A stretch of DNA of 64,000 nt from Phycisphaerae bacterium (GTDB lineage Bacteria > Planctomycetota > Phycisphaerae > Phycisphaerales > UBA1924). A program made the translations under genes and the position numbers. The notes under the pieces were generated by a model, which worked only from the letters and a program-made list of their open reading frames with translations, was not told the origin of the DNA and searched no databases. The stretch spans positions 1 to 64,000 of the forward strand of contig VGXM01000008.1 of NCBI GenBank assembly GCA_016873295.1, written 5' to 3'. Below, in pieces: positions 1 to 64,000 of the stretch; position 1 is the stretch's first letter; the number at the start of each line of letters is the position of its first letter.

Positions 1-1
1 G

Positions 2-251
2 GACTGTTCGCCGAGCCGAACAGTCGTGGCACGGCGGAACCGGCCCGAGGCCGGTCGGGGCCGAGTGCCACGACTGTGCCGCTGGGGGCACAGTCGTGTC
101 CGGTGAGGGACGTGGTGTCCGGTGAAGGGCGCACGACTGTTCGCCGAGCCGAACAGTCGTGGCACGGTGAGGGGCGCACGACTGTTCGCCGAGCCGAACA
201 GTCGTGGCACGGTGAGGGGCGCACGACTGTTCGCCGAGCCGAACAGTCGTG
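2..251. repeat. Hairpin repeat cluster 1 upstream of pyrG
   Basis: Complete hairpins sit at 69-98, 132-161, 177-206 and 222-251, and a truncated one at 2-28. All share the outer stem CACGACTGT/ACAGTCGTG. The copy at 69-98 has inner stem GCC/GGC with a 6-nt loop (type B). The other three have inner stem TCG/CGA with loop CCGAGC (type A) and repeat with an exact 45-bp period. The cluster continues beyond the window start. Small open frames crossing it are products of the repeat and are not listed as genes. Confidence 0.95.
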
Positions 252-473
252 GCACGGCGGAACCGGCCCGAGGGCGGTCCCACCGGGGGGCTGAGGGGGC
301 GGATACGATGCTCAATGCCCGGTGAAGCAGGAAGCCACATCGGTCGATCGCCCACATCCCAGGACCCCCGCGATCGCGCCGACACGCCGGGCGAGTCGCT
401 GCTGGCGTCGGCGGGTGCCAATCTGAGCGAGGGCGAGTTTTACTCGCCCGTGCCGTCGGGGTACCAGCGGGGG

Positions 474-2225
474 ATGCACAAGTACGTCATCGTGCTGGGG
501 ACGGTGATGTCGGCCCTGGGCAAGGGCATCTTCTCCTCGAGCCTGGCCAAGATGTTCAAGGACAAGGGGCTCACGGTCGCGCCCATCAAGATGGAGGGGT
601 ACCTCAACCTCGACTCGGGGACGCTCAACCCCTACCGGCACGGCGAGGTGTTCGTGCTCGACGACGGCACCGAGTGCGACATGGACCTGGGCACCTACGA
701 GCGCCTGCTCGACCAGAACCTATCCAGGCGCAACTTCACCACCAGCGGGCAGATCTACACCCGCATCTTCGAGCGCGAGCGACAGGGCGAGTTCCTGGGG
801 CGCGACGTCCAGATGATCCCCCACGTCACGGGCGAGGTGAAGCGCCTCCTGCGCGAGGCGGCGGTGCGGGGCGACGGCAGGAAGCCGGCCGACGTGGTCT
901 TCGTCGAGGTGGGCGGGACGGTGGGCGACTACGAGAACGCCTTCTACATCGAGGCGATGCGCGAGCTGGCCTTCGAGGAGGGCCCGGGCAGCACGTGCTT
1001 TGTCGCCCTGACGTACGTGGTGGAGCCGCCGGCCCTGGGCGAGCAGAAGAGCAAGCCGGCCCAACTGGGGATCAAGCGCCTGATGGAGGCGGGGATCCAG
1101 CCGCACGTGATCGCCTGCCGGGCCACCAACCCCGTGGCGGGCAGCGTGCTGCAGAAGATCGCGATGTTCACGAACGTGCCGCTGCGACGGGTGTTCAGCC
1201 TGCACGACCGCGAGAGCGTGTACACGATCCCCGAGGAGATGCGCCGCGAGGGGCTCGACCGCGAGATCATGTCGATCCTGAACATCCACGACCGGGGCGA
1301 CCAGGCCCACGAGGACCGGGCCCGCAAGCGCTGGACCGCGTTCGTGGACCGGCTCACGGCCGCCAAGCCGCGGAGCGTCACGCTGGGCATTGCCGGCAAG
1401 TACGCCAACCTCCGCGACGCCTACGCCAGCATCGACAAGGCGGTGGAGCACTGCTCGGCCCACCTGGCCGCCGACATCGACCTGAAGTGGATCGACACCA
1501 CGGAGATCGCGGACGCGGGGGCGTCGCTGTCGGGGCTGGACGGCGTGATCGTGCCGGGTGGGTTCGGCAGCCGGGGCGTCGAGGGCAAGATCGCCTGCGT
1601 GCGCCACTGCCGCGAGCAGCAGGTGCCGTACCTGGGCATCTGCCTGGGGTTCCAGGTCGCGGTGATCGAGTTCGCCCGCAACGTGCTGGGGCTGGCCCGG
1701 GCGTCGAGCACCGAGTTCCACCCCGAGGGCCCCGAGCCGGTCATCAGCGAGCTGCCCGAGCAGAAGAAGATCGAGGGCCTGGGCGGGACCATGAGGCTCG
1801 GGGCCCAGGACGTGATCCTGACGCCCGGGTCGCTGGCCGCGAGGCTCTACGGCAGGACGACGGTCCGCGAGCGCTTCCGGCACCGCTACGAGGTCGAGCC
1901 GCGGTACATCCCGGCGCTGGAAGGGGCCGGGATGGTCTTCAGCGGTCGGCACCCCTCGCGGCCCATCATGCAGATGCTGGAGCTGGGCGGGCCGGGCGGG
2001 CCGGGCGTCACCCACCCGTACTTCATCGGGGCCCAGTTCCACCCGGAGCTGACCAGCCGACCGCTGGCGCCGCAGCCCATGTTCATGGGGCTGGTGGCGG
2101 CCGCGATCGTGCGCAAGTACGGGGCGAAGGCGGCGGGCGAGCCCGACGTCGCCCCGTGGGTGCGCCCCGCCGCTCAGCCCGCGCCCGTGACCCGCCCGGG
2201 CCCGTCGCTGGCCCCGACGCCCTGA
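474..2225 (+). CDS. pyrG: CTP synthase
   Basis: Glutamine-dependent amination of UTP to CTP, the last step of pyrimidine nucleotide synthesis. The 583 residues cover both domains. The N-terminal synthetase domain has the P-loop-like GKGI near residue 15, D-D-G-T-E-C-D-M-D-L-G near 65 and VEVGGTVGDYE near 145. The class I glutamine amidotransferase domain has the nucleophile cysteine in GICLGFQ near 390 and QFHPE near 520. The usual KxDPYxNxDPGTM stretch reads KMEGYLNLDSGTLNP, so this belongs to a divergent CTP synthase subgroup. The start at 474 fits the family N-terminus; an in-frame ATG at 315 would add about 53 residues of low-complexity leader. The 3' end overlaps the convergent gene downstream by about 50 bp. 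Confidence 0.95.
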   Translation: MHKYVIVLGTVMSALGKGIFSSSLAKMFKDKGLTVAPIKMEGYLNLDSGTLNPYRHGEVFVLDDGTECDMDLGTYERLLDQNLSRRNFTTSGQIYTRIFERERQGEFLGRDVQMIPHVTGEVKRLLREAAVRGDGRKPADVVFVEVGGTVGDYENAFYIEAMRELAFEEGPGSTCFVALTYVVEPPALGEQKSKPAQLGIKRLMEAGIQPHVIACRATNPVAGSVLQKIAMFTNVPLRRVFSLHDRESVYTIPEEMRREGLDREIMSILNIHDRGDQAHEDRARKRWTAFVDRLTAAKPRSVTLGIAGKYANLRDAYASIDKAVEHCSAHLAADIDLKWIDTTEIADAGASLSGLDGVIVPGGFGSRGVEGKIACVRHCREQQVPYLGICLGFQVAVIEFARNVLGLARASSTEFHPEGPEPVISELPEQKKIEGLGGTMRLGAQDVILTPGSLAARLYGRTTVRERFRHRYEVEPRYIPALEGAGMVFSGRHPSRPIMQMLELGGPGGPGVTHPYFIGAQFHPELTSRPLAPQPMFMGLVAAAIVRKYGAKAAGEPDVAPWVRPAAQPAPVTRPGPSLAPTP

Positions 2226-2818
2226 CCATCGAGCCACGCCGCGGCGTCGGCGAGGATGCACGCCGAGAACCGCTCCGGGCGGCCCGTTCCCACCGTGCAG
2301 TTGTGCAGCAGGGTCTCGGCGTAGAGGCGTGACTCGGGCGCGCCCGTGCGCGCGCCGTGGTCGATGAAGACGTGGATCGCCCAGGGGTGGTTGGTGGCGT
2401 TGTCGGGCTGGAGGTGGGCCAGGGTCCACTCCACCGCGGGGTCGATCCGGGCCCGGGCCCACTCGCGCCCGAGCCGGGCGTGCCACGAGAGCGCGTGCAG
2501 CGCGGCGAGCTCGGCCTCGGTCCAGGTCTCGAGCGCGAGCGGGGCCGGGTCGATCAGCGGTCCGGGGGAGGGGAGGGGGCGGGCGCCGGAATCGCGCCCG
2601 TGCAGGGCCCACCACAGGTCGAGGTCGAGGGTCGTGCGCGCGCCCGTCGCTGGCTGGCCGGGCGGGACGCCCAGGAGATGGGCGAGGAATGGGAGATCGA
2701 CGGATCGGCGGTGCCCGGCGTCGTCGGCGAAGGTGCGCACGAACGCGCCCGGGTCGTCGCCCGGCGGGAGGACGGGGCCGGCCAGCCCCCGCAGTCGTTG
2801 GGCCCACAGGGCGTGCAC
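2174..2818 (-). CDS. Conserved hypothetical protein (planctomycete type)
   Basis: A 214-residue soluble protein with a GTG start and no signal peptide or membrane segment. The middle and C-terminal parts look well conserved: a W-T-E-A-E-L-A-A-L-H stretch, QPDNATNHPW, and LYAETLLHNC followed by G-R-P-E-R. I recall similar sequences as unnamed proteins in planctomycete genomes but know no function. The C-terminal coding end overlaps the 3' end of pyrG on the other strand. The 5' end faces panC, so the roughly 70 bp between 2818 and 2890 should hold divergent promoters. The C-terminal tail is Gly/Ala-rich and unlikely to be structured. Confidence 0.75.
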   Translation of the reverse strand: MHALWAQRLRGLAGPVLPPGDDPGAFVRTFADDAGHRRSVDLPFLAHLLGVPPGQPATGARTTLDLDLWWALHGRDSGARPLPSPGPLIDPAPLALETWTEAELAALHALSWHARLGREWARARIDPAVEWTLAHLQPDNATNHPWAIHVFIDHGARTGAPESRLYAETLLHNCTVGTGRPERFSACILADAAAWLDGQGVGASDGPGRVTGAG

Positions 2819-2889
2819 GGGGCGACTCTACGCCCCCGGGCGCACACCCCCGGCGTGCGGGCGGGGGTGCGTCGCGGTACCGTTGCGTC

Positions 2890-3750
2890 ATGGAGGTCAT
2901 GAGGTCGATCGCGGACCTGCACGACCGCCTGGGGCCGCGCCCCGGGGCGTGCGTGCTGGCGCCGACGATGGGGGCCCTGCACGAGGGGCACGCGGTGCTG
3001 ATCGCGCGGGGCGCGGCCCTGGCGCGGGAGCGGCGCCTGGCGGGGGGCTGCGTCGCCACCATCTTCGTGAACCCGACGCAGTTCGACGACGCGGCGGACT
3101 TCGCCCGATACCCGCGCACGCTGACGGACGACCTGCAACTGGCGGCGCGGGCGGGGGCGTCGGCGGTGTTCGTGCCGGGCGTGGCGGACGTGTACCCGCC
3201 CGACGGGTCGGTGGTGCCGCCCGAGCTGCCGCCGGTCGCGACGCGCCCGGGGCTGGAGGACGCCTGCCGCGGGGGGCACTTCGCGGGGGTGTGCCAGGTG
3301 GTCAAGCGGCTGTTCGAGATGACGCGACCGGCGTCGGCGGTGTTCGGGGAGAAGGACTGGCAGCAGTTGCAGGTCGTGCGCGCGATGGCGGCGATGGAGC
3401 GCCTGGGGGTGGAGGTGGTGGGGGTGGAGACGGTGCGCGAGCCCGACGGGCTGGCGATGTCCAGCCGCAACCGCTTCCTCGACGGGGAAGGGCGGGGGCG
3501 GGCGCTGTCGATCTCGATGGCGCTGTGTGAGGCACGGCGGGGGCGCGGGGCGTGCGAGGCGGAGGGGATCATGCGCGAGGTTCTTGGGCACGCCGGGGTC
3601 GAGCCCGAATACGCCGTGGTGCGCGACGCGGCGACGCTCGGGGCGCCCGGTTCGGGCCCGAAGCGGGCGCTGGTGGCGGCCCGCGTGGGGGCGGTTCGGC
3701 TGATCGACAACGCGGCGTGGGAGCCCGCCGCGCAGGGGCGTCCAACCTAG
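2890..3750 (+). CDS. panC: Pantoate--beta-alanine ligase
   Basis: Condenses pantoate and beta-alanine with ATP to form pantothenate, the precursor of coenzyme A. The 286-residue protein has the HIGH-like nucleotidylyltransferase motif APTMGALHEGH near residue 23, FVNPTQF near 58, GEKDWQQ near 153 and the KMSKS-like MSSRN near 190, all in the expected order. ATG 2890 is chosen because it precedes the conserved N-terminus; a second ATG at 2899 is equally possible. The gene is followed closely by gcvT in the same direction. Confidence 0.95.
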   Translation: MEVMRSIADLHDRLGPRPGACVLAPTMGALHEGHAVLIARGAALARERRLAGGCVATIFVNPTQFDDAADFARYPRTLTDDLQLAARAGASAVFVPGVADVYPPDGSVVPPELPPVATRPGLEDACRGGHFAGVCQVVKRLFEMTRPASAVFGEKDWQQLQVVRAMAAMERLGVEVVGVETVREPDGLAMSSRNRFLDGEGRGRALSISMALCEARRGRGACEAEGIMREVLGHAGVEPEYAVVRDAATLGAPGSGPKRALVAARVGAVRLIDNAAWEPAAQGRPT

Positions 3751-3779
3751 ACTTGGCCCCACTCTCGAAGGAGCCCGCC

Positions 3780-4922
3780 TTGCTTCAGACGCCGCTGCAC
3801 CGCTTTCATCTCGACCACGGCGCCAAGATGGTCGAGTTCGCGGGCTGGGAGATGCCGCTGGTCTACACGTCGCTGACGGAGGAGCACCGGCAGACGCGGA
3901 CGAGCGGCGGTCTGTTCGACGTGTCGCACATGGGTCGGCTTCGGGTGACGGGTCGGCACGCGCGGCGGCTCCTGGAGCGGGCGTGCACGCGGCGGATCCA
4001 CGACATGCAGTCGGGGCAGTGCCGCTACTCGCTGGTGTGCAACCCGCGGGGCGGCGTGATGGACGACGTGATCGTCTACCGCGTCGACGACGACGAGTTC
4101 ATCGTGGTGGTCAACGCTTCCAACCGCGAGAAGATCGTGGGGCACCTGGCCCAGGTGCAGGGGGGGAAGTTCCACGGCGACGGGGAGCTGATGGCCAGGG
4201 TGGACGACCAGACGGCGCGGACGGCGATGGTGGCGCTGCAGGGCCCCAAGGTCATGGAGTTCATCGCCAGCTTCAGCAAGGAGATCCCCACGCTGAAGCG
4301 GTACCGCTTCGCGGTGAAGAACCTGCTGATCGCCAAGCTGTACGTCAGCCGCACGGGGTACACGGGCGAGGACGGCGTGGAGGCGATCCTGCCGGCGGAC
4401 ATGGTGCCGATGGCGATGACGCTGCTGCTGCGCGGGATGGACCTCAAGGCGCCGGGGTCGCTGATCCGCCCGTGCGGGCTCGGGGCCCGCGACACGCTGC
4501 GGATCGAGGCGGGCATGCCGCTGTACGGGCACGAGCTGGGGGAGGAGATCGACGCGCTCTCGTGCGGCGTGGGCTTTGCGATCAGCCTCGACAAGGCGGC
4601 GGGCGAGCACGCCGAGCGCTTCGTGGGGATGGATGCGCTGGAGAAGACGAAGGCGTCGGGCGGGCCGGCGCGGGAGTTGGTGGGCCTGGCGATCGAGGGC
4701 AAGCGCTCGGCCCGCCAGGGCATGGGCGTGCGGCACGCCGGGCGGGGCGTGGGCACGGTCACCAGCGGCTGCCCGAGCCCGACTCTGGGCAGGTGCATCG
4801 CCATGGCGTTCGTGGACAAGGACCTGGCGTCGGCGGGCACGGCCCTGAGCGTGGACACGGGCAAGGGCGAGACGCTCCCGGCCCGGGTGGTGCCGCTGCC
4901 GTTCTACAAGGCGGGGAAGTAG
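3780..4922 (+). CDS. gcvT: Aminomethyltransferase (glycine cleavage T protein)
   Basis: Moves the aminomethyl group of the glycine cleavage H protein to tetrahydrofolate, releasing ammonia. The 380 residues match the family length, with the N-terminal H-x-x-x-G-A-K-M-V-E-F-A-G-W-E-M-P signature, DVSHMG, and the folate-binding core including RTGYTGEDGVE. The frame is open far upstream into panC. The true start is taken as TTG 3780 because GAAGGAG lies six bases before it and the protein then begins exactly at the conserved LQTPLH segment. The other gcv genes are not in the window. Confidence 0.93.
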   Translation: MLQTPLHRFHLDHGAKMVEFAGWEMPLVYTSLTEEHRQTRTSGGLFDVSHMGRLRVTGRHARRLLERACTRRIHDMQSGQCRYSLVCNPRGGVMDDVIVYRVDDDEFIVVVNASNREKIVGHLAQVQGGKFHGDGELMARVDDQTARTAMVALQGPKVMEFIASFSKEIPTLKRYRFAVKNLLIAKLYVSRTGYTGEDGVEAILPADMVPMAMTLLLRGMDLKAPGSLIRPCGLGARDTLRIEAGMPLYGHELGEEIDALSCGVGFAISLDKAAGEHAERFVGMDALEKTKASGGPARELVGLAIEGKRSARQGMGVRHAGRGVGTVTSGCPSPTLGRCIAMAFVDKDLASAGTALSVDTGKGETLPARVVPLPFYKAGK

Positions 4923-5015
4923 CGGGGGAACGGGCGGCGGGTCCGTGGCTCCGCGCGTCCGCGGGCGGACGCACGCCACCCCGGGGGACGGGCCGCGCGG
5001 CTCGTACGATCGGGC

Positions 5016-6230
5016 GTGAGGCGGATCTACCTGGACAACGCGGCGACGAGTTTCCCCAAGGCGCCGGGGGTGGTGGAGGCGATGGCGCGGTACGCGTCGG
5101 AGGTGGGGGCGACGCCGGGGCGTGCGGCGTACGCCGAGAGCTTGGAGGGGGGGCGGATCATCCGGGCGTGCCGGGAGCGGGTGTGCCGCCTGGTGGGGGG
5201 CGAGTCGCCCTCGCACGTGGTGTTCACGCTCAACACGACCGACGCGCTCAACCTGGCGATCCGGGGGATGGTGCTGCACCGTCGGCGGGCCGAGCCCGGG
5301 CGGGCGGTGCACGTGGTGACCACGGCGCTCGATCACAACTCGGTGCTGCGCCCGCTGCACGACCTGGCGCGTGAGGGCGTGGGCGTGACGCACGTCGCCA
5401 GCGACGCGAGCGGGCGCGTGAGCCCCGGGGCGGTGCGGGCGGCGATCGGGCCCGACACGCTCCTGGTGGCGCTCAACCACGTGAGCAACGTGACGGGCGT
5501 GGTGCAGGACGCGGCGGGGGTCGGTCGCGCCTGCCGCGAGGGGGGCGCGGCGTTTCTGCTGGACGCGGCCCAGTCCGCCGGTCACATGCCCATCGACGTG
5601 CGGGCGTGGGGCGTGGACCTGCTGGCCCTGCCGGGGCACAAGGGGCTGCTGGGGCCGCTGGGCACGGGGGTGCTGGTGCTGCGCCCCGGGATGGAGCGGG
5701 TGGTGGACACGGTGCGCCAGGGCGGGACGGGCTCGGCGAGCGAGGAGGATCGGCAGCCCGAGTCGATGCCGGACAAGTACGAGGCGGGGAGCCACAACGC
5801 GCCGGGGATCGCCGGGCTGTCGGAGGCGGTCAAGTTCATCCTGTCGCGCACGCCCGAGGCGATCTGGGCGCACGAGAGGCAGATCGCGGGGCTCATGTTC
5901 GCGGGTCTGCGCGAGGGGGGCGCGGTGGTCGGCGGCGAGTCGGCGGGCGGGCCGCTGGCGGCGCTGACGCTGCTTGGGCCGGGCGAGGGGATCGAGCGGG
6001 CGGCGATCTTCACGCTGGTGCACGGGTCGGCGCCGGCGGCGGAGCTGGCGATGGTGCTGGAGCAGGAGTTCGGGGTGCTGGGACGGGCGGGGGTCCACTG
6101 CGCCCCGCGGGCCCACGCGGGCCTGGGCACGCTGGCGGGCGGCGGGTTGCGGCTGAGCTTCGGCGCGTTCAACACGCCGGGGGACGTCGGGTGCGTGCTC
6201 GAGGCGCTCGCGGCGTGCTGCGCGGTGTGA
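5016..6230 (+). CDS. Cysteine desulfurase family aminotransferase (class V)
   Basis: A PLP-dependent class V aminotransferase fold enzyme of 404 residues starting with GTG. It opens with IYLDNAATSFPK, typical of the cysteine desulfurase subfamily annotated as TIGR01977. It has the PLP-pocket stretch DAAQSAGH and the Schiff-base lysine in GHKGLLGP near residue 208. A C-terminal RLSFGAFNTPGDV segment matches the family. Likely activity is sulfur transfer from cysteine, but neither Fe-S scaffold nor thiouridylase genes lie nearby, so the acceptor is unknown. The stop is followed directly by the large hairpin array. Confidence 0.85.
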   Translation: MRRIYLDNAATSFPKAPGVVEAMARYASEVGATPGRAAYAESLEGGRIIRACRERVCRLVGGESPSHVVFTLNTTDALNLAIRGMVLHRRRAEPGRAVHVVTTALDHNSVLRPLHDLAREGVGVTHVASDASGRVSPGAVRAAIGPDTLLVALNHVSNVTGVVQDAAGVGRACREGGAAFLLDAAQSAGHMPIDVRAWGVDLLALPGHKGLLGPLGTGVLVLRPGMERVVDTVRQGGTGSASEEDRQPESMPDKYEAGSHNAPGIAGLSEAVKFILSRTPEAIWAHERQIAGLMFAGLREGGAVVGGESAGGPLAALTLLGPGEGIERAAIFTLVHGSAPAAELAMVLEQEFGVLGRAGVHCAPRAHAGLGTLAGGGLRLSFGAFNTPGDVGCVLEALAACCAV

Positions 6231-6248
6231 GCGGTCATTCTGACGTGC

Positions 6249-6785
6249 CACGACTGTGCCGCTCGGGGCACAGTCGTGTCCGGGGAGCACGACTGTCGGT
6301 CAAGGCCCCGACAGTCGTGCGGTCATTCTGATGTGCCACGACTGTGCCGCCCGGGGCACAGTCGTGTCCGGGGGACACGACTGTCGGTCAGGGCCCCGAC
6401 AGTCGTGCGGTCATTCTGATGTGCCACGACTGTGCCGCTCGGGGCACAGTCGTGTCCGGGGGACACGACTGTCGGTCAGGGCCCCGACAGTCGTGGCACC
6501 GGGAAGGGGAGCACGACTGTCGGTCAGGGCCCCGACAGTCGTGGCACCGGGAAGGGGAGCACGACTGTCGGTCAGGGCCCCGACAGTCGTGCGGTCATTC
6601 TGATGTGCCACGACTGTGCCGCTCGGGGCACAGTCGTGTCCGGGGAGCACGACTGTCGGTCAAGGCCCCGACAGTCGTGGCACGGGAAGGGGTACGGGGA
6701 AGGGGACACGACTGTCGGTCAAGGCCCCGACAGTCGTGGCACGGGGAAGGGGACACGACTGTCGGTCAGGGCCCCGACAGTCGTG
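6249..6785. repeat. Hairpin repeat cluster 2 (12 hairpins)
   Basis: Twelve perfect or near-perfect hairpins fill the gap between two convergent genes. Type B (inner stem GCC/GGC) starts at 6249, 6337, 6425 and 6609. Type C (inner stem CGG/CCG with an 8-nt loop TCAGGGCC or TCAAGGCC) starts at 6288, 6376, 6464, 6512, 6560, 6648, 6707 and 6754. B and C alternate in an 88-bp unit that repeats at 6249, 6337 and 6425, with the spacer GGTCATTCTGATGTGC. Later C copies follow each other with GGGAAGGGG-type spacers. The position between two 3' ends suggests a possible role in transcript ends. Confidence 0.95.
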
Positions 6786-6833
6786 GCACGGGAAGGGGTA
6801 CGGGGAAGGGGTGCGGGGAAGGGGTGCGGTACG

Positions 6834-7913
6834 TCAATGGAGGGGCGAGTGGCCCTGGACGACGCGGTCGCGGGCGCCGACGGCGGTGACGCGGGCGATG
6901 AAATCGCGGTACTGCGCGTCGAGGCGGTCCAGGTCGTGGTCGACGTAGACGAGCAGGACCTCGGGCCCGACGCGGCGGCCCAGGGCCGAGTGCCCGGCGC
7001 GGTCGCCCAGCGAGGCGCGGAGCGCGGCGCCGAGGCGGCCCTGGGCGGCGTCGCGCAGGAGGCGGACCAGGGCGGGGCGGTGACGCCCGGCCTCGCCCTC
7101 GGCGAGAAAGTGGGCCAGGGCCCAGACCTGCGCGTACCAGACCAGCGCGGGGTCGCCCGCGTGCTGGACCAAGTCCTGGGGCAGCGCGGTGACGACCTCG
7201 GCGAGCGGGCGGAGCGACTTTTCCGAGCGGTCCTGGGCCGCCGCCCGCAGCGTGTCGAAGCGTTCGAGGTTGGCCCAGGGGAGGAAGACGGGGCGGTCGT
7301 CGCCCGGGCCGCCCCAGCGGAAGCCCTCCATGTAGGTCGCCAGGCCCTCCTCGAGCCAGATGGGGAGCGGCTCGCGGAAGGAGGCCTGCGTGAACTGGTG
7401 CCAGCCCTCGTGCGAGGCGATGGCGAAGGTGTCCTGGGGGCCGATGTTCCAGAAGACCCCCTTGCCGCCCGCGGCGAAGCCGCCCCGCTGGATCATGAGG
7501 TAGGGCTGGGCGGCGTGGCCCATGATCCTCTGGGTGACGCGGGTCCACTGGGGTCGGCTGGAGAGGAGGTAGGTCTCCATCCGCCGCGTGGGCCTGGGCA
7601 GCGGGGCGAGCGTGGTGGTGTAGTGGTTGAGGGCCAGTTCGAGGAAGGCGGGGAGGCGGTCGACGACCACGCCGCCCGGCTCGGTGGTCAGGACCTGGTA
7701 GCTGGGCGTCTCGATGGCGCGGTGGGCGCGGCTTTCGAAGGTCCAGACGCGCTCGGCGACGACGACGTTGAGCGAGGCGGGCTGGGCGGCGGCGCGGGGC
7801 TCGACACGCTCGGCGCGGTCGGGGGCGCAGGCGACGAGGGCGATGGCGAGGAGGGCGAGGGCTGGGGGACGCCGGTCGGAGACCGGTGCGACTGCTGGGG
7901 AGCGGCGATTCAC
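6834..7913 (-). CDS. HExxH metallopeptidase-like lipoprotein
   Basis: A 359-residue predicted lipoprotein. A hydrophobic leader LALLAIALVAC ends in a lipobox with the cysteine near residue 29, so it should be anchored in a membrane and face outward. The zinc motif HEGWH lies near residue 175, followed by EEGLATYMEG with a possible third ligand glutamate, as in gluzincin-type peptidases. Substrate unknown. The GTG start overlaps the TGA stop of valS (GTGA), which suggests translational coupling. The C-terminal half has no recognisable motif. Confidence 0.75.
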   Translation of the reverse strand: MNRRSPAVAPVSDRRPPALALLAIALVACAPDRAERVEPRAAAQPASLNVVVAERVWTFESRAHRAIETPSYQVLTTEPGGVVVDRLPAFLELALNHYTTTLAPLPRPTRRMETYLLSSRPQWTRVTQRIMGHAAQPYLMIQRGGFAAGGKGVFWNIGPQDTFAIASHEGWHQFTQASFREPLPIWLEEGLATYMEGFRWGGPGDDRPVFLPWANLERFDTLRAAAQDRSEKSLRPLAEVVTALPQDLVQHAGDPALVWYAQVWALAHFLAEGEAGRHRPALVRLLRDAAQGRLGAALRASLGDRAGHSALGRRVGPEVLLVYVDHDLDRLDAQYRDFIARVTAVGARDRVVQGHSPLH

Positions 7914-10900
7914 GCGCCCTCCAGCGAGTCGAGGGCGGCGAGGGCGGCGGCGGTGTCTTCCCTGGCCTTGGCGAGCTGGTCGCGGGTCTGCTGTACCATC
8001 GCGGGCGGGGCCTTGTCGGCGTAGCCGGGGTTGGCCAGGCGCCCCTCGAGCGTGGCGATGGTCTTGCGGCGGTCGGCGATGACCTTGTCGAGCCGGGCCC
8101 GCTCGGCGGCGGGGTCGACCGCGTCGGCGAGGTTGCTCAGGCGGCACTCGTGGGCGTCGAGCGTGAACAGCACCGAGGCCCCGGCGGGCGCCTCGCTCGT
8201 CAACGCCTCCGCCCCCGCCAGGTGCCGGACCAGGTCCGGGCCCAGCGCGGCGAGCTCGTCCAGGAGCGACGGCGGGGCATGGAGCGTCACGCGGCGCTTG
8301 TCGGGCACGTCGTGCCGGGCCCGCAGCTCGCGGACGGTCGTGACCACGCCCCGCAGGCGCTCGAAGGCACGCTCGGCCGACTCGTCGCGGTGCGAGGGGG
8401 CGACGATCGGCCACCCGGCGGTGCAGAGCAGGCCCGCCTTGCGGGCGGGGACCAGTTCGACGCCCTCGATCGCCATCGTCTCGACGTCGCGGAGGTGCTC
8501 CCAGACCGCCTCGGTGACGAAGGGCGTGATGGGGTGCAGCAGGCGGACGATTGTCTCGAGGGCGTGGGCGAGCACGGCCCGCTGGAAGGGATTGGCGTCG
8601 ACCGTGGGCTTGATCGCCTCGAGGTACCAGTCGCAGAAGTCGCGCCACATCAGGTCGTACATCGTCTGGGCGTAGACGCTGAACTCGAACTGGTCGAGGG
8701 CGGCGGTGGCGTCGCGGGAGGCGGCGGCCAGGCGCGAGAGCATCCAGCGGTCGACCAGCGTGGGCGTCGGCTCGCCGCGGGATGGGCGGGCGAGGATGCC
8801 CAGGGCGAAGCGCGTGGCGTTCCAGAGCTTGTTGCAGAAGTTGCGGCCCAGGTCGAACTTGGGGCTGGTGTTTCGGCCCGTGGCGGGGTCGCGGTGGACG
8901 GGGAGGCGGACGTCCTGGGTCTGGGTGGCCAGCTGGCAGAGGGAGAAGCGGAGGGCGTCGCAGCCGTGGGAGTTGATGATGTCGAGCGGGTCGACGCCGT
9001 TGCCCTTGGACTTGGACATGCGCTGCCCGTCGCCGTCCATGATGAGGGCGTGGATGAAGACGTCGCGGAAGGGCGCGGGGCCTGGGGCGGCGTGTCGGTC
9101 GGCAAGCACCGGGCCCCTGGGTCCCCATCCCGGCGGCATGAGGTAGCGGTTGAACATCACCATGCGCGAGACCCAGAGGGTGATGATGTCGCGGGCGGTG
9201 CAGAGGGTGTCGGTGGGGTTGAAGGCGCGGAGGAGCGGCGTGTCCTCGGGCCAGCCCAGCGTGGACATGGGCCACAGGGCGGAACTGAACCAGGTGTCGA
9301 GGACGTCGGGGTCCTGTCGGAAGCCGTGCGCATCGAGGAAGCCGGCGACCTGCTCGTCGTCGGGGTCGCGAGGGCAGACCTCGAGTCGGCCGGTGTCGTC
9401 GGAGGGCAGATCGGTCCAGGCCCCCGGTCCGTGGGCGGCCAATCGCTCCTGGCGAATCCAATGGAGGAGCTCGGCGCGCAGGAACTCCGCGTCTGGGGGG
9501 GCGACCTCGCGTGACCACACCGGGATGCGATGTCCCCACCAGAGTTGTCGGCTGATGCACCAGTCGCGGATGGAGTCGTGCCACTGCTCGTAGGTCTTGG
9601 CGTAGCGGGCGGGGTGAAAGCGGAGGGAGCCGTCGCCCGTGTCCTTGGTGGGACAGGCGTCCCGCCTGTCCTCGCGCGTGCCCCGGATCCTGTCCGCAAA
9701 CTCCAAGCGGAGCGAGCGCGCCGCATCGCTCAAGAAGGTGAAGGGGTAATCCCCGCCCGCGGCCACAAGCCCGGCCTCAACGGGGTTCTCGGCGATGGAG
9801 ACCAGCTTCTCCCAAAGCTCGTCGGCGCCGCGCACGATCCGATCGAACGACTCGTCCTGCCACACGCTGCCGGACGTGCCCCGCGACCTGGCGATCTGGT
9901 GGGCGCTGAACGACTTGATGCCGTGGAGCAGTTCCGGGATGGCGTGCCAGCGCCCGGGCTCGACCTCGAAGGGCGACAGGAGCAGGTGTACGTGGTCGTC
10001 CATGACGACGGCGGCATGGAGCTCCATGCGCGTGCCGTGCCAGTGGCGGCAGGCGTCGAGTGCGATCCGGCGCTCATCGGGGGTCAGTGTGGTGGTCCCC
10101 GCCGTGCGGAAGGTGATGAAGTAGGTGCTGCCGCCCTTCTGGAAGTGGGGCAGGTGGCGGAGGCTCATGAGCGGGTTCTTGGAGACGGGGTCGGGGCGGT
10201 GGCAGGGATCGTTGCGCCGGGCAGGCGGGACGCCTGTCCCACCGGACGAGGGGGCTCCTGCGCGCTGCTCCTTGGCCAGTGCGGCGTTGGCGGCCTGGGC
10301 CATGCGCGGGTCGGTGACCCGGCAGTACCACTGATCGGAGAGGTAGGGCTCGATGACGGCCTTGCTGCGGTCGGAGTGCTTCACGCTGTGCCGGTAGGGG
10401 CGTGTGGCCTCCAGCAGTCCGCGGGCCTCGAACTCCTTGACGACAAGGGCACGGGCCTCGTCGCGCTTCATGCCGACGAGGCGGTGAGCGTCGCCGACGT
10501 CGCGCCAGCCGTGCTTGTCGCTGATGGAGCCGTCGGGGGCCATGACGTTGACGAGCCCGCCGCCGACGTGCCCGGCGAAGGTGTCGAGGCGCTCCTTGTG
10601 GCGCTGGTAGATCTCGTAGTCGTTGGGGTCGTGGGCGGGCGTGACCTTGAGGAAGCCCGTGGCGAACTCGGCCTTGGGGTCGGTCGGCTCCTCCTCGATG
10701 GACATCGACTTGGGGAGGACGACGTACGCGTCCTCGATGATCGGGATCACGCGCCCGACCAGCGGGAGCTCCACGCAGAGCCCGTGCAGGGGCTTGGCGC
10801 GGGGGTCTTTGGGGTTGACGGCGACGGCGGTGTCGCCCAGGTACGTCTCGGGGCGCGTGGTCGCCACCGTCACCCACGCCTGGTCCTCGGACGGGTGCTG

Positions 10901-11683
10901 CTCGGCGCCGGGGTAGCCGCGGGCCTCCAGCTCGCTCCAGGTGACGGGCACGGCGTCCTCGGGGGGGAGGTGACCCCGCCGGCGCTCGCCCGCGGTCGTC
11001 GCCCCGTGCGGGTGGACCAGCGGGTAGCGGAGGTACCAGAAGGAACCGTCGATCTCGGCGTCGTAGCACTCGTCGTCGGCGACGGCGGTCTGGAGCACGG
11101 GGTCCCAGTTCACCAGGCGCTTGCCGCGGTAGATGAGCCCGTCGCGGAACATGCGGAAGAAGGCCTCGCGCACGGCCCGGGCGCACTGCTGGTCCATGGT
11201 GAAGCGCTGCCGCGCCCAGTCGCACGAGCAGCCCAGGGCCTTGAGCTGCCCCGTGATGACCGCCTCGTACTCGTCCTTGAAGGCCTGGATGCGGGCGACG
11301 AACGCCTCGCGCCCGAGGTCGGTGCGGCGCTTCTTCTCCTCGCCCCACACGCGGCGTTCGACCACGGCCTGCGTGGCGATGCCCGCGTGGTCCGTGCCGG
11401 GCATCCACAGCGTCTCGAACCCCATCATGCGATGGGCCCGCACCAGCACGTCCTGGAGCGTGTTGTTGAGCGCGTGCCCCAGGTGCAGGCGGTCGGTCAC
11501 GTTCGGGGGCGGGATCAGGACGGCGTAGGGGCGGGCCTCGCCTGAGAGGACGCGCGCGGGGTCGGCGTGGAAGACCCCGGCCGACTCCCAGGCCTTCCAG
11601 ACGCGGGGCTCGTGGTCGGCGGGGCGGTACTGCTTGGGCAGCTCGGCGGCGGGCGCCGGGGGCTGGGATGGGCTGGAAGTCAT
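7910..11683 (-). CDS. valS: Valyl-tRNA synthetase with in-frame RAYT insertion
   Basis: Charges tRNA-Val. The 1257-residue frame contains the full class I synthetase: HLGHALNN (HIGH) near residue 62, the editing domain with TTRPET, DQWYCR, CISRQLWWGHR near 711, and MSKSKGN near 889, then the anticodon-binding domain and a C-terminal coiled coil. Between DQWYCR...AKEQRAG and GDGSLRFHPARYAKTY, about 200 extra residues (roughly 477-678) encode a RAYT-like transposase domain with no stop codon. Without it the protein would be about 1060 residues, a usual size for this family. Whether the extra domain stays in the enzyme, is removed, or is tolerated cannot be told from sequence. Confidence 0.93.
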   Translation of the reverse strand: MTSSPSQPPAPAAELPKQYRPADHEPRVWKAWESAGVFHADPARVLSGEARPYAVLIPPPNVTDRLHLGHALNNTLQDVLVRAHRMMGFETLWMPGTDHAGIATQAVVERRVWGEEKKRRTDLGREAFVARIQAFKDEYEAVITGQLKALGCSCDWARQRFTMDQQCARAVREAFFRMFRDGLIYRGKRLVNWDPVLQTAVADDECYDAEIDGSFWYLRYPLVHPHGATTAGERRRGHLPPEDAVPVTWSELEARGYPGAEQHPSEDQAWVTVATTRPETYLGDTAVAVNPKDPRAKPLHGLCVELPLVGRVIPIIEDAYVVLPKSMSIEEEPTDPKAEFATGFLKVTPAHDPNDYEIYQRHKERLDTFAGHVGGGLVNVMAPDGSISDKHGWRDVGDAHRLVGMKRDEARALVVKEFEARGLLEATRPYRHSVKHSDRSKAVIEPYLSDQWYCRVTDPRMAQAANAALAKEQRAGAPSSGGTGVPPARRNDPCHRPDPVSKNPLMSLRHLPHFQKGGSTYFITFRTAGTTTLTPDERRIALDACRHWHGTRMELHAAVVMDDHVHLLLSPFEVEPGRWHAIPELLHGIKSFSAHQIARSRGTSGSVWQDESFDRIVRGADELWEKLVSIAENPVEAGLVAAGGDYPFTFLSDAARSLRLEFADRIRGTREDRRDACPTKDTGDGSLRFHPARYAKTYEQWHDSIRDWCISRQLWWGHRIPVWSREVAPPDAEFLRAELLHWIRQERLAAHGPGAWTDLPSDDTGRLEVCPRDPDDEQVAGFLDAHGFRQDPDVLDTWFSSALWPMSTLGWPEDTPLLRAFNPTDTLCTARDIITLWVSRMVMFNRYLMPPGWGPRGPVLADRHAAPGPAPFRDVFIHALIMDGDGQRMSKSKGNGVDPLDIINSHGCDALRFSLCQLATQTQDVRLPVHRDPATGRNTSPKFDLGRNFCNKLWNATRFALGILARPSRGEPTPTLVDRWMLSRLAAASRDATAALDQFEFSVYAQTMYDLMWRDFCDWYLEAIKPTVDANPFQRAVLAHALETIVRLLHPITPFVTEAVWEHLRDVETMAIEGVELVPARKAGLLCTAGWPIVAPSHRDESAERAFERLRGVVTTVRELRARHDVPDKRRVTLHAPPSLLDELAALGPDLVRHLAGAEALTSEAPAGASVLFTLDAHECRLSNLADAVDPAAERARLDKVIADRRKTIATLEGRLANPGYADKAPPAMVQQTRDQLAKAREDTAAALAALDSLEGA
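9647..9671. repeat. REP-like palindrome, left end of RAYT insert
   Basis: The sequence GGACAGGCG-TCC-CGCCTGTCC is a 9-bp stem with a 3-nt loop, preceded by GGTG. It is the inverted partner of the copy at 10219-10243 and marks one edge of the inserted transposase domain in valS. Confidence 0.85.
10219..10243. repeat. REP-like palindrome, right end of RAYT insert
   Basis: The reverse complement of this stretch matches the left-end palindrome except for one base in the stem (CCTGCCC instead of CCTGTCC). The two copies point in opposite directions and frame the RAYT domain, the arrangement expected of a mobile REP/RAYT unit. Confidence 0.85.
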
Positions 11684-11737
11684 ACCGTCACCAGTCTACG
11701 CCGGGGCTCCTCGGAGCCTCGTCCCGAGGGCACGCAC

Positions 11738-12802
11738 TTGACGGATCGGCGGACCAGTTCGAACCGCAACCCCGCCCGAACCAGCGGCAGGCGCGTGGTC
11801 ATCGTGCTCGTGGTGTCGCTGGTGCTGGCGGCGGTGGTGGGGGCGGCGGCGCTCTCGCGGAGCCAGTTCATGACCTCGCGCCGCGCGCTGGTGGAGGGGT
11901 GGCGGGCGCCGGGGCCCCCGCCCACCGCACAGCCCGCCGAGGATCGGCTCCTGGCGATCCTCAAGTCGGCCCGCGCCTACGCGCTCCAGGGCGAGCCGGG
12001 GAAGGCGGAGGCGATCTACCGCGAGGCCCTCGCGCAGTTCCCGAGCACCCAGGCGCTGTACCTGGGCTACGCCGACTTCCTCATGGCGGAGCACCGCGTC
12101 GGCGAGGGCTACGCACAGTACGAGAAGGCGCTGGCGGTCGGGCCCCGCTCGGCGGAGGTCGAGTTCCAGGCCGGGGTGTCGGCGGGCCTGGCGTCCAGGC
12201 CCGACCGGGCCGTCGAGCACTTCGCGGCGGCCCAGGCGCTCGAACCGGGCAGCGCCGAGGTGGCGCTGCGCCTGGGGCAGGCGCAGATGAAGGTCGGCGA
12301 GGACGACGCGGCCCGGGCCACGCTCGTCCGGGCGCTCAAACTCGACGAGGACCGGGCGATCGCCTGGGGCATGCTCGCGGAGATCTCGCTGAGGCAGAAC
12401 AACGCGGCCATGGCCCTCCAGCACGTCGAGAAGGCGCGGCGTCTGGAGCCGGCGAGCCTGGCGTGGCGTCTGATCGAGGCCCGGGCCCACCGGCGGGGCA
12501 ACGACCCGCGCCGGGCGCTCGAGGTGCTCGCGGGCATCGACGAGGGCGATCGCCTCAACGAGGCGGTGGTGCGGGTGATGGCGGAGTGCTACGGGATGCT
12601 GTCGCGTCCGGCGGACGCCGCGGCCCTCTACGCCCGGGCCTCGGACGCGTCGCCCGGCACGCCGGGGCTGGCGATGGAGGCGGCGTCGTGGTTCGAACGG
12701 GCGGGGGACGCCGAGGCGGCCCGGCGCTACGCGGCCCGGGCGGCGGACCTGGGCGACCCCAGGGGGACGCAACTCCTGGAGCGACTGAGCGCCGGGGGCT
12801 GA
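11738..12802 (+). CDS. Membrane-anchored TPR protein
   Basis: About 354 residues. An N-terminal basic stretch is followed by one hydrophobic segment (VVIVLVVSLVLAAVVGAAAL), giving a signal anchor with the rest probably outside the cytoplasm. The remainder is helical tetratricopeptide-like repeats, with the recurring A-x-x-x-Y/F-x-x-A-L-x-L/V-x-P spacing (for example EAIYREALAQFP and YEKALAVGP). The start is taken as TTG 11738, with CGAGGG seven bases upstream; no ATG exists between the valS start and the membrane segment. It runs divergently from valS and is followed 24 bp later by a polyferredoxin that also ends in TPRs. Confidence 0.75.
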   Translation: MTDRRTSSNRNPARTSGRRVVIVLVVSLVLAAVVGAAALSRSQFMTSRRALVEGWRAPGPPPTAQPAEDRLLAILKSARAYALQGEPGKAEAIYREALAQFPSTQALYLGYADFLMAEHRVGEGYAQYEKALAVGPRSAEVEFQAGVSAGLASRPDRAVEHFAAAQALEPGSAEVALRLGQAQMKVGEDDAARATLVRALKLDEDRAIAWGMLAEISLRQNNAAMALQHVEKARRLEPASLAWRLIEARAHRRGNDPRRALEVLAGIDEGDRLNEAVVRVMAECYGMLSRPADAAALYARASDASPGTPGLAMEAASWFERAGDAEAARRYAARAADLGDPRGTQLLERLSAGG

Positions 12803-12826
12803 GCGGGGCCCGTACCCTCTGGGCGC

Positions 12827-15043
12827 ATGGCGATCCGGGGCGGAGTTCCAGACTGCGTGAGGCCCGACGACCCCGCCCGGGCCTCGGGCGGGCGGAGCGT
12901 GAGCCTGAACGTGCTGCGCGAGGGCGCCGGCTCGATCTCGCCGCAGATCCGGAAGAGCAAGGCCAGCCGGTGGCGTGCCGGCGTGCTCATCGCGATCCAC
13001 GTCGCGATCGTGGCCCACGCGCTGCAGTGGTGGTTCTCGGGCGACCGGACGGGCGTGCGCTCGACGGTCTCGCCGGTCGAGCCGTCGGAGTCGATGTACA
13101 CGCTCGAGGAGGGTCTGGTCAACGCGGGGTTCGTCTTCTTCATCGTGGCGCTCGTGAGCACGGTGCTCTTCGGGCGCTTCTTCTGCGGGTGGGCGTGCCA
13201 CGTGGTGGCGCTGCAGGACCTGAGTTCGCGGATCATGGAGGCCCTGGGCGTGCGCCCCAAGCCGTTCCGCTCGCGTCTGCTCCTGTGGGTGCCGCTGGGC
13301 GTGGCCCTCTACATGTTCGTCTGGCCGACGGTTCGGCGCGAGGTCGTGACGCCGGCGTTCGAGGCGGCGGGATCGACTCTGCCGGCGTGGCTGGGGCAGA
13401 CCGGGGCCCGCCCCAGGTTCGAGAACGCCTTCCTGGTCGAGGACTTCTGGGCGACCTTCCCGCCCTGGTACGTCGCGATCCCGTTCCTGCTCACGTGCGG
13501 GTTGGGCGCCGTGTACTTCCTGGGGTCCAAGGGCTTCTGCACCTACGGGTGCCCGTACGGGGGCTTCTTCGCGCCGGCGGACCTGGTCGCCGCAGGCAGG
13601 ATCGTCGTGAACGACCGCTGCAACGCCTGCGGGCACTGCACGGCGGTGTGCACGAGCAACGTGCGCGTGCACGAGGAGGTCCGCGACTTCGGCAAGGTCG
13701 TCAACCCCGGGTGTATGAAGTGCCTGGACTGCGTGAGCGTCTGCCCCAACCACGCGCTCTCGTTCCGCTGGACGAAGCCCGGCGTGGTCACGGGGCCCCG
13801 CGACGACGCCGCCCGCGAGCGCGTCCGGGCCAGGCGGGCGAGCGTCAAGCACTACGACCTCTCGCGCCGCGAGGAGTGGTTCGCGGCGGTCGTCTTCGTG
13901 CTGATGCTGATGGCCTTCCGCGGGATGCTGGGGCAGGTGCCGCTGCTCATGGCGATCGCGATGGCCGGGATCGGGGCGTTCGTCGCGTGGAAGCTGTGGC
14001 GGCTGGCGACGACGCCCAACGTGCGGCTGCAGAACCTGCAACTGCGCGCCAAGGGTCGGTGGACGTGGGGCGGGCGCGTGTTCGCCGCCGCCGCGGTGCT
14101 GACGGTCGCGTCGGCGGCGTGGTCGGGCGCGGTGCGCTGGCACCTGTGGACCGGGGGCCTGATCGACGCGTCGATCACGACGCCGCCGGAGCGCGTGCTG
14201 GCGGCGGGGTACACGCCGGACGCGGCGACCCGCGAGCGGGCCGAGCGGGCCCTGTCCAGACTGACCCGGGCCGATTCCTGGTGGCGGGGCGGGATCGGCT
14301 GGCCGCTGGACGCCGGGACCAACCTGCGGGTGTCGTGGCTCCACGCGGTGGCGGGCCGCCTGCCCGAGGCCGAGCGGGCCCTTGTCCGCGCCATGGAGCA
14401 GCGCCAGCCCGCGCCGGCCCTGCTGGGCGACCTGGGGCAGATCATGTTCCTGCAGGGCAAGCCGGCGTCGGAGGCGGTGAGCGCCCTGCGCCGCGTCGCG
14501 GAGCGCTGGCCCGACCTCGACCAGCCCCGGATCGACGCGGCGATGATCGAGTTCTCCAGCGGGCGGCATCGCGCGGGGCTGGACGAACTCGACCTGGTGC
14601 TCGCGAAGCGCACGGTCCGGGTATCGACCCTGCGCCGCATCGCGGACGTGCTGCTGCAGGTGGGGGAGGTGGCGAGAGCGATCGACGTCCTCCGCCGCGC
14701 CGAGCGCGTGGCGCCGGGCGACGGAGCGGTCCGCGGCGCCTCGGCGGTCGCGCTCGCGGTGGGGGGGCGCCAGCCCGAGGCGACGGAGGCGATCCGCAGG
14801 GCGGAGGAGCTGGAGCCGCGGTCGGCGGAGGTCGCCGGGCTGGTGGCGACGGCATGGGCGATCATGAACCAGGTTGACCCCGCCGAGGCGGCCCTGCGCC
14901 TGGCGATCGACGTGGAGCCCGCCAACCCGCACCACTGGATCCGCCTGGGCGACCTGCTCGCGGCGACGGGGCGGTCCAAGGAGGCGGCCGAGGCGCGGTC
15001 GCGGGCGCAGGTGCTGATGCCGACCGGAGCCGGGGGGCGGTAA
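12827..15043 (+). CDS. Polyferredoxin-type membrane protein with C-terminal TPR domain
   Basis: A 738-residue protein. The N-terminal half resembles NapH/NosR-type membrane electron carriers: transmembrane segments near residues 45-63, 100-120, 150-170 and 210-230, cysteine pairs FFCGWACH and CTYGCPYG, then two [4Fe-4S] motifs CNACGHCTAVC and CMKCLDCVSVCP near residues 265 and 300. Two further membrane segments follow near 350-390. From about residue 460 to the end there are TPR-like repeats (PEAERALVRAM, EVARAIDVLRRAERVAPG). Likely role is electron transfer across or at the membrane with a protein-binding tail; the partner is unknown. It probably forms an operon with the TPR gene just upstream. 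Confidence 0.8.
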   Translation: MAIRGGVPDCVRPDDPARASGGRSVSLNVLREGAGSISPQIRKSKASRWRAGVLIAIHVAIVAHALQWWFSGDRTGVRSTVSPVEPSESMYTLEEGLVNAGFVFFIVALVSTVLFGRFFCGWACHVVALQDLSSRIMEALGVRPKPFRSRLLLWVPLGVALYMFVWPTVRREVVTPAFEAAGSTLPAWLGQTGARPRFENAFLVEDFWATFPPWYVAIPFLLTCGLGAVYFLGSKGFCTYGCPYGGFFAPADLVAAGRIVVNDRCNACGHCTAVCTSNVRVHEEVRDFGKVVNPGCMKCLDCVSVCPNHALSFRWTKPGVVTGPRDDAARERVRARRASVKHYDLSRREEWFAAVVFVLMLMAFRGMLGQVPLLMAIAMAGIGAFVAWKLWRLATTPNVRLQNLQLRAKGRWTWGGRVFAAAAVLTVASAAWSGAVRWHLWTGGLIDASITTPPERVLAAGYTPDAATRERAERALSRLTRADSWWRGGIGWPLDAGTNLRVSWLHAVAGRLPEAERALVRAMEQRQPAPALLGDLGQIMFLQGKPASEAVSALRRVAERWPDLDQPRIDAAMIEFSSGRHRAGLDELDLVLAKRTVRVSTLRRIADVLLQVGEVARAIDVLRRAERVAPGDGAVRGASAVALAVGGRQPEATEAIRRAEELEPRSAEVAGLVATAWAIMNQVDPAEAALRLAIDVEPANPHHWIRLGDLLAATGRSKEAAEARSRAQVLMPTGAGGR

Positions 15044-15312
15044 CGGACTGCGGAGGCGGGGCTGATGGGACGGGGGCCACGGTCGCCGGGCGCGGATGTT
15101 CGGGGGTTGACCGGATGCGCCGCGAAAAAAGCCGGGCGAGGCGACGGAATCCGTTGGGGTCGGCGGGCAGGATGTGGTATTCTGGGGGTGTTCGCCTTAG
15201 CGCGGCGCCGGTGGCATCAGGGAGTTGTGCGCACGCACGGGGACGAGTGGCTCGGGGGGCTTAACCCGGTCGTCGGTTGTTTCGCGATCGATTCGAAGGA
15301 GGTCTGCGGCAG

Positions 15313-16908
15313 ATGAGAACGGCAAAATGGGCTCGGGTGCTCGGGATCGTCGGCGCGGCGGTGTGCGCCGGAGCCGCGTTGGCGCAATCCAACCCGTCGT
15401 ACGTGTCATTCAGCGCTGTCAACCCGCCGGACCCGGGGCGGACGCCTCTGTTCAGCGGCGCGGATGTGATCGTCGGCGTGGTCCCCGACATCTGGCGTTC
15501 GACCGGCTCTTCGACGTTCCAGGGCGAGTACGTCCGCGGGTATGCCATCGGCACGACCTCGTGCAACCAGGGCGACGTACCGCTGTGGTGGTACACCGGC
15601 TCGGCGCCGGACCCCACGCGCAATCGGCATCCCGTGATCGGCATGAACCTCTTCCGGTACGTGCAGGTCAACGGCGCGGGGCGGTTTGAGCAGGTGGCCA
15701 TGAGCTGGCTCAAGCACGGGTTCACCGCCCTTCAGCAGAACGCCTGCGGCTTCGGGTGCAGCGCCACGGCGAGCACGACGCTGGGCGTCGGCTGCTCCGA
15801 CCCCTACTCCGCCAGCCTCAACGCCTCGCAGAGCCGCCTGGGGCCCCGGTACCAGGTCCAGCCGCTCATCGGCGAGTTCACCTACCCCGTGACGCACATC
15901 CCGGCGGCCCCCGCGGAATACGGGCGGCGCATCCTGGTTGCCAGCTCCGACATCCGGACCGACCTCAACCCCGGCGCGTACTTCTGGGGCGAGGGGCAGT
16001 ACGTGACCCAGGACGACTCCGCGGCGGGCAACGGGCTGAACAACTCCTCCTTCCGCCGCATGACCGCCTCCGGCACGACGGACGCGACCGCCAACCTCGC
16101 CCTCACCTCGTCAACGCGGCTTCGTCGCTACGGCATCGAGGCCTGGCGTGCCGAGTCCGGCGCGGGCAACTCGGTGAACAACCTGGTCAACATCGTGTAC
16201 ATCAACCTCGACCGCGCGGTCACCCCGCCCCCGCCCCCCGCGCTGAGCAAGAAGGTGGAGCGGTTCGTGCTGGGATACCAGGTCACCAACCTCGGCGGCG
16301 GCATGTGGGACTACCACTACGCCCTGCAGAACATCAACGCCGAGACCGCCGCGTCGTCGTTCAGCGTGCCCGTGGACGAGTGCGCGGACGTGCCGGGCGG
16401 GTCGATCTGGTACTCGCAGCCGCCCACGCACTCGGGCGAGCCGCAGGACGCCTCGCCGGCATGGGGCAACACCCGCTCGCCCACCTCGCTCCGCTGGGGC
16501 AACACGGACGGGCTGTGGAACCCGATCTGGACCGCGCCCGAGGGCACGGCCCTGACCGATCCGACGACCTGGAACGTCAACCGCGGCGCCGACACCCGCA
16601 ACGCGCTCCGCTGGGGCACGATGTACAGCTTCGGCTTCCGCTCCAACCGCCCCCCGGTCGCCGGCAACGTCGCGATGGGCCTCTACAAGGTCACCTCGCC
16701 CCTCACGATCTACGTCCCCGCGATGGTGCCCTCGGGCAATCCCTGCCGGGCGGACCTGAACTGCGACGGCGTCGTCGATTTCAACGACCTGCTCGTCTTC
16801 CTCAACCTCTACAACGCCCTCGACCCGCGGGCTGACTTCAACGGCGACGGCGTCGTCGACTTCAACGACTTCCTCGAGTACCTCAACATCTACAACACCC
16901 CCTGCTGA
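15313..16908 (+). CDS. Secreted protein with C-terminal dockerin-like calcium motifs
   Basis: A 531-residue exported protein. The signal peptide (basic start, ILGI/VGAAVCAGAALA core) is followed by a likely cleavage after ALA-Q. The main body is a large tryptophan/asparagine-rich extracellular domain without a known motif. The C-terminus carries two EF-hand-like repeats, D-L-N-C-D-G-V-V-D-F-N-D near residue 480 and D-F-N-G-D-G-V-V-D-F-N-D near 515, a hallmark of Phycisphaerae secreted proteins. Start chosen at ATG 15313 because GAAGGAGG lies nine bases upstream and it opens the signal peptide. It stands alone, with a strong terminator after it. Confidence 0.85.
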   Translation: MRTAKWARVLGIVGAAVCAGAALAQSNPSYVSFSAVNPPDPGRTPLFSGADVIVGVVPDIWRSTGSSTFQGEYVRGYAIGTTSCNQGDVPLWWYTGSAPDPTRNRHPVIGMNLFRYVQVNGAGRFEQVAMSWLKHGFTALQQNACGFGCSATASTTLGVGCSDPYSASLNASQSRLGPRYQVQPLIGEFTYPVTHIPAAPAEYGRRILVASSDIRTDLNPGAYFWGEGQYVTQDDSAAGNGLNNSSFRRMTASGTTDATANLALTSSTRLRRYGIEAWRAESGAGNSVNNLVNIVYINLDRAVTPPPPPALSKKVERFVLGYQVTNLGGGMWDYHYALQNINAETAASSFSVPVDECADVPGGSIWYSQPPTHSGEPQDASPAWGNTRSPTSLRWGNTDGLWNPIWTAPEGTALTDPTTWNVNRGADTRNALRWGTMYSFGFRSNRPPVAGNVAMGLYKVTSPLTIYVPAMVPSGNPCRADLNCDGVVDFNDLLVFLNLYNALDPRADFNGDGVVDFNDFLEYLNIYNTPC

Positions 16909-16950
16909 GCGGCCCCCCCGGGGGGATCGCCCCAGTTCCGCATCTCACCC

Positions 16951-16981
16951 GGCCCGCGACCCTCGTCGCGGGCCGTTTTTC
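16951..16981 (+). terminator. Intrinsic terminator after secreted protein
   Basis: A perfect 10-bp GC stem (GGCCCGCGAC / GTCGCGGGCC) with loop CCTC is followed by GTTTTTCTT. It lies 43 bases after the stop of the secreted protein gene. Confidence 0.9.
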
Positions 16982-16997
16982 TTCCCCGTCCGCCGGT

Positions 16998-17135
16998 TCA
17001 CGCCGCCGAACGCCGCGCGGCCCGGCCCCAGCGCCGGCAGGCCTCGATCGGCGGGGCCCGCTCGATGGGCTTGGTGAGGGAGTCGTCGCAGCCGGCGGCG
17101 AGCCACCTTCCGCGGTCGCCCGAGAGCGCGTGCGC
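16998..17135 (-). pseudogene. Remnant of a response-regulator receiver domain tail
   Basis: On the minus strand about 43 residues read ALSGDRGRWLAAGCDD followed by S-L-T-K-P-I-E-R. This matches the end of a receiver domain (the A-x-x-G-D-x-x-x-C/W-L-A-A-G-x-D-x-x-x-x-K-P-I pattern), like the tail of the hybrid kinase at 54.9-57.6 kb. Everything upstream of ALSGD is gone: the reading frame enters the hairpin repeats at 17143. It is a decayed gene end, not functional. Confidence 0.7.
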
Positions 17136-17142
17136 CGGGTGC

Positions 17143-17234
17143 CACGACTGTGCCGCTTGGGGCACAGTCGTGCCGGCAGGGCACAGTCGTGCCGGCGGGG
17201 AGAGCACGACTGTTCGCCGAGCCGAACAGTCGTG
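17143..17234. repeat. Hairpin repeat cluster 3
   Basis: One type B hairpin (17143-17172, loop GCTTGG), a duplicated right half of type B (GCACAGTCGTGCCGGC, 17181-17196) and one type A hairpin (17205-17234). All carry the CACGACTGT/ACAGTCGTG outer stem found at 2-251 and 6249-6785. The cluster lies exactly between two truncated genes. Confidence 0.93.
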
Positions 17235-17246
17235 GCACGCCCCCGG

Positions 17247-17269
17247 GTAGGACAGGCGTCCCGCCGGCG
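17247..17269. repeat. Solo REP-like palindrome of the valS-RAYT family
   Basis: GTAG followed by GACAGGCG-TCC-CGCC and then GGCG. This is the palindrome that bounds the RAYT insert in valS, with the right arm partly degenerate. The preceding GTAG equals the tetranucleotide that classical REP elements carry at the foot of the hairpin. Confidence 0.7.
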
Positions 17270-17289
17270 CTGACCTGCGTCCGCAGCGG

Positions 17290-17620
17290 GGACGGCGGCA
17301 CATCCCTGGTCCGCTCGATGGTCAGGCCCAGGCCGTAGTGGAAGACGACGGTCATCGAGGGCAGGCGGTTCCCGATGGCCGAGTTGGGCAGGGCCGCCGC
17401 GACCCGCGGCTCGACGTGCTTCTTACATTGGGGGCACCAGTGGGACGGGATCACATGCTCGGTGGCTTCGACCGGCGTGTCCCGCGGCATGTCCTCGACG
17501 GTGCGGCGACGCCTCCGCCGCGCGGGCGGCACCGCGCCGGCGCACTCCGGGCAGACCGTCAGCGGCGCGACCTTCTCGAGGCGGTCCGGCGGCGGCGTTG
17601 CTGTGTCCCGTCGATGAGCG
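17290..17620 (-). pseudogene. IS66-family transposase remnant
   Basis: Reading the minus strand from about 17620 gives a continuous stretch of roughly 105 codons. It has a zinc-finger pair CPEC and WCPQCKK, the linker TVEDMPRDTPVEATEH, and the start of the core domain ALPNSAIGNRLP then FHYGLGLTI. This is the IS66 TnpC zinc-finger region running into the transposase core, which stops after about 15 residues and runs into the REP-like and hairpin repeats. Both the N-terminus and most of the catalytic domain are missing. Confidence 0.8.
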
Positions 17621-18683
17621 AGGGGCTCGACTCAAACAACCTGCCACCCGGCACGGCCGCGCACGGGTGGCTTGCCATCGGCGGCGAGCGTGTCGAGGGC
17701 GGCTGGCGCTACGCCGAGCGCAACGCCGACGGTGAGCGGATCGGCGTCATCACGCGCTGGGACGCCCCGGCGGAGGGCCAGCCTCGCTACACCGCCGCCA
17801 AGGGCAGCAAGCGGGGCCTGATCTTCCCCGCCGACGGCCTGCACGCCCACTCGGGTGCGAGCGTGCGCGAGCCCGTCCTCATCGCCGGGGGGCCAGCGAC
17901 ACCGTCTGCCTGATCTCGTGCGGCTTCACGGCCATCGGGATCCCAATGGCCGACCGCTGCGCCGATGAACTCGCCCGACTCATCCGCGATCGGCACCAGC
18001 CGCGCCATCGCGCTCCACGCCGCGTGGCACGAGCCCGCGGTGCTGTGGTCGGTCGTCGCTGCGCCGTCCGGCACGGGCACACCGCCATCGCTCGAACTCA
18101 TCGCTCGTCCCGCCGAGCGACGCGGCGCTTCGGCGCTGCGCGGGCACAAGGAAGCGATGAAGCAGCACGCCGCCGAGGTGGCCCAGCATGAGAAGGCCAT
18201 GCGCGCATGGGAGCGTGGCTCGGGCAAGGGCAATCTGTCCTCGACGCCGCCCGCCGCTCCGGAGACACCGGTGTGCGAGCGGATGGTCACGAACGGCGCG
18301 CCGCTCGAAGCGTTGGCGGCCATGCTCGCCGCCGGCCCGCGCGGGCCGCTGCTGACCTGCGACGAACTGGCCGCCTGGCTCGGCGGGTTCACACGCTACT
18401 CCGCGAACGCCGGTCGTCCGGCGAGCGAAGCGGCGCGCTGGCCGCCGCCGCGCCGGGCCAGTTCGCTCCGCGTCGATCGGCGCACCGCCCCGCCGCTGCT
18501 CGTCGGGCGGGCAGCCCTCAACATCGGGGGGTTGATCCAGCCCGCGGCGCTCGCCGCGGCGCTCACGGGCACGGACTTCGACTCGGGGCCGGTCGCCCGG
18601 CTCCTGCTGTCGATCCCCCCACCCCCACTCCCCCACACGCCGATCCCGACCCGGCGCCGGCAGCCCGGCGGCATCTCGCCCAT
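17614..18683 (+). pseudogene. Broken DUF3987 (primase/helicase-like) gene of a mobile element
   Basis: Fragments of one gene in shifted frames. From 17614 a toprim-like part runs through LIFPADGLHAHSG and EPVLIA, then shifts frame near 17885, where GASDTVCLISCGFTAIGIP continues in another frame. From 17965 a DUF3987-type part follows: LWSVVAAPSGTGTPPSLEL (Walker A-like position), a coiled stretch KEAMKQHAAEVAQHEKAM, then LTCDELAAWLGGFTRYS near 18355-18400, PALNIGG and a truncated end. Such proteins are replication genes of integrative elements and phages. Several frameshifts and deletions make it non-functional. Confidence 0.75.
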
Positions 18684-18840
18684 GGTCCAGCGGGCGCACG
18701 GCGTGATGGTCGAAAGGATGGCTCAGGTCGTTGCCAACAGCGCGCTCCGAGCGGGGGGTGCCGGGGTGCGGCAGCCCCCGGCATCCGAGAGACCGATCGC
18801 TTAAACTTGCCAAGTGATCGTCGCTTAGAATGCCGTCCAC

Positions 18841-20526
18841 ATGCCCGCATTGACCGACATCGTTGAACGCGGCTATTTTCCCAAAGAACTTCCGCCGTGT
18901 TTTTCAACGCGGATGTACGCCGCTGCGCTGACGAAGGCCGGGGCCACGCCGCCGCCACAGTTCAACCCCCATGGGTCGATGGCGGATTCCAAGCCCGTGA
19001 CGTTCGCTCTGGCACGGCCCGGGACGCTGCGTCGGAGGCTGGCAATACCGCACCCGACCGCATTCTACCGGATCTCGAGACTGCTCGCGGACCACTGGGC
19101 GACCATTGCTGCGCACTGCGCAACGTCAACGCTGTCGCTCAGCATCCCAGTTGACGATCCGGTTGGTCGTGCGGTCAAGGTGAAGGAGGGGTTCGCAGCC
19201 CGATCTGTGCGCCGCGCGGTAGATCGCGCAGGTTCAAGATACCTGCTTCGTGCAGACTTGGCGGAGTTCTACCCGACGCTGTACACCCACAGCATTCCCT
19301 GGGCCCTGCACACAAAACCAACCGCCAAGGCCAACAGAACGCGGATGCGCGAAGCGCCGTCGGGCCTTTTGGGTAACGACCTCGACTACCACTACATGCG
19401 CTGCAACTCAAACCAGACGAAAGGGATCGCCATCGGCCCCGACCCGTCCTTTGTTATTGCAGAGTCCGTGCTCGCTGCATGCGATGTGCTGCTCGTCACT
19501 CGTTTGCGCGGCGTCCGCGGCTTCCGAATCTACGACGATTTCGAGTTGTGCTTTAACTCGCTTGAACAAGCGGAGCACGGGCTTGCCGTGCTGCAAGGCG
19601 TGCTCGCAGAGTACGAGTTGGCGTTGAACCCTCGAAAGACCAAGATCGTCGCTCTGCCCGATCATCTGGGGTACGACTTTGTCTCGGCGCTCGCGCAGTT
19701 CAACTTCGGGACCGAGCCCGCGTCCCAGGCGGAGGTGTTGATTGCCTTCTTTGGCTGGCTTTTCACCTACTGCAAGTCCCACCCCGATGAACATGTCGTA
19801 AGCTACGGCGTGGGGCGACTCAAGAAGGAAGCAATCGCACCGAGCAACTGGGACATGTTGACCGGCTTGCTTCTGCAAGCCGCCAACGCCGATTCGAGCG
19901 CGTGGCAAAACGTCGCAGAGATCCTAGAAGGGGCCTTCGGGAAGGGCCTGCCCATCGCGAAGCCGCTGATCGCTCGATCCGTCGACGCGGCTATTCTCCG
20001 GCACGCCCCCTGCGGGCACAGCAGTGAACTCGCGTGGGGCCTATGGCTCATGCTCCGACTGCATCTGGAAGTTTCGGCAGAGGCCACGAAGCTGCTAGGT
20101 GTGCTCGACGACCCAGTTGTCGCCCTACTAACGCTCGATGCCGAAGCCGCAGGGCTCTTGCAAGGCACGCTCGACAAGACACGATGGCAGGCGAGGATGA
20201 GTACTCAAGACCTGAAGTCAGACCAGTGGTTGCTCGCCTACGAGGCATTCGTTCAGGGTTGGCTTACCTCTCCCACGGGCGCGGACCACCTCACCGCCGA
20301 TGCGGAGTTCGACTGGCTCAGGAATCAGGGAGTCCGGTTCTACCAGCGGGTCTCGGCGGCGGTGGTTGCGGCACCCAAGCCCACGCTGCCTGTGACAGCG
20401 GCCCCCAAGGCAGGTGTGGTCAAGGCACCATCCAAGCCAGCCGTCCCCGCCCCGTCGGTCTCGGCACCTGCCAAGGAACCGGAACCGTCGACGGAAGCAA
20501 CCGACGATCAGTGGTTCTACTTCTAG
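18841..20526 (+). CDS. Reverse transcriptase of the defence-associated / unknown-group type
   Basis: A 561-residue RNA-directed DNA polymerase. It opens with RGYFPKELPPCFST; motif A is RADLAEFYPTLYTHSIPWALH near residue 140; motif B is KGIAIGPDPSFVIAE near 200; motif C is RIYDDFELCF near 230; then LNPRKTKI. A helical region of about 250 residues follows, then an Ala/Pro-rich linker ending DDQWFYF. Motif style and the long C-terminus resemble AbiK/AbiA-like and DRT defence reverse transcriptases; there is no maturase or group II intron RNA. Its base composition is visibly richer in A/T than its neighbours, so it was probably acquired. Its exact DRT class is not assigned here. Confidence 0.85.
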   Translation: MPALTDIVERGYFPKELPPCFSTRMYAAALTKAGATPPPQFNPHGSMADSKPVTFALARPGTLRRRLAIPHPTAFYRISRLLADHWATIAAHCATSTLSLSIPVDDPVGRAVKVKEGFAARSVRRAVDRAGSRYLLRADLAEFYPTLYTHSIPWALHTKPTAKANRTRMREAPSGLLGNDLDYHYMRCNSNQTKGIAIGPDPSFVIAESVLAACDVLLVTRLRGVRGFRIYDDFELCFNSLEQAEHGLAVLQGVLAEYELALNPRKTKIVALPDHLGYDFVSALAQFNFGTEPASQAEVLIAFFGWLFTYCKSHPDEHVVSYGVGRLKKEAIAPSNWDMLTGLLLQAANADSSAWQNVAEILEGAFGKGLPIAKPLIARSVDAAILRHAPCGHSSELAWGLWLMLRLHLEVSAEATKLLGVLDDPVVALLTLDAEAAGLLQGTLDKTRWQARMSTQDLKSDQWLLAYEAFVQGWLTSPTGADHLTADAEFDWLRNQGVRFYQRVSAAVVAAPKPTLPVTAAPKAGVVKAPSKPAVPAPSVSAPAKEPEPSTEATDDQWFYF

Positions 20527-20679
20527 CAGTTGCTCCTCAGCTTTGCCGGGGGCTACTGCCCCCCGGCACCCCCCGCCCAATCCACCGAAAAGTGCGTTTG
20601 CGGGCCGGGATGAGCGGTTTCCGCCCTGGCGGGCAACGCATCTGCTGTGGCGGGGCCGGTGCTCGCCCCCGTCCGCCTC

Positions 20680-20890
20680 ACACGTCCGACCGTCCAACTC
20701 GCTTGGACGACCGTTCGGCTCGCCCGTCCGATCGGCCAACCGACTTGTCCGATCGCGCGGCTCAATTGGACTGCCGGACGGGTCGATGGTGAGATCGTCC
20801 GCGTCGTGCGTGCGGTCGGCCAATGCGTGTGGGCGGTTGCGCGACTCATGCGGACGCTCGGCCATGTCACGTGGCCGCTCCCGGCGTGCC
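20680..20890. repeat. Degenerate 21-bp tandem repeat
   Basis: About ten degenerate 21-bp units. Read on the plus strand they give seven-residue units such as PVRLTRP, TVQLAWT, TVRLARP, IGQPTCP, IARLNWT, IVRVVRA, VGQCVWA, VARLMRT and LGHVTWP. The opposite strand is open as well, so the coding status is doubtful. It fills the gap between the reverse transcriptase and the split gene that follows; nothing else is seen in 20527-20680. Confidence 0.65.
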
Positions 20891-20895
20891 CGCCC

Positions 20896-21214
20896 ATGGC
20901 CGAACGCCGCTTCCCCAGGCCGGATGGCCACTTCGCCGCGTACATGAACAACTACTTCGAGGCCGTCAAGAAGTGGTGGGACACGCAGGGGCTGGGCCCG
21001 TCCGGCCTCACGCCGCTGGAAGCCGCCCTCGCGGCGTGGAACACCAACTTCGCCGTGCAGGTCGCGCTGCGGGCCGAGGCGGCGGGGGGGCGCCAGAACA
21101 AGGACGCGGCCCGGCGCGAACTCGATGCCGAGGCCCGGCCCTTCACCTCGTTCATCCAGGGCTACCCCAAGACCACCGACGCCGACCGCGCCACCATCGG
21201 CATCACGATCCGCG
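20896..21214 (+). pseudogene. N-terminal half of a split planctomycete protein
   Basis: About 106 residues starting MAERRFPRPDGHFAAYM, continuing with TPLEAALAAW, a helical A-A-R-R-E-L-D-A-E-A-R stretch and TTDADRATIGITIR. I recall this N-terminal module, followed by a fibronectin-like domain, as common in planctomycete and related genomes. The reading frame leaves the conserved sequence at 21211-21214 (CGCG). The matching second half appears at 22667 after the same CGCG. Confidence 0.7.
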
Positions 21215-21227
21215 CCGCCGATGGGGG

Positions 21228-21345
21228 GGGCGGGCGTTCCGCTCCGGACGGCCCAGGCCGCGTTGCGGCACAGCGACCCGAGCCCGACGGCCAATGTCTA
21301 CACCGACCCCAAACTCCTCGACGTGGCCGGGGGAGCGGGGGGTGC
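21228..21345 (+). pseudogene. Tyrosine recombinase C-terminal fragment
   Basis: About 38 residues: GVPLRTAQAALRHSDPS, then TANVYTDPKLLDVAG. This is the end of an XerC/phage-type integrase, with the conserved histidine in LRHSD and the nucleophilic tyrosine in NVYTDP. No upstream catalytic part exists. It sits inside the segment that splits the gene described at 20896 and 22667. Confidence 0.8.
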
Positions 21346-21359
21346 GGTGGATGTTGAAG

Positions 21360-22454
21360 TTACGAGCGCCCGCCCCGCCGCCGCCGCGCCGCGAAGAGGC
21401 CGCCAAGGCCCAGGAGCGCGGCCGCGCCGGGCGCGGGGATCGGCCGCGTCCAGAGCAGGGCTTCGATTCGACCCGTGACCGAGCTGTAGCCCCAGCCGGT
21501 GATGTACGTGTTGACGCTGTCGCTGGAGATCCCGCGTGCCCAGCTCTCCCTGCTGAATCCTGCGGGCAGAAAGGCATGTAGATCAACCCACGAGGCCGCG
21601 GTCCCGCTCCACAGGCTCGCACGGGCCACCCCGCCCACAATGGCCCACCCCGCCTGCTGCCCGCCGCTGGCAGCATACGCGCGGGACCACGTCGAGCCCG
21701 CCGGGTTGAGATCGACCCACGAGGCGGCGGTCCCGCTCCACAGGCTCGCACGGGTCACCCCGCCCACAATGGCGTGCCCCGCCTGCTGCCCGCCGCTGGC
21801 AGCCCACGCAGTGGACTCCGTCGCGTCCGCCGGGTGGAGATCGACCCACGAGGCGGCGGTCCCGCTCCACAGACTCGCACGTTGCACCCCGCCCACCCAG
21901 GCGGACCCCGCCTGCTGCCCGCCGCTGATGGCATACGCGGAGGAATTCGTCGCGCCCGCCGGGTGGAGGTCGACCCACGAGGCGGCGGTCCCGCTCCACA
22001 GGCTCGCACGGATCGCCCCGCCCACAGTGGCCCACCCCGCCTGCTGCCCGGCGCTGATGGCTTGCGCGGCGGACCACGTCGAGCCCGCCGGGTTGAGATC
22101 GACCCACGAGGCCGCGGTCCCGCTCCACAGGCTTGCGTGGTAGTTTTCGCCCACAAGAGCGACCCCCGCCTGCTGCCCGCCGCTGACGCCAAACGCCTCG
22201 GACCACGTCGAGCCCGCCGGGTGGAGATCGACCCACGAGGCGGCGGTCCCGCTCCACAGGCTCGCGTGGCGCACCCCGCCCACATCGCCCCACCCCGCCT
22301 GCTGCCCGCCGCTGGCGGCATTCGCGATGGAACCCGTCGAGCCCGCCGGTTTGAGGTTGGTGACGGTCCACTGCGCGTGCGCCGTGGAGGTCAGGGCGAC
22401 GGTGCTGGTTCAGGCCGCGAGCGCGGCCACGCTGATGACGGACTTCACGGACAT
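21360..22454 (-). pseudogene. Repeat protein with PEP-CTERM-like tail, interrupted by TGA
   Basis: From ATG 22454 the frame encodes a signal-peptide start MSVKSVISVAALAA, then TGA at 22412-22410, then TSTVALTSTAHAQWT. The last part completes an ordinary signal peptide with cleavage after AHA. The mature part is six units of 43 residues (129 bp) built on ASLWSGTAASWVDL and SGGQQAG. The C-terminus is IPAPGAAALLGLGG plus an RRRR cluster, a PEP-CTERM-like sorting signal of Phycisphaerae type. The frame is otherwise open to its end, so one nonsense change inactivates the secretion start unless a later GTG (22283) is used, which would lack a signal peptide. Confidence 0.75.
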
Positions 22455-22666
22455 GAGAGAGACTCCTGGTCTTCGTCTCTCTCCCCTCGGGCTCTCGCCC
22501 GAGTACCAATTACCACGGCCACGCAAGCCGAGTTGCACCGTCCATCACAAAATACCCCACCCCCCCGGTTTGTCAACGGGAATCCCGCGAAGACGTGCAC
22601 CGGCACGAGGGGGCGGCGTGAAGATGGGCACCCCGGCGGCGGCGTTCGGGGGTGTGGCGGGGCCTG

Positions 22667-23074
22667 CGCGACGATTACGTCCTCGCCCAGATCCCCCCGC
22701 CCGCGACGCCCGGCGTGACGCCGCCCCCCGGCACGCCCTTCGCCTTCACCGTCGGCCTCCTGCAGAACGGCGCGCTCGAACTGAAGTGGAAGTGCGCCAA
22801 CCCCAGCGGCACCCAGGGGACCATCTACGAGGTCAAGCGGTCGATCGGCGGCCCCCCCGCGGGCGCGCTCACCTTCGTCGGCGCGACGGGCGTGAAGTCG
22901 TTCACCGACGAGACGCTGCCCAGCGGCTCGGCCCCGGTGACGTACCAGATCACCGCCGTCCGCTCCACCTCGCGCGGCAGCCCCGCGCAGTTCACCGTCA
23001 ACTTCGGCATCGGCGGGCCCGGCCTCACCATCGCCAGCGTGGTCGAGGGCGGGCCGGTGAAGATGGCCGCCTGA
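22667..23074 (+). pseudogene. C-terminal half of the split planctomycete protein (fibronectin-like)
   Basis: About 135 residues from R-D-D-Y-V-L-A-Q, a proline-rich linker (PPPATPGVTPPPGTP), then a beta-sandwich domain of fibronectin type III character (LELKWKC, GTIYEVKRS, SFTDETLPSG, VTYQITAVRS), ending VKMAA. It lacks its own convincing start. Joined at the shared CGCG to the fragment ending at 21214 it continues in frame, so the two appear to be one gene interrupted by about 1.45 kb. Confidence 0.65.
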
Positions 23075-23102
23075 TGCTCGAACGGCAACTTGCTCCGCTC
23101 CA

Positions 23103-23128
23103 ACGGCCCCGGCCCGCGCCGGGGCCGT
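23103..23128. terminator. GC-rich hairpin after split gene
   Basis: ACGGCCCCGG / CCGGGGCCGT, 10-bp perfect stem with a 6-nt loop, 28 bases after the stop at 23074. There is no T-run after it, so termination is only possible, not certain. Confidence 0.45.
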
Positions 23129-23302
23129 CGCCGCTCGTGGGACAACGGACCAAGACCCGCGGCGGCGGCTGGCGGCGTTCCCCGCCCTTGCGACGGCGCG
23201 GGCGTGGCCGGACACGGTGGGCGGCGCGGCCCACGGACTCCCCGCGGCCCGGCGTCGCCCGGCGAAGCGCCGATCGGACGTGATCGACACGGAAACAACA
23301 GA

Positions 23303-23326
23303 CCCCGGCCGTCGCCGGGGTTTGTG
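23303..23326 (+). terminator. Candidate terminator facing tRNA-Gly
   Basis: CCCCGGC / GCCGGGG stem with loop CGTC, followed by TTTGTGCTT. It lies between the split gene and the 3' end of the minus-strand tRNA-Gly and could end plus-strand transcription. Confidence 0.55.
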
Positions 23327-23351
23327 CTTGATTCCGCCGAGTGCTCAGAAG

Positions 23352-23423
23352 AGCGGGCGACCGGGATCGAACCGGCGACATTCAGCTTGGGAAGCTGACG
23401 TTCTACCGCTGAACTACGCCCGC
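23352..23423 (-). tRNA. tRNA-Gly (anticodon CCC)
   Basis: Folds as a standard cloverleaf: acceptor GCGGGCG/CGCCCGC, D-arm GTTC...GAAC, anticodon stem TCAGC/GCTGA with loop TTCCCAA, and T-arm GCCGG-TTCGATC-CCGGT. CCA is not encoded. The 3' end points at the region of mobile-element remnants (17.0-23.1 kb), the usual orientation for a tRNA integration target. Confidence 0.95.
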
Positions 23424-23476
23424 GGCGGGGGCAGTATACGCCCCGAACCCGCCGCGCGGGGGGGCCGCGCCCCGCG

Positions 23477-24058
23477 TCAGACGCCCTCTCCCGCCTCGGC
23501 CGGGCCCCGGTCGGGCCGCTTGCCCAGGAACCCGAACCACACCAGGCAGAAGAGCGGGTACGCGGCCCCCAAGAAGATCCCGAAGGCCATTCCGATGGAC
23601 TGGCCGATCCCGCCGCCCTGCATCGACTTGGCGAGCGGGTTGTCGGGGTTGTCCAGGGCCCATTGCCTGATCGCCGCCTGCTGCTGAAGCTGGACGTAGA
23701 TGCCGAAGGCCATCGAGAGCAGCCCGAGCACGACGTAGGCCAGGTGCAGGGGCTTCCCGGCGGGCTTCCGCCCCACCGTCACCGCCCCCGCGATGATCAG
23801 CACCGTCGTCACGATCAGGCTCACGCCCAGCGATGCGAACATGAGCGGGCTGGGCTGGGCCCAGGGCGGCGGAGGGTTCATCATCTCCGGCGGCATGAAC
23901 ATGCCGCTCAGGAACGGCGACGCCGCCCCGCACCCCACGCACACGAGCCCGATCGACCCCCACACGATGCTGATGATGCCCACGACCTTGGGCCACTTGG
24001 GGGGCTCGATCCCGGTCAGGTCCAGGTCGTCGGGGGGAGAAGCGGGGTCGTGGCTCAT
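23477..24058 (-). CDS. Hypothetical four-pass membrane protein
   Basis: A 193-residue protein with a hydrophilic N-terminus and about four transmembrane segments: VVGIISIVWGSIGLVCVG, LMFASLGVSLIVTTVLIIAG, LAYVVLGLLSMAFGIYV and AFGIFLGAAYPLFCLVWFGF. No catalytic motif is seen. It lies downstream of pheS on the same strand with a gap of about 40 bp and may share its transcript. I know no function; the layout resembles unnamed membrane proteins of Phycisphaerae. Confidence 0.75.
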   Translation of the reverse strand: MSHDPASPPDDLDLTGIEPPKWPKVVGIISIVWGSIGLVCVGCGAASPFLSGMFMPPEMMNPPPPWAQPSPLMFASLGVSLIVTTVLIIAGAVTVGRKPAGKPLHLAYVVLGLLSMAFGIYVQLQQQAAIRQWALDNPDNPLAKSMQGGGIGQSIGMAFGIFLGAAYPLFCLVWFGFLGKRPDRGPAEAGEGV

Positions 24059-24100
24059 ACGGGTCTCCTTGGGAGCGCCGGGCTCGCGGTTGCGTCGGCG

Positions 24101-25138
24101 TCAGACCTGAGACAGGAAGCGCAGGTCGTTCTCGAAGAGCATCCGGATGTCCGGGATGCCGTACTTGCCCATGGCGAGGCGTTCGATCCCGAAGCCGAAG
24201 GCGAATCCGGTCCATTCCTCGGGGTCGATGCCGCAGGCCTCGAAGACGGCCGGATCGACCATGCCGCAGCCGCCCAGCTCGATCCAGCGCTCGGGCTGCC
24301 CCTCGCGGAGCCGGATCTTCATGTCGAACTCGGCGGAGGGCTCGGTGAAGGGAAAGAAGCTGGGGCGCAGGCGCACCTGGGCCGCCGGCCCGAAGTAGGC
24401 GTGGGCGAAGCTCGCCAGCGTCGACTTCAGGTCCGCCACGCTCACGCCGCGGTCCACGAACAACCCCTCGATCTGGTGGAACATGAAGGAGTGCGTGGCG
24501 TCGACGGTGTCGGGGCGGTAGACGCGCCCCGGCGCCACGACGCGCACGGGCCCCGCCAGCCGCCCGCCCCCCGCCCTCACCGCCGCCTCCATGACGCGGA
24601 CTTGCACCGTGCTGGTCTGGCTCCGCAGCATCCGCGGGCGGTCGGTGCCGCGCGGGTCGTCCACGTAGAAGTTGTCCGCCGGGTCGCGGGCCGGGTGGTC
24701 CGCCGGGATGTTCAGCTTCACGAAGTTGTTCTCGTCGCTCTCCAGCTCGGGCCCCTCGGCCACGTCGAAGCCCATGCGGGCGAAGACGTCGACCAGCTCG
24801 TCGCGCACGCGCGTGATGATGTGCTTCCTGCCCACGGCCTCGCTGCGGACGAGCCCCGGCTCGCTGACGTCGTGGACCGGCCCCGCCGACGCCGCGCCCT
24901 CCGACGACGCCTTCTTCTCCGAGAACGCCCCTTCCAGGGCCGCACGGACCTCGTTCATGCGCTGCCCGACCGCCGCCTTCTGGTCCTTGGGCAGCCCCGC
25001 GAACGCCGTCATCGCGTCCTTGAGCTTTCCCTTGGGGCCCAGGAAGCGAAGCCGCCACGCCTCGAGCGCGTCGGCGTCATGGGCGCCCGTGAGCGCCTCG
25101 ATCCCCTCCGCCCTCAATGCCTCCAGCCGCTCGATCAT
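24101..25138 (-). CDS. pheS: Phenylalanyl-tRNA synthetase alpha subunit
   Basis: Class II synthetase catalytic subunit, 345 residues, charging tRNA-Phe together with PheT. An N-terminal coiled coil is followed by the catalytic core: HPARDPADNFY, motif 2 region SFMFHQIEGLFVD, GGCGMVDPAVFEACG and the motif 3 region GFGIERLAMGKYGIPDIR near the end. pheT is not adjacent in the window: the downstream gene is an unrelated membrane protein. Upstream on the same strand is rplQ, 156 bp away. Confidence 0.95.
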   Translation of the reverse strand: MIERLEALRAEGIEALTGAHDADALEAWRLRFLGPKGKLKDAMTAFAGLPKDQKAAVGQRMNEVRAALEGAFSEKKASSEGAASAGPVHDVSEPGLVRSEAVGRKHIITRVRDELVDVFARMGFDVAEGPELESDENNFVKLNIPADHPARDPADNFYVDDPRGTDRPRMLRSQTSTVQVRVMEAAVRAGGGRLAGPVRVVAPGRVYRPDTVDATHSFMFHQIEGLFVDRGVSVADLKSTLASFAHAYFGPAAQVRLRPSFFPFTEPSAEFDMKIRLREGQPERWIELGGCGMVDPAVFEACGIDPEEWTGFAFGFGIERLAMGKYGIPDIRMLFENDLRFLSQV

Positions 25139-25294
25139 CGCGACCCTCGCACGGGCGGCCCCGGGTCCAACGCCACCGGGGCCCCGCCCCCGCCATCGAG
25201 CCCCGAGTGTAGCGACAGCCGCCCCCGCGCCGCCAAACGAACCGGGCCCGCGCCCGGCGCGAGCCCCGTGGTCGGATCCGATGCCCCGGCCGCC

Positions 25295-25912
25295 TCAGCC
25301 CGCCCTGGCGTCCTTGCGGGCCTTGGCGGCGAAGGCGGTGCGCTTGTCCGCGATCCGCCGGCGCGTGCTGGGCTGCCCGCCGATCTCCGGGCCCTCCTCG
25401 GCCCCGACGAACTGCAGGACCACCAGCTCCCCGGCGTCGCCCACGCGGTGCCGCCCCAGCTTGACGATGCGGGTGTACCCGCCCGCCCGGTCCTTGAACC
25501 GCGGCGCCACGTTGTCGAAGATGTGCTTGACCAGCTTGGGGGCCTTGCGCAGCTCGCCGTAGCGGTTCCGCTCCACCTTGTCGCCCGGCGGCACGTCAAA
25601 GAACCGCTCGGCCCGCTCGCGCAGCTTCTGGACCGCCCCCTTCTCCTGGTCGTCGGCGTTCTTGGGCAGGTACAGCCACTCGAACCCGAGGCGGTCGCCC
25701 CCCATCTTGGCGATCACCAGCCGACGCGCGTGCAGGTCGCCGCGCTTGGCCAGCGTCACGATCTTCTCCACCATGGGCTGCACCGCCTTGGCCTTGGGCA
25801 ACGTGGTCACGATCTGACCGTGCTGGAACAGCCCGGCGGCCAGGTTGCGGAGCGTCGACGTCCGATGCGCCGTCGTCCGTCCCAGTCGGTATCCACCCCT
25901 GCGATGACGCAT
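25295..25912 (-). CDS. rplQ: 50S ribosomal protein L17
   Basis: Large-subunit ribosomal protein at the peptide exit region. The N-terminal core is canonical: MRHRRGGYRLGRTTAHR, LRNLAAGLF, IVTTLPKAKAVQP. At 205 residues it is longer than the common form of about 120, because of a mid-region insert around EWLYLPKNADDQEKG and a basic C-terminal tail. The family core resumes with RAGGYTRIVKLG and ELVVLQFV. It is the last gene of the rpoA cluster. Confidence 0.95.
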   Translation of the reverse strand: MRHRRGGYRLGRTTAHRTSTLRNLAAGLFQHGQIVTTLPKAKAVQPMVEKIVTLAKRGDLHARRLVIAKMGGDRLGFEWLYLPKNADDQEKGAVQKLRERAERFFDVPPGDKVERNRYGELRKAPKLVKHIFDNVAPRFKDRAGGYTRIVKLGRHRVGDAGELVVLQFVGAEEGPEIGGQPSTRRRIADKRTAFAAKARKDARAG

Positions 25913-26032
25913 GACATGCTCCTCTCGAAAGCCCGCCCCACGCCGCTGGGCCCCGGGCAGGGCGGGAAGTCTAGTCCTGACAGGCGCTTGGGCGCCGTCC
26001 CGCGCCCGCCGCCCCTCACAACGCCCGATCGA

Positions 26033-27055
26033 TCAGGCGGGGATCTCCGGTCGGCTCACGACGTACCCCTCGGGCAGCGTCATCCCCAGTTCCAGCCCGA
26101 TGTCGGCCAGCTTCTTCCGCACCTCGCGGAGCGAGGTCTTGCCGAACGACCGCAGGCGGAGCAGGTCGGCGTCGGTGAGCGTCACGAGCTGCCCCACCGT
26201 CTCGATCCGGGCGCTCTCCAGGCAGTTGCTCGCCCGCACCGACAGCTCCAGGTCGCCCACCGCCATGCCCAGCTTGCGGAGCAGCTCCTCGTCCACCCCG
26301 GCGGCCCGGGCCGCCTCCTCGCTCACCCGCTCCTCGCCCAGGTCGAAGTACTGCACGAACGGGTTGAGGTGCTTGCGCAGGACCTTGGCGGCCTCGACCA
26401 GGGCCAGGTCCGGCGCCACCGTGCCGTTGGTCCACACCTCCAGCGTCAGCTTGTCGTAGTTGGTCCGCTGCCCGACGCGCGTCTCCTCGATCTTGTAGCG
26501 CACGCGCTGCACGGGCGAGTACAGGGCGTCGACGTGCATCCGCCCGATCTCCTGCTCCTCCTCGCCGTCCTCCATCTCGCCCGCGGTCACGTACCCGCGC
26601 CCCCGCGCGACCTCCAGGTCCATCTCGAACTCCACCGCGTCCGTGAGCGTGCAGATCACCAGGTCCTTGTTCAGGATCGTCACCGACGTGTCCGCCTGGA
26701 TCATGTCCGCCGTGATCTGGCCGGGCCCGCGGGCCGCCAGCTTCATCGTCTTGGGCTCGTCGCTGTCCAGCCGAACGATCAGGCTCTTGACGTTGAGCAC
26801 GATGTCGGTCGCGTCCTCGAGCACGCCCGGCAGGCTGGTGAACTCGTGCGGCGCCCCCTTGATCTTGATCGAACGCACCGCCGCCCCCTCCAGCGAGCTG
26901 AGCAGCACCCGCCGCAGGCTGTTCCCGATGGTCGTCCCGAACCCGCGCTCGAAGGGCTCGATCGTGAACCGCGCGAACGTGCTGCTGCGGTACTTGGGAT
27001 CGGTCGTCACGCGCACGGGCAGTTCGAACCCGCGCCACCGCACTCGAGTGGTCAT
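26033..27055 (-). CDS. rpoA: RNA polymerase alpha subunit
   Basis: 340 residues. The N-terminal assembly domain has FERGFGTTIGNSLRRVLLSS and the loop EFTSLPGVLEDATDI. The C-terminal domain has the DNA/activator-binding helix-hairpin pattern ELSVRASNCLESARI and LLRLRSFGKTSLREV. The start is ATG 27055 (MTTRVRWRGFELP) with GAGG eleven bases upstream; the frame is open 120 bases further up but that part is not conserved. It lies between rpsK and rplQ, with rpsD absent. Confidence 0.96.
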   Translation of the reverse strand: MTTRVRWRGFELPVRVTTDPKYRSSTFARFTIEPFERGFGTTIGNSLRRVLLSSLEGAAVRSIKIKGAPHEFTSLPGVLEDATDIVLNVKSLIVRLDSDEPKTMKLAARGPGQITADMIQADTSVTILNKDLVICTLTDAVEFEMDLEVARGRGYVTAGEMEDGEEEQEIGRMHVDALYSPVQRVRYKIEETRVGQRTNYDKLTLEVWTNGTVAPDLALVEAAKVLRKHLNPFVQYFDLGEERVSEEAARAAGVDEELLRKLGMAVGDLELSVRASNCLESARIETVGQLVTLTDADLLRLRSFGKTSLREVRKKLADIGLELGMTLPEGYVVSRPEIPA

Positions 27056-27208
27056 GGCTGAAGCCTCGTCAGCAGTGTCCCAGGACCCAGCACCGCCCGC
27101 GGCTGGCGGGGACCGTCGCGCCGCTGCTGAACCGGCGCCACGCCCCTTCTTCCCGCGGGAGAAAACCCTCGCCACCGCCGCGGCGTGCCCCGCCCCGGCC
27201 GGGATCGA

Positions 27209-27583
27209 TCAGACGCGCCGGCGCTTGGGGGGTCGGCAGCCGTTGTGCGGCACCGGGGTGTGGTCCTCGATCGCCGTCACCCGCAGCCCCGTCGACACCA
27301 GCCCGTTCACCGCGCTCTCGCGGCCCGAGCCCGAGCCGCGGATCCGAACCTCGATCTCGGACATGCCCAGCTTGCGCACCTTCTGCCCCGCCGACTCGCC
27401 CGCGCGCGTCGCGGCGAAGGGCGTGCTCTTGCGCGCCCCCTTGAACCCGATCGTGCCCGCCGAGTCCCACGCCAGGGTCTCGCCGTTCATGTCCGTGACC
27501 GTCACGATCGTGTTGTTCTGCGTCGCGCGCACGTGCGCGATCCCGCGCACCACGTTCTTCCGGACCTTGCCCTTCTTGGTCAT
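27209..27583 (-). CDS. rpsK: 30S ribosomal protein S11
   Basis: Small-subunit platform protein, 124 residues, near the usual length. It has the typical [20 protein letters not shown] start, [12 protein letters not shown], the [14 protein letters not shown] stretch, and the C-terminal [19 protein letters not shown]. It follows rpsM with a 54-bp gap and precedes rpoA. Confidence 0.97.
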
Positions 27584-27637
27584 CGATGCTCCTTCGGATC
27601 ACCCGGCCCGCGCGGGGCCGTCCCCGAACCGCCTGGA

Positions 27638-28018
27638 TTACTTGGCCTTCACGCCCTTCTTGCCCGCCACGGTCTTCTTGCGGCCCTTGCGCGTGCGCGA
27701 GTTGGAACGCGTCCGCTGCCCACGCACCGGCAGCCCCTTGCGGTGCCGCTCGCCCCGGTAGGACCGGATGTCCTTGAGCCGCTGGACGTTCTGCGACACC
27801 TGACGCCGCAGCGCGCCCTCCACCAGGTGCGAGGCGTCGATGATCGCGTTGATCTGCGCCAACTGCGTCTCGGAGACCTGGTTGGAACGCGTGTTCGGGT
27901 CCACCTGCGCCTCGGACAGGATGTCCCCCGCCACCTTCGGCCCGATGCCGTGGATGTACTGGAGGGCGTACAGGATCTTCTTCTTGTCGGGGACGTCAAC
28001 ACCGGCGATTCGGGGCAC
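27638..28018 (-). CDS. rpsM: 30S ribosomal protein S13
   Basis: Small-subunit head protein, 126 residues. It opens RIAGVDVPDKKKILYAL, then YIHGIGPKVAGDIL (helix-hairpin-helix), LKDIRSYRGERHRKGLPVRG and the basic tail TRSNSRTRKGRKKTV. Normal in every respect; rpmJ lies just upstream. Confidence 0.97.
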   Translation of the reverse strand: MPRIAGVDVPDKKKILYALQYIHGIGPKVAGDILSEAQVDPNTRSNQVSETQLAQINAIIDASHLVEGALRRQVSQNVQRLKDIRSYRGERHRKGLPVRGQRTRSNSRTRKGRKKTVAGKKGVKAK

Positions 28019-28044
28019 GGACGCGGCTCCTTCTCAGGCGGGGC

Positions 28045-28161
28045 TCAGCCCTGGACCTGCTTGTGCTTGGGCTCGGCCTTGCAGATCACGCGCACCTTGC
28101 CCTTGCGCCTCACGACCTGGCACGACCCGCAAACCCGCTTCACACTCGCCTTGACCTTCAT
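28045..28161 (-). CDS. rpmJ: 50S ribosomal protein L36
   Basis: A 38-residue zinc-ribbon ribosomal protein. [17 protein letters not shown] opens it, and the zinc ligands follow the C-x2-C...C...H form ([15 protein letters not shown]). The start is ATG 28161. It sits between infA and rpsM, its usual position. Confidence 0.95.
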
Positions 28162-28261
28162 GATCCACCACTCCCACGCCGCCCGGGGCGACGCGATCAA
28201 CACCGTCCTGACACCCTCCAACCCAGGGGCCAAGATGATAGGCCGCCCCGCCCAGACCGGC

Positions 28262-28486
28262 TCAATGCCGGAACGTGATCCGGGCCTTGGAGAGGTCGTA
28301 GGGGCTCATCTCCACCGTCACCCGGTCCCCCGGCAGGATCCGGATGTAGTTCATCCGCATCTTCCCCGAGACGTACGCCAGCACTTCCGTCTTCTGCTCG
28401 TTGGGCAACCGCACCCGGAACATCGCGTTCGGCAGCGCCTCGATCACCTCGGCCTCGAACGTGAACTTGTCGTCCTGCTTGGCCAT
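28262..28486 (-). CDS. infA: Translation initiation factor IF-1
   Basis: 74 residues forming an S1/OB fold: [48 protein letters not shown] and [14 protein letters not shown]. The start at 28486 matches the family; the frame is open slightly further upstream. It is the first protein gene of the minus-strand ribosomal cluster, 144 bp downstream of tRNA-Thr. Confidence 0.96.
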
Positions 28487-28629
28487 ACCGCTCCGCGGCT
28501 GCACCCACACCCCGCCCCCGTCGGATCGACGACCCGATCGGAATCCTATCTCCTACCGAGCGAAAGGATGGGTCGCGGGCAGGGAGTATTCCATCACCGC
28601 CGGTCGGGGTCAACCCTGACCGGCCCAAG

Positions 28630-28701
28630 AGCCGCCTGCGCGATTTGAACGCGCGACCTGCGGTTTACAAAACCGCTGCTCTACCGCTGAGCTAAGGCGG
28701 C
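28630..28701 (-). tRNA. tRNA-Thr (anticodon TGT)
   Basis: Cloverleaf with acceptor GCCGCCT/AGGCGGC, D-arm GCTC...GAGC, anticodon stem GCGGT/ACCGC with loop TTTGTAA, and T-arm GCGCG-TTCAAAT-CGCGC. CCA is not encoded. It is on the same strand as infA. Confidence 0.95.
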
Positions 28702-28749
28702 GACCGGGGACTGTACGCCCGGCGCGGGCCTGGCCAGTACCATCCCCGC

Positions 28750-29952
28750 GTGAGACGAGCCGCCATCGTCGCCGCCGTGCGCACGCCCATCGGAGATTAC
28801 GGGGGCGCGCTGAGCCCGTGCCGACCCGACGACCTGGCGGCCCTGGTCCTCCGCCAGGCCGTGGCGCGGAGCGGCCTCGACCCCGCCCGGATCGACGAGG
28901 TCTACGTCGGGGCGGCCAACCAGTCGGGGGAGGACAACCGCAACGTCGCGCGCATGGCCGCGCTCCTGGCCGGGTTCCCGGTGTCGGCGCCCGGATGCAC
29001 GGTCAACCGCCTGTGCGCGTCGGGGCTGGAGGCGATCAACACCGGGGCCCGCCTGATCGAGTGCGGGCAGGCGGAGGTGGTGGTCGCCGGGGGGGTGGAG
29101 AGCATGAGCCGGGCGCCGTTGGTGATGCCGAAGGCCGAGTCCGCCTTTGCGCGCACGGCCCAGGTGTTCGACACGACCATCGGCTGGCGGATGACCAACC
29201 CGAAGCTGGCGGCGATGCACCCGCCCCTCTCGATGGGTGAGACGGCGGAGAAGGTCGCCCGCGCCTACGGGATCGGACGCGCCGAGCAGGACGCGTTCGC
29301 GCTCGGGAGCCACCGGCGGTGGACCCGGGCCCAGGCCGCGGGGCGCTGGGAGGCGGAGGTGGCGCCGGTGCCCGTCCCGCAGCGCAAGGGGGAGCCGGTG
29401 CTGGTGACGACCGACGAGCACCCGCGCCCGGACTGCGGCGCCGAGGGGCTGGCGAAGCTGCGCCCGGCGTTCGCCACCGACGACGCCGCCACCGTGACCA
29501 GCGGCAACTCCTCGGGCATCAACGACGGGGCGGCGGCGGTCGTGCTCGTCGAGGGCGGGCTGGCGGCGCGGCTGGGGATGGAGCCGCTGGCGTTCATGGG
29601 GCCGGCGGCGACGGCGGGGGTCGATCCCGCGATGATGGGCCTTGGGCCGGTGCCGGCGGTCCGGAAGCTCCTGGCGCGCACGGGGCTGTCGCTGGGCGAC
29701 TTCGACGTGATCGAGCTGAACGAGGCCTTCGCGGTGCAGGTGCTGGCGTGCCTGCGCGACCTGGGGCTGACGCCCGACTCGATCAACCCCAACGGCGGGG
29801 CGATCGCGATGGGGCACCCCCTCGGGTGCACCGGCGCGCGCCTGATCGTGACCATGGCCCACGAACTGGCCCGGACCGGGGCCCGGCGCGGGCTGGTCAC
29901 GCTGTGCGTGGGGGTCGGGCAGGGCGTCGCGACCGTGGTCGAGCGGGCGTAG
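28750..29952 (+). CDS. Thiolase (acetyl-CoA / 3-oxoadipyl-CoA acyltransferase type)
   Basis: Cleaves 3-oxoacyl-CoA with CoA to release acetyl-CoA. The 400-residue protein has the nucleophilic cysteine in NRLCASGLEA near residue 90, the GGVESMSRAP loop, VTSGNSSGINDGAAA, and the C-terminal catalytic NPNGGAIAMGHPLGCTGAR and CVGVGQG. The form is close to PcaF/PaaJ-like thiolases of aromatic degradation but substrate cannot be fixed from sequence. GTG start. It converges with the paaY-like gene and lies at the edge of the aromatic locus. Confidence 0.88.
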   Translation: MRRAAIVAAVRTPIGDYGGALSPCRPDDLAALVLRQAVARSGLDPARIDEVYVGAANQSGEDNRNVARMAALLAGFPVSAPGCTVNRLCASGLEAINTGARLIECGQAEVVVAGGVESMSRAPLVMPKAESAFARTAQVFDTTIGWRMTNPKLAAMHPPLSMGETAEKVARAYGIGRAEQDAFALGSHRRWTRAQAAGRWEAEVAPVPVPQRKGEPVLVTTDEHPRPDCGAEGLAKLRPAFATDDAATVTSGNSSGINDGAAAVVLVEGGLAARLGMEPLAFMGPAATAGVDPAMMGLGPVPAVRKLLARTGLSLGDFDVIELNEAFAVQVLACLRDLGLTPDSINPNGGAIAMGHPLGCTGARLIVTMAHELARTGARRGLVTLCVGVGQGVATVVERA

Positions 29953-29961
29953 GCCCGAACT

Positions 29962-30606
29962 TCAAGATCCAACCCCTCCCCGGCCCTCCCCTGAAGGGGA
30001 GGGGGTGGGGCGCGGTCGCTCGTGGAGGGGAGTGTGGGGGATCTCGGGGAGGGAGGGGCGGTTGGGCTCGGGCGCGGGGAGCGGGTCGACGCGGGTCGCG
30101 GAGCGCAGGTACTGGCGGGCGAGGGACTGGTAGATGCGCGTGCCGTCGACCTTCCAGGCGATCTCGTCGTCGCGGAGGGGTCGGACGACCTTGGCGGGGG
30201 TGCCGGCGACGAGGGTGCGCGGGGGAACGAGGGTGCCGGCCTTGACGAGGGCGTTGGCGGCGACGAAGGCGTACTCGCCGATGCGGGCGTCGTCCATGAC
30301 GAGGGCGTGGATGCCGATCATGGCGCCCTGGTCGACGGTGCAGCCGTGGAGCACGGCCCCGTGCCCGACGTGGGCGTCCTTGCCGATGGTGGTTTCGCGT
30401 CCCGGGAAGCTGTGGACGATGCACAGGTCCTGGAGGTTGCTTCCCGGGAGCATGACGAGGCGCGCGATGTCGCCGCGGAGCACGGCGCCGGGCCCGACGA
30501 AGCAGCCGGCGGAGACGAGCACGTCGCCGATGAGCACGGCCTCGGGGTGGACGTAGGCCCCGGGCTCGACGATGGGGGTCAGCCCTTGGAAGCGGTAGGC
30601 AGGCAT
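29962..30606 (-). CDS. PaaY-like hexapeptide-repeat protein
   Basis: A left-handed beta-helix protein of the gamma-carbonic-anhydrase/PaaY family, 214 residues. Successive hexapeptide turns carry VHPEAVLIGDVLVSAGCFVG, LRGDIARLV, NLQDLCIVHSF, and the metal-site pattern VGHGAVLHGC with GTPAKVVRPL at the end of the helix. PaaY in phenylacetate degradation is a thioesterase that rescues stalled CoA intermediates; a similar housekeeping role fits here. Its start overlaps the 3' end of the molybdenum hydroxylase gene by 28 bases, so the two are probably co-transcribed. The last 15 or so residues are encoded by a palindromic GC-rich element. Confidence 0.85.
   Translation of the reverse strand: MPAYRFQGLTPIVEPGAYVHPEAVLIGDVLVSAGCFVGPGAVLRGDIARLVMLPGSNLQDLCIVHSFPGRETTIGKDAHVGHGAVLHGCTVDQGAMIGIHALVMDDARIGEYAFVAANALVKAGTLVPPRTLVAGTPAKVVRPLRDDEIAWKVDGTRIYQSLARQYLRSATRVDPLPAPEPNRPSLPEIPHTPLHERPRPTPSPSGEGRGGVGS
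29984..30003. repeat. CCCTCCCCT/AGGGGAGGG palindrome
   Basis: A 9-bp inverted repeat with a 2-nt centre, embedded in a longer pyrimidine/purine asymmetric stretch (29973-30010). It lies inside the 3' coding end of the paaY-like gene and between two convergent genes, so it may also act at transcript ends. Confidence 0.7.
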
Positions 30607-33515
30607 GTCGGGCTCCGGTGCCGGGGGGCGGCGGGCGGCGAGCCGTGGAGGGCCGCCAGGATCTTCTCCGGGGTGATGGGGAGGTCTTTGATCCAGACGC
30701 CGGTGGCGTTGGCGATGGCGTGGGCGACGGCGCCGAGGACGGGGAGGGTGGCGCCCTCGCCGATCTCCTTGGCGCCGAAGGGCCCGCGGGGCTCATAGGA
30801 CTCGACGATGCCGCTGAAGATCTCCGGGGCGTCCTTGATGGTCATGATGAGGTAGCCGTGGAGGTTGGGGTTGAGGACGCGGCCCTTGTCGTCGAACTGG
30901 ACGTCCTCGAGGATGGTCTCGCTGGCGCTCATGACGATGGCGCCCTCGACCTGCCCGTGGACCTGCTGGGGGTTGATGGGCGTGCCGCAGTCGTGGTAGT
31001 CGGTGAAGCGTTGGACGCGGACCTTGCCGGTGTCGAGGTCGACGGCGACCTCGCAGGCGGCGGTGCCGAAGGAATAGGCGGGGCTGGTGCCGACGGTGGC
31101 GCCCTTGAAGTCGCCGCCGAGCCCTTCGGGGGGCTTGTAGCACCCGGTGCCGACGAGGGGCCCGTGCTCGTTGAAGTAGCGTCGGGCGGCTTCCTCCCAG
31201 GCGACGCCCTCCGGGGGCCCGCCTTCGACGAAGGCGCGTCCGTGGGCGAAGCGCACGGCCGGGGGGGCGCAGCCCAGCATGGCGGCGGCGTAGGGGCGGA
31301 TCTTGTCGGCGACGGCGGCGCCGGCGGCGGCGACGGCGTTGCCCGCCATGAGCGTGACGCGCGAGGAGTAGGACCCCAGGTCGAGCGGGGCGATGTCGCT
31401 GTCCTGGCTCTTCATGCGCAGGCGCGTGTGGGGGATGCCCATGGCCTCGGCGGCGATCTGCGAGAGGATCGTGTCGCTGCCCTGCCCGATCTCGGCGGCG
31501 CCGATCATGAGGATGGCGGCCATGCCGTCCTCGGTGACGCGGATGACGGCGTTGGCGTGGGGGAAGATCGACTTCTTCTGGAACTTCTCGGGGCCCTTCT
31601 CGTGGGTCATCTGGACCTGGCCGCGGTAGATGCAGTAGCCGGCGCCGGAGACGAACCCGCCGCTGGCGACGCCGATGCCGCGCCCTTTCGGCAGGCGCCC
31701 GTACTTCTCGCGCCACGCCGAGTCGCGTTCCACGGCGTCGAGGGTGGCGAGGAACTCGCACGACCCGATGTCCAGGTCGTTGACGGTGCGGGTGTGGGGG
31801 GTCATGGCGTTGCGGCGGCGGATCTCGATGGGGTCGATGCCGAGGTCGTCGGCCATCATGTTGAGGAGGCACTCGAAGGCGAAGCGAGGCTGGGGCACGC
31901 CGTGACCGCGCATGGCGCCGCACGCGGGCTTGTGCGTCATCACGCGGTAGCCGTTGTAGCGGTAGTTGGGGATCTTGTAGAGGGTGGGGATCATGCTGCC
32001 GGCGTAGTAGGCGGTGGCGACGCCGAAGGAGGAGTAGGCCCCGCCGTCGAGGTGGATCTCGCTGGAGAACGCCGTGATCCTGCCGCCGCGGTCCAGCCCG
32101 AGCTTGAAGCGCATGTGCTGCTTGTGCCGACCGCGGTAGTAGTGGAACATGTCCTCGCGGGAGAAGACGATCCGGACGGGTCGACCGAGGCGGCGGGCGA
32201 GGAGGGCGGCGCAGACCTCGAGGGGGTTGGTCGCCGCCTTCACCCCGAACCCGCCCCCCACGTGCGGGCGGATGACCCGCACCTTCCCCAGGGGGACGTG
32301 GAAGACGTGGGCCATCATGTACTGGACGTAGTGGGGGGCCTGGGTGGCGCTGTGGAGGACGAGCGTGCCGTCGTGGTCCCAGTGCGCGATGGCGGCCTGG
32401 GGCTCCATGGGGCACTGGTAGACGAAGTTGCCCGTGAAGACCTCCTCGCGGACCGCGTGCGAGGCGGCGAAGGCGGCGTCGACGTCCCCGAAATCGTGGG
32501 CGACGTGGGTGTTGACGTTGCGCTCGTAGCGGTCGTGGACGAGCGGCGCGCCGGGCTTGACGGCCTCGAGGGCGTCGAGGACGGCGGGCAGCTCCTCGTA
32601 TTCAACCTCGACCAGGGCGGCGGCCCGCTCGGCGGTCTTCTCGTCGATGGCCGCGACCGCCGCGACCGGGTCACCCACGTGGCGCACCTTGGCGCGTGCG
32701 AGGAGTTCCTCGTCGTAGCGGGCGGGGGACACGCCGTAGGTGTTCTCCGTCACGTCGGCGCCGGTGATGACGTCGAGGACGCCGGGCAGGGCCCGGGCCC
32801 TGGAGGCGTCGATGCGGCGGATGCGCCCGTGCGCGATGGGCGAGAGCACCACCTTGGCGTGGACCATGTCGGGGAGGGACAGGTCGGCGGTGTAGAGCGC
32901 CCTCCCGGTGACCTTGTCGGCGGCGTCGACGCGCGGGACGGAATGCCCGACGCTCGCCAGGCCCGGCCTGGCCGGTGCGTCGCCCCGGGGGGGGCACTGG
33001 CATGGCGTGGGGCGTCCGTCCTCGGCGCTCCGCCGGGCGCAGGTGCCGTCGGGGCGGGCGTTGGCACAGCGTTCGACGGCGCGGAGGATCGCGGTGTAGC
33101 CGGTGCAGCGGCAGAGGTTGCCGGCCAGGGCGTCCTTGACCTGCTCGCGCGTGGCCTCGGGGTGCCGGGCCAGGAGCGCGGCGGCGGAGAGGACCATCCC
33201 GGGCGTGCAGTACCCGCACTGAATGGCCCCTTCCTCCACGAAGGCCCGCTGCAGGCCGGTGAGCGTCCCGCCGCGGGCCAGGCCCTCGATGGTGGTGATG
33301 CGCCGGCCCTCGAGCGTGGCGGCGAGGAGGAGGCAGGCGTTGACCGGCTCGCCGTCGAGCAGGACGGTGCAGGCGCCGCAGTCGCCGACGTCGCAGCCCT
33401 TCTTGGCGCCGGTGAGGCGGAGCCGGTCGCGGAGGACGTCGAGGAGGGTGTCGCCGGGCTCGATCGCGACGGGGCGCGGCTCGTCGTTGACCGTCAGCGT
33501 GCAGGCGATGGTCAT
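30579..33515 (-). CDS. Molybdenum hydroxylase, fused [2Fe-2S] and molybdopterin subunits (HcrC-HcrA-like)
   Basis: A 978-residue xanthine-dehydrogenase-family protein. Residues 1-80 are a ferredoxin-type [2Fe-2S] domain (CDVGDCGACTVLLDG). Residues 80-160 are the second [2Fe-2S] domain (CGYCTPG, CRCTGY). From about 185 the large-subunit domains follow: VGDPVAAVAA, VGGGFGVKA, CGAMRGHG, GQGSDTILSQ, GSYSSRVTLMAGNA and PFGAKEIGEGATLP with the active-site glutamate. The large part resembles HcrA of 4-hydroxybenzoyl-CoA reductase, which removes the para hydroxyl to give benzoyl-CoA, fitting the neighbouring benzoyl-CoA operon. In that enzyme small and large subunits are separate; here they are fused. 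It overlaps the upstream FAD-subunit gene as ATGA. Confidence 0.85.
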   Translation of the reverse strand: MTIACTLTVNDEPRPVAIEPGDTLLDVLRDRLRLTGAKKGCDVGDCGACTVLLDGEPVNACLLLAATLEGRRITTIEGLARGGTLTGLQRAFVEEGAIQCGYCTPGMVLSAAALLARHPEATREQVKDALAGNLCRCTGYTAILRAVERCANARPDGTCARRSAEDGRPTPCQCPPRGDAPARPGLASVGHSVPRVDAADKVTGRALYTADLSLPDMVHAKVVLSPIAHGRIRRIDASRARALPGVLDVITGADVTENTYGVSPARYDEELLARAKVRHVGDPVAAVAAIDEKTAERAAALVEVEYEELPAVLDALEAVKPGAPLVHDRYERNVNTHVAHDFGDVDAAFAASHAVREEVFTGNFVYQCPMEPQAAIAHWDHDGTLVLHSATQAPHYVQYMMAHVFHVPLGKVRVIRPHVGGGFGVKAATNPLEVCAALLARRLGRPVRIVFSREDMFHYYRGRHKQHMRFKLGLDRGGRITAFSSEIHLDGGAYSSFGVATAYYAGSMIPTLYKIPNYRYNGYRVMTHKPACGAMRGHGVPQPRFAFECLLNMMADDLGIDPIEIRRRNAMTPHTRTVNDLDIGSCEFLATLDAVERDSAWREKYGRLPKGRGIGVASGGFVSGAGYCIYRGQVQMTHEKGPEKFQKKSIFPHANAVIRVTEDGMAAILMIGAAEIGQGSDTILSQIAAEAMGIPHTRLRMKSQDSDIAPLDLGSYSSRVTLMAGNAVAAAGAAVADKIRPYAAAMLGCAPPAVRFAHGRAFVEGGPPEGVAWEEAARRYFNEHGPLVGTGCYKPPEGLGGDFKGATVGTSPAYSFGTAACEVAVDLDTGKVRVQRFTDYHDCGTPINPQQVHGQVEGAIVMSASETILEDVQFDDKGRVLNPNLHGYLIMTIKDAPEIFSGIVESYEPRGPFGAKEIGEGATLPVLGAVAHAIANATGVWIKDLPITPEKILAALHGSPPAAPRHRSPTCLPTASKG

Positions 33516-34414
33516 GGGCGGGCCTCCCGCGCCCGTTCAAGGGCCGATCGCATGGCCCGACCCGCGAGCACACGCACCAGTTCGCGCCGGTATTCGGCGC
33601 TGCCGCGGATGTCATTGATGGGGTCGGAGGCGGCGACGGCGCGCCGGGCCGCGTCGGCGATGGCGTCGTCGTCCGACCGCTCGGGCCCGGGGGGGAGTTC
33701 GACCAGGCGCGGCACGGGCGCGACGGCCCCAAGCGCGAGACTGGCGCGGGCGATGCGCCCCGCGTCATCCACCGTGACCGCGGCCGCCACCGACGCCACG
33801 GCGATGGCGTTCCCCTCCCGAAGCGAGAATCGGGCGTAGGCGGCGCCGGTGCGAGTCGGCGGGGGGGGGACGAGGATGGCGGTGAGCAGTTCACCCGGGG
33901 CAAGCAGCGTCTGCCGCGGGCCCGTGAAGAAGGAGACGAGCGGGAGGGTGCGGGTGCCGGAGTCCGAGGCGATCTCGACCCAGGCCCCCAGGACGAGCAG
34001 GACCGGGGGGAGGTCGGCGCAGGGGACGGCGCCGGCGATGTTGCCGCCCACGGTCGCGGTGTGGCGCACCTGCGTGGCCGCCATGTCACGCGTGGCCTCC
34101 CGGAGGGCCGACAGGGAGCCGCGGAGCTCGGGGGAGCGGTCGAGCTGGGCGATCGTGGTGAGGGCGCCGATGCGGAGGGCGCCGGCGAGGTCGCCGTTGG
34201 CGGGGGCGCCGAGGGGCGCGCGCTCCACGCCGCGCAGGTGCGGGACGCGGGCGAGGGAGACGAGGTGGTCGGCGTCGACGCGCCGGGTCTTGAGGTCGAC
34301 GACGAGGTCGGTGCCGCCCGCCAGGGCCCGGGCCCTGGGGCCCAGGCGCCTGAGCGTCGCCGACGCTTCGGCGAGGGACGCCGGGTGGTGGATCGTGACG
34401 TCGGGCAGGTGCAT
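33512..34414 (-). CDS. Molybdenum hydroxylase FAD-binding subunit (HcrB-like)
   Basis: A 300-residue FAD subunit of the CO dehydrogenase/xanthine dehydrogenase medium-chain family. The FAD loops are LAGGTDLVVDLK near residue 30 and ATVGGNIAGAVPCADLPP near 110. The C-terminal domain ends with RGSAEYRRELVRVLAGRA. True 4-hydroxybenzoyl-CoA reductases carry an extra four-cysteine [4Fe-4S] loop just after the second FAD motif; it is absent here, so a classic HCR assignment is weakened. The start ATG 34414 has GGAGG eight bases upstream. It is read just before the fused catalytic gene and after the tetR gene, all on the minus strand. Confidence 0.82.
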   Translation of the reverse strand: MHLPDVTIHHPASLAEASATLRRLGPRARALAGGTDLVVDLKTRRVDADHLVSLARVPHLRGVERAPLGAPANGDLAGALRIGALTTIAQLDRSPELRGSLSALREATRDMAATQVRHTATVGGNIAGAVPCADLPPVLLVLGAWVEIASDSGTRTLPLVSFFTGPRQTLLAPGELLTAILVPPPPTRTGAAYARFSLREGNAIAVASVAAAVTVDDAGRIARASLALGAVAPVPRLVELPPGPERSDDDAIADAARRAVAASDPINDIRGSAEYRRELVRVLAGRAMRSALERAREARP

Positions 34415-34440
34415 GGTCGGTCCTCCGAGTCGAGGGCGGA

Positions 34441-35175
34441 TCAAGGATGGGCGTTGGCGCCGGCCGCGGACGCCTTGGGCGAAGGACCCGCCGCGCCGTG
34501 GGGCGGGGGGCGGTGGCTGGCGTCGCCGCCGCCCGCGAGGCCCGCGAGGCACTGGACGAACACCTGGTTGGCCAGGCTGGTGGGCGAGCGCTCGCCCTCG
34601 GGGTCGTACCAGCGGTAGAGCCAGTTGAGGGAGCCGAAGAGGCACATGGTGGCGGCGCGGCGGTCGAGCCCGGCGTCGCGCCCGCGCGACTCGATGATCC
34701 GCCCGATGATCGACCGGGCCAGCTCGTAGTACTCGCGCCGCACGCGGCGCACCTGCTCGTAGGCGTCGCCCGACAGCGCGTCGAGTTCGTGCGAGCAGAC
34801 CTTGAGTGCGGCCAGGTTGCCGGCGACGTAGAGGACGTGGGTGCGGACCAGGACGCGGAGCTGCTCGATGGGGTCGTCGACGCCGCAGAGGCGCGCCTTC
34901 ACCTCGGTCAGCAGCTCGCTGAAGGCGTGGAACTGGATGCGGAAGAGGAGGTTCTCCTTGCCGGCGACGTAGTGGTAGAGGCCGGCGAGGCTCAGCCCGG
35001 ACTCGCGCGCGATCGTGCGCATGGAGGCGCGCTCGTAGCCGTCGCGGGCGAAGACGCGGGTGGCGGTGGCGAGGAGCCTGTCGAGACGGTCGTCGCGGAG
35101 GGCGCCGCGGTCCGGGGCGCGCGTGATCGCATTCCGTTCGGATCTGAACACGCGTTCGCTTTTCCTGGTGTCCAT
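34441..35175 (-). CDS. TetR/AcrR-family transcriptional regulator
   Basis: A 244-residue regulator. The N-terminal helix-turn-helix domain has LLATATRVFARDGYERASMRTIARESGLS, split as helix 1 and the recognition region LAGLYHYVAGKENLLF. The C-terminal ligand domain includes SHELDALSGDAYEQV and FGSLNWLYRWYDPEG, a style seen in regulators of fatty-acid and aromatic CoA metabolism. The start is ATG 35175. It faces away from the benzoyl-CoA operon across a 249-bp spacer holding a promoter and an inverted repeat, so it probably represses that operon until a CoA thioester binds; this is inference. Confidence 0.88.
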   Translation of the reverse strand: MDTRKSERVFRSERNAITRAPDRGALRDDRLDRLLATATRVFARDGYERASMRTIARESGLSLAGLYHYVAGKENLLFRIQFHAFSELLTEVKARLCGVDDPIEQLRVLVRTHVLYVAGNLAALKVCSHELDALSGDAYEQVRRVRREYYELARSIIGRIIESRGRDAGLDRRAATMCLFGSLNWLYRWYDPEGERSPTSLANQVFVQCLAGLAGGGDASHRPPPHGAAGPSPKASAAGANAHP

Positions 35176-35258
35176 CCGAGTCCCCCCGTCCGCTGGGCCG
35201 GGGCGTGCGGGCCGTTCGCCGGCGGGAAGGGGTGTTCGCAGTACCCCGCCGAAGCGGC

Positions 35259-35288
35259 TTGACAGGCGTATGCGGATTAGTCTATCCT
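35259..35288 (+). promoter_or_regulatory. Sigma-70-type promoter of the benzoyl-CoA operon
   Basis: TTGACA at 35259-35264 and TATCCT at 35283-35288, 18-bp spacer, in an A/T-richer patch of an otherwise GC-rich region. It lies about 135 bp upstream of the oah start and points along the operon. Confidence 0.65.
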
Positions 35289-35291
35289 GTT

Positions 35292-35318
35292 TCAAAGGGA
35301 TGCACAAGTCCCCTTTGA
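35292..35318. promoter_or_regulatory. Inverted repeat, candidate TetR operator
   Basis: TCAAAGGG (35292-35299) and its reverse complement CCCTTTGA (35311-35318) with an 11-nt centre, starting just after the -10 box. Position over the expected transcription start fits a repressor site for the divergent TetR protein. Confidence 0.6.
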
Positions 35319-35424
35319 GCCGTCCCGCGGGGGGCGGCCGCGGACGACCGTCGGGTCAGAACGCGTGTTCGAGATTCGGCGGGTTTTCGCGAGGTGGGGG
35401 CGTCCCGGCACTTGGAGCGGCGCC

Positions 35425-36612
35425 ATGAACCTGTTCCCGACCCGTGAGCCGTCGGAGTTGAGCCTGAGCGAGGTGTCGTACGAGAAGCGCGACTGGGTGG
35501 CGCGGGTGACGATCAACCGCCCGCACAACTACAACGCGTACAGCACGCCGGCGCTTCGGGAGCTGGCGCGGGCGTTCCAGGACGCGTCGTGGGACGACCG
35601 CGTGGCGGTGGTGGTCTACACGGGCTCGGGGCACGACGCCTTCTGCACGGGCGGGGACGTGAAGGAGTATCAGAAGGCGTACACCCAGAAGCCCCGCGAC
35701 TACTGGAAGTACATGTGCTGCTTCAAGGAGTACATCGAGTCGATCACGAACTGCGCCAAGCCCGTCCTCGCGCGGCTCAACGGCATGGCGGTCGGCGGCG
35801 GCAACGAGAGCCAGCTCGCCTGCGACCTGGCGGTCATGGGCGAGCACACCTACGTCGGGCAGGTGGGCACGGGCGTGGGCTCGGTGGCCTGCGGCGGGGC
35901 GACGCAGTGGCTCCCGATCACCGTGGGCGATCGGCGGGCCCGCGGGATGCTCTACCTCAACGGGCGGTACCCGGCGTACACGGCGCTGGGGATGGGGCTG
36001 GTCAACGCCGTGGTGCCCACGGTGCGCGGGCCGGATGGCAACTTCCGCACCGCGTTCACGGGGGGGCGGACGAGCCTGGCGCAGTGGAACACGGACCCGT
36101 GGGAGCAGCCCTTCGCCTCGCGGGCAACGCCCGAGGAGATCTCCAAGGCGCTCAAGGGGAAGGACGGGTACACGATCGACCTGTCGGCGTTGGACGCGGT
36201 GGTGAAGGACCTGTGCGACCAGGTCGTGAACAAGTTCTTCGAGTGCACGCGGTACACCAAGGCCCAGACGAACTTCTGGAAGGACCTGTCGTGGCACGCG
36301 ACGGTCTCCCACGCCCGCGACTGGCTGAGCACGCACTACACGAGCCTGGAGCCGCACGAGGGGATGACCGCGTTCGTGGAGAAGCGCAAGGCCGACTACG
36401 TGGGCATGCGCGCGCGGGCCGCGGAGCCCGAGGGGAGCAGCGAGTTCCTGTGGGGCCCGAACCGGCGGACGTGCCCGGCGTGCGACGCGCGCTGGCTCCC
36501 GGCGTTCCTCGATCACTGCGGTCGGTGCGGCGCCAGGCTGGCCCCGGCGGACCGGGAAGCGGAGCGGGTGGGGAGCGGGCACGCCTCGCCCGCGAGGGAT
36601 GGCGCGCGATGA
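35425..36612 (+). CDS. oah: 6-oxocyclohex-1-ene-1-carbonyl-CoA hydrolase
   Basis: Ring-opening enzyme of the benzoyl-CoA pathway: it adds water to 6-oxocyclohex-1-ene-1-carbonyl-CoA and cleaves the C-C bond to give 3-hydroxypimelyl-CoA. The crotonase-fold protein of 395 residues has INRPHNYNAYSTPALREL, FCTGGDVKEYQ, the oxyanion region NGMAVGGGNESQLACDLAVMG, and the long C-terminal half typical of Oah (WKYMCCFKEYI, SHARDWLSTHY). An extra C-terminal zinc ribbon, CPAC-x17-CGRC, follows about residue 350. ATG 35425 is preceded by GGAGCGG; the stop overlaps the next start as ATGA. It is the first gene of the operon. Confidence 0.93.
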   Translation: MNLFPTREPSELSLSEVSYEKRDWVARVTINRPHNYNAYSTPALRELARAFQDASWDDRVAVVVYTGSGHDAFCTGGDVKEYQKAYTQKPRDYWKYMCCFKEYIESITNCAKPVLARLNGMAVGGGNESQLACDLAVMGEHTYVGQVGTGVGSVACGGATQWLPITVGDRRARGMLYLNGRYPAYTALGMGLVNAVVPTVRGPDGNFRTAFTGGRTSLAQWNTDPWEQPFASRATPEEISKALKGKDGYTIDLSALDAVVKDLCDQVVNKFFECTRYTKAQTNFWKDLSWHATVSHARDWLSTHYTSLEPHEGMTAFVEKRKADYVGMRARAAEPEGSSEFLWGPNRRTCPACDARWLPAFLDHCGRCGARLAPADREAERVGSGHASPARDGAR

Positions 36613-37361
36613 CGAGCGGGGCACGACGAGCGCTGGTGACGGGCGGGAGCAGCGGCATCGGCCGCGCCGTCGCCGAGACGCTCGCCCGCGACGGGTTCGA
36701 CGTGGGCGTCCTGCACGTGGGCGACTCGGGGGAAGGGTCGGCGGTGGTGGGGCGGATCGAGTCGCTGGGTCGGCGGGGGTGGTCGCGGGTGTGCGACGTG
36801 CGCGACTCGGCGAGCGTCAACGCCGCCTTCGGGGCCTTCGCCTCGCGGTTCGGGGGGCTGGAGGCGCTGGTCAACAACGCCGGGATCTTCCGCGACGCCA
36901 TGGTCTGGAAGATGAGCGACGAGCAGTGGCGCGAGGTGATCGACGTGGACCTGACGGGGGCCTTCCACTGCGCGCGGGCGGCGTCGGGGCTGATGCGGGC
37001 GGCGAACCCGGGATCGTGGGGCTCGATCGTGAACGTGTCGAGCATCAACGGGCTGCGGGGCAAGGCGGGGCAGACCAACTACGCCGCCGCCAAGGCCGGG
37101 CTCATCGGGCTCACCAAGTCGCTGGCGCGGGAGCTGGCGCGGAGCGGCGTGACGGTGAACGCGGTGGCGCCGGGGCTGATCGAGACGCCCGCGACGGCGG
37201 GGCTGCCGGCGGAGGTCCGCGAGCGGGCGGCGGGCGAGATCCTGCTGGGGCGCCTGGGGCAGGTTCAGGACGTGGCGGAGCTGGTGGCGTTCCTGTGCGG
37301 GGAGCGGGCGAGGTTCATCACGGGTCAGGTCATCAAGGTGGACGGCGGGCAGTACATCTGA
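36609..37361 (+). CDS. Short-chain dehydrogenase/reductase (FabG/BzdZ-like)
   Basis: A 250-residue classical SDR: cofactor motif TGGSSGIG near residue 11, NNAG near 83, catalytic Ser in VNVSSINGLRG, Tyr-x3-Lys in TNYAAAKAG near 155, and a C-terminal ITGQVIKVDGGQ. It is translationally coupled to oah (ATGA) and followed by dch after 15 bases. A short-chain dehydrogenase (bzdZ) also occurs in the Azoarcus benzoate cluster. It probably oxidises or reduces a hydroxy/oxo-acyl-CoA of this route, but the exact substrate is open. Confidence 0.82.
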   Translation: MTSGARRALVTGGSSGIGRAVAETLARDGFDVGVLHVGDSGEGSAVVGRIESLGRRGWSRVCDVRDSASVNAAFGAFASRFGGLEALVNNAGIFRDAMVWKMSDEQWREVIDVDLTGAFHCARAASGLMRAANPGSWGSIVNVSSINGLRGKAGQTNYAAAKAGLIGLTKSLARELARSGVTVNAVAPGLIETPATAGLPAEVRERAAGEILLGRLGQVQDVAELVAFLCGERARFITGQVIKVDGGQYI

Positions 37362-37376
37362 CCCCGGAGGTCGCGG

Positions 37377-38138
37377 ATGGGCGCGTTCATCAAGGTCGAG
37401 ACGGAGGGCGGGGTGGCGACCGTCACGCTGGACCGGGCCCCGGTCAACGTGCTGCACATCCCGATGATGGCGGAGCTGAACGAGGCGCTGGGCCCGCTGG
37501 CCCGGGCCAACCTGGCGGCGGTGGTGCTGCGGGCGGAGGGCAAGGCCTTCTGCGCCGGGGTGGACGTGGCGGACCACACCCCCGAGCGGGTGGGGGAGAT
37601 GATGCGGCTGTTCCACGGGATCTTCCGGCGCCTGTGGGCGATCGACGCGCTGACCGTCGCGCTCGTGCACGGGGCGGCCCTTGGGGGCGGGTGCGAGGTG
37701 GCGTGCGCCTGCGACGTGGTGCTGGCGTCGGAGCGGGCCAAGTTCGGGCAGCCCGAGGTGCAGGTCGGGGTCTTCCCGCCCGTGGCGGCGGCGATCCTGC
37801 CCCTGCGGATCGGGTGGGCCAAGGCGGTGGAGGTTGTGGCGGCGGGCGAGACGATCGACGCGGCGGAGGCCCTGCGGATCGGGCTGGCCAGCCACGTGTA
37901 CCCGGCGGAGCAGTTCGCGGATCGGGTCGGGGCGTACGTGGGGCGTCTGGCGGGGATGTCGCGCCCGGTGGTGCGGGCGGGCAAGCGCGCCACCCTGATC
38001 GCGGCCCGCCCCCGGATCGCCGAGCACCTTGACCGGGCCGAGCGGGCGTACCTGGACGAACTCATGAAACTGTCGGACGCGCACGAGGGGATCGCGGCGT
38101 TCCTCGGCAAGCGCGCGCCGGCGTGGACCCACGCGTAG
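37377..38138 (+). CDS. dch: Cyclohexa-1,5-diene-1-carbonyl-CoA hydratase
   Basis: Adds water to the diene made by benzoyl-CoA reductase, giving 6-hydroxycyclohex-1-ene-1-carbonyl-CoA. A 253-residue crotonase: LDRAPVNVLHIPMMAEL, AEGKAFCAGVDVADH, the oxyanion loop HGAALGGGCEVACACD and FGQPEVQVGVFPPVAA. The DRAPVNVL and VADHTPE details fit the Dch group rather than plain enoyl-CoA hydratases. A good GGAGG lies upstream of ATG 37377. It lies between the SDR and the had gene. Confidence 0.9.
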   Translation: MGAFIKVETEGGVATVTLDRAPVNVLHIPMMAELNEALGPLARANLAAVVLRAEGKAFCAGVDVADHTPERVGEMMRLFHGIFRRLWAIDALTVALVHGAALGGGCEVACACDVVLASERAKFGQPEVQVGVFPPVAAAILPLRIGWAKAVEVVAAGETIDAAEALRIGLASHVYPAEQFADRVGAYVGRLAGMSRPVVRAGKRATLIAARPRIAEHLDRAERAYLDELMKLSDAHEGIAAFLGKRAPAWTHA

Positions 38139-38162
38139 GCGTGGGATCGGAAAGGGGCGGAC

Positions 38163-39185
38163 ATGAAAGCGGCGGTCTTCCACGGGGCGGAGAAGGGGCT
38201 CAAGATCGAGGACATCCCGGTGCCGACGGTGGGCCCGGACCAGGCGCTGGTGAAGGTGGCGGCGTGCGGGGCGTGCCACACCGACCTGCACTACATCGAG
38301 CACGGGGTGCCCACGTTCAAGAAGCCGCCCATCGTGCTGGGGCACGAGGCGTCGGGCATCGTCGAGGAGGTCGGGCCGGCGGTGACGAACGTGAGGAAGG
38401 GTCAGCGGGTGCTGATCCCGGCGGTGCTGACGTGCGGGAAGTGCGCCTTCTGCCGCCAGGGGCGTGAGAACATCTGCGCCGACATGAAGATGCTGGGGAA
38501 CCACTTCGACGGGGCGTACGCGGAGTACGTGGCGGTGCCGACGAAGGACCTGCTGGACCTGCCCGAGTCGGTGCCGCTGGCGGAGGCGTGCATCATCGCG
38601 GACGCGCTCTCGACGCCCTACCACGCGGTCAAGAACCGGGCCAACGTGCGTCCGGGCGACACGGTGGTGGTGTTCGGGTGCGGGGGCGTGGGGATCAACG
38701 CGGTGCAGCTGGCGGCCCTGGCGGGCGGGCAGGTGATCGCGGTGGACATCAGCGAGCGCAAGCTCGAGTGGGCGACCAGGTTCGGCGCGGTCAAGACCGT
38801 CAACGCCTCGAAGGTGGAGAGGGTCAGCAAGGAGATCAAGAAGCTGACGGGGGGCGGTGCGGACATCGTGATGGAGGTGATCGGGAACCCCAGGACGTTC
38901 GAGGAGGCGTTCGAGAGCGTGCGGATCGGGGGGCGGCTGGTGGCGGTGGGGTACACGCACGAGGCGTCGGCGATCGTGCCGGGCAAGATCATGTTCAAGG
39001 AGATCGACGTGGTGGGGTCGCTGGGGTGCCGCCCGGTCGACTACGTGCCGCTCATCCGGATGGTGGCCCAGGGGCGGATCGACCTGAAGGCGCTGGTGAC
39101 GCACCGGTTCCCGCTGGGCGAGATCCACCGGGCGTTCGAGGTGATGCACGAGGGCGTGTCGCTGCGGTCGATCGTGGTTCCGTAG
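38163..39185 (+). CDS. had: 6-hydroxycyclohex-1-ene-1-carbonyl-CoA dehydrogenase
   Basis: A 340-residue zinc-dependent medium-chain alcohol dehydrogenase. The catalytic zinc residues are ACGACHTD and GHEASG. The structural zinc site is CGKCAFCRQGRENIC near residue 90, and the NAD site is VVFGCGGVGINAV near 172. Between dch and the oxidised-ring hydrolase step it would convert the hydroxy group to the ketone used by Oah. Zinc ADHs are hard to assign alone; the call rests on the neighbours. GGAAAGG precedes ATG 38163. Confidence 0.85.
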   Translation: MKAAVFHGAEKGLKIEDIPVPTVGPDQALVKVAACGACHTDLHYIEHGVPTFKKPPIVLGHEASGIVEEVGPAVTNVRKGQRVLIPAVLTCGKCAFCRQGRENICADMKMLGNHFDGAYAEYVAVPTKDLLDLPESVPLAEACIIADALSTPYHAVKNRANVRPGDTVVVFGCGGVGINAVQLAALAGGQVIAVDISERKLEWATRFGAVKTVNASKVERVSKEIKKLTGGGADIVMEVIGNPRTFEEAFESVRIGGRLVAVGYTHEASAIVPGKIMFKEIDVVGSLGCRPVDYVPLIRMVAQGRIDLKALVTHRFPLGEIHRAFEVMHEGVSLRSIVVP

Positions 39186-39198
39186 ACGGGAGTTGCGC

Positions 39199-40443
39199 GT
39201 GCCGGAGGCGGCGGTCAAGCGAGTCGAGATCAAGTCCGCGGAGCGGCTGCGGGCGTTGATGCGCGACTATTTCCTGGACCTCGACGCCGCCGCCGCCAGC
39301 GACGAGCGCCGCGTGGCGTGGTGCACGTCGGTGGGCCCCTGCGAGATCCTGTCGGCGTTCGGGTTCGCGACGTACTTCCCCGAGAACCACGGGGCCCTGC
39401 TGGGCGCCCGGCGGCTGAGCCACGAGCTGATCCCCCGGGCCGCGGGGATCGGCTACTGCCCCGAGTCGTGCTCGTACATGAACAGCGACATCGGGTGCGC
39501 CCTGTCGGGGCGCAGCCCGCTGCGGGACGTCTACGGGATCGAGGGCCCGCCCAAGCCGGACCTGCTGGTGTACAGCACCAACCAGTGCCGCGAGGTGCAG
39601 GACTGGTTCGAGTTCTTCGGTCGGCGGGAGGGCGTGCCTTCGCTGGGGATCCGCCCGCCCCGGCACCTGGGCGAGGTTACGCCCGAGCACGTGGCGCTGG
39701 TGCGCCGGGAGCTGGTCGACCTGATCGGACAGATCGAGGGTCGGTTCGGGCTGGTGCTGGACTCGGACCGGCTCGAGGAGGCGGTGAGGCTGTCGAGCCG
39801 GGCCAGCGCCCTGTGGGGCGAGGTGCTGGCAACGGCCCGGGCCCGCCCGGCGCCGCTGACGTTCTGGGACGGCGCGGTGCACATGGCGCCCGTGGTGCTG
39901 ATGCGGGGCTCGCGGGCCGCCATCGACTACTACGAGACGCTGCTCTCGGAGATGTGCCAGCGTGTCACGTCGGGGGCGGGGGCCGTGCCGCGAGAGAGGT
40001 GGCGGATCTACTGGGAGGGGATGCCCATCTGGCCCCGCCTGCGGGAGCTGTCGGAGAAGTTCCAGTCCCTGCGGGCGTCGGTGGTCGCGAGCACGTACTG
40101 CAACTCCTGGGCCTTTGCGCCCTACGCCGGCGGCGACCCGCTGGAGTGGATGGCCCGCACGAGCATCGAGATCTTCATCAACCGCGACGAGGTCACCAAG
40201 CAGGCGTTCCTGGTGGACATGGTGCGGCGCTTCGAGATCGACGGCGTGATCTTCCACAACGCCCGCACCTGCCCCAACAACACCAACTCCCGCTTCGGCA
40301 TGCCCCAGCGGCTGCGGGAGGGGCTGGAGTTGCCGGTGCTCGTGATCGACGGCGACCTCTCCGACCTGCGCTTCTTCTCCACGGCCCAGACCATGACCAA
40401 CCTGGAGGCGTTCGTCGAGCAGCTGGAAGGGGGGGCGCGATGA
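39199..40443 (+). CDS. HgdB/BcrB-family [4Fe-4S] protein (second module)
   Basis: A 414-residue member of the benzoyl-CoA reductase / 2-hydroxyacyl-CoA dehydratase component family. Conserved cysteines occur in WCTSVGPCEIL, IGYCPESCSYMNSDIGC, STNQCREVQDW, STYCNSW and HNARTCPNNTN. It pairs with the ASKHA activase just downstream (ATGA overlap) but has no second subunit beside it. Options are an extra reductase or dehydratase acting on another aryl or hydroxyacyl-CoA, or a double-cubane cluster protein, which also works as one subunit plus one activase. GTG 39199 is chosen for its GGGAG eight bases upstream; TTG 39193 is possible. Confidence 0.8.
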   Translation: MPEAAVKRVEIKSAERLRALMRDYFLDLDAAAASDERRVAWCTSVGPCEILSAFGFATYFPENHGALLGARRLSHELIPRAAGIGYCPESCSYMNSDIGCALSGRSPLRDVYGIEGPPKPDLLVYSTNQCREVQDWFEFFGRREGVPSLGIRPPRHLGEVTPEHVALVRRELVDLIGQIEGRFGLVLDSDRLEEAVRLSSRASALWGEVLATARARPAPLTFWDGAVHMAPVVLMRGSRAAIDYYETLLSEMCQRVTSGAGAVPRERWRIYWEGMPIWPRLRELSEKFQSLRASVVASTYCNSWAFAPYAGGDPLEWMARTSIEIFINRDEVTKQAFLVDMVRRFEIDGVIFHNARTCPNNTNSRFGMPQRLREGLELPVLVIDGDLSDLRFFSTAQTMTNLEAFVEQLEGGAR

Positions 40444-41270
40444 GCGAGCCTCTCTTCGCCGGCGTCGACGCGGGTTCCTCGGCCACCAAGTGCGTGTTGG
40501 TGGACGCGGCGGGGCGGTGCCTGGGGCACGGGATCGCGCCGTCGGGGTTTGACTACGCCATCGCGGCCGACCAGGCGCTCAACCGGGCCCTCGACGCCGC
40601 GGGGGCCAAGCGCGACCGGATCGAGCGGTGCGTGTCGACGGGGTACGGGCGCGAGCGGGTGGAGCAGGCGACGCGGCGGGTGACGGAGATCACCTGCCAC
40701 GCCCGCGGCGCGTTCGAGTGGTACCCGCAGGCGCGGACCATCGTCGACATCGGCGGGCAGGACACCAAGGTCATCCGGCTCAACGCCCACGGTCACACGG
40801 CGGACTACCGCATGAACGCCAAGTGCGCGGCGGGGACGGGCACCTTCCTGGAATCGATCGCGGTGCGCCTGGCCCTGCCCCTGTCGGAGATCGACGGGCT
40901 GGCGATGCGCTCGACGGGGCGGCTGGTGATGAACAGCTACTGCACGGTCTTCACGAGCACGGAGGTGCTGGAGCGGATCAAGGAGGGGCAGCCGCACGAG
41001 GAGATCGCGATGGGGCTCTTCCGGGCCATCGCGTCCCGGGTTGCGGAGATGATGTCGGCGCGGGACGGAGCGGTGGCGGCGACGGGCGGGGTGGTGACGC
41101 ACTGTCGGGCGATGGTGAAGGCGCTGGAGGAGGTGCTCGGGGTCGGGGTGCTGCTGCCGCCGCTGCCCCAGCACGCCGGGGCCTTCGGGGCGGCCCTGCT
41201 GGCGATGAAGCCCGACGACGCCGAGCCGGCGCCGCGTTCGCTGTCGCTGGAGGTGATCAGGCCATGCTGA
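40440..41270 (+). CDS. ASKHA-family ATPase activator (HgdC/BcrA-like)
   Basis: A 276-residue ATPase that drives low-potential electron transfer to its partner. Motifs: GVDAGSSATKCVLVD at the N-terminus, STGYGRE, TEITCHARGA, DIGGQDTKVI near 105, the [4Fe-4S] ligands KCAAGTG near 128 and NSYCTVFTSTEV near 168, then ATGGVVTH. Coupled by ATGA to the HgdB-like gene, so the two form a unit separate from the bcrCBAD set further down. The next start (41264) overlaps its stop. Confidence 0.88.
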   Translation: MSEPLFAGVDAGSSATKCVLVDAAGRCLGHGIAPSGFDYAIAADQALNRALDAAGAKRDRIERCVSTGYGRERVEQATRRVTEITCHARGAFEWYPQARTIVDIGGQDTKVIRLNAHGHTADYRMNAKCAAGTGTFLESIAVRLALPLSEIDGLAMRSTGRLVMNSYCTVFTSTEVLERIKEGQPHEEIAMGLFRAIASRVAEMMSARDGAVAATGGVVTHCRAMVKALEEVLGVGVLLPPLPQHAGAFGAALLAMKPDDAEPAPRSLSLEVIRPC

Positions 41271-44200
41271 GGGCGGGCCATCTCGGGGTGCATCCGCCCG
41301 GGGCGCTGGGCGTGGCGTTCTACGTGCACGCGGGGGCGGAGTGCTTCATCGGGCGCGCCGGCGACGGCATCACGCCCGTGCTGAAGGAGCGTGGTCACCT
41401 GATGCTGGAGGAGGGGGGAGCGGCCCGCCCCGTGCCGCTGGGCGGGCGGATCTTCACCAACCTGCTCGAGGCCGACGCGCGGGGCGCATTGCCCGAGGTG
41501 CTGCTGGCGTGCTGCACGCCGGCGCAGGTGCCGTCGCTGCTGACCGACCTGGTGCGCTTCGTGGAGAGCCTCGCCGAGCGCGGGCTGGTGCGGCGCGCGG
41601 AGGACCTCGCGCTGCGCTTTCCGATCGTCGTGCTGCTGCCCAACGGCATCCTGGCCGACCAGTCGGCGCGGATCTACCGCGAGCAGCTCACCGAGTCGCT
41701 GCTGCTGGGGCGCCTGCCCGGGCTCGACACGTCCGTGGTGGACGCCCTGTGCGATCGGCTCGTGCGCGGCGTGGCGATGCAGGCGGGCGGGCGGCGCGGC
41801 AGCGGCGCCGACACCGTCTACCTCCGCAAGCCCAAGGGCTCCATCATCTTCGCGGGCGGCGGCGCCGCGGAGCAGGAACGCGTCGACGCCGTGCTCGCCG
41901 CCCACGACTACCCCGCGACGCTCGTCCGCGGCGTGCCCGCCTCGCGCATCGAGTTCGACAAGGCGATGATCTCCATCGTCCTGAACGTGGGCGGGCTGAT
42001 CCACACCGTCCGCACGGACGGCGAGCTGATCGACCTGCGGATGGGCGACCTGTGCAAGGACGAGAGCAAGGCGGAGTTCGTGGCGCGGGCGACGCGGGCG
42101 GTCTTTGACGTGGGGCGCTCGTGCGGGGCCTATGCGGAGGCGGATTCGTACGACGCGGTCTGGGCGGAGCACCGGGCGACGATCCTGCGCTTCGCGGACC
42201 ACGTCACCAGCTCGCTCAAGAACTTCCGCGACGCGCTCGACGCGGGGCTGGACAGCGTCGCCCTGATGCCCAACGAGGAGTGGATCCTGACGCCGCTCAT
42301 GGCCTGCGCGGCCCGCGCGGGCATGGCGGGCGAGGAAGCGCTCTTCCGCGGGCTGGCGGGGAGCGTGCGCGAGAGCATGGCGAGGGCCATCCGCCGCCGG
42401 AAGGCCGGACCGGAGGGAGAGGCCCGGGAGGGACGCGGCATGAAGCTCACGGCCCAGCGGAACATCGCGATCGAGCTGTTCGAGTCGGGCGTCGAGGACC
42501 TGGTGCTCGTGGGCACGATGCTCGACAGCGACCACCTCATCAAGCTGGAGCTGACCATCCACCTTCCCGACGAGCAGATCGTGCGGAGCCGGCTGGACAT
42601 GATCCGGGCCCCGTTCCCCGTCTGCCGCGAGGTGGAGGGGATCGCCGACCGCCTCGTGGGCCTGCGGGTGCAGCGGGGCGTCCTCAACGAGATCGCGGCG
42701 CGGATCGGCGGGCGCGTGGGGTGCTCGCACATCAAGGAGATCGCGACCAACATCATCTACTTCGCGGCGTCCTACACCATGCGCCGTCGCGCGGGGCTGG
42801 ACCTGGTCGGCGTCGACTCCATGTACATCCCGACGGAGGAGAAGTTCCGGCGCACGCGCGAGCTGCTGTGCAACTCGTGCCTGGCCTACAGCCAGACCAC
42901 GCCTCTCGGGATCGACGTGCGGATGGGCATCCAGCGCGTGGGCGAGGAGCACTCGTGCGCCATCCCGCTGGGCGAGGTCGAGCCCTCGCTGGGCGTGGTG
43001 CTCCGCGAGCGGGCCCGGCGCTGGGGCGAGCGGGTGTACATCCGGCACCGCGACGGCGACGCCGTCGTCGAGTTCACCTGGAACCAGTTCGCGCACCGCG
43101 TCTTCCAGATCGCCCGGCACCTGCTGGACCTGGGACTGCGGCCGGGCGACCGGGTCGCCACGCTGTGCGAGAACCGGGTGGAGATGTACGCCCTGGAGCT
43201 GGCGGTGATGTCGATCGGCGGGGTGTGCGTGCCCATCTTCGCGGGGTACCACGCCCCGCAGGTGGCCTATGTGCTGCGGCACGCCCGCCCGCGGTTCCTG
43301 GTCGTCTCGGGGCCGCACCAGTTGGAGAAGATCGAGCGCGATCGGTACCCGTGGATCGAGCGGGTCTTCTGCATCGACGTCACGCCGGGCGCGCGGGCGT
43401 GGGGTGCCCACGACTTGGGCGCGCTCACGGGCGAGGGCGGCGCGCCGCCCGGCCGGCTCGAGACGCGCGTCCAGGCCGTCAAGCCCCAGGACCGCGCCCT
43501 GATCATGTACACCTCGGGCACGACCGGCTCGCCCAAGGGGGTGTGCCTGGCCCACCGCAACCTCATCTCGCAGCAGAAGGCCCTCTCGCTGCTCTGGGAC
43601 GTGACCGAGCGCGACGTGTTCCTGAGCTACCTCCCCTGGCACCACTCCTTCGGCGGGCTCTTCGAGCGCCTCATGACGCTCTACAGCGGCGCCGAGCTGT
43701 GCCTGGACGACGCCCGCGGGCGCGACATCGAGCGCCTCATGGAGAACTGGCGGACGTTCCGACCGACGGTCTTCTTCAGCGTGCCCCGCGTGCACGGGCA
43801 GGTCGTCGCGTTCTGTCGCGACAACGCGGAGGCGGCCGACCTGGTCTTCGGCGGGCGCCTGCGCTTCGTCTTCACCGCCGCCGCCCCGCTGCCGGCCCCC
43901 ATCGAGGCCGCCTACCGCGAGCACGGCGTGCCGGTGCTGGAGGGTTGGGGCCTCACCGAGACGTCGCCCTGCGTCACCGTGCGCACCGCCGAGCACCCCT
44001 GGCGGAGCGGGTACGTCGGGTTCCCGATCCCGGGCGTCTCCGTCCGCATCGGGCCCGACCAGCAGATCATGGTCAAGGGCCCGAACGTGATGGAGGGCTA
44101 CCTCGACGACGAGGAGGCGACGGCCCACGTCATCGACGCCGACGGCTGGTTCCACACGGGCGACCTGGGCGAGTTCACCAAGGACGGGCTCCGCATCCTC

Positions 44201-44674
44201 GGTCGCAAGGACGGCGCCTTCAAGCTCACCACGGGCGAGATGGTCCACCCCCAGCGCGTCGAGACCACGCTGGTCAACGAGTCGGGGCTGATCGGCGTGG
44301 CGGTCACCGTGGGCAGCGGGCGCGATTACGTCGGCGCCCTGCTCTTCCCCGACCTGCCCCGCCTGCGCCAGTGGGCCCGCGAGCACGGCGTCCCCGAAAA
44401 CGGCGCGCTCGTCGAGCACCCCCTGGTCCACGAGCTCTTCGCCGCCGAGCTGGCCCGCGTCAACGCGCTCATCGAGCCCAAGTACGCCCGCGTGCGCCGG
44501 GCGGCGCTGGCCGACCGCGACCTGAGCCTGGACCGCGGCGAGCTGACCCCGTCCTCCAAGGTCGTGCGCAAGAAGGTGCTGGAGGCCTTCAAGGACCGGA
44601 TCGACGCGCTGTACGAACCCGCCCCGGCGTCTGGCGTCATCGAGGTCGCCGAGCCCAAGTTGCAGGGAGCCTGA
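41264..44674 (+). CDS. Fusion: ketopantoate-reductase-like + DUF2889 + AMP-forming acyl-CoA synthetase
   Basis: One open frame of 1136 codons. Residues 1-380 weakly resemble ketopantoate reductase/6PGDH-like dehydrogenases (PGALGVAFYVHAGAECFIGR, VLLPNGIL, EFDKAMISIVLNVGG), though the first glycine of GxGxxG is a proline. Residues 393-560 match DUF2889 (LVLVGTMLDSDHLIKLELTI, VCREVEGIADRLVGLRV, CSHIKEIATN). From about 570 to the end is a long-chain-type CoA ligase: YTSGTTGSPKGV, GWGLTETSP, GWFHTGDLGEF, GRKDGAFKLTTGE and catalytic lysine in SSKVVRKK. It may activate the aromatic or a side-chain acid. An internal ATG at 42440 with GGGAGGG could start a separate DUF2889-ligase protein. Confidence 0.75.
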   Translation: MLRAGHLGVHPPGALGVAFYVHAGAECFIGRAGDGITPVLKERGHLMLEEGGAARPVPLGGRIFTNLLEADARGALPEVLLACCTPAQVPSLLTDLVRFVESLAERGLVRRAEDLALRFPIVVLLPNGILADQSARIYREQLTESLLLGRLPGLDTSVVDALCDRLVRGVAMQAGGRRGSGADTVYLRKPKGSIIFAGGGAAEQERVDAVLAAHDYPATLVRGVPASRIEFDKAMISIVLNVGGLIHTVRTDGELIDLRMGDLCKDESKAEFVARATRAVFDVGRSCGAYAEADSYDAVWAEHRATILRFADHVTSSLKNFRDALDAGLDSVALMPNEEWILTPLMACAARAGMAGEEALFRGLAGSVRESMARAIRRRKAGPEGEAREGRGMKLTAQRNIAIELFESGVEDLVLVGTMLDSDHLIKLELTIHLPDEQIVRSRLDMIRAPFPVCREVEGIADRLVGLRVQRGVLNEIAARIGGRVGCSHIKEIATNIIYFAASYTMRRRAGLDLVGVDSMYIPTEEKFRRTRELLCNSCLAYSQTTPLGIDVRMGIQRVGEEHSCAIPLGEVEPSLGVVLRERARRWGERVYIRHRDGDAVVEFTWNQFAHRVFQIARHLLDLGLRPGDRVATLCENRVEMYALELAVMSIGGVCVPIFAGYHAPQVAYVLRHARPRFLVVSGPHQLEKIERDRYPWIERVFCIDVTPGARAWGAHDLGALTGEGGAPPGRLETRVQAVKPQDRALIMYTSGTTGSPKGVCLAHRNLISQQKALSLLWDVTERDVFLSYLPWHHSFGGLFERLMTLYSGAELCLDDARGRDIERLMENWRTFRPTVFFSVPRVHGQVVAFCRDNAEAADLVFGGRLRFVFTAAAPLPAPIEAAYREHGVPVLEGWGLTETSPCVTVRTAEHPWRSGYVGFPIPGVSVRIGPDQQIMVKGPNVMEGYLDDEEATAHVIDADGWFHTGDLGEFTKDGLRILGRKDGAFKLTTGEMVHPQRVETTLVNESGLIGVAVTVGSGRDYVGALLFPDLPRLRQWAREHGVPENGALVEHPLVHELFAAELARVNALIEPKYARVRRAALADRDLSLDRGELTPSSKVVRKKVLEAFKDRIDALYEPAPASGVIEVAEPKLQGA

Positions 44675-44677
44675 GCC

Positions 44678-45946
44678 GTGCCCGCCCCCAACCCCCACAG
44701 CGTCGTGATCACCGGATCGGCCCGCACGCCCCTCGGGGTCAAGTGCGGCACGCTCAGCCGCTTCTCCGCCGAGGACCTGGCCGTGTTCGCCGGCGAGGAA
44801 GCGATCCGGCGCTGCGGCATCCCGCGCGAGCACGTCGACTCGGTGGTGGGGGCCAACGTCTACCAGTTCACGGCCCCCGGGGCCCAGGACCTGTACTTCC
44901 CGCGGAACGTCGGGCTGCGCTGCGGGCTGCGCGAGGACGCCCCCGCCCTCATGGTGCAGCGGATCTGCGGCTCGGGCCTCCAGACGCTCATCACGGCGAT
45001 GCAGCAGATCCTGATGCCCGAGGCGCTGGACGGCACGCGGGCCGTGCTCTGCGTCGCGGGGGAGACCATGTCGCGCTGCCCCCGCATCGACCGGGCCCCG
45101 CGCCGGTCGGGGGCCGCCTTCTGGGAGTTCGCCGGCGAGGGCCCGCTGGAGGATTCCATCCTCGCCTCGTTGAACCACGACCTGGCCCGCACCGCCATGA
45201 TGCGCACCGCCGACGAGTACGGGGCCCGCATGGGCGTCACCCGCCGCGAGTGCGACCAGTTCGCGGAGGAATCCCACCGGCGGGCCCGGGCGGCGCGGCA
45301 GGCGAGCTGGTTCAACGGCGGGGACGCGCTCCGCGGCATGTTCGAGCTGGCCGCCACCGACGGCGAGGGGCGGGGCGTCCGCATGGCCCGCGACGAGTGC
45401 GTGCGCGAGACGTCCCTGGCGGTCCTGGAGGCGCTCCCGGGCCTCACCCCCAACAAGCTGGTCTCGCCCGGCAACGCCAGCGAGATCGCCGACGGAGCCG
45501 CGGCCGCCGTCGTCTGTTCCCGACAACGCGCCGAAGAGCTGGGCCTCCCCGCGCGTTGGGAGATCGCGGGGTACGGGGTGTGCGGCGTGGACCCGCGCGT
45601 GATGGGGCGGGGCCCGGTGCCCGCGATCCAGCGGGCCGTCGCCCGCGCGGGGCTCGCCCTCGCCGACGTCGGCCTGTGGGAGATCAACGAGGCCTTCGCC
45701 GCCCAGTACCTCGGGGTCGAGAAGGAACTGAAGCTGGACCGGCGCCTCGTCAACGTCAACGGCGGCGCGGTCGCCATCGGGCACCCCTTGGCCGCGACCG
45801 GCCTCCGCATGATCGCCGACCTGATCCACGAGATGGAGCGTCGCGGCGTGAAGCACGGGTGCGCCTCGGCCTGCATCGGCGGGGGGCAGGGGGCCGCGGT
45901 CGTGGTCCGCGACCTGGAACCCAACGGAAGGAGCGGCCAGCGATGA
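44678..45946 (+). CDS. Thiolase (acetyl-CoA C-acyltransferase)
   Basis: A 422-residue thiolase starting with GTG, three bases after the ligase fusion. Nucleophile cysteine in QRICGSGLQTL near residue 94; AGETMSRCP; SPGNASEIADGAAAAV, where most relatives have N-D-G instead of A-D-G; catalytic NVNGGAVAIGHPLAATG and CIGGGQG near the end. Within this operon it would split the 3-oxoacyl-CoA that follows 3-hydroxypimelyl-CoA oxidation, giving acetyl-CoA and glutaryl-CoA. The stop overlaps the next start as ATGA. Confidence 0.88.
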   Translation: MPAPNPHSVVITGSARTPLGVKCGTLSRFSAEDLAVFAGEEAIRRCGIPREHVDSVVGANVYQFTAPGAQDLYFPRNVGLRCGLREDAPALMVQRICGSGLQTLITAMQQILMPEALDGTRAVLCVAGETMSRCPRIDRAPRRSGAAFWEFAGEGPLEDSILASLNHDLARTAMMRTADEYGARMGVTRRECDQFAEESHRRARAARQASWFNGGDALRGMFELAATDGEGRGVRMARDECVRETSLAVLEALPGLTPNKLVSPGNASEIADGAAAAVVCSRQRAEELGLPARWEIAGYGVCGVDPRVMGRGPVPAIQRAVARAGLALADVGLWEINEAFAAQYLGVEKELKLDRRLVNVNGGAVAIGHPLAATGLRMIADLIHEMERRGVKHGCASACIGGGQGAAVVVRDLEPNGRSGQR

Positions 45947-48432
45947 AACGCGCCTTCGCCTTCGGCGACAAGTCCCTCGACCCCGCGGTGCGCCGCGTCA
46001 ACCAGGTGCGCCGCGCCGCCGTCATCGGCGCCGGCACCATGGGACAGGGCATCGCCATCGACCTGCTCCGCAAGACCGACTGGCACGTGACGCTGCTGGA
46101 CGTTCGCGACGAGGCGCTCAACGGCGCGCGGTCGCGGCTGGCGGGCCTGTGGGCCGCCGACGCCGCCGCCGGGCGCATCCGCCCCGAGGACGCGCGCGCC
46201 CTGGAGGCCCGGGTGACCTGCACCCGGGACTACGCCGGGCTGCGCGAGTGCGACATCGTCTGGGAGGCCGCCACCGAGCGCGCGGAGGTCAAGAGCGCCA
46301 TCTTCAAGGCCATCGAGAAGGCGATCGACCCGGCCCGCCTGGCCGCGGTCTTCTCCAACACCTCGTCGCACACCACCGAGGAACTCGCCCTCCTCTTCTC
46401 CACCGAGGCCCTGCGCGAGAAGTTCCTGACGGTGCACGGCTACTACCCCTTCGAGGCCAACCGCCTCCTCGACGTGATGCGCGGGCCCTTCGCCTCCGCC
46501 GACACCTTTGCCTTCGGCGTGGTCGTCGCCGACCAGGTCCTGGAGAAGACCGCCATCGCGCTGGAACGCGACCACCACGGCTACATCACCGACCCCGTCT
46601 TCCAGGCCATGGGCGCCGTCGTGTCGTGGGACGTGCGCTCCGCCTCGGACCTGGTCTCCCTGGGCGGCGTGTGGACGCTCTTCACCGCCAACCCCTTCCT
46701 GGTGCTCGACCAGACCGGGCACATGCCCTACACCGAGTCCAGCCGCCACCTCGGGGACGCCCTCCCCGCGACCGACCGCCTCCGCGGGCTGTACAAGCGC
46801 GACGGCGTGCACTACCCGGCGTGGATCGCCGCGCTCGAGAAGGACGGGCGGATCGGGATCGCCTCGCCCCAGCGCCGCGGCTTCTACGCCTGGAGCGAGG
46901 GCGACCGCCCCCGCGCCACCGCGATCCTCGACCCGGGCACGGGCCAGTACGTCCCCATCCCCGAGCCCTCGCGGCGCGACTTCTGGTCGTATTTCGAGGC
47001 CGCCGAGCGCGACCGCCGCGCCGGGACGATCAAGAGCGCCGAGTCGCTCGTGTTCGTGGCGGGGGCCGACGACGCGGGCGGGCGGGCCTTCCGCAAGTAC
47101 GTCTTCCCGATCCTCCTGTACGCCCTGGACATGGTGCAGGACGGGTACGCCACGCCCGGGCAGGTCAACGCCTGCACCCGCGCGGGCCTGCGCTTCAAGG
47201 TCGGGATGATCGAGGCGGTCGACGCGCTCATCGCCCACTACACCATCGACGGGCTGCTGGAGCTGGTCCGACGCGCCCGCGACGAGAACGCCGACGATCC
47301 GCACGCGGCGGCCCTCCTCGACACCGACGGCGTGGCGGGGCCCCGAGCCGGCAAGCCCTGCCTGCTCCACGCGCTCCGCAAGCGCAACCGCGATGCGCTG
47401 CTCGGCTACGGGCAGTTCTACCGCACGCCCGTCGCCGAGCTGGACCTGGCCACCGGCGCGTACGTGGGCAGCTACCCCGAGCTGAAGTTCGTGGAGCCCT
47501 CGTCCCGCGACCGGGTGGTGAGCATCGTGTTCAACAACCCCCTGCGCGGCAACGTGTTCAACAAGGCGGTGATCGACCAGCTCGGGCACGCCTTCCACCG
47601 GGCCCTGGACCTGCACCGGGCCGGGCGGTGCGGGGCCGTGCTCTTCACCGCGGCCGGCGCGGGCATGCGCATGCTCGGGGCCGACGCCCGCGAGTTCAAC
47701 CGCGGCTGGTTCGAGGCGGACAAGGGCTACGCGCCGCTGACGGAGGACCAGGCCGCCGCCTCCAGCCGCAACGCCGTCGGGCTCTTCCGGATCATCCAGA
47801 CCAGCCCGCTCCCCACGATCGGGGTGTTCGGCGAGAAGTGGGGGGGCGGGGCCGAGTTCACGTATTACCTCGACCTGCGCTACGACGTGCGCCAGGTCGG
47901 CATGGTCTTCGACCCGCTCGACCGCGCCTCGCACTGGACCCAGAAGAACACCTACAACCAGCCCGAGATCGACTACGCCATCCTCGCGGGCTTCGGCGGC
48001 CCGGGCGAGCTCCGCCGGCTGGGCATGGGCGACTCGGCCGTCTTCGAGCTCTTCGACCAGGGCATGACCGCGGACCGGGCCCACCAGGTCGGGCTCTCCA
48101 ACGGCGTGTTCGACGACGAGCACGAGGCGCTGCGGCGCGGCTACGAGCGGGCCCGCCAGATGGCCAAGGACCCGCCCTACTCCCGCGCCCTCTTCAAGAA
48201 GGAACTGGCCCGCGGTATCGACGACCAGGCCCTGGCCCGCGAGACCGGCGAGACCTTCAACCCGCGCAAGAACCCGTACATCCGCTCGGGCCTGGTCCGC
48301 CTGCTCGACCGCGCCGGGCGGCCGCCGCCGATGGACTACGCCGTGAATGGCATCGAACTGCCCGGCTGGCAGTACCCCGCGGGCCACGGGCTCGCCGACC
48401 CGGAGACCGAGACCAAGGGAGGAACCCCATGA
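45943..48432 (+). CDS. 3-hydroxyacyl-CoA dehydrogenase / crotonase fusion (FadN order)
   Basis: 829 residues. The NAD Rossmann domain comes first (AAVIGAGTMGQGIAIDL near residue 24), then EAATERAEVKS, FSNTSSHTTEEL and GYYPFEANRLLDV, with two dehydrogenase helical domains up to about 480. A C-terminal crotonase-like domain runs from about 510 (VSIVFNNPLRGNVF, GVFGEKWGGGAEFTYYLDLR). The domain order is that of FadN-type proteins and the reverse of FadB. It should oxidise 3-hydroxypimelyl-CoA and possibly hydrate an enoyl-CoA. It is coupled by ATGA to genes on both sides. Confidence 0.85.
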   Translation: MKRAFAFGDKSLDPAVRRVNQVRRAAVIGAGTMGQGIAIDLLRKTDWHVTLLDVRDEALNGARSRLAGLWAADAAAGRIRPEDARALEARVTCTRDYAGLRECDIVWEAATERAEVKSAIFKAIEKAIDPARLAAVFSNTSSHTTEELALLFSTEALREKFLTVHGYYPFEANRLLDVMRGPFASADTFAFGVVVADQVLEKTAIALERDHHGYITDPVFQAMGAVVSWDVRSASDLVSLGGVWTLFTANPFLVLDQTGHMPYTESSRHLGDALPATDRLRGLYKRDGVHYPAWIAALEKDGRIGIASPQRRGFYAWSEGDRPRATAILDPGTGQYVPIPEPSRRDFWSYFEAAERDRRAGTIKSAESLVFVAGADDAGGRAFRKYVFPILLYALDMVQDGYATPGQVNACTRAGLRFKVGMIEAVDALIAHYTIDGLLELVRRARDENADDPHAAALLDTDGVAGPRAGKPCLLHALRKRNRDALLGYGQFYRTPVAELDLATGAYVGSYPELKFVEPSSRDRVVSIVFNNPLRGNVFNKAVIDQLGHAFHRALDLHRAGRCGAVLFTAAGAGMRMLGADAREFNRGWFEADKGYAPLTEDQAAASSRNAVGLFRIIQTSPLPTIGVFGEKWGGGAEFTYYLDLRYDVRQVGMVFDPLDRASHWTQKNTYNQPEIDYAILAGFGGPGELRRLGMGDSAVFELFDQGMTADRAHQVGLSNGVFDDEHEALRRGYERARQMAKDPPYSRALFKKELARGIDDQALARETGETFNPRKNPYIRSGLVRLLDRAGRPPPMDYAVNGIELPGWQYPAGHGLADPETETKGGTP

Positions 48433-49586
48433 CCGTCGTCGACGACGCCGTGCAACAGTGCCGCGACCTGCTCGACCTTCTCCCGGCGGAGGCGCTGGCC
48501 AGGGCCCAGGAGCGTCACCCTCGTGTCGCCGGGTTCGCGGTCTTCCCCGTCTACGCCCCGGTCGAGATCATCCACGCCGCGGGGCTGATGCCCCTGGGCC
48601 TCTTCGGCGTGGGGAACAAGCTGGAGATCACCAACGCCGACTCGCGCTTCCAGTCCTTCATCTGCTCCATCGCCAAGAGCACGCTGGAGCTGTTCCTGCG
48701 GAACGAGATGAAGGGCTTCACGGGGGCGGTGTTCAGTTCCATCTGCGACGTGGCCCGCAACCTCGCCAGCGTCGCGGGGCGGAACGCGCCGGGCATGTAC
48801 CTGGAGTACCTGCACCTGCCGCAGAGCTCTCCGACGGAGGCCTGCCGCGAGTTCACGCGCTCCGAGTTCCGGCGCTTCCGCGACAACCTCGGGGCCCGGA
48901 CGGGCCGCCCGATCACCGACGACGCCGTCGCCCGCAGCCTCGGGCTCTACAACCGCGTCCGGGCCCTGACCCGCCAGTTGTACCAGGAGCGTCGGCATCG
49001 CCCCGGGGTGCTGAGCGCGGCGGAGCTGTTCACCGTGGCGCAGGCCTGCACGCGGTTGATGCCCGAGGACGCCATCCCGCTGCTCGAAGACCTGGCGGCC
49101 TCCCTGCCCATGCGCAAGCCGGTCAGCCGCGACTGCGTCCGCGTCGTGATCGAGGGCTCCTTCTGCGAGCAGCCGCCCATCGAGCTGATCGAGGCGATCG
49201 AGGCCGCCGGGTGCCACGTCGTCGACGACGACCTGGTCGTGGGCTGGCGGCTCTTCAGGCACGACGTGCCCGCGGGCCCCGACCCCGTCGCGGCCCTCGC
49301 CGACGCCTACGTCGCCGACTCCTGCTACACCTCGGTCCGGTTCAACGCGGCCCAGCCGCGGACGACCGGGCTTCTCCGCCGCGCCAAGGACGCCGGCGCC
49401 GACGCGGTCGTCTTCGCCGCCGCCAAGTTCTGCGAGCCCGCGCTGCTCGACTACGTCCTGTTCCGCAAGGCGCTCGACGAGCAGGGCGTCCCGCACCTGA
49501 AGATCGAGTTCGAAGAGAAGATGTGGACCTTCGACCGCCTCCGCACCGAGGTCGAGACGTTCACCGAATCCATGCTGTTCGAGTGA
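48429..49586 (+). CDS. bcrC: Benzoyl-CoA reductase subunit C
   Basis: A catalytic-half subunit of ATP-dependent benzoyl-CoA reductase (BadD/BzdN family), 385 residues. It shows VFPVYAPVEIIHAAGLMPLGLFG, DSRFQSFICSIAKSTLEL, SSICDVARNLASV, EGSFCEQPP, and the C-terminal AAKFCEPALLDY with EFEEKMWTFD. The conserved cysteines bind the [4Fe-4S] cluster next to the substrate site. GGAGGAA lies five bases before ATG 48429, and the start overlaps the upstream stop. Order C-B-A-D matches Thauera and Rhodopseudomonas clusters. Confidence 0.92.
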   Translation: MTVVDDAVQQCRDLLDLLPAEALARAQERHPRVAGFAVFPVYAPVEIIHAAGLMPLGLFGVGNKLEITNADSRFQSFICSIAKSTLELFLRNEMKGFTGAVFSSICDVARNLASVAGRNAPGMYLEYLHLPQSSPTEACREFTRSEFRRFRDNLGARTGRPITDDAVARSLGLYNRVRALTRQLYQERRHRPGVLSAAELFTVAQACTRLMPEDAIPLLEDLAASLPMRKPVSRDCVRVVIEGSFCEQPPIELIEAIEAAGCHVVDDDLVVGWRLFRHDVPAGPDPVAALADAYVADSCYTSVRFNAAQPRTTGLLRRAKDAGADAVVFAAAKFCEPALLDYVLFRKALDEQGVPHLKIEFEEKMWTFDRLRTEVETFTESMLFE

Positions 49587-49596
49587 GGAGCCACCC

Positions 49597-50940
49597 ATGA
49601 CCACCGGCACCAAGGCGCCCCCCGTGTCCGCCACCGTCTCGGCCCCCGCCAAGCCCTCGGCGTCCGCCGCCCGGGACTACCGCGGCGTCGTGCACGACCT
49701 CTCCAAGACCGTCATGACCGACTGGATGAACCAGCTCCAGGCCGCCGTCCACGACGGCACGCCCACCGCCTACCTCATGATCAGCGGCAACTGCGTCGAG
49801 ATCCTCCGCTGCTTCGACATCCTCCCCGTCTTCCCCGAGATCAACGCCCTCCAGCTCGCCATCCGCAAGAAGGCCCTCCCCTACATCCTCAAGGCCGAGG
49901 AGATCGGGTACGCCTCAGACAACTGCGCCTACGTCAAGGCCGACATGGGCTACACGCTCTCGGGCGGCGTGGGCGAAGAGGGCACCATGCCCAAGCCCAG
50001 ACTCATCGTCTGCAACTTCGTGGGGTGCAACGTCTACATCAAGTGGTTCGAGCAGTGCGCCGCCATGATGGACGTGCCCCTCACCATGATCGACATCCCC
50101 TTCGTCCGCGAGAACCAGCCCTCGCCCGACGACGTCCGCTACGTCATGGCCCAGCTCCGCACCCTCATCGAGGACTGCGAGAAGCTGACCGGGAGGAAGT
50201 TCGACATCGACCGCCTCCGCGAGATCCTGGCCTACTCGGCCCGGGCCGAGGAGGGCTGGGCCCTGGCCAAGTCCCTCTGCCGGGCCCGCCCCTCGCCCTT
50301 CGACTGCTACTTCGACTCCATCAACATGATGGGCCCGATCAACGCCCTGAGGGGGACGAAGGCGGCGGCGGACTTCTTCGACGGGGCCGTCGCCCACTAC
50401 CAGAAGATGGTCGACGAGGGCGTCGGGGCCCTGGACGAGGAGAAGTTCCGCATCGTGGTCGAGGGCCCGCCGCCGTACCCCTACTACCGCAACTTCCGCA
50501 ACCTCTTCGAGAAGTGGAAGGCCGTCGCCGTGCAGAGCACCTACTCCACGGTCGGCGGGACCTGGGAGTTCGGGTTCCGGCACGACCCGGAGCGTCCGCT
50601 CGAGTCGATCGCCGAGCAGATGCTGATGCACAACCTGTGCAACCGGACCATGACGGAGCGGTACGCGCAGATCCGGGCCTACGTCGAGCGCTGGCACGCC
50701 GACGCCCTGGTCATCCACAGCGTCAAGTCGTGCCGGCTCTTCTCCGCCGGGCAGGGGGACATGCGCGAGTACTTCACCAAGGAGCTGGGCGTGCCCACGC
50801 TCATGGTCGAGTCCGACCTGGAGGACCCGAGGTACTACGCCGAGGCCCAGATGAAGAACCGCATCGACGCCTTCTTCGAGTCGCTCGAATACAAGCGGAT
50901 CCGCGAGGGCGCGCCGCAGCCCGCAGGGAGCCAGCCATGA
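49597..50940 (+). CDS. bcrB: Benzoyl-CoA reductase subunit B
   Basis: Partner of BcrC in the catalytic module, 447 residues (BadE/BzdO family). An Ala/Pro-rich leader of about 25 residues precedes the conserved part. Motifs: [67 protein letters not shown] and [17 protein letters not shown]. The three conserved cysteines hold the second [4Fe-4S] cluster. It follows bcrC by ten bases with a GAGG site. Confidence 0.92.
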
Positions 50941-51776
50941 TGTACGCCGCAGGAATCGACGTCGGGAGCACCCAGACCAAGGCCGTCCTGATGGACACGG
51001 CCCGGGGCGTGGTGGCGCGCACGCTCATCCCCACGGGCGCCAACGTGAAGCAGGCCGGTCAGCGGGCCCTGGACGCCATCGTCGCCGAGGCCGGCGTCCC
51101 CCGCCAGAGCGTGGGGTACGTGGTGGGCACCGGCTACGGGCGCTACAAGATCGAGGCCGGCGACGCCCAGGTCACCGAGATCTCCTGCCACGCCCGCGGG
51201 GCCCAGATGGTCTTCCCCCTCACCCGCACCGTCATCGACATGGGCGGGCAGGACACCAAGGCCATCAAGGTCGGGCCCGAGGGCAACGTCCTCGACTTCT
51301 GCATGAACGACAAGTGCGCCGCGGGCACGGGCCGCTTCCTCGCCGCCGCCGCCGACGTCCTGGGCCTCACCCTGGACGAGATCGGCGACATCTCGCTGCG
51401 CGGCACGCGCCCCATCCGCCTCACCAGCGTCTGCACCGTCTTCGTCGAGTCCGACATCATGTCCTACATGGCCCAGAAGAAGAAGGTCGAGGACATCCTC
51501 GCCGGCGTCCACCAGGCCATCGCCACGCGCACCATCAGCCTCGTCCGACGCACGGGCGTGGAGCAGGAGATCACCTTCACGGGCGGCGTGGCCCGCAACA
51601 TCGGCATGGTCCGCGCGCTCGAGGAGAAGCTCGGTTCGCGCGTCAACGTCGGGCCCGACTCGCACTACATGGGCGCCCTGGGCGCCGCCCTCTTCGCCGC
51701 CGACAAGGTCATCGCGCAGGAGGCCGGCGCCGCCAAGGTCGTCGGCGAGCCGGTCGCCTGGTCCGACGGGCAGTAA
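50937..51776 (+). CDS. bcrA: Benzoyl-CoA reductase subunit A (ATPase)
   Basis: ATP-hydrolysing activase subunit (BadF/BzdP family), 279 residues. [46 protein letters not shown], the Fe-S ligands KCAAGTGRF and [11 protein letters not shown], then [12 protein letters not shown] and [12 protein letters not shown]. It is short compared with Thauera BcrA and closer in size to the Azoarcus-type subunit. ATGA overlap with bcrB. With BcrD it forms the module that passes electrons at the cost of ATP to the BC module. Confidence 0.92.
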
Positions 51777-51814
51777 CAGACAGTTCGGCCCGCGCAGGGC
51801 CAGGGAGCACACCG

Positions 51815-52618
51815 ATGGCGTACATCGCAGGAGTGGACCTCGGCAGCGGCGGCACCAAAACCGTCATCATCGACGACCAGCGCCGCATCCTCGGCACCGG
51901 CAACGCCCGCAGCCAGGCGGATTTCGACGCCGTCGCCCGCAAGTCGCTCGCGGAGGCCTGCGCCGCCGCCGGCATCGCGCGCGAGCAGGTCGAGTACGTC
52001 GCCGCCACCGGGCTGGGACGCTACAGCCTCGACGACCGCGACATCCAGATCACCGAGCTCACCTGCGCCGCCCGCGGCGCCCACGCCTTCTTCCCCGAGG
52101 CACGCTTCGTCCTGGACATGGGCGCCCAGTGCACCCGCGCCCTCTCCCTCCGCGAGGGCGGCAAGGTCAAGGCCTTCCGAACCAACGAGAAGTGCGCCGC
52201 CGGCTCGGGCGGGTTCCTCGAACGCGTCGCCCGCTACCTCGAGGTCCCCCTCGCCGACCTGGGCCGCGTCTCCATGCAGGCCGACGACCCCCAGCCCATC
52301 TCCAGCGTCTGCGCCGTCCTCGCCGAGTCCGAGATCATCAACCACGTCTCCGAGGGCAAGACCATCCCCAACATCGTCCGCGGAGCCCACAACTCCCTCG
52401 CCGAACGCTCCCTCGCCCAGCTCAAGCTCGTCGGCGTCGACGGCCCCGTGGCGTTCATCGGCGGCGTCGCCCTGCAGCAGGGCATGGTCGAGGCCTGCAA
52501 GGAGAAGTTCCGCCAGCCCGTCCTCGTCGCTCAGCACCCCCTCCACGTCGTCGCCTACGGCGCCGCCCTCCTCGGCCTCACCCGCTGGCAGAAGCGGGCC
52601 GCCCCCGCCATGGCCTGA
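51815..52618 (+). CDS. bcrD: Benzoyl-CoA reductase subunit D (ATPase)
   Basis: Second ASKHA activase subunit (BadG/BzdQ family), 267 residues. GVDLGSGGTKTVIID, AATGLGRYS, TELTCAARGAHAFF, then DMGAQCTRALSL where BcrA-type subunits have DMGGQDTK; such divergence is usual for BcrD. KCAAGSGGFLE and SSVCAVLAESEI carry the cluster cysteines; GGVALQQGM and GAALLGL end the domain. GGGAG precedes ATG 51815. It is the last of the four reductase genes. Confidence 0.9.
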   Translation: MAYIAGVDLGSGGTKTVIIDDQRRILGTGNARSQADFDAVARKSLAEACAAAGIAREQVEYVAATGLGRYSLDDRDIQITELTCAARGAHAFFPEARFVLDMGAQCTRALSLREGGKVKAFRTNEKCAAGSGGFLERVARYLEVPLADLGRVSMQADDPQPISSVCAVLAESEIINHVSEGKTIPNIVRGAHNSLAERSLAQLKLVGVDGPVAFIGGVALQQGMVEACKEKFRQPVLVAQHPLHVVAYGAALLGLTRWQKRAAPAMA

Positions 52619-52634
52619 CCCCCACGGAGCCCCG

Positions 52635-53210
52635 ATGAGCAACACCCGCAGCCTCCGCGAAGAGCACCAGGTCATCCTCAAGGTCCTCGACTGCTTCGAG
52701 GTCGCCCTCACGCGGGCCCGGGCCGACGGCGTGGTCACCAGCGACATCTTCGCCCCCTTCGTCGAGTTCTTCCGCGGCTTCGCCGACCGCTGCCACCACT
52801 GCAAGGAGGAGGACGAGCTCTTCCCCTGCCTCAACGCCTGCGGAATGCCCCGCGACGTCGGGCCCATCGCCGTCATGCTCCACGAGCACCGCGTCGGGCG
52901 GGCCCACGTCCGCGCCATCGCCGAGAGCCTCCCCGCCGCCGACGACGCCGACGCCGCCGCACGCCAGGCCGTCCTCCAGCACGGCTTCGCCTTCCTCGAG
53001 ATGCTCCGCAACCACATCTTCAAGGAGGACCACGTGCTCTTCGACATGGCCGACCAGATGGTGGAGGGCTCCGCCGCCGCCGCACTCGCCGACGCCTACC
53101 GCGCCCGCGAGGTGAGCCCGGACTACCAGCAAACCCACGACCGCTGCGCCCGCATCGCCCGCGAGCTCCGGGAGCGGTACGGGTCGGCGGCGCGCGGCAC
53201 GTCGCCATGA
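52635..53210 (+). CDS. Hemerythrin HHE-domain protein
   Basis: A 191-residue four-helix protein. The metal ligands appear as LREEHQVI, HHCKEEDELF, MLHEHR-x-x-x-x-H and HIFKEDHVLFDMA. Hemerythrin domains bind a di-iron centre and O2 or sense iron/oxygen. Placed 16 bases after bcrD and overlapping xdhC by four bases, it probably protects or signals for the oxygen-labile reductase; this is inference from position. Confidence 0.87.
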   Translation: MSNTRSLREEHQVILKVLDCFEVALTRARADGVVTSDIFAPFVEFFRGFADRCHHCKEEDELFPCLNACGMPRDVGPIAVMLHEHRVGRAHVRAIAESLPAADDADAAARQAVLQHGFAFLEMLRNHIFKEDHVLFDMADQMVEGSAAAALADAYRAREVSPDYQQTHDRCARIARELRERYGSAARGTSP

Positions 53211-54151
53211 TCCGCCCGGCGGACCAGCTCCTCGCCCTGGCCTCCGCAACCCTCGCCGAGGGCCGACGCGCCGCCCTCTGCCTGGTCCTCTCCGCCCGCG
53301 GCTCGACCCCCCAGCCCGCCGGCGCCGCCATGGTCGTCGCCGAGTCCGGCGCCACCGCCGGAACCATCGGCGGCGGCTGCGTCGAGGCCGAGGTCCGCCG
53401 CGCCGCACTCCTCTCCATCCACGAGGCCCGCGGCCGCACCCTCACCCTCCGCCTCGACCACGACTACGGCTGGGACGACGGGCTGATCTGCGGCGGCACG
53501 ATGCACGTCGCCGTGGGACTCCTCGACGACCGCGACGCCATCAACCGTGCCCGCGCCGACGTGGCCCAGGGGCGGCCCGCGCGGGTCGAGTTCGCCGCCG
53601 ATCCGGCTCCGGGCGCCCCGCGCCACGCCCTGGTCCTGCCCCCGCCGCAGCGCCTGCTCGTCGCGGGCGCCGGGCACATCGGGCTGGCGCTGGCGCGTCT
53701 CGCCATCCCGCTGGACTTCGACGTGGTTGTGTTCGACGATCGCGCCGACCTGCTCGCGCGGGCCGCCGCACTCGGCGCCGCCACCCGCCCGGGCCCCATC
53801 GCCGACGCGCTCGCCGCCGAGCCGATCGACCCCCGGACCTCGTGCGTCATCGTCACGCGCGGGCACCGCCACGATCAGTCGGCCCTCCGCGCGGTCCTCC
53901 GCCGCGGCGCGGCCTACGTGGGCATGATCGGCAGCCGACGCAAGGTCCTGGTCATCAGGCGGGAACTGGCCCGCCTGGGCGTCCCCGCCGAGTCGCTCGC
54001 CAGCGTGCACGCGCCGATCGGTCTGGACATCGGCGCCCGCACCGTCGAGGAGATCGCCCTCGCCATCGCCGCCCAACTCGTCCAGGTGCGTGCCGCCCTC
54101 GCCGGCCCGGGCCCCGCCCCAGCACGCCCCGCCGCCACCGTCGCCGGGTGA
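53207..54151 (+). CDS. XdhC/CoxI-family molybdenum cofactor insertion protein
   Basis: A 314-residue accessory protein that binds molybdenum cofactor, helps its sulfuration and delivers it to xanthine-dehydrogenase-type enzymes. The N-terminal CoxI part has VLSARGSTPQPAGAAM and GTIGGGCVEAEV. The C-terminal Rossmann part has LLVAGAGHIGLALARLA, VIVTRGHRHDQ, VGMIGSRRK and HAPIGLDIGARTVEEIA. The likely client is the molybdenum hydroxylase at 30.6-34.4 kb. Coupled to hemerythrin by ATGA and followed by mocA after three bases. Confidence 0.88.
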   Translation: MIRPADQLLALASATLAEGRRAALCLVLSARGSTPQPAGAAMVVAESGATAGTIGGGCVEAEVRRAALLSIHEARGRTLTLRLDHDYGWDDGLICGGTMHVAVGLLDDRDAINRARADVAQGRPARVEFAADPAPGAPRHALVLPPPQRLLVAGAGHIGLALARLAIPLDFDVVVFDDRADLLARAAALGAATRPGPIADALAAEPIDPRTSCVIVTRGHRHDQSALRAVLRRGAAYVGMIGSRRKVLVIRRELARLGVPAESLASVHAPIGLDIGARTVEEIALAIAAQLVQVRAALAGPGPAPARPAATVAG

Positions 54152-54154
54152 TCC

Positions 54155-54808
54155 ATGCGCACCGTGGGCCTGCTCCTCGCCGCCGGACAGGGCTCGCGCA
54201 TGGGCCGCCTCAAGCAACTCATCCCCTTCCCGGGCCCCGCCGACCCGCCCCTCGTCGCCGTCGCCCACGACGCCATCTCGCCCGCCTGCGGCCCGGTCAT
54301 CGTTGTCGTCGCCCACGAGGCCGACCGCGTCCTCGACGCCCTGCGCCCCCGGCACGTCCACGCCGTGCGCATCCAACCGGGGCTCGACATGTCCGAGTCC
54401 ATCCGCGCCGGCCTTGGCGTGGCCTCACACCTCTTTCCCCACGCCGACGTCCTCCTCCACCCCGCCGATCACCCCCGCGTCGCCCCCGAGACCCTCCAGT
54501 CCCTCCGCGCCGCGCTCGACCGCGACCCGCGCCGCGCCGTCATCCCCACCCATGCGGGCCGCGGCGGGCACCCCATCCTCATCCCCGCCCACCTCGTCCT
54601 CACCCTCTCCCGCGCCGACCTCGCTCAGGGCCTCGCCGACTTCTGGCGCCGCAATCCCCACCTCTCCACCCGCCTCCCCGTCCCCGACCCCGGCGTGTGC
54701 GCCGACCTTGACCGTCCCGCGGACCTGGCCGCGGCTGACGCGGCCACCCCGAGCCAGTCCACTCCGCCCCGGCCCGAAGACCCTTGCTCAGGTCCGGAAA
54801 CAAGTTGA
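54155..54808 (+). CDS. Molybdenum cofactor cytidylyltransferase-like protein (MocA/MobA-like)
   Basis: A 217-residue nucleotidyltransferase with the GTP/CTP-binding start LLLAAGQGSRMGRLKQL, the middle region DMSESIRAGLG, the metal-binding LLHPADHPRV and GRGGHPILIP. MocA attaches CMP to molybdopterin for xanthine-dehydrogenase-family enzymes, which matches xdhC three bases upstream. Last gene of the operon; its C-terminal 25 residues are Pro/Ser-rich and poorly conserved. Confidence 0.85.
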   Translation: MRTVGLLLAAGQGSRMGRLKQLIPFPGPADPPLVAVAHDAISPACGPVIVVVAHEADRVLDALRPRHVHAVRIQPGLDMSESIRAGLGVASHLFPHADVLLHPADHPRVAPETLQSLRAALDRDPRRAVIPTHAGRGGHPILIPAHLVLTLSRADLAQGLADFWRRNPHLSTRLPVPDPGVCADLDRPADLAAADAATPSQSTPPRPEDPCSGPETS

Positions 54809-54879
54809 TCAGAGGGAATCAATCGGCGCAGCCGAGCCGCCGCTTCGCCGGTCCCTGATAATCGTCGATCACGACGGCC

Positions 54880-57573
<2,694 letters not shown>

Positions 57574-57630
57574 GGCCCGTCCGGCCTCCGCCGACGCCAC
57601 GCGGCGTCGGGAACTACGCTCCCCCCGCCC

Positions 57631-59259
57631 ATGCCCAGCCCGAAGCGGTTGCCCGTTGAGTTTCCCTACCCGCACTTCATGGCGTTCGCTCCGCTCGACG
57701 CCTGGGCCCGCCTCCTCCTCCGCCCGCTCGCCCTCCCCGGCCCCCGATACTGGCCCCGCCTGGCCTTCGCCCTCTTCACCTCCACGATCGGGACGCTGCT
57801 CACGCTCCCGGAACGGGCCATCCTCTTCCCCCTCCTCGCGCTCGCCCGCGCGCGCTCGAAGGCGCGGATCGACCACCGCCCCGGCGTCGTCGTGATCCTG
57901 GGGTACGCCCGCTCCGGCACCACCCACCTTCACTACCTCCTTTCCTGCGACCGCCAGTTCCTCACGCCGCGCTGGGCCCAGTGCCTGGCCCCACAGGGCT
58001 TTGCCCTCAGTTGGACGTTCCTGCGGCTGTTCCTCGTGCCCTTCATGAGCAACAAGCGCCTGATGGACGACATGGCGTTCGGTCCGGAGTGGCCGGCGGA
58101 GGACGAGTTCGCCGTCAACAACTGGTGCGCGGCGTCGGGGATCCCGGGTCGGCTGGTCCTGCCGCGGCTGCATGCGCACTACCGGCGCTTCCACTTCCTG
58201 CGCGGGCTGTCGGGGGCGGAGCACCGGCGCTGGCGCGCGCACGAGTGGGCGTTTCTCAAGAAGCTGACGTGGCTGGCCCGGGGCCGCCGCCTGCTGCTCA
58301 AGAGCCCGAGCCACACGGCCCGGGTGGGCGAGCTGGCGGAGCTGTTCGCCCCCGCCGAGGCGGGCGAGGGCCCCAAGTTCATCCACATCTCGCGCCCGCC
58401 CGACGCGGTCGTGCGCTCGAACGTGTCGATGCTGACGCGGGCCCGCGTCTACCACCTCCAGCCCGGGCCCGAGCCGGCCCAGATCGAGGAGAGCATCACC
58501 GCCGAGCTGGCGGAGACGTCGGGGGCGTACGGGGAGCAGGCGAGGCGGCTGCCGCCCGGGTCGCTGGTCGAGATGCGCTACCAGGACCTGATCGCCGACC
58601 CGATCGGCGAACTCAAGCGCACGTACCGCGAACTGGGGCTGCGCTGGAGCGACGATTTCGAGGCGCGGCTGGTGCGGTACCTGCACAGCGTCAAGGCCTA
58701 CCGGGCGGCGCACGGGGGCGAACAGCGCCTGGCGGGCTCGGGCCCGCTGGACCCGCGCCTGGCGCCGCTCGTCGCGGAGTACGGGCACGACCGGCCCGTG
58801 CGCGCCAAGGCGGAGTTGCCTCCGCTGCCGGCGTCGGCCCGGGCCCGCGGGCCGCGGACGGTGCTGGCGGGCGCGGTGCTGACCGTCCTGGCGGTGCTGC
58901 TGGGGGGCGCGTGGGTCGCGCTGGCGTCGCTGGTGGGCGATCGGATGGACACGTTCGTGTGGGCGGTGGGGGTGGCGCTGGGGCTGACGGGGATGGCGGT
59001 GTCGCGGGTGGGGTCGGCGCGGCTGGGGATGTGGGCGGCGGGGCTGACCCTGGGCGTCATGCTGGGGGTGGCGGCCCCGAACACGCGGGTGGTGAACTAC
59101 GGGCACAAGCCCTGGGCGCACATCCACGTGCGGGACGAACTCGTGCCGACGACGGTGAACCAGCTCACGACGGGGATGACGCTCTTCTGGGGGCTGATGG
59201 GATGCCTGTCGGCGTACCGCATCGCGTCGAGGCGGCAACTGCACCCGGACAAGTCGTGA
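57631..59259 (+). CDS. Sulfotransferase-family protein with C-terminal membrane segments
   Basis: A 542-residue protein. The PAPS 5'-phosphosulfate loop GYARSGTTHLHYLL is near residue 90. The 3'-phosphate region includes FIHISRPPDAVVRSN near 250 and YQDLIADPI near 315, giving a complete sulfotransferase-type core of about 390 residues. Three hydrophobic segments follow near 408-430, 440-458 and 465-485, so it is probably anchored at the membrane. Substrate unknown; such enzymes modify lipids, sugars or proteins. It stands alone between the sensor kinase and a convergent hydrolase. Confidence 0.75.
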   Translation: MPSPKRLPVEFPYPHFMAFAPLDAWARLLLRPLALPGPRYWPRLAFALFTSTIGTLLTLPERAILFPLLALARARSKARIDHRPGVVVILGYARSGTTHLHYLLSCDRQFLTPRWAQCLAPQGFALSWTFLRLFLVPFMSNKRLMDDMAFGPEWPAEDEFAVNNWCAASGIPGRLVLPRLHAHYRRFHFLRGLSGAEHRRWRAHEWAFLKKLTWLARGRRLLLKSPSHTARVGELAELFAPAEAGEGPKFIHISRPPDAVVRSNVSMLTRARVYHLQPGPEPAQIEESITAELAETSGAYGEQARRLPPGSLVEMRYQDLIADPIGELKRTYRELGLRWSDDFEARLVRYLHSVKAYRAAHGGEQRLAGSGPLDPRLAPLVAEYGHDRPVRAKAELPPLPASARARGPRTVLAGAVLTVLAVLLGGAWVALASLVGDRMDTFVWAVGVALGLTGMAVSRVGSARLGMWAAGLTLGVMLGVAAPNTRVVNYGHKPWAHIHVRDELVPTTVNQLTTGMTLFWGLMGCLSAYRIASRRQLHPDKS

Positions 59260-59260
59260 A

Positions 59261-59286
59261 CGGGAGCCGGGGGAGAGAGGCTCCCG
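59261..59286. terminator. Hairpin between convergent genes
   Basis: CGGGAGCC (59261-59268) and GGCTCCCG (59279-59286) form an 8-bp stem directly after the sulfotransferase stop. No clear T-run follows, so it is only a candidate terminator. Confidence 0.45.
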
Positions 59287-59355
59287 GGATTCGCTCGCGG
59301 ACTCGCTGATCCCGGGCGTGGGCGCACGGATGCGCTGATCGTGGGCGGGGGCGGG

Positions 59356-60756
59356 TCAGAGTTCGATGGTCTCGCCCAGCCCTGGGGCCTGGACGTTGAA
59401 TCCGAATCGTTGGGCGAGGGCGGAGGCGAGGGCGGCGCGGGGCTTGTCTTCGCCGTGGTTGAGGAGGAAGCGCGGGTTTGCGCCCTTGAAGTGGGAGGTC
59501 CATTCGAGGAGGCCGGACTGGCCCGCGTGGGCGGAGAACCCGCCGAGGGTGTGGATTTCGGCGCGGACGGCGATGGGGTCGCCCCAGATGCGGATGGCGG
59601 GGGCCTTGTCGACGAGTTGTCGGCCGCGGGATCCCGAGGGCTGATAGCCCACGATCATGACGTGGACGCCCTTGCGCCAGACGTTGTGTCGCAGGTGGTG
59701 CAGGATGCGGCCGCCGGTGCACATGCCTGAGCCGGCGATGATGACCGCGGCGCCCTCCAGGTCATTGAGCCGGCGCGAGTCGTCGGGCGTGGGCGTGAGC
59801 GTCAGGTTCTCGGGGTAGAGGGGCTGCTGCCCGGCGGCGGCGGCCTTGCGCGTGTCGGCGTCGAGGAAGTCGAGGTATCGGCGGTGCAGGTCGAGGGCCT
59901 CGATGGCCATCGGGCTGTCGAGGAAGACCGGGAAGACGGGCACGCGGTTGCCGCGGGACAGGATGCCGAGCTGGTACACGAGCTGCTGGGCCCGCCCGAC
60001 GGCGAAGGAGGGGATGAGCACCTTCTCCCTGTCCCAGACGGCGTCCTTGATGATGGACTCGAACTCGGCGAGGGTCCGGTCGAAGGAGCGGTGGTCGCGG
60101 TCGCCGTAGGTGGATTCGAGGACGACGAGATCGGCGTCGAGGAGGGTCGTGGGGTCGCGCATGAGGGGCATGCCCCTGGGCCCCAGGTCGCCGGAGAAGA
60201 CGATGGTGCGTTTGACGGGGGCGTCGATGGTCAGTTCGACGGAGGCGGCGCCGAGGATGTGCCCGGCGTCGACCATGCGGACGCGGACGCCGTCGGCCAC
60301 TTCCGTCGCGGCGTCGTATTCGACGGTGCGGAGGAGGGGCAGGACCTGCTCGACCTCGGCGGAGGTGTAGAGGGGGGTGACGTGGTCGCGTCCGGCGCGT
60401 CGGCGTCTGCGGAGGAGCTTGGCGGCGTCCTCCTCCTGGATCTTGGCCGAGTCGCGGAGCAGGATCGCCGCCAGGGCCGCGGTGGGGCGTGTGCACCAGA
60501 TGGGGCCCCTGTACCCCTCGCGGGGCAGGAGCGGGAGGCGTCCGATGTGGTCGATGTGGGCGTGGGTGAGGACGACGGCGTTGAGCCGCTTGGCGCCGCC
60601 CGAGGCGAGGGGGGCGGGCAGGCGTCGGTTGCGGCGGTCGGCCAAGTCCGAGCCCTGGTGCATGCCGAAGTCGACGAGGACGCGGGCGGCGGCGGTGTCG
60701 ACGAGGGTGCAGGAGCCGGTGACTTCGCCCGCCGCACCGTGGAAGTGGAGCTTCAC
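59356..60756 (-). CDS. Beta-CASP metallo-beta-lactamase-fold hydrolase (RNase-like)
   Basis: A 466-residue protein with the MBL zinc motifs LTHAHIDHIGRLP near residue 60 and DAGHILGAASVEL near 155. The beta-CASP region has FSGDLGPRGMP, ESTYGDRDH, IPSFAVGRAQQLVY, ASGMCTGGR-like GSGMCTGGRILHHL, GYQPSGSRGRQL and FSAHAGQSGLLEW. Bacterial members of this group act on RNA as endo/exonucleases, so RNA processing is likely. GTG 60756 starts the protein at the conserved KLHFHGAAGEV. An ATG at 60804 would overlap pdxH by 28 bases. Confidence 0.85.
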   Translation of the reverse strand: MKLHFHGAAGEVTGSCTLVDTAAARVLVDFGMHQGSDLADRRNRRLPAPLASGGAKRLNAVVLTHAHIDHIGRLPLLPREGYRGPIWCTRPTAALAAILLRDSAKIQEEDAAKLLRRRRRAGRDHVTPLYTSAEVEQVLPLLRTVEYDAATEVADGVRVRMVDAGHILGAASVELTIDAPVKRTIVFSGDLGPRGMPLMRDPTTLLDADLVVLESTYGDRDHRSFDRTLAEFESIIKDAVWDREKVLIPSFAVGRAQQLVYQLGILSRGNRVPVFPVFLDSPMAIEALDLHRRYLDFLDADTRKAAAAGQQPLYPENLTLTPTPDDSRRLNDLEGAAVIIAGSGMCTGGRILHHLRHNVWRKGVHVMIVGYQPSGSRGRQLVDKAPAIRIWGDPIAVRAEIHTLGGFSAHAGQSGLLEWTSHFKGANPRFLLNHGEDKPRAALASALAQRFGFNVQAPGLGETIEL

Positions 60757-60776
60757 CGGGGGGATTCCGATCGTGT

Positions 60777-61463
60777 TCAGGGCTGGAGGCGTTGCCCGGC
60801 CCATGGGCCGACGGGATCGACCGAGCGCTGCCAGCGGGCGCGGTCGTGGAGGCGACCGCCGCCGCCCACCCAGAGTTCGACGGCGTCGAGGTGGACCTGG
60901 TACCCGCCCCAGTAGGGGGGTCGCGGGATGGTGGGCCCGGCCCGGTTGGCGAGCACGTCGAGTGCGCTCACGCCGAAGCGGTCCATGGCGCGGCGCAGGG
61001 CACGGAGGAGGTCGGTGCGTGCGGCGAGGGGCCGGCTCTGCTCACTGGCCCAGGCGCCGAGTCGGGCGAGGATGGGGCGCGAGGCGAAGTAGTCGTCGCT
61101 GGCCTTCTCGGAGGCCCGTGTCGCGCGCCCCTCGAAGCGGGCCTGGCGTCCGGCGTCGCCCCAGTGGAAGACGCCGGCGACGCGCGACGTGGCGTCCACC
61201 TCGGAGGCCTTGCGGCTGTCGTAGTTCGTGAAGAAGAGGAGGGCGCCCGCCGCGGGGTCGAGGCCCTTGCAGAGCACGATGCGGGCCGAGGGGCGGCCGT
61301 CGGCGGCGACCGTCGCGAGCGTGAAGGCGTCGGGGTCGGGCGTGTCGGCGGCCTTCCTGGCCTCGTCGAGCCAGCGCGCGAGAGTCGGCATCGGGTCGTC
61401 GGGGAGCGGCGTTGGGAGCCCCGCGAGTTCGAGCAGGCTCTCGAGCGTGGTGGCGACGGACAT
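60777..61463 (-). CDS. pdxH: Pyridoxamine 5'-phosphate oxidase
   Basis: FMN-dependent oxidase making pyridoxal phosphate, 228 residues. Signature stretches: FTLATVAADGRPSARIVLCKG, FFTNYDSRKASEVD, VFHWGDAGRQARFEG, the SEQSRPL loop, and the C-terminal PPYWGGYQVHLDAVELWVGGGGRLHDR split across the active site. ATG 61463 is chosen because GGAGGG lies just upstream; the frame is open ten codons further. It precedes the beta-CASP gene on the same strand. Confidence 0.93.
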   Translation of the reverse strand: MSVATTLESLLELAGLPTPLPDDPMPTLARWLDEARKAADTPDPDAFTLATVAADGRPSARIVLCKGLDPAAGALLFFTNYDSRKASEVDATSRVAGVFHWGDAGRQARFEGRATRASEKASDDYFASRPILARLGAWASEQSRPLAARTDLLRALRRAMDRFGVSALDVLANRAGPTIPRPPYWGGYQVHLDAVELWVGGGGRLHDRARWQRSVDPVGPWAGQRLQP

Positions 61464-61549
61464 CGGCCCTCCGGGTCGACTGATTATCGCCACCCCGGGG
61501 CGGTGGGCGCGGGCTGGAACGGGGCGCGGAATCGGCCGATAGGGCGAGC

Positions 61550-62875
61550 ATGGGACACACTCGGCGAGAGGAGAAGGGCGGGTCGGAGGCGCGCCCCTGG
61601 GCGGTGCTCGGCGCTCGGGCCAACTGGCCCAGCGAGGGCTTCAAGGGGCGGTTCTACGGGACGTTTTCGCGCCAGGCCCGGGCGCTGTGCGACTTGGCGG
61701 GCGCGTGGGCGGGCTGGCGGTTCGACGGCGTGAGGGCGTGGAGCGAGCGGGCGTGGCCCGTGCGTCCCATCCGGGTGGGGCTGTCGTTGCCGCGCGACGA
61801 CGCCGACGCCCTGGTCGGATCGCCTGGGTGCGCGGACGTGGAGTTCTTTTGGGTGCCTGGCGGCATGGGGGGGGCGTGGGCCCTGGACCGGTTCGCGCTG
61901 GACGCGGTGGTGTGCGCCGACGGGGCCGGGGGGCTGAGTGTCACGACGCCTGAGCGTGAGGGGCTCGACGCGGGGTGGTATGACTGGGCGGGTGCGCGCC
62001 CGATCTCCCACGGGTCGCTGTTCCCGCTGCGGTTCGACTGCGCGGTGCTTCACCTGCCGGCGGACTGGAGCGGCGCGCGGGCCCGGGGGGAGACGGTGCG
62101 TGCGGGAACGGAGCACGTGTGGCTGGCGCGGGCCCTCATCGACGGCGCCGCGGTGCTGTCGCGGGTACTCCCGCGGGTGTCGTCCGCGGACCGTCTCATG
62201 GGTCGTGCGCCCCTGGGCGGGGGCGAGCGGTGTCGGTCCGGCTTCGGACGGTACGTGGTGGTACACGACCCGGTGAACGGCGCCCTCGATCGCATGGTCG
62301 AGCGGTTCCTGGCGGTCGAGAGCGCGACACTGCCGACGGGGGCGCAGAAGGCGGCGGCCCGGCTGGCGAGCGCCTACGCGGCGTCGGGGCGGTGCAGGCT
62401 GTCGGCGGCGCGGCGTCGGGAGGTCGCGGAGGCCGCGGATCGTGTTGCGGGCGAGGAGGTCGAGGTGACGCTGCGGCTGGCGGCGGTGCTGCTGGGGTGC
62501 TACGCCGACGAGCCCGCGATGGACTGCATCCGCCGCGCCGACGCGATCCTGCAGGACCGCATGAAGGGCGGGCTGGAGGCGGGCGTGGCGGCGGGCGTCG
62601 CGGGGACGGAGCCCGCGGCGTTCGTGCAGTCGGAGATCGAGACGAGCGGCGGCGACCCGCTGGCGCTGGGTCGGCTGGCGGCGGGGCTATGCGTGATCTG
62701 CGCCCCGATGACCGCCGAGACGATCGAATACCTCCGCGACGACATCCTGGACGACATGCGTTTCTGCTCCTGGGCGGTCGGACGCGACCAGGACAAGCAA
62801 CTCATCTCCAACGTGTTCACGCACCTGTTGCGTGCTCGGCGCGAGGGCGGGCCATGCACGGCGCGTGCGGCGTAG
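61550..62875 (+). CDS. Hypothetical protein
   Basis: A 441-residue soluble protein with no signal peptide or membrane segment and no motif I recognise. The C-terminal half is helical and alanine-rich; it ends in a region with INC-like acidic turns (YLRDDILDDMRF) and a short basic tail. Third-position GC bias continues over the full length, which supports real coding. It is divergent from pdxH across about 85 bp. Confidence 0.65.
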   Translation: MGHTRREEKGGSEARPWAVLGARANWPSEGFKGRFYGTFSRQARALCDLAGAWAGWRFDGVRAWSERAWPVRPIRVGLSLPRDDADALVGSPGCADVEFFWVPGGMGGAWALDRFALDAVVCADGAGGLSVTTPEREGLDAGWYDWAGARPISHGSLFPLRFDCAVLHLPADWSGARARGETVRAGTEHVWLARALIDGAAVLSRVLPRVSSADRLMGRAPLGGGERCRSGFGRYVVVHDPVNGALDRMVERFLAVESATLPTGAQKAAARLASAYAASGRCRLSAARRREVAEAADRVAGEEVEVTLRLAAVLLGCYADEPAMDCIRRADAILQDRMKGGLEAGVAAGVAGTEPAAFVQSEIETSGGDPLALGRLAAGLCVICAPMTAETIEYLRDDILDDMRFCSWAVGRDQDKQLISNVFTHLLRARREGGPCTARAA

Positions 62876-62984
62876 GACGGACCGACCGATCGCGGACCGC
62901 GTCCCCGCGAGGCGGGTGCGAGGGTCCGCACGCGATTCCCCGTTCTGGGGCGGCGCGTCGTTCCCGCACCAACGATCCGGGTGC

Positions 62985-63275
62985 TCAACCCTCGACGTCG
63001 ACGTTGGCGCCGGTGGCTGGGCTTGGCGTCTGCGGGCCCGGCTGGTAGGCGGCGTGCTGGCGCCGGTCCTCGCGGCCTTCCTCCTGGTCGTTGCCCTTGG
63101 CGCTGCGGATCGCCTCGGGCGTCTCGACGCCCTCGGCCTCCAGGTCGAGTTGGTCTGGCCCGCGTGCGCGGCGGGGATCCTGGCGTCCGAGCTTGACCTT
63201 CTCCTGCACCGCCGCCCGCTCGGCCTGGGCCGAACCGGCCAACGACTGTGCAAGGCTCGGGCCCAGGATGCTCAT
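62985..63275 (-). CDS. Small conserved hypothetical protein
   Basis: A 96-residue hydrophilic protein. It starts MSILGPSLAQSLAGSAQAERA and contains an acidic/basic helical middle and the conserved stretch IRSAKGNDQEEGREDR, ending ANVDVEG. I recall very similar small proteins, unnamed, in Phycisphaerae genomes. The start is taken at ATG 63275 because the conserved part begins there; an ATG at 63293 is possible. Confidence 0.65.
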   Translation of the reverse strand: MSILGPSLAQSLAGSAQAERAAVQEKVKLGRQDPRRARGPDQLDLEAEGVETPEAIRSAKGNDQEEGREDRRQHAAYQPGPQTPSPATGANVDVEG

Positions 63276-63448
63276 GGGAGGCTCATCGACCATCCACCGG
63301 GGAGGGCTTCACCCCGCGGGGCAAGGGCGGTTTCTCGGACCGAGCGGCCGGCGATCGGGCGCGACGGGCCGCGGCCGGCGGGGGACACGGCCGCGCGGGG
63401 GCCCGGTCCGAGAGGTCGAGCGGTCCGGTTGCGGGGCTAACCTCTCGC

Positions 63449-64000
63449 GTGCGGCGGGATGTCCTGCTCCAGATCGTGTTCTTCGCGGCGGCGGTGCTCC
63501 CGTCGAGCGTGGCCGCCCAGCCCGCGGGCCCGGGGATCGGTGCGTGGTCGATGAGCGGCGAGAGCGGGTCGTGGGCTGGGGGCGTCTGGCACGGCTGGGC
63601 CCTGATCGACGGCGGCGTCGGCGGTGAGCCGTCGCGGGCGCTGGTGCACCTGCCGCCCCGCCGGCGTGCGGGGTCGAGCGACGGGGTTGCACGCGGCGCC
63701 GTCGACGGCTCGGTGCGGACGGCGGCGATGGCGGTCGGATCGCCCGAGGCGATGGTGGCCCACGGGGGTTCCGTGTTCCTGATCTACGGGCCGAGCGGGC
63801 GCGAAGCGGAACAGCGCCCGGTCGTGTCGCTGACGGCGGTTGACACGGGGATCGCGGACCTGTGGCGGTACACGCCCGAGGGCCGGCTGGAAGTCCGGCC
63901 GGCGCTGCCCTCGCGCGGGCGTCTGATGGGCACGGCGGACAGCCCGGTGGGCCCGGCGGTGCTGGTCGACGAAGAGGCGGGGGCCGGGTCCGACCCCCGG
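63449..64000 (+). CDS. Secreted hypothetical protein, cut by window end
   Basis: From GTG 63449 the frame is open to the last base (184 codons). A signal peptide is visible (V-R-R-D then IVFFAAAVLPSSVAA, cleavage before QPAG). The visible mature part is beta-rich with W/G content (GAWSMSGESGSWAGGVWHGW) and no known motif. The 3' part lies outside the window. Confidence 0.6.
   Translation, partial: MRRDVLLQIVFFAAAVLPSSVAAQPAGPGIGAWSMSGESGSWAGGVWHGWALIDGGVGGEPSRALVHLPPRRRAGSSDGVARGAVDGSVRTAAMAVGSPEAMVAHGGSVFLIYGPSGREAEQRPVVSLTAVDTGIADLWRYTPEGRLEVRPALPSRGRLMGTADSPVGPAVLVDEEAGAGSDPR

Follow-up and report, generated by a model that had tools for sequence, protein, structure and literature searches.

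Reverse transcriptase (RT)-like enzymes of class 1 are known for template-independent DNA synthesis, which is protein-primed in some cases (PMC13174585; PMC9508834), and the members investigated to date need no nucleic-acid template (PMC13174585). DRT4, encoded by one gene, synthesises random single-stranded DNA (ssDNA) from a tyrosine primer, its product being protected by a phage protein; DRT6 is described as a structural homologue of DRT4 activated by the same phage protein, with a less resolved product chemistry (reviewed in PMC13213688; PMC13314766). The gene at 18841-20526 of the window (the whole 64,000-nt stretch of DNA that was analysed) encodes, to judge from the HMM ranking and structure matches on which its placement is based, a DRT6-group (UG12) polymerase of UG/Abi class 1. 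It is probably a single-protein antiphage enzyme acting by the mechanism proposed below, carried as a one-gene cassette between two hairpins that most likely delimit exchangeable defence cargo. The DRT6 family is already known and this protein is a distant member of it; the unexpected part is the hairpin-delimited defence cassette, and the hairpin boundary matters more than the enzyme. The features of the locus are the following:

17965..18804 (+): truncated DUF3987 (primase-helicase-like) gene left of the cassette; Pfam E = 1.4e-21, part of the domain
18751..20576 (+): hairpin-bracketed one-gene cassette, 1826 bp, with a GC step at both hairpins
18751..18783 (-): left hairpin repeat; 57 nt separate its gene-facing end from the RT start codon
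18841..20526 (+): gene for the putative DRT6-type (UG12, class 1 UG/Abi) RT-like polymerase, 561 aa; intact ORF, matched by PADLOC Drt6 and PDB 9wy8
19255..19257 (+): motif A catalytic Asp, D139, invariant in the 64-row alignment
19531..19539 (+): motif C, Y231-D232-D233 (IYDDF box); D232 invariant, D233 at least 90%
19708..20352 (+): C-terminal helical-repeat domain, about residues 290-504; all-helical, pLDDT 92-98 in nearly all blocks, aligned to 9wy8
20356..20523 (+): disordered Pro/Ala tail, about residues 506-561, ending DDQWFYF; pLDDT <60 from residue 511
20544..20576 (+): right hairpin repeat, 17 nt after the RT stop codon
20896..21358 (+): truncated gene (MAERRFPRPDGHFAAYMNNYF...) right of the cassette, preceded by short GC-rich repeats
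21125..21478 (+): weak integrase C-terminal scrap; Pfam Phage_integrase E = 0.24, below cut-off

The RT ORF (18841-20526, forward strand) has an ATG start, encodes 561 aa with zero internal stops and retains the Asp triad D139, D232 and D233, the codons of the last two being located at 19534-19539. Its GC content is 0.60-0.65 against 0.70-0.76 in the flanks, about 10 points lower, and the gene is present as a single copy in the source genome (3.14 Mb). The original prediction of an intact RT with all catalytic motifs, A/T-richer than its neighbours and lying amid mobile debris, was therefore borne out, the debris being the DUF3987 remnant and the weak integrase scrap that flank the gene. Concerning the family, the PADLOC Drt6 model PDLC03748, for which PADLOC gives no cut-off, ranks first (E = 4e-150, 499 bits, residues 3-504), against 225 bits for the UG15-type Drt4 model PDLC03752. 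Two other PADLOC models named Drt4 reach about 470 bits; both score high on all DRT6-type relatives and low on the protein of locus L016, which prefers the other PADLOC Drt4 models, and they were thus treated as the same group as Drt6. The NCBIfam Drt4 score is 201 bits, below the 450-bit cut-off, while phmmer aligned the protein with the DRT6 of PDB 9wy8 at 230 bits. An AlphaFold model built from 64 sequences has a mean pLDDT of 91.6 and a disordered tail, and for this model Foldseek placed the hexameric DRT6 9wy8 first (TM 0.84/0.94, rmsd 2.0 Å, 503 columns), followed by UG15/DRT4, AbiK and Abi-P2, with intron RTs far behind. Family, fold and intact catalytic residues are thus shown.

The likeness to DRT6/UG12 (9wy8) comprises homology over residues 3-503, the fold at 2.0 Å and the single-gene make-up, whereas identity is only about 30% and the window protein has its own Pro/Ala tail ending WFYF and lies between hairpins. 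DRT4/UG15 (PDB 9vdo, 9l9s), for which Tyr-primed template-independent ssDNA has been reported, shares the class and the domain plan but is more distant (rmsd 4-4.5 Å, 21% identity). In a protein search, 12 of 392 sampled genomes of the phylum gave a match, the full-length ones being 38-40% identical, and the nearest relatives are about 40% identical in protein. An alignment-based search of a genome contig collection yielded 321 candidate stretches encoding relatives, of which 80 from many phyla were kept; a single-protein scan of the same collection found no relative, and phage records gave partial RT matches only.

By analogy with the class 1 enzymes studied, the DRT6-type protein would form a hexamer making ssDNA without a nucleic-acid template, and a hydroxyl-bearing residue of its own would serve as the start of synthesis. 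In an infected cell, a phage factor would let the ssDNA product accumulate, and phage production would be aborted. By its class, the RT should need no non-coding RNA. A conserved non-coding RNA beside the gene had been anticipated and was not found: the flanks of the RT gene have no Rfam match, and the fold z-scores (-2.4 upstream and -0.8 downstream) are both explained by the two hairpins.

An RT domain followed by a helical-repeat domain and a C-terminal tail is the class 1 plan. The long helical C-terminal domain and the Pro/Ala stretch ending DDQWFYF described in the original prediction are both present, but they do not form a distinct architecture, since the solved DRT6 matches (TM 0.84/0.94); the Pro/Ala segment is a variable disordered tail. 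AbiK, Abi-P2 and DRT3b resemble the window protein in class and helical domain, and all three are protein-primed, DRT3b from the tip of its C-terminal tail, where Y666 of 667, the penultimate residue, is the primer (PMC13174585). AbiK and Abi-P2 prime from a Tyr in an N-terminal loop, for which the window protein has no matching conserved Tyr; the candidate considered, Y12, alternates with Phe among relatives, so its hydroxyl is not required, and it was rejected. Y148 is invariant and Y467 nearly invariant, and both may be structural. At the other end, Y560 (codon 20518-20520) is the penultimate of 561 residues and can be conjectured as a candidate protein primer. A Tyr is found among the last two residues in 26 of 76 non-redundant relatives; 8.2 are expected from shuffling the tails, and none of 5000 shuffles reached 26. 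The closest relatives (L017, L072, L002 and L003) are without a C-terminal Tyr, and priming by Y560 is consequently a lead.

It is possible, if on balance doubtful, that the acidic-aromatic C-terminus is no primer and instead docks on a partner, like the tip of the SSB tail. Such docking agrees with an aromatic last residue in 33 of the 76 relatives (9.9 expected), where Phe is enriched as well as Tyr, and with the tails of several relatives, which end DDLPF, DDDLPF or DDIPY and come near the E. coli SSB tip. Enrichment of Tyr at the last two positions is however seen on its own, and the priming of DRT3b on its penultimate tail residue (PMC13174585) also speaks for the primer. Specifically, the SSB-tip-like C-termini were read in the DRT6 relatives L062 (DDLPF), L080 (DDIPY), L103 (DDDLPF) and L044 (EDLPFI). 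The window enzyme adds a distant member to the DRT6 group and a candidate priming residue that can be tested.

The two hairpins that bracket the gene, which the original prediction did not mention, are inverted 33-nt repeats, 91% complementary, each an imperfect palindrome. At the cassette edges GC is 0.61-0.62 on the inner side and 0.71-0.75 on the outer, and the open frame of the DUF3987 remnant runs into the left hairpin. The strict motif (up to 3 mismatches) occurs at these two sites only in the 3.14-Mb genome, and a shorter hairpin class (4 G/5 C versus 5 G/6 C) occurs once, at C1:78363. Among 201 genomes of the order searched, matches are confined to the family of the source genome, where a hairpin of either class is present in 30 of 163 genomes, each with 1-4 copies, mostly next to defence genes. 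Gene content suggests that the source organism is probably a planctomycete. The exact pattern is absent from the viral contigs searched, and no paper describing the hairpin was found in the literature searched, which was mostly without subscription journals. The existence of two stem-length classes is the sole structural sign of a selected hairpin fold; covariation by substitutions is unsupported, as no pair changes on both sides.

For the study of neighbouring genes, the neighbour of a hairpin was defined as the gene on its TGCC side, called by a simple ORF rule, and was counted as defence at a PADLOC E-value of 1e-10 or lower. PADLOC matches were obtained for 21 of 29 scanned neighbours, the window's own DRT6 gene included and some counts being modules and not the single nearest gene (L163), against 1 of 39 controls (Fisher p = 4e-10), which were 31 window genes (1 match) and 8 other genes of the same loci (0), taken irrespective of island context; the remaining 8 of the 29 have no match. 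The first hairpin set contributed 12 matches of 19 and the independent shorter-hairpin set 9 of 10. In the latter, 10 of 15 loci were scanned, and two of the five left out resemble HsdR and Mrr by eye. Neighbours recognised in the first set comprise ThsB/TIR genes, a PDC-S06 ATPase, a PifA-like KAP ATPase, type II restriction-modification (R-M), a retron-type RT, a PDC-S41 Schlafen helicase, a Ppl-like protein, CBASS NucC with TRIP13, a CBASS cyclase and PDC-S11 twice. Those of the shorter-hairpin set are a type IIG enzyme, a type II methylase, PDC-S73, IetA, a type IV mREase, REase_II, an AbiLi-like ATPase, HsdS and a type I methylase. A further two defence genes lie immediately beyond a hairpin (L161 and L212); because modules can adjoin, they were not used as controls, and including them raises the control count to 3 of 41, well short of 21 of 29. 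The association of the hairpin with defence genes is well supported.

Orientation and composition follow the same boundary. Hairpins have their TGCC side turned towards the cargo whether they precede a start codon (by 25-60 bp) or follow a stop (by 5-60 bp), and the inner kilobase has a lower GC than the outer in 31 of 37 hairpins (62.1 vs 67.3%, p = 4e-5). With up to 4 substitutions allowed, there are 7 inward hairpin pairs versus 1 outward, the latter being the gap between two cassettes in L160. The cassette layout of the window is also seen in L160, L161, L211, L213 and L216, while many hairpins are without a detectable partner. Locus L163 was considered as an exception to the orientation and discarded, as a shorter hairpin there puts the R-M operon on the inner side. 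From 20669 outward, the right flank of the window cassette is 73-82% identical in L213, L243 and L162, which have other cargo inside: specifically, another hairpin-bracketed gene in L213 and another gene, without a hairpin, in L243. A shared flank beside differing cargo fits cargo exchange at one site. A search with the right flank found no clean empty site, the same flank adjoining other cargo, and no target duplication is evident by eye at 18751/20576.

Bracketing is found in 2 of 71 DRT6 loci, the window and the acidobacterial L056, so a hairpin bracket as a general DRT6 feature was rejected and bracketing seems to be a property of the host lineage, not of DRT6. In L056, inverted copies of a palindrome (TCCCAGGTCTC...GGGGCACCC) are located at 2777-2809 and 4660-4692; this palindrome differs from the window hairpin and belongs to a local array with further copies at 2034, 2158 and 5526. 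Since the hairpin stands at the edges of many unrelated defence modules in the family, the pair most likely delimits exchangeable defence cargo. The hairpin is most likely, then, a defence-cassette boundary: association, orientation and composition step are observed, and mobility or exchange is inferred. If it marks defence cassettes across the family, it offers a sequence-only way to delimit defence modules, would predict defence roles for unannotated neighbours such as the 476-aa gene of L213, and would make the movement of single defence genes between islands directly testable. A bolder proposal, which we put forward tentatively as somewhat less than an even prospect, is that the low-copy GC-rich hairpins form the borders of a gene-cassette system, not described before, by which antiphage modules are captured and exchanged, the DRT6 of the window among them; the hairpin would then be a sequence hook for finding new defence genes.

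Several genes near hairpins deserve mention on their own. In L213, 500-1930 (-) encodes a hairpin-bracketed 476-aa protein whose C-terminal part contains RNPTAH, by eye a HEPN-like motif; it has no PADLOC or Pfam match and is a candidate new defence gene. An LRAT-domain gene lies between or beside hairpins in two genomes (L164 6183-6644, without a PADLOC match, and L205 91-567). Additionally, a small gene (MADYIPGPDA... or MAERRFPRPD...NNYYDAVKTWW...) recurs near hairpins in L160, L162, L227, L234 and L241, about 500 bp outside a hairpin in several loci, and is multi-copy in some genomes of the family; related genes are located at 20896-21358 in the window and at 2415-3089 in L213.

Among known systems, integron gene cassettes (attC) also have palindromic sites that delimit single genes of varied origin, and defence cargo is known from integrons. 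The window hairpins differ in being inverted pairs, with no attC core (GTTRRRY/RYYYAAC) seen by eye at the foot of the two and no integron integrase above cut-off in the source genome (best TIGR02249 score 90.6 bits, cut-off 265). Tn7-like and other defence-cargo transposons have inverted terminal repeats around defence genes (PMC8649781), whereas the window cassette has no transposase inside, is of single-gene size and shows no target duplication by eye.

The hairpins could also act as strong terminators of transcription or insulators accompanying genes acquired laterally, rather than as ends of mobile cassettes. We consider this rather unlikely: many hairpins do follow a stop codon by 5-60 bp, a GC hairpin could stop transcripts arriving from both directions and singles are commoner than pairs, but others lie 25-60 bp before start codons in reverse orientation, no T run follows the hairpin, and 1-4 copies per genome, mostly beside defence genes, are unlike general terminators.

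A third account takes them as REP-like palindromes spread by a Y1 (TnpA-REP/IS200-like) transposase, with the inverted pair as a REPIN-like unit with cargo. REP/REPIN elements with RAYT (TnpA-REP) are likewise imperfect palindromes, sometimes in inverted pairs, with Y1 transposases in the same genomes; Y1_Tnp genes occur in 23 of 30 hairpin-bearing versus 56 of 133 other family genomes (p = 0.001), an enrichment that may reflect ancestry, genome size or a larger mobilome, and both the source genome (C1) and G325 have a hairpin no more than about 1 kb from a Y1_Tnp gene. In the source genome this is the third copy, the short hairpin at C1:78363 (L225, G000:C1:73500-83500, hairpin at 4864), which has no recognised defence neighbour. 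REPs carry a GTAG or CGTC tag beside the palindrome (PMC3733652), whereas no such tag was seen by eye at the foot of the copies read. Copy number is low (1-4 per genome; 2 strict and 1 shorter in the source genome), kilobase cargo lies inside and seven hairpin-bearing genomes have no detected Y1_Tnp, all of which makes a REP-like origin improbable.

We likewise give little credence to an ordinary DRT6 within a decayed integrative element, where bracket and defence association would reflect defence islands generally. DUF3987 and integrase remnants do flank the RT gene, DRT6 relatives occur in many phyla with brackets at only the window and L056 of 71 loci, and some genes just outside hairpins are defence genes too (L161, L212); the orientation rule, the GC step at the hairpin and the replication in the second hairpin class would however not be expected from island context alone. 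Finally, a group II intron, retron or other retroelement RT is exceedingly improbable: a weak RVT_1 match and a group II maturase score of 33 bits speak for it, but that score is below the 300-bit cut-off and the full-length DRT6 HMM and structure matches are far stronger, in agreement with the original prediction of a defence RT and not an intron maturase.

Further repeats were recorded in the window. Six tandem 129-nt repeats at 21577-22350 lie inside the ORF 21360-22283 (-), which has a weak PEP-CTERM match, and an inverted-repeat cluster (GCACGACTGTTCG... and GGGCACAGTCGTGCC units) is located at 17139-17253 within an ORF region that weakly matches an IS66 zinc finger. A tRNA-Gly (ccc) at 23351-23423 (-), about 2.8 kb right of the cassette, is a possible old integration target.
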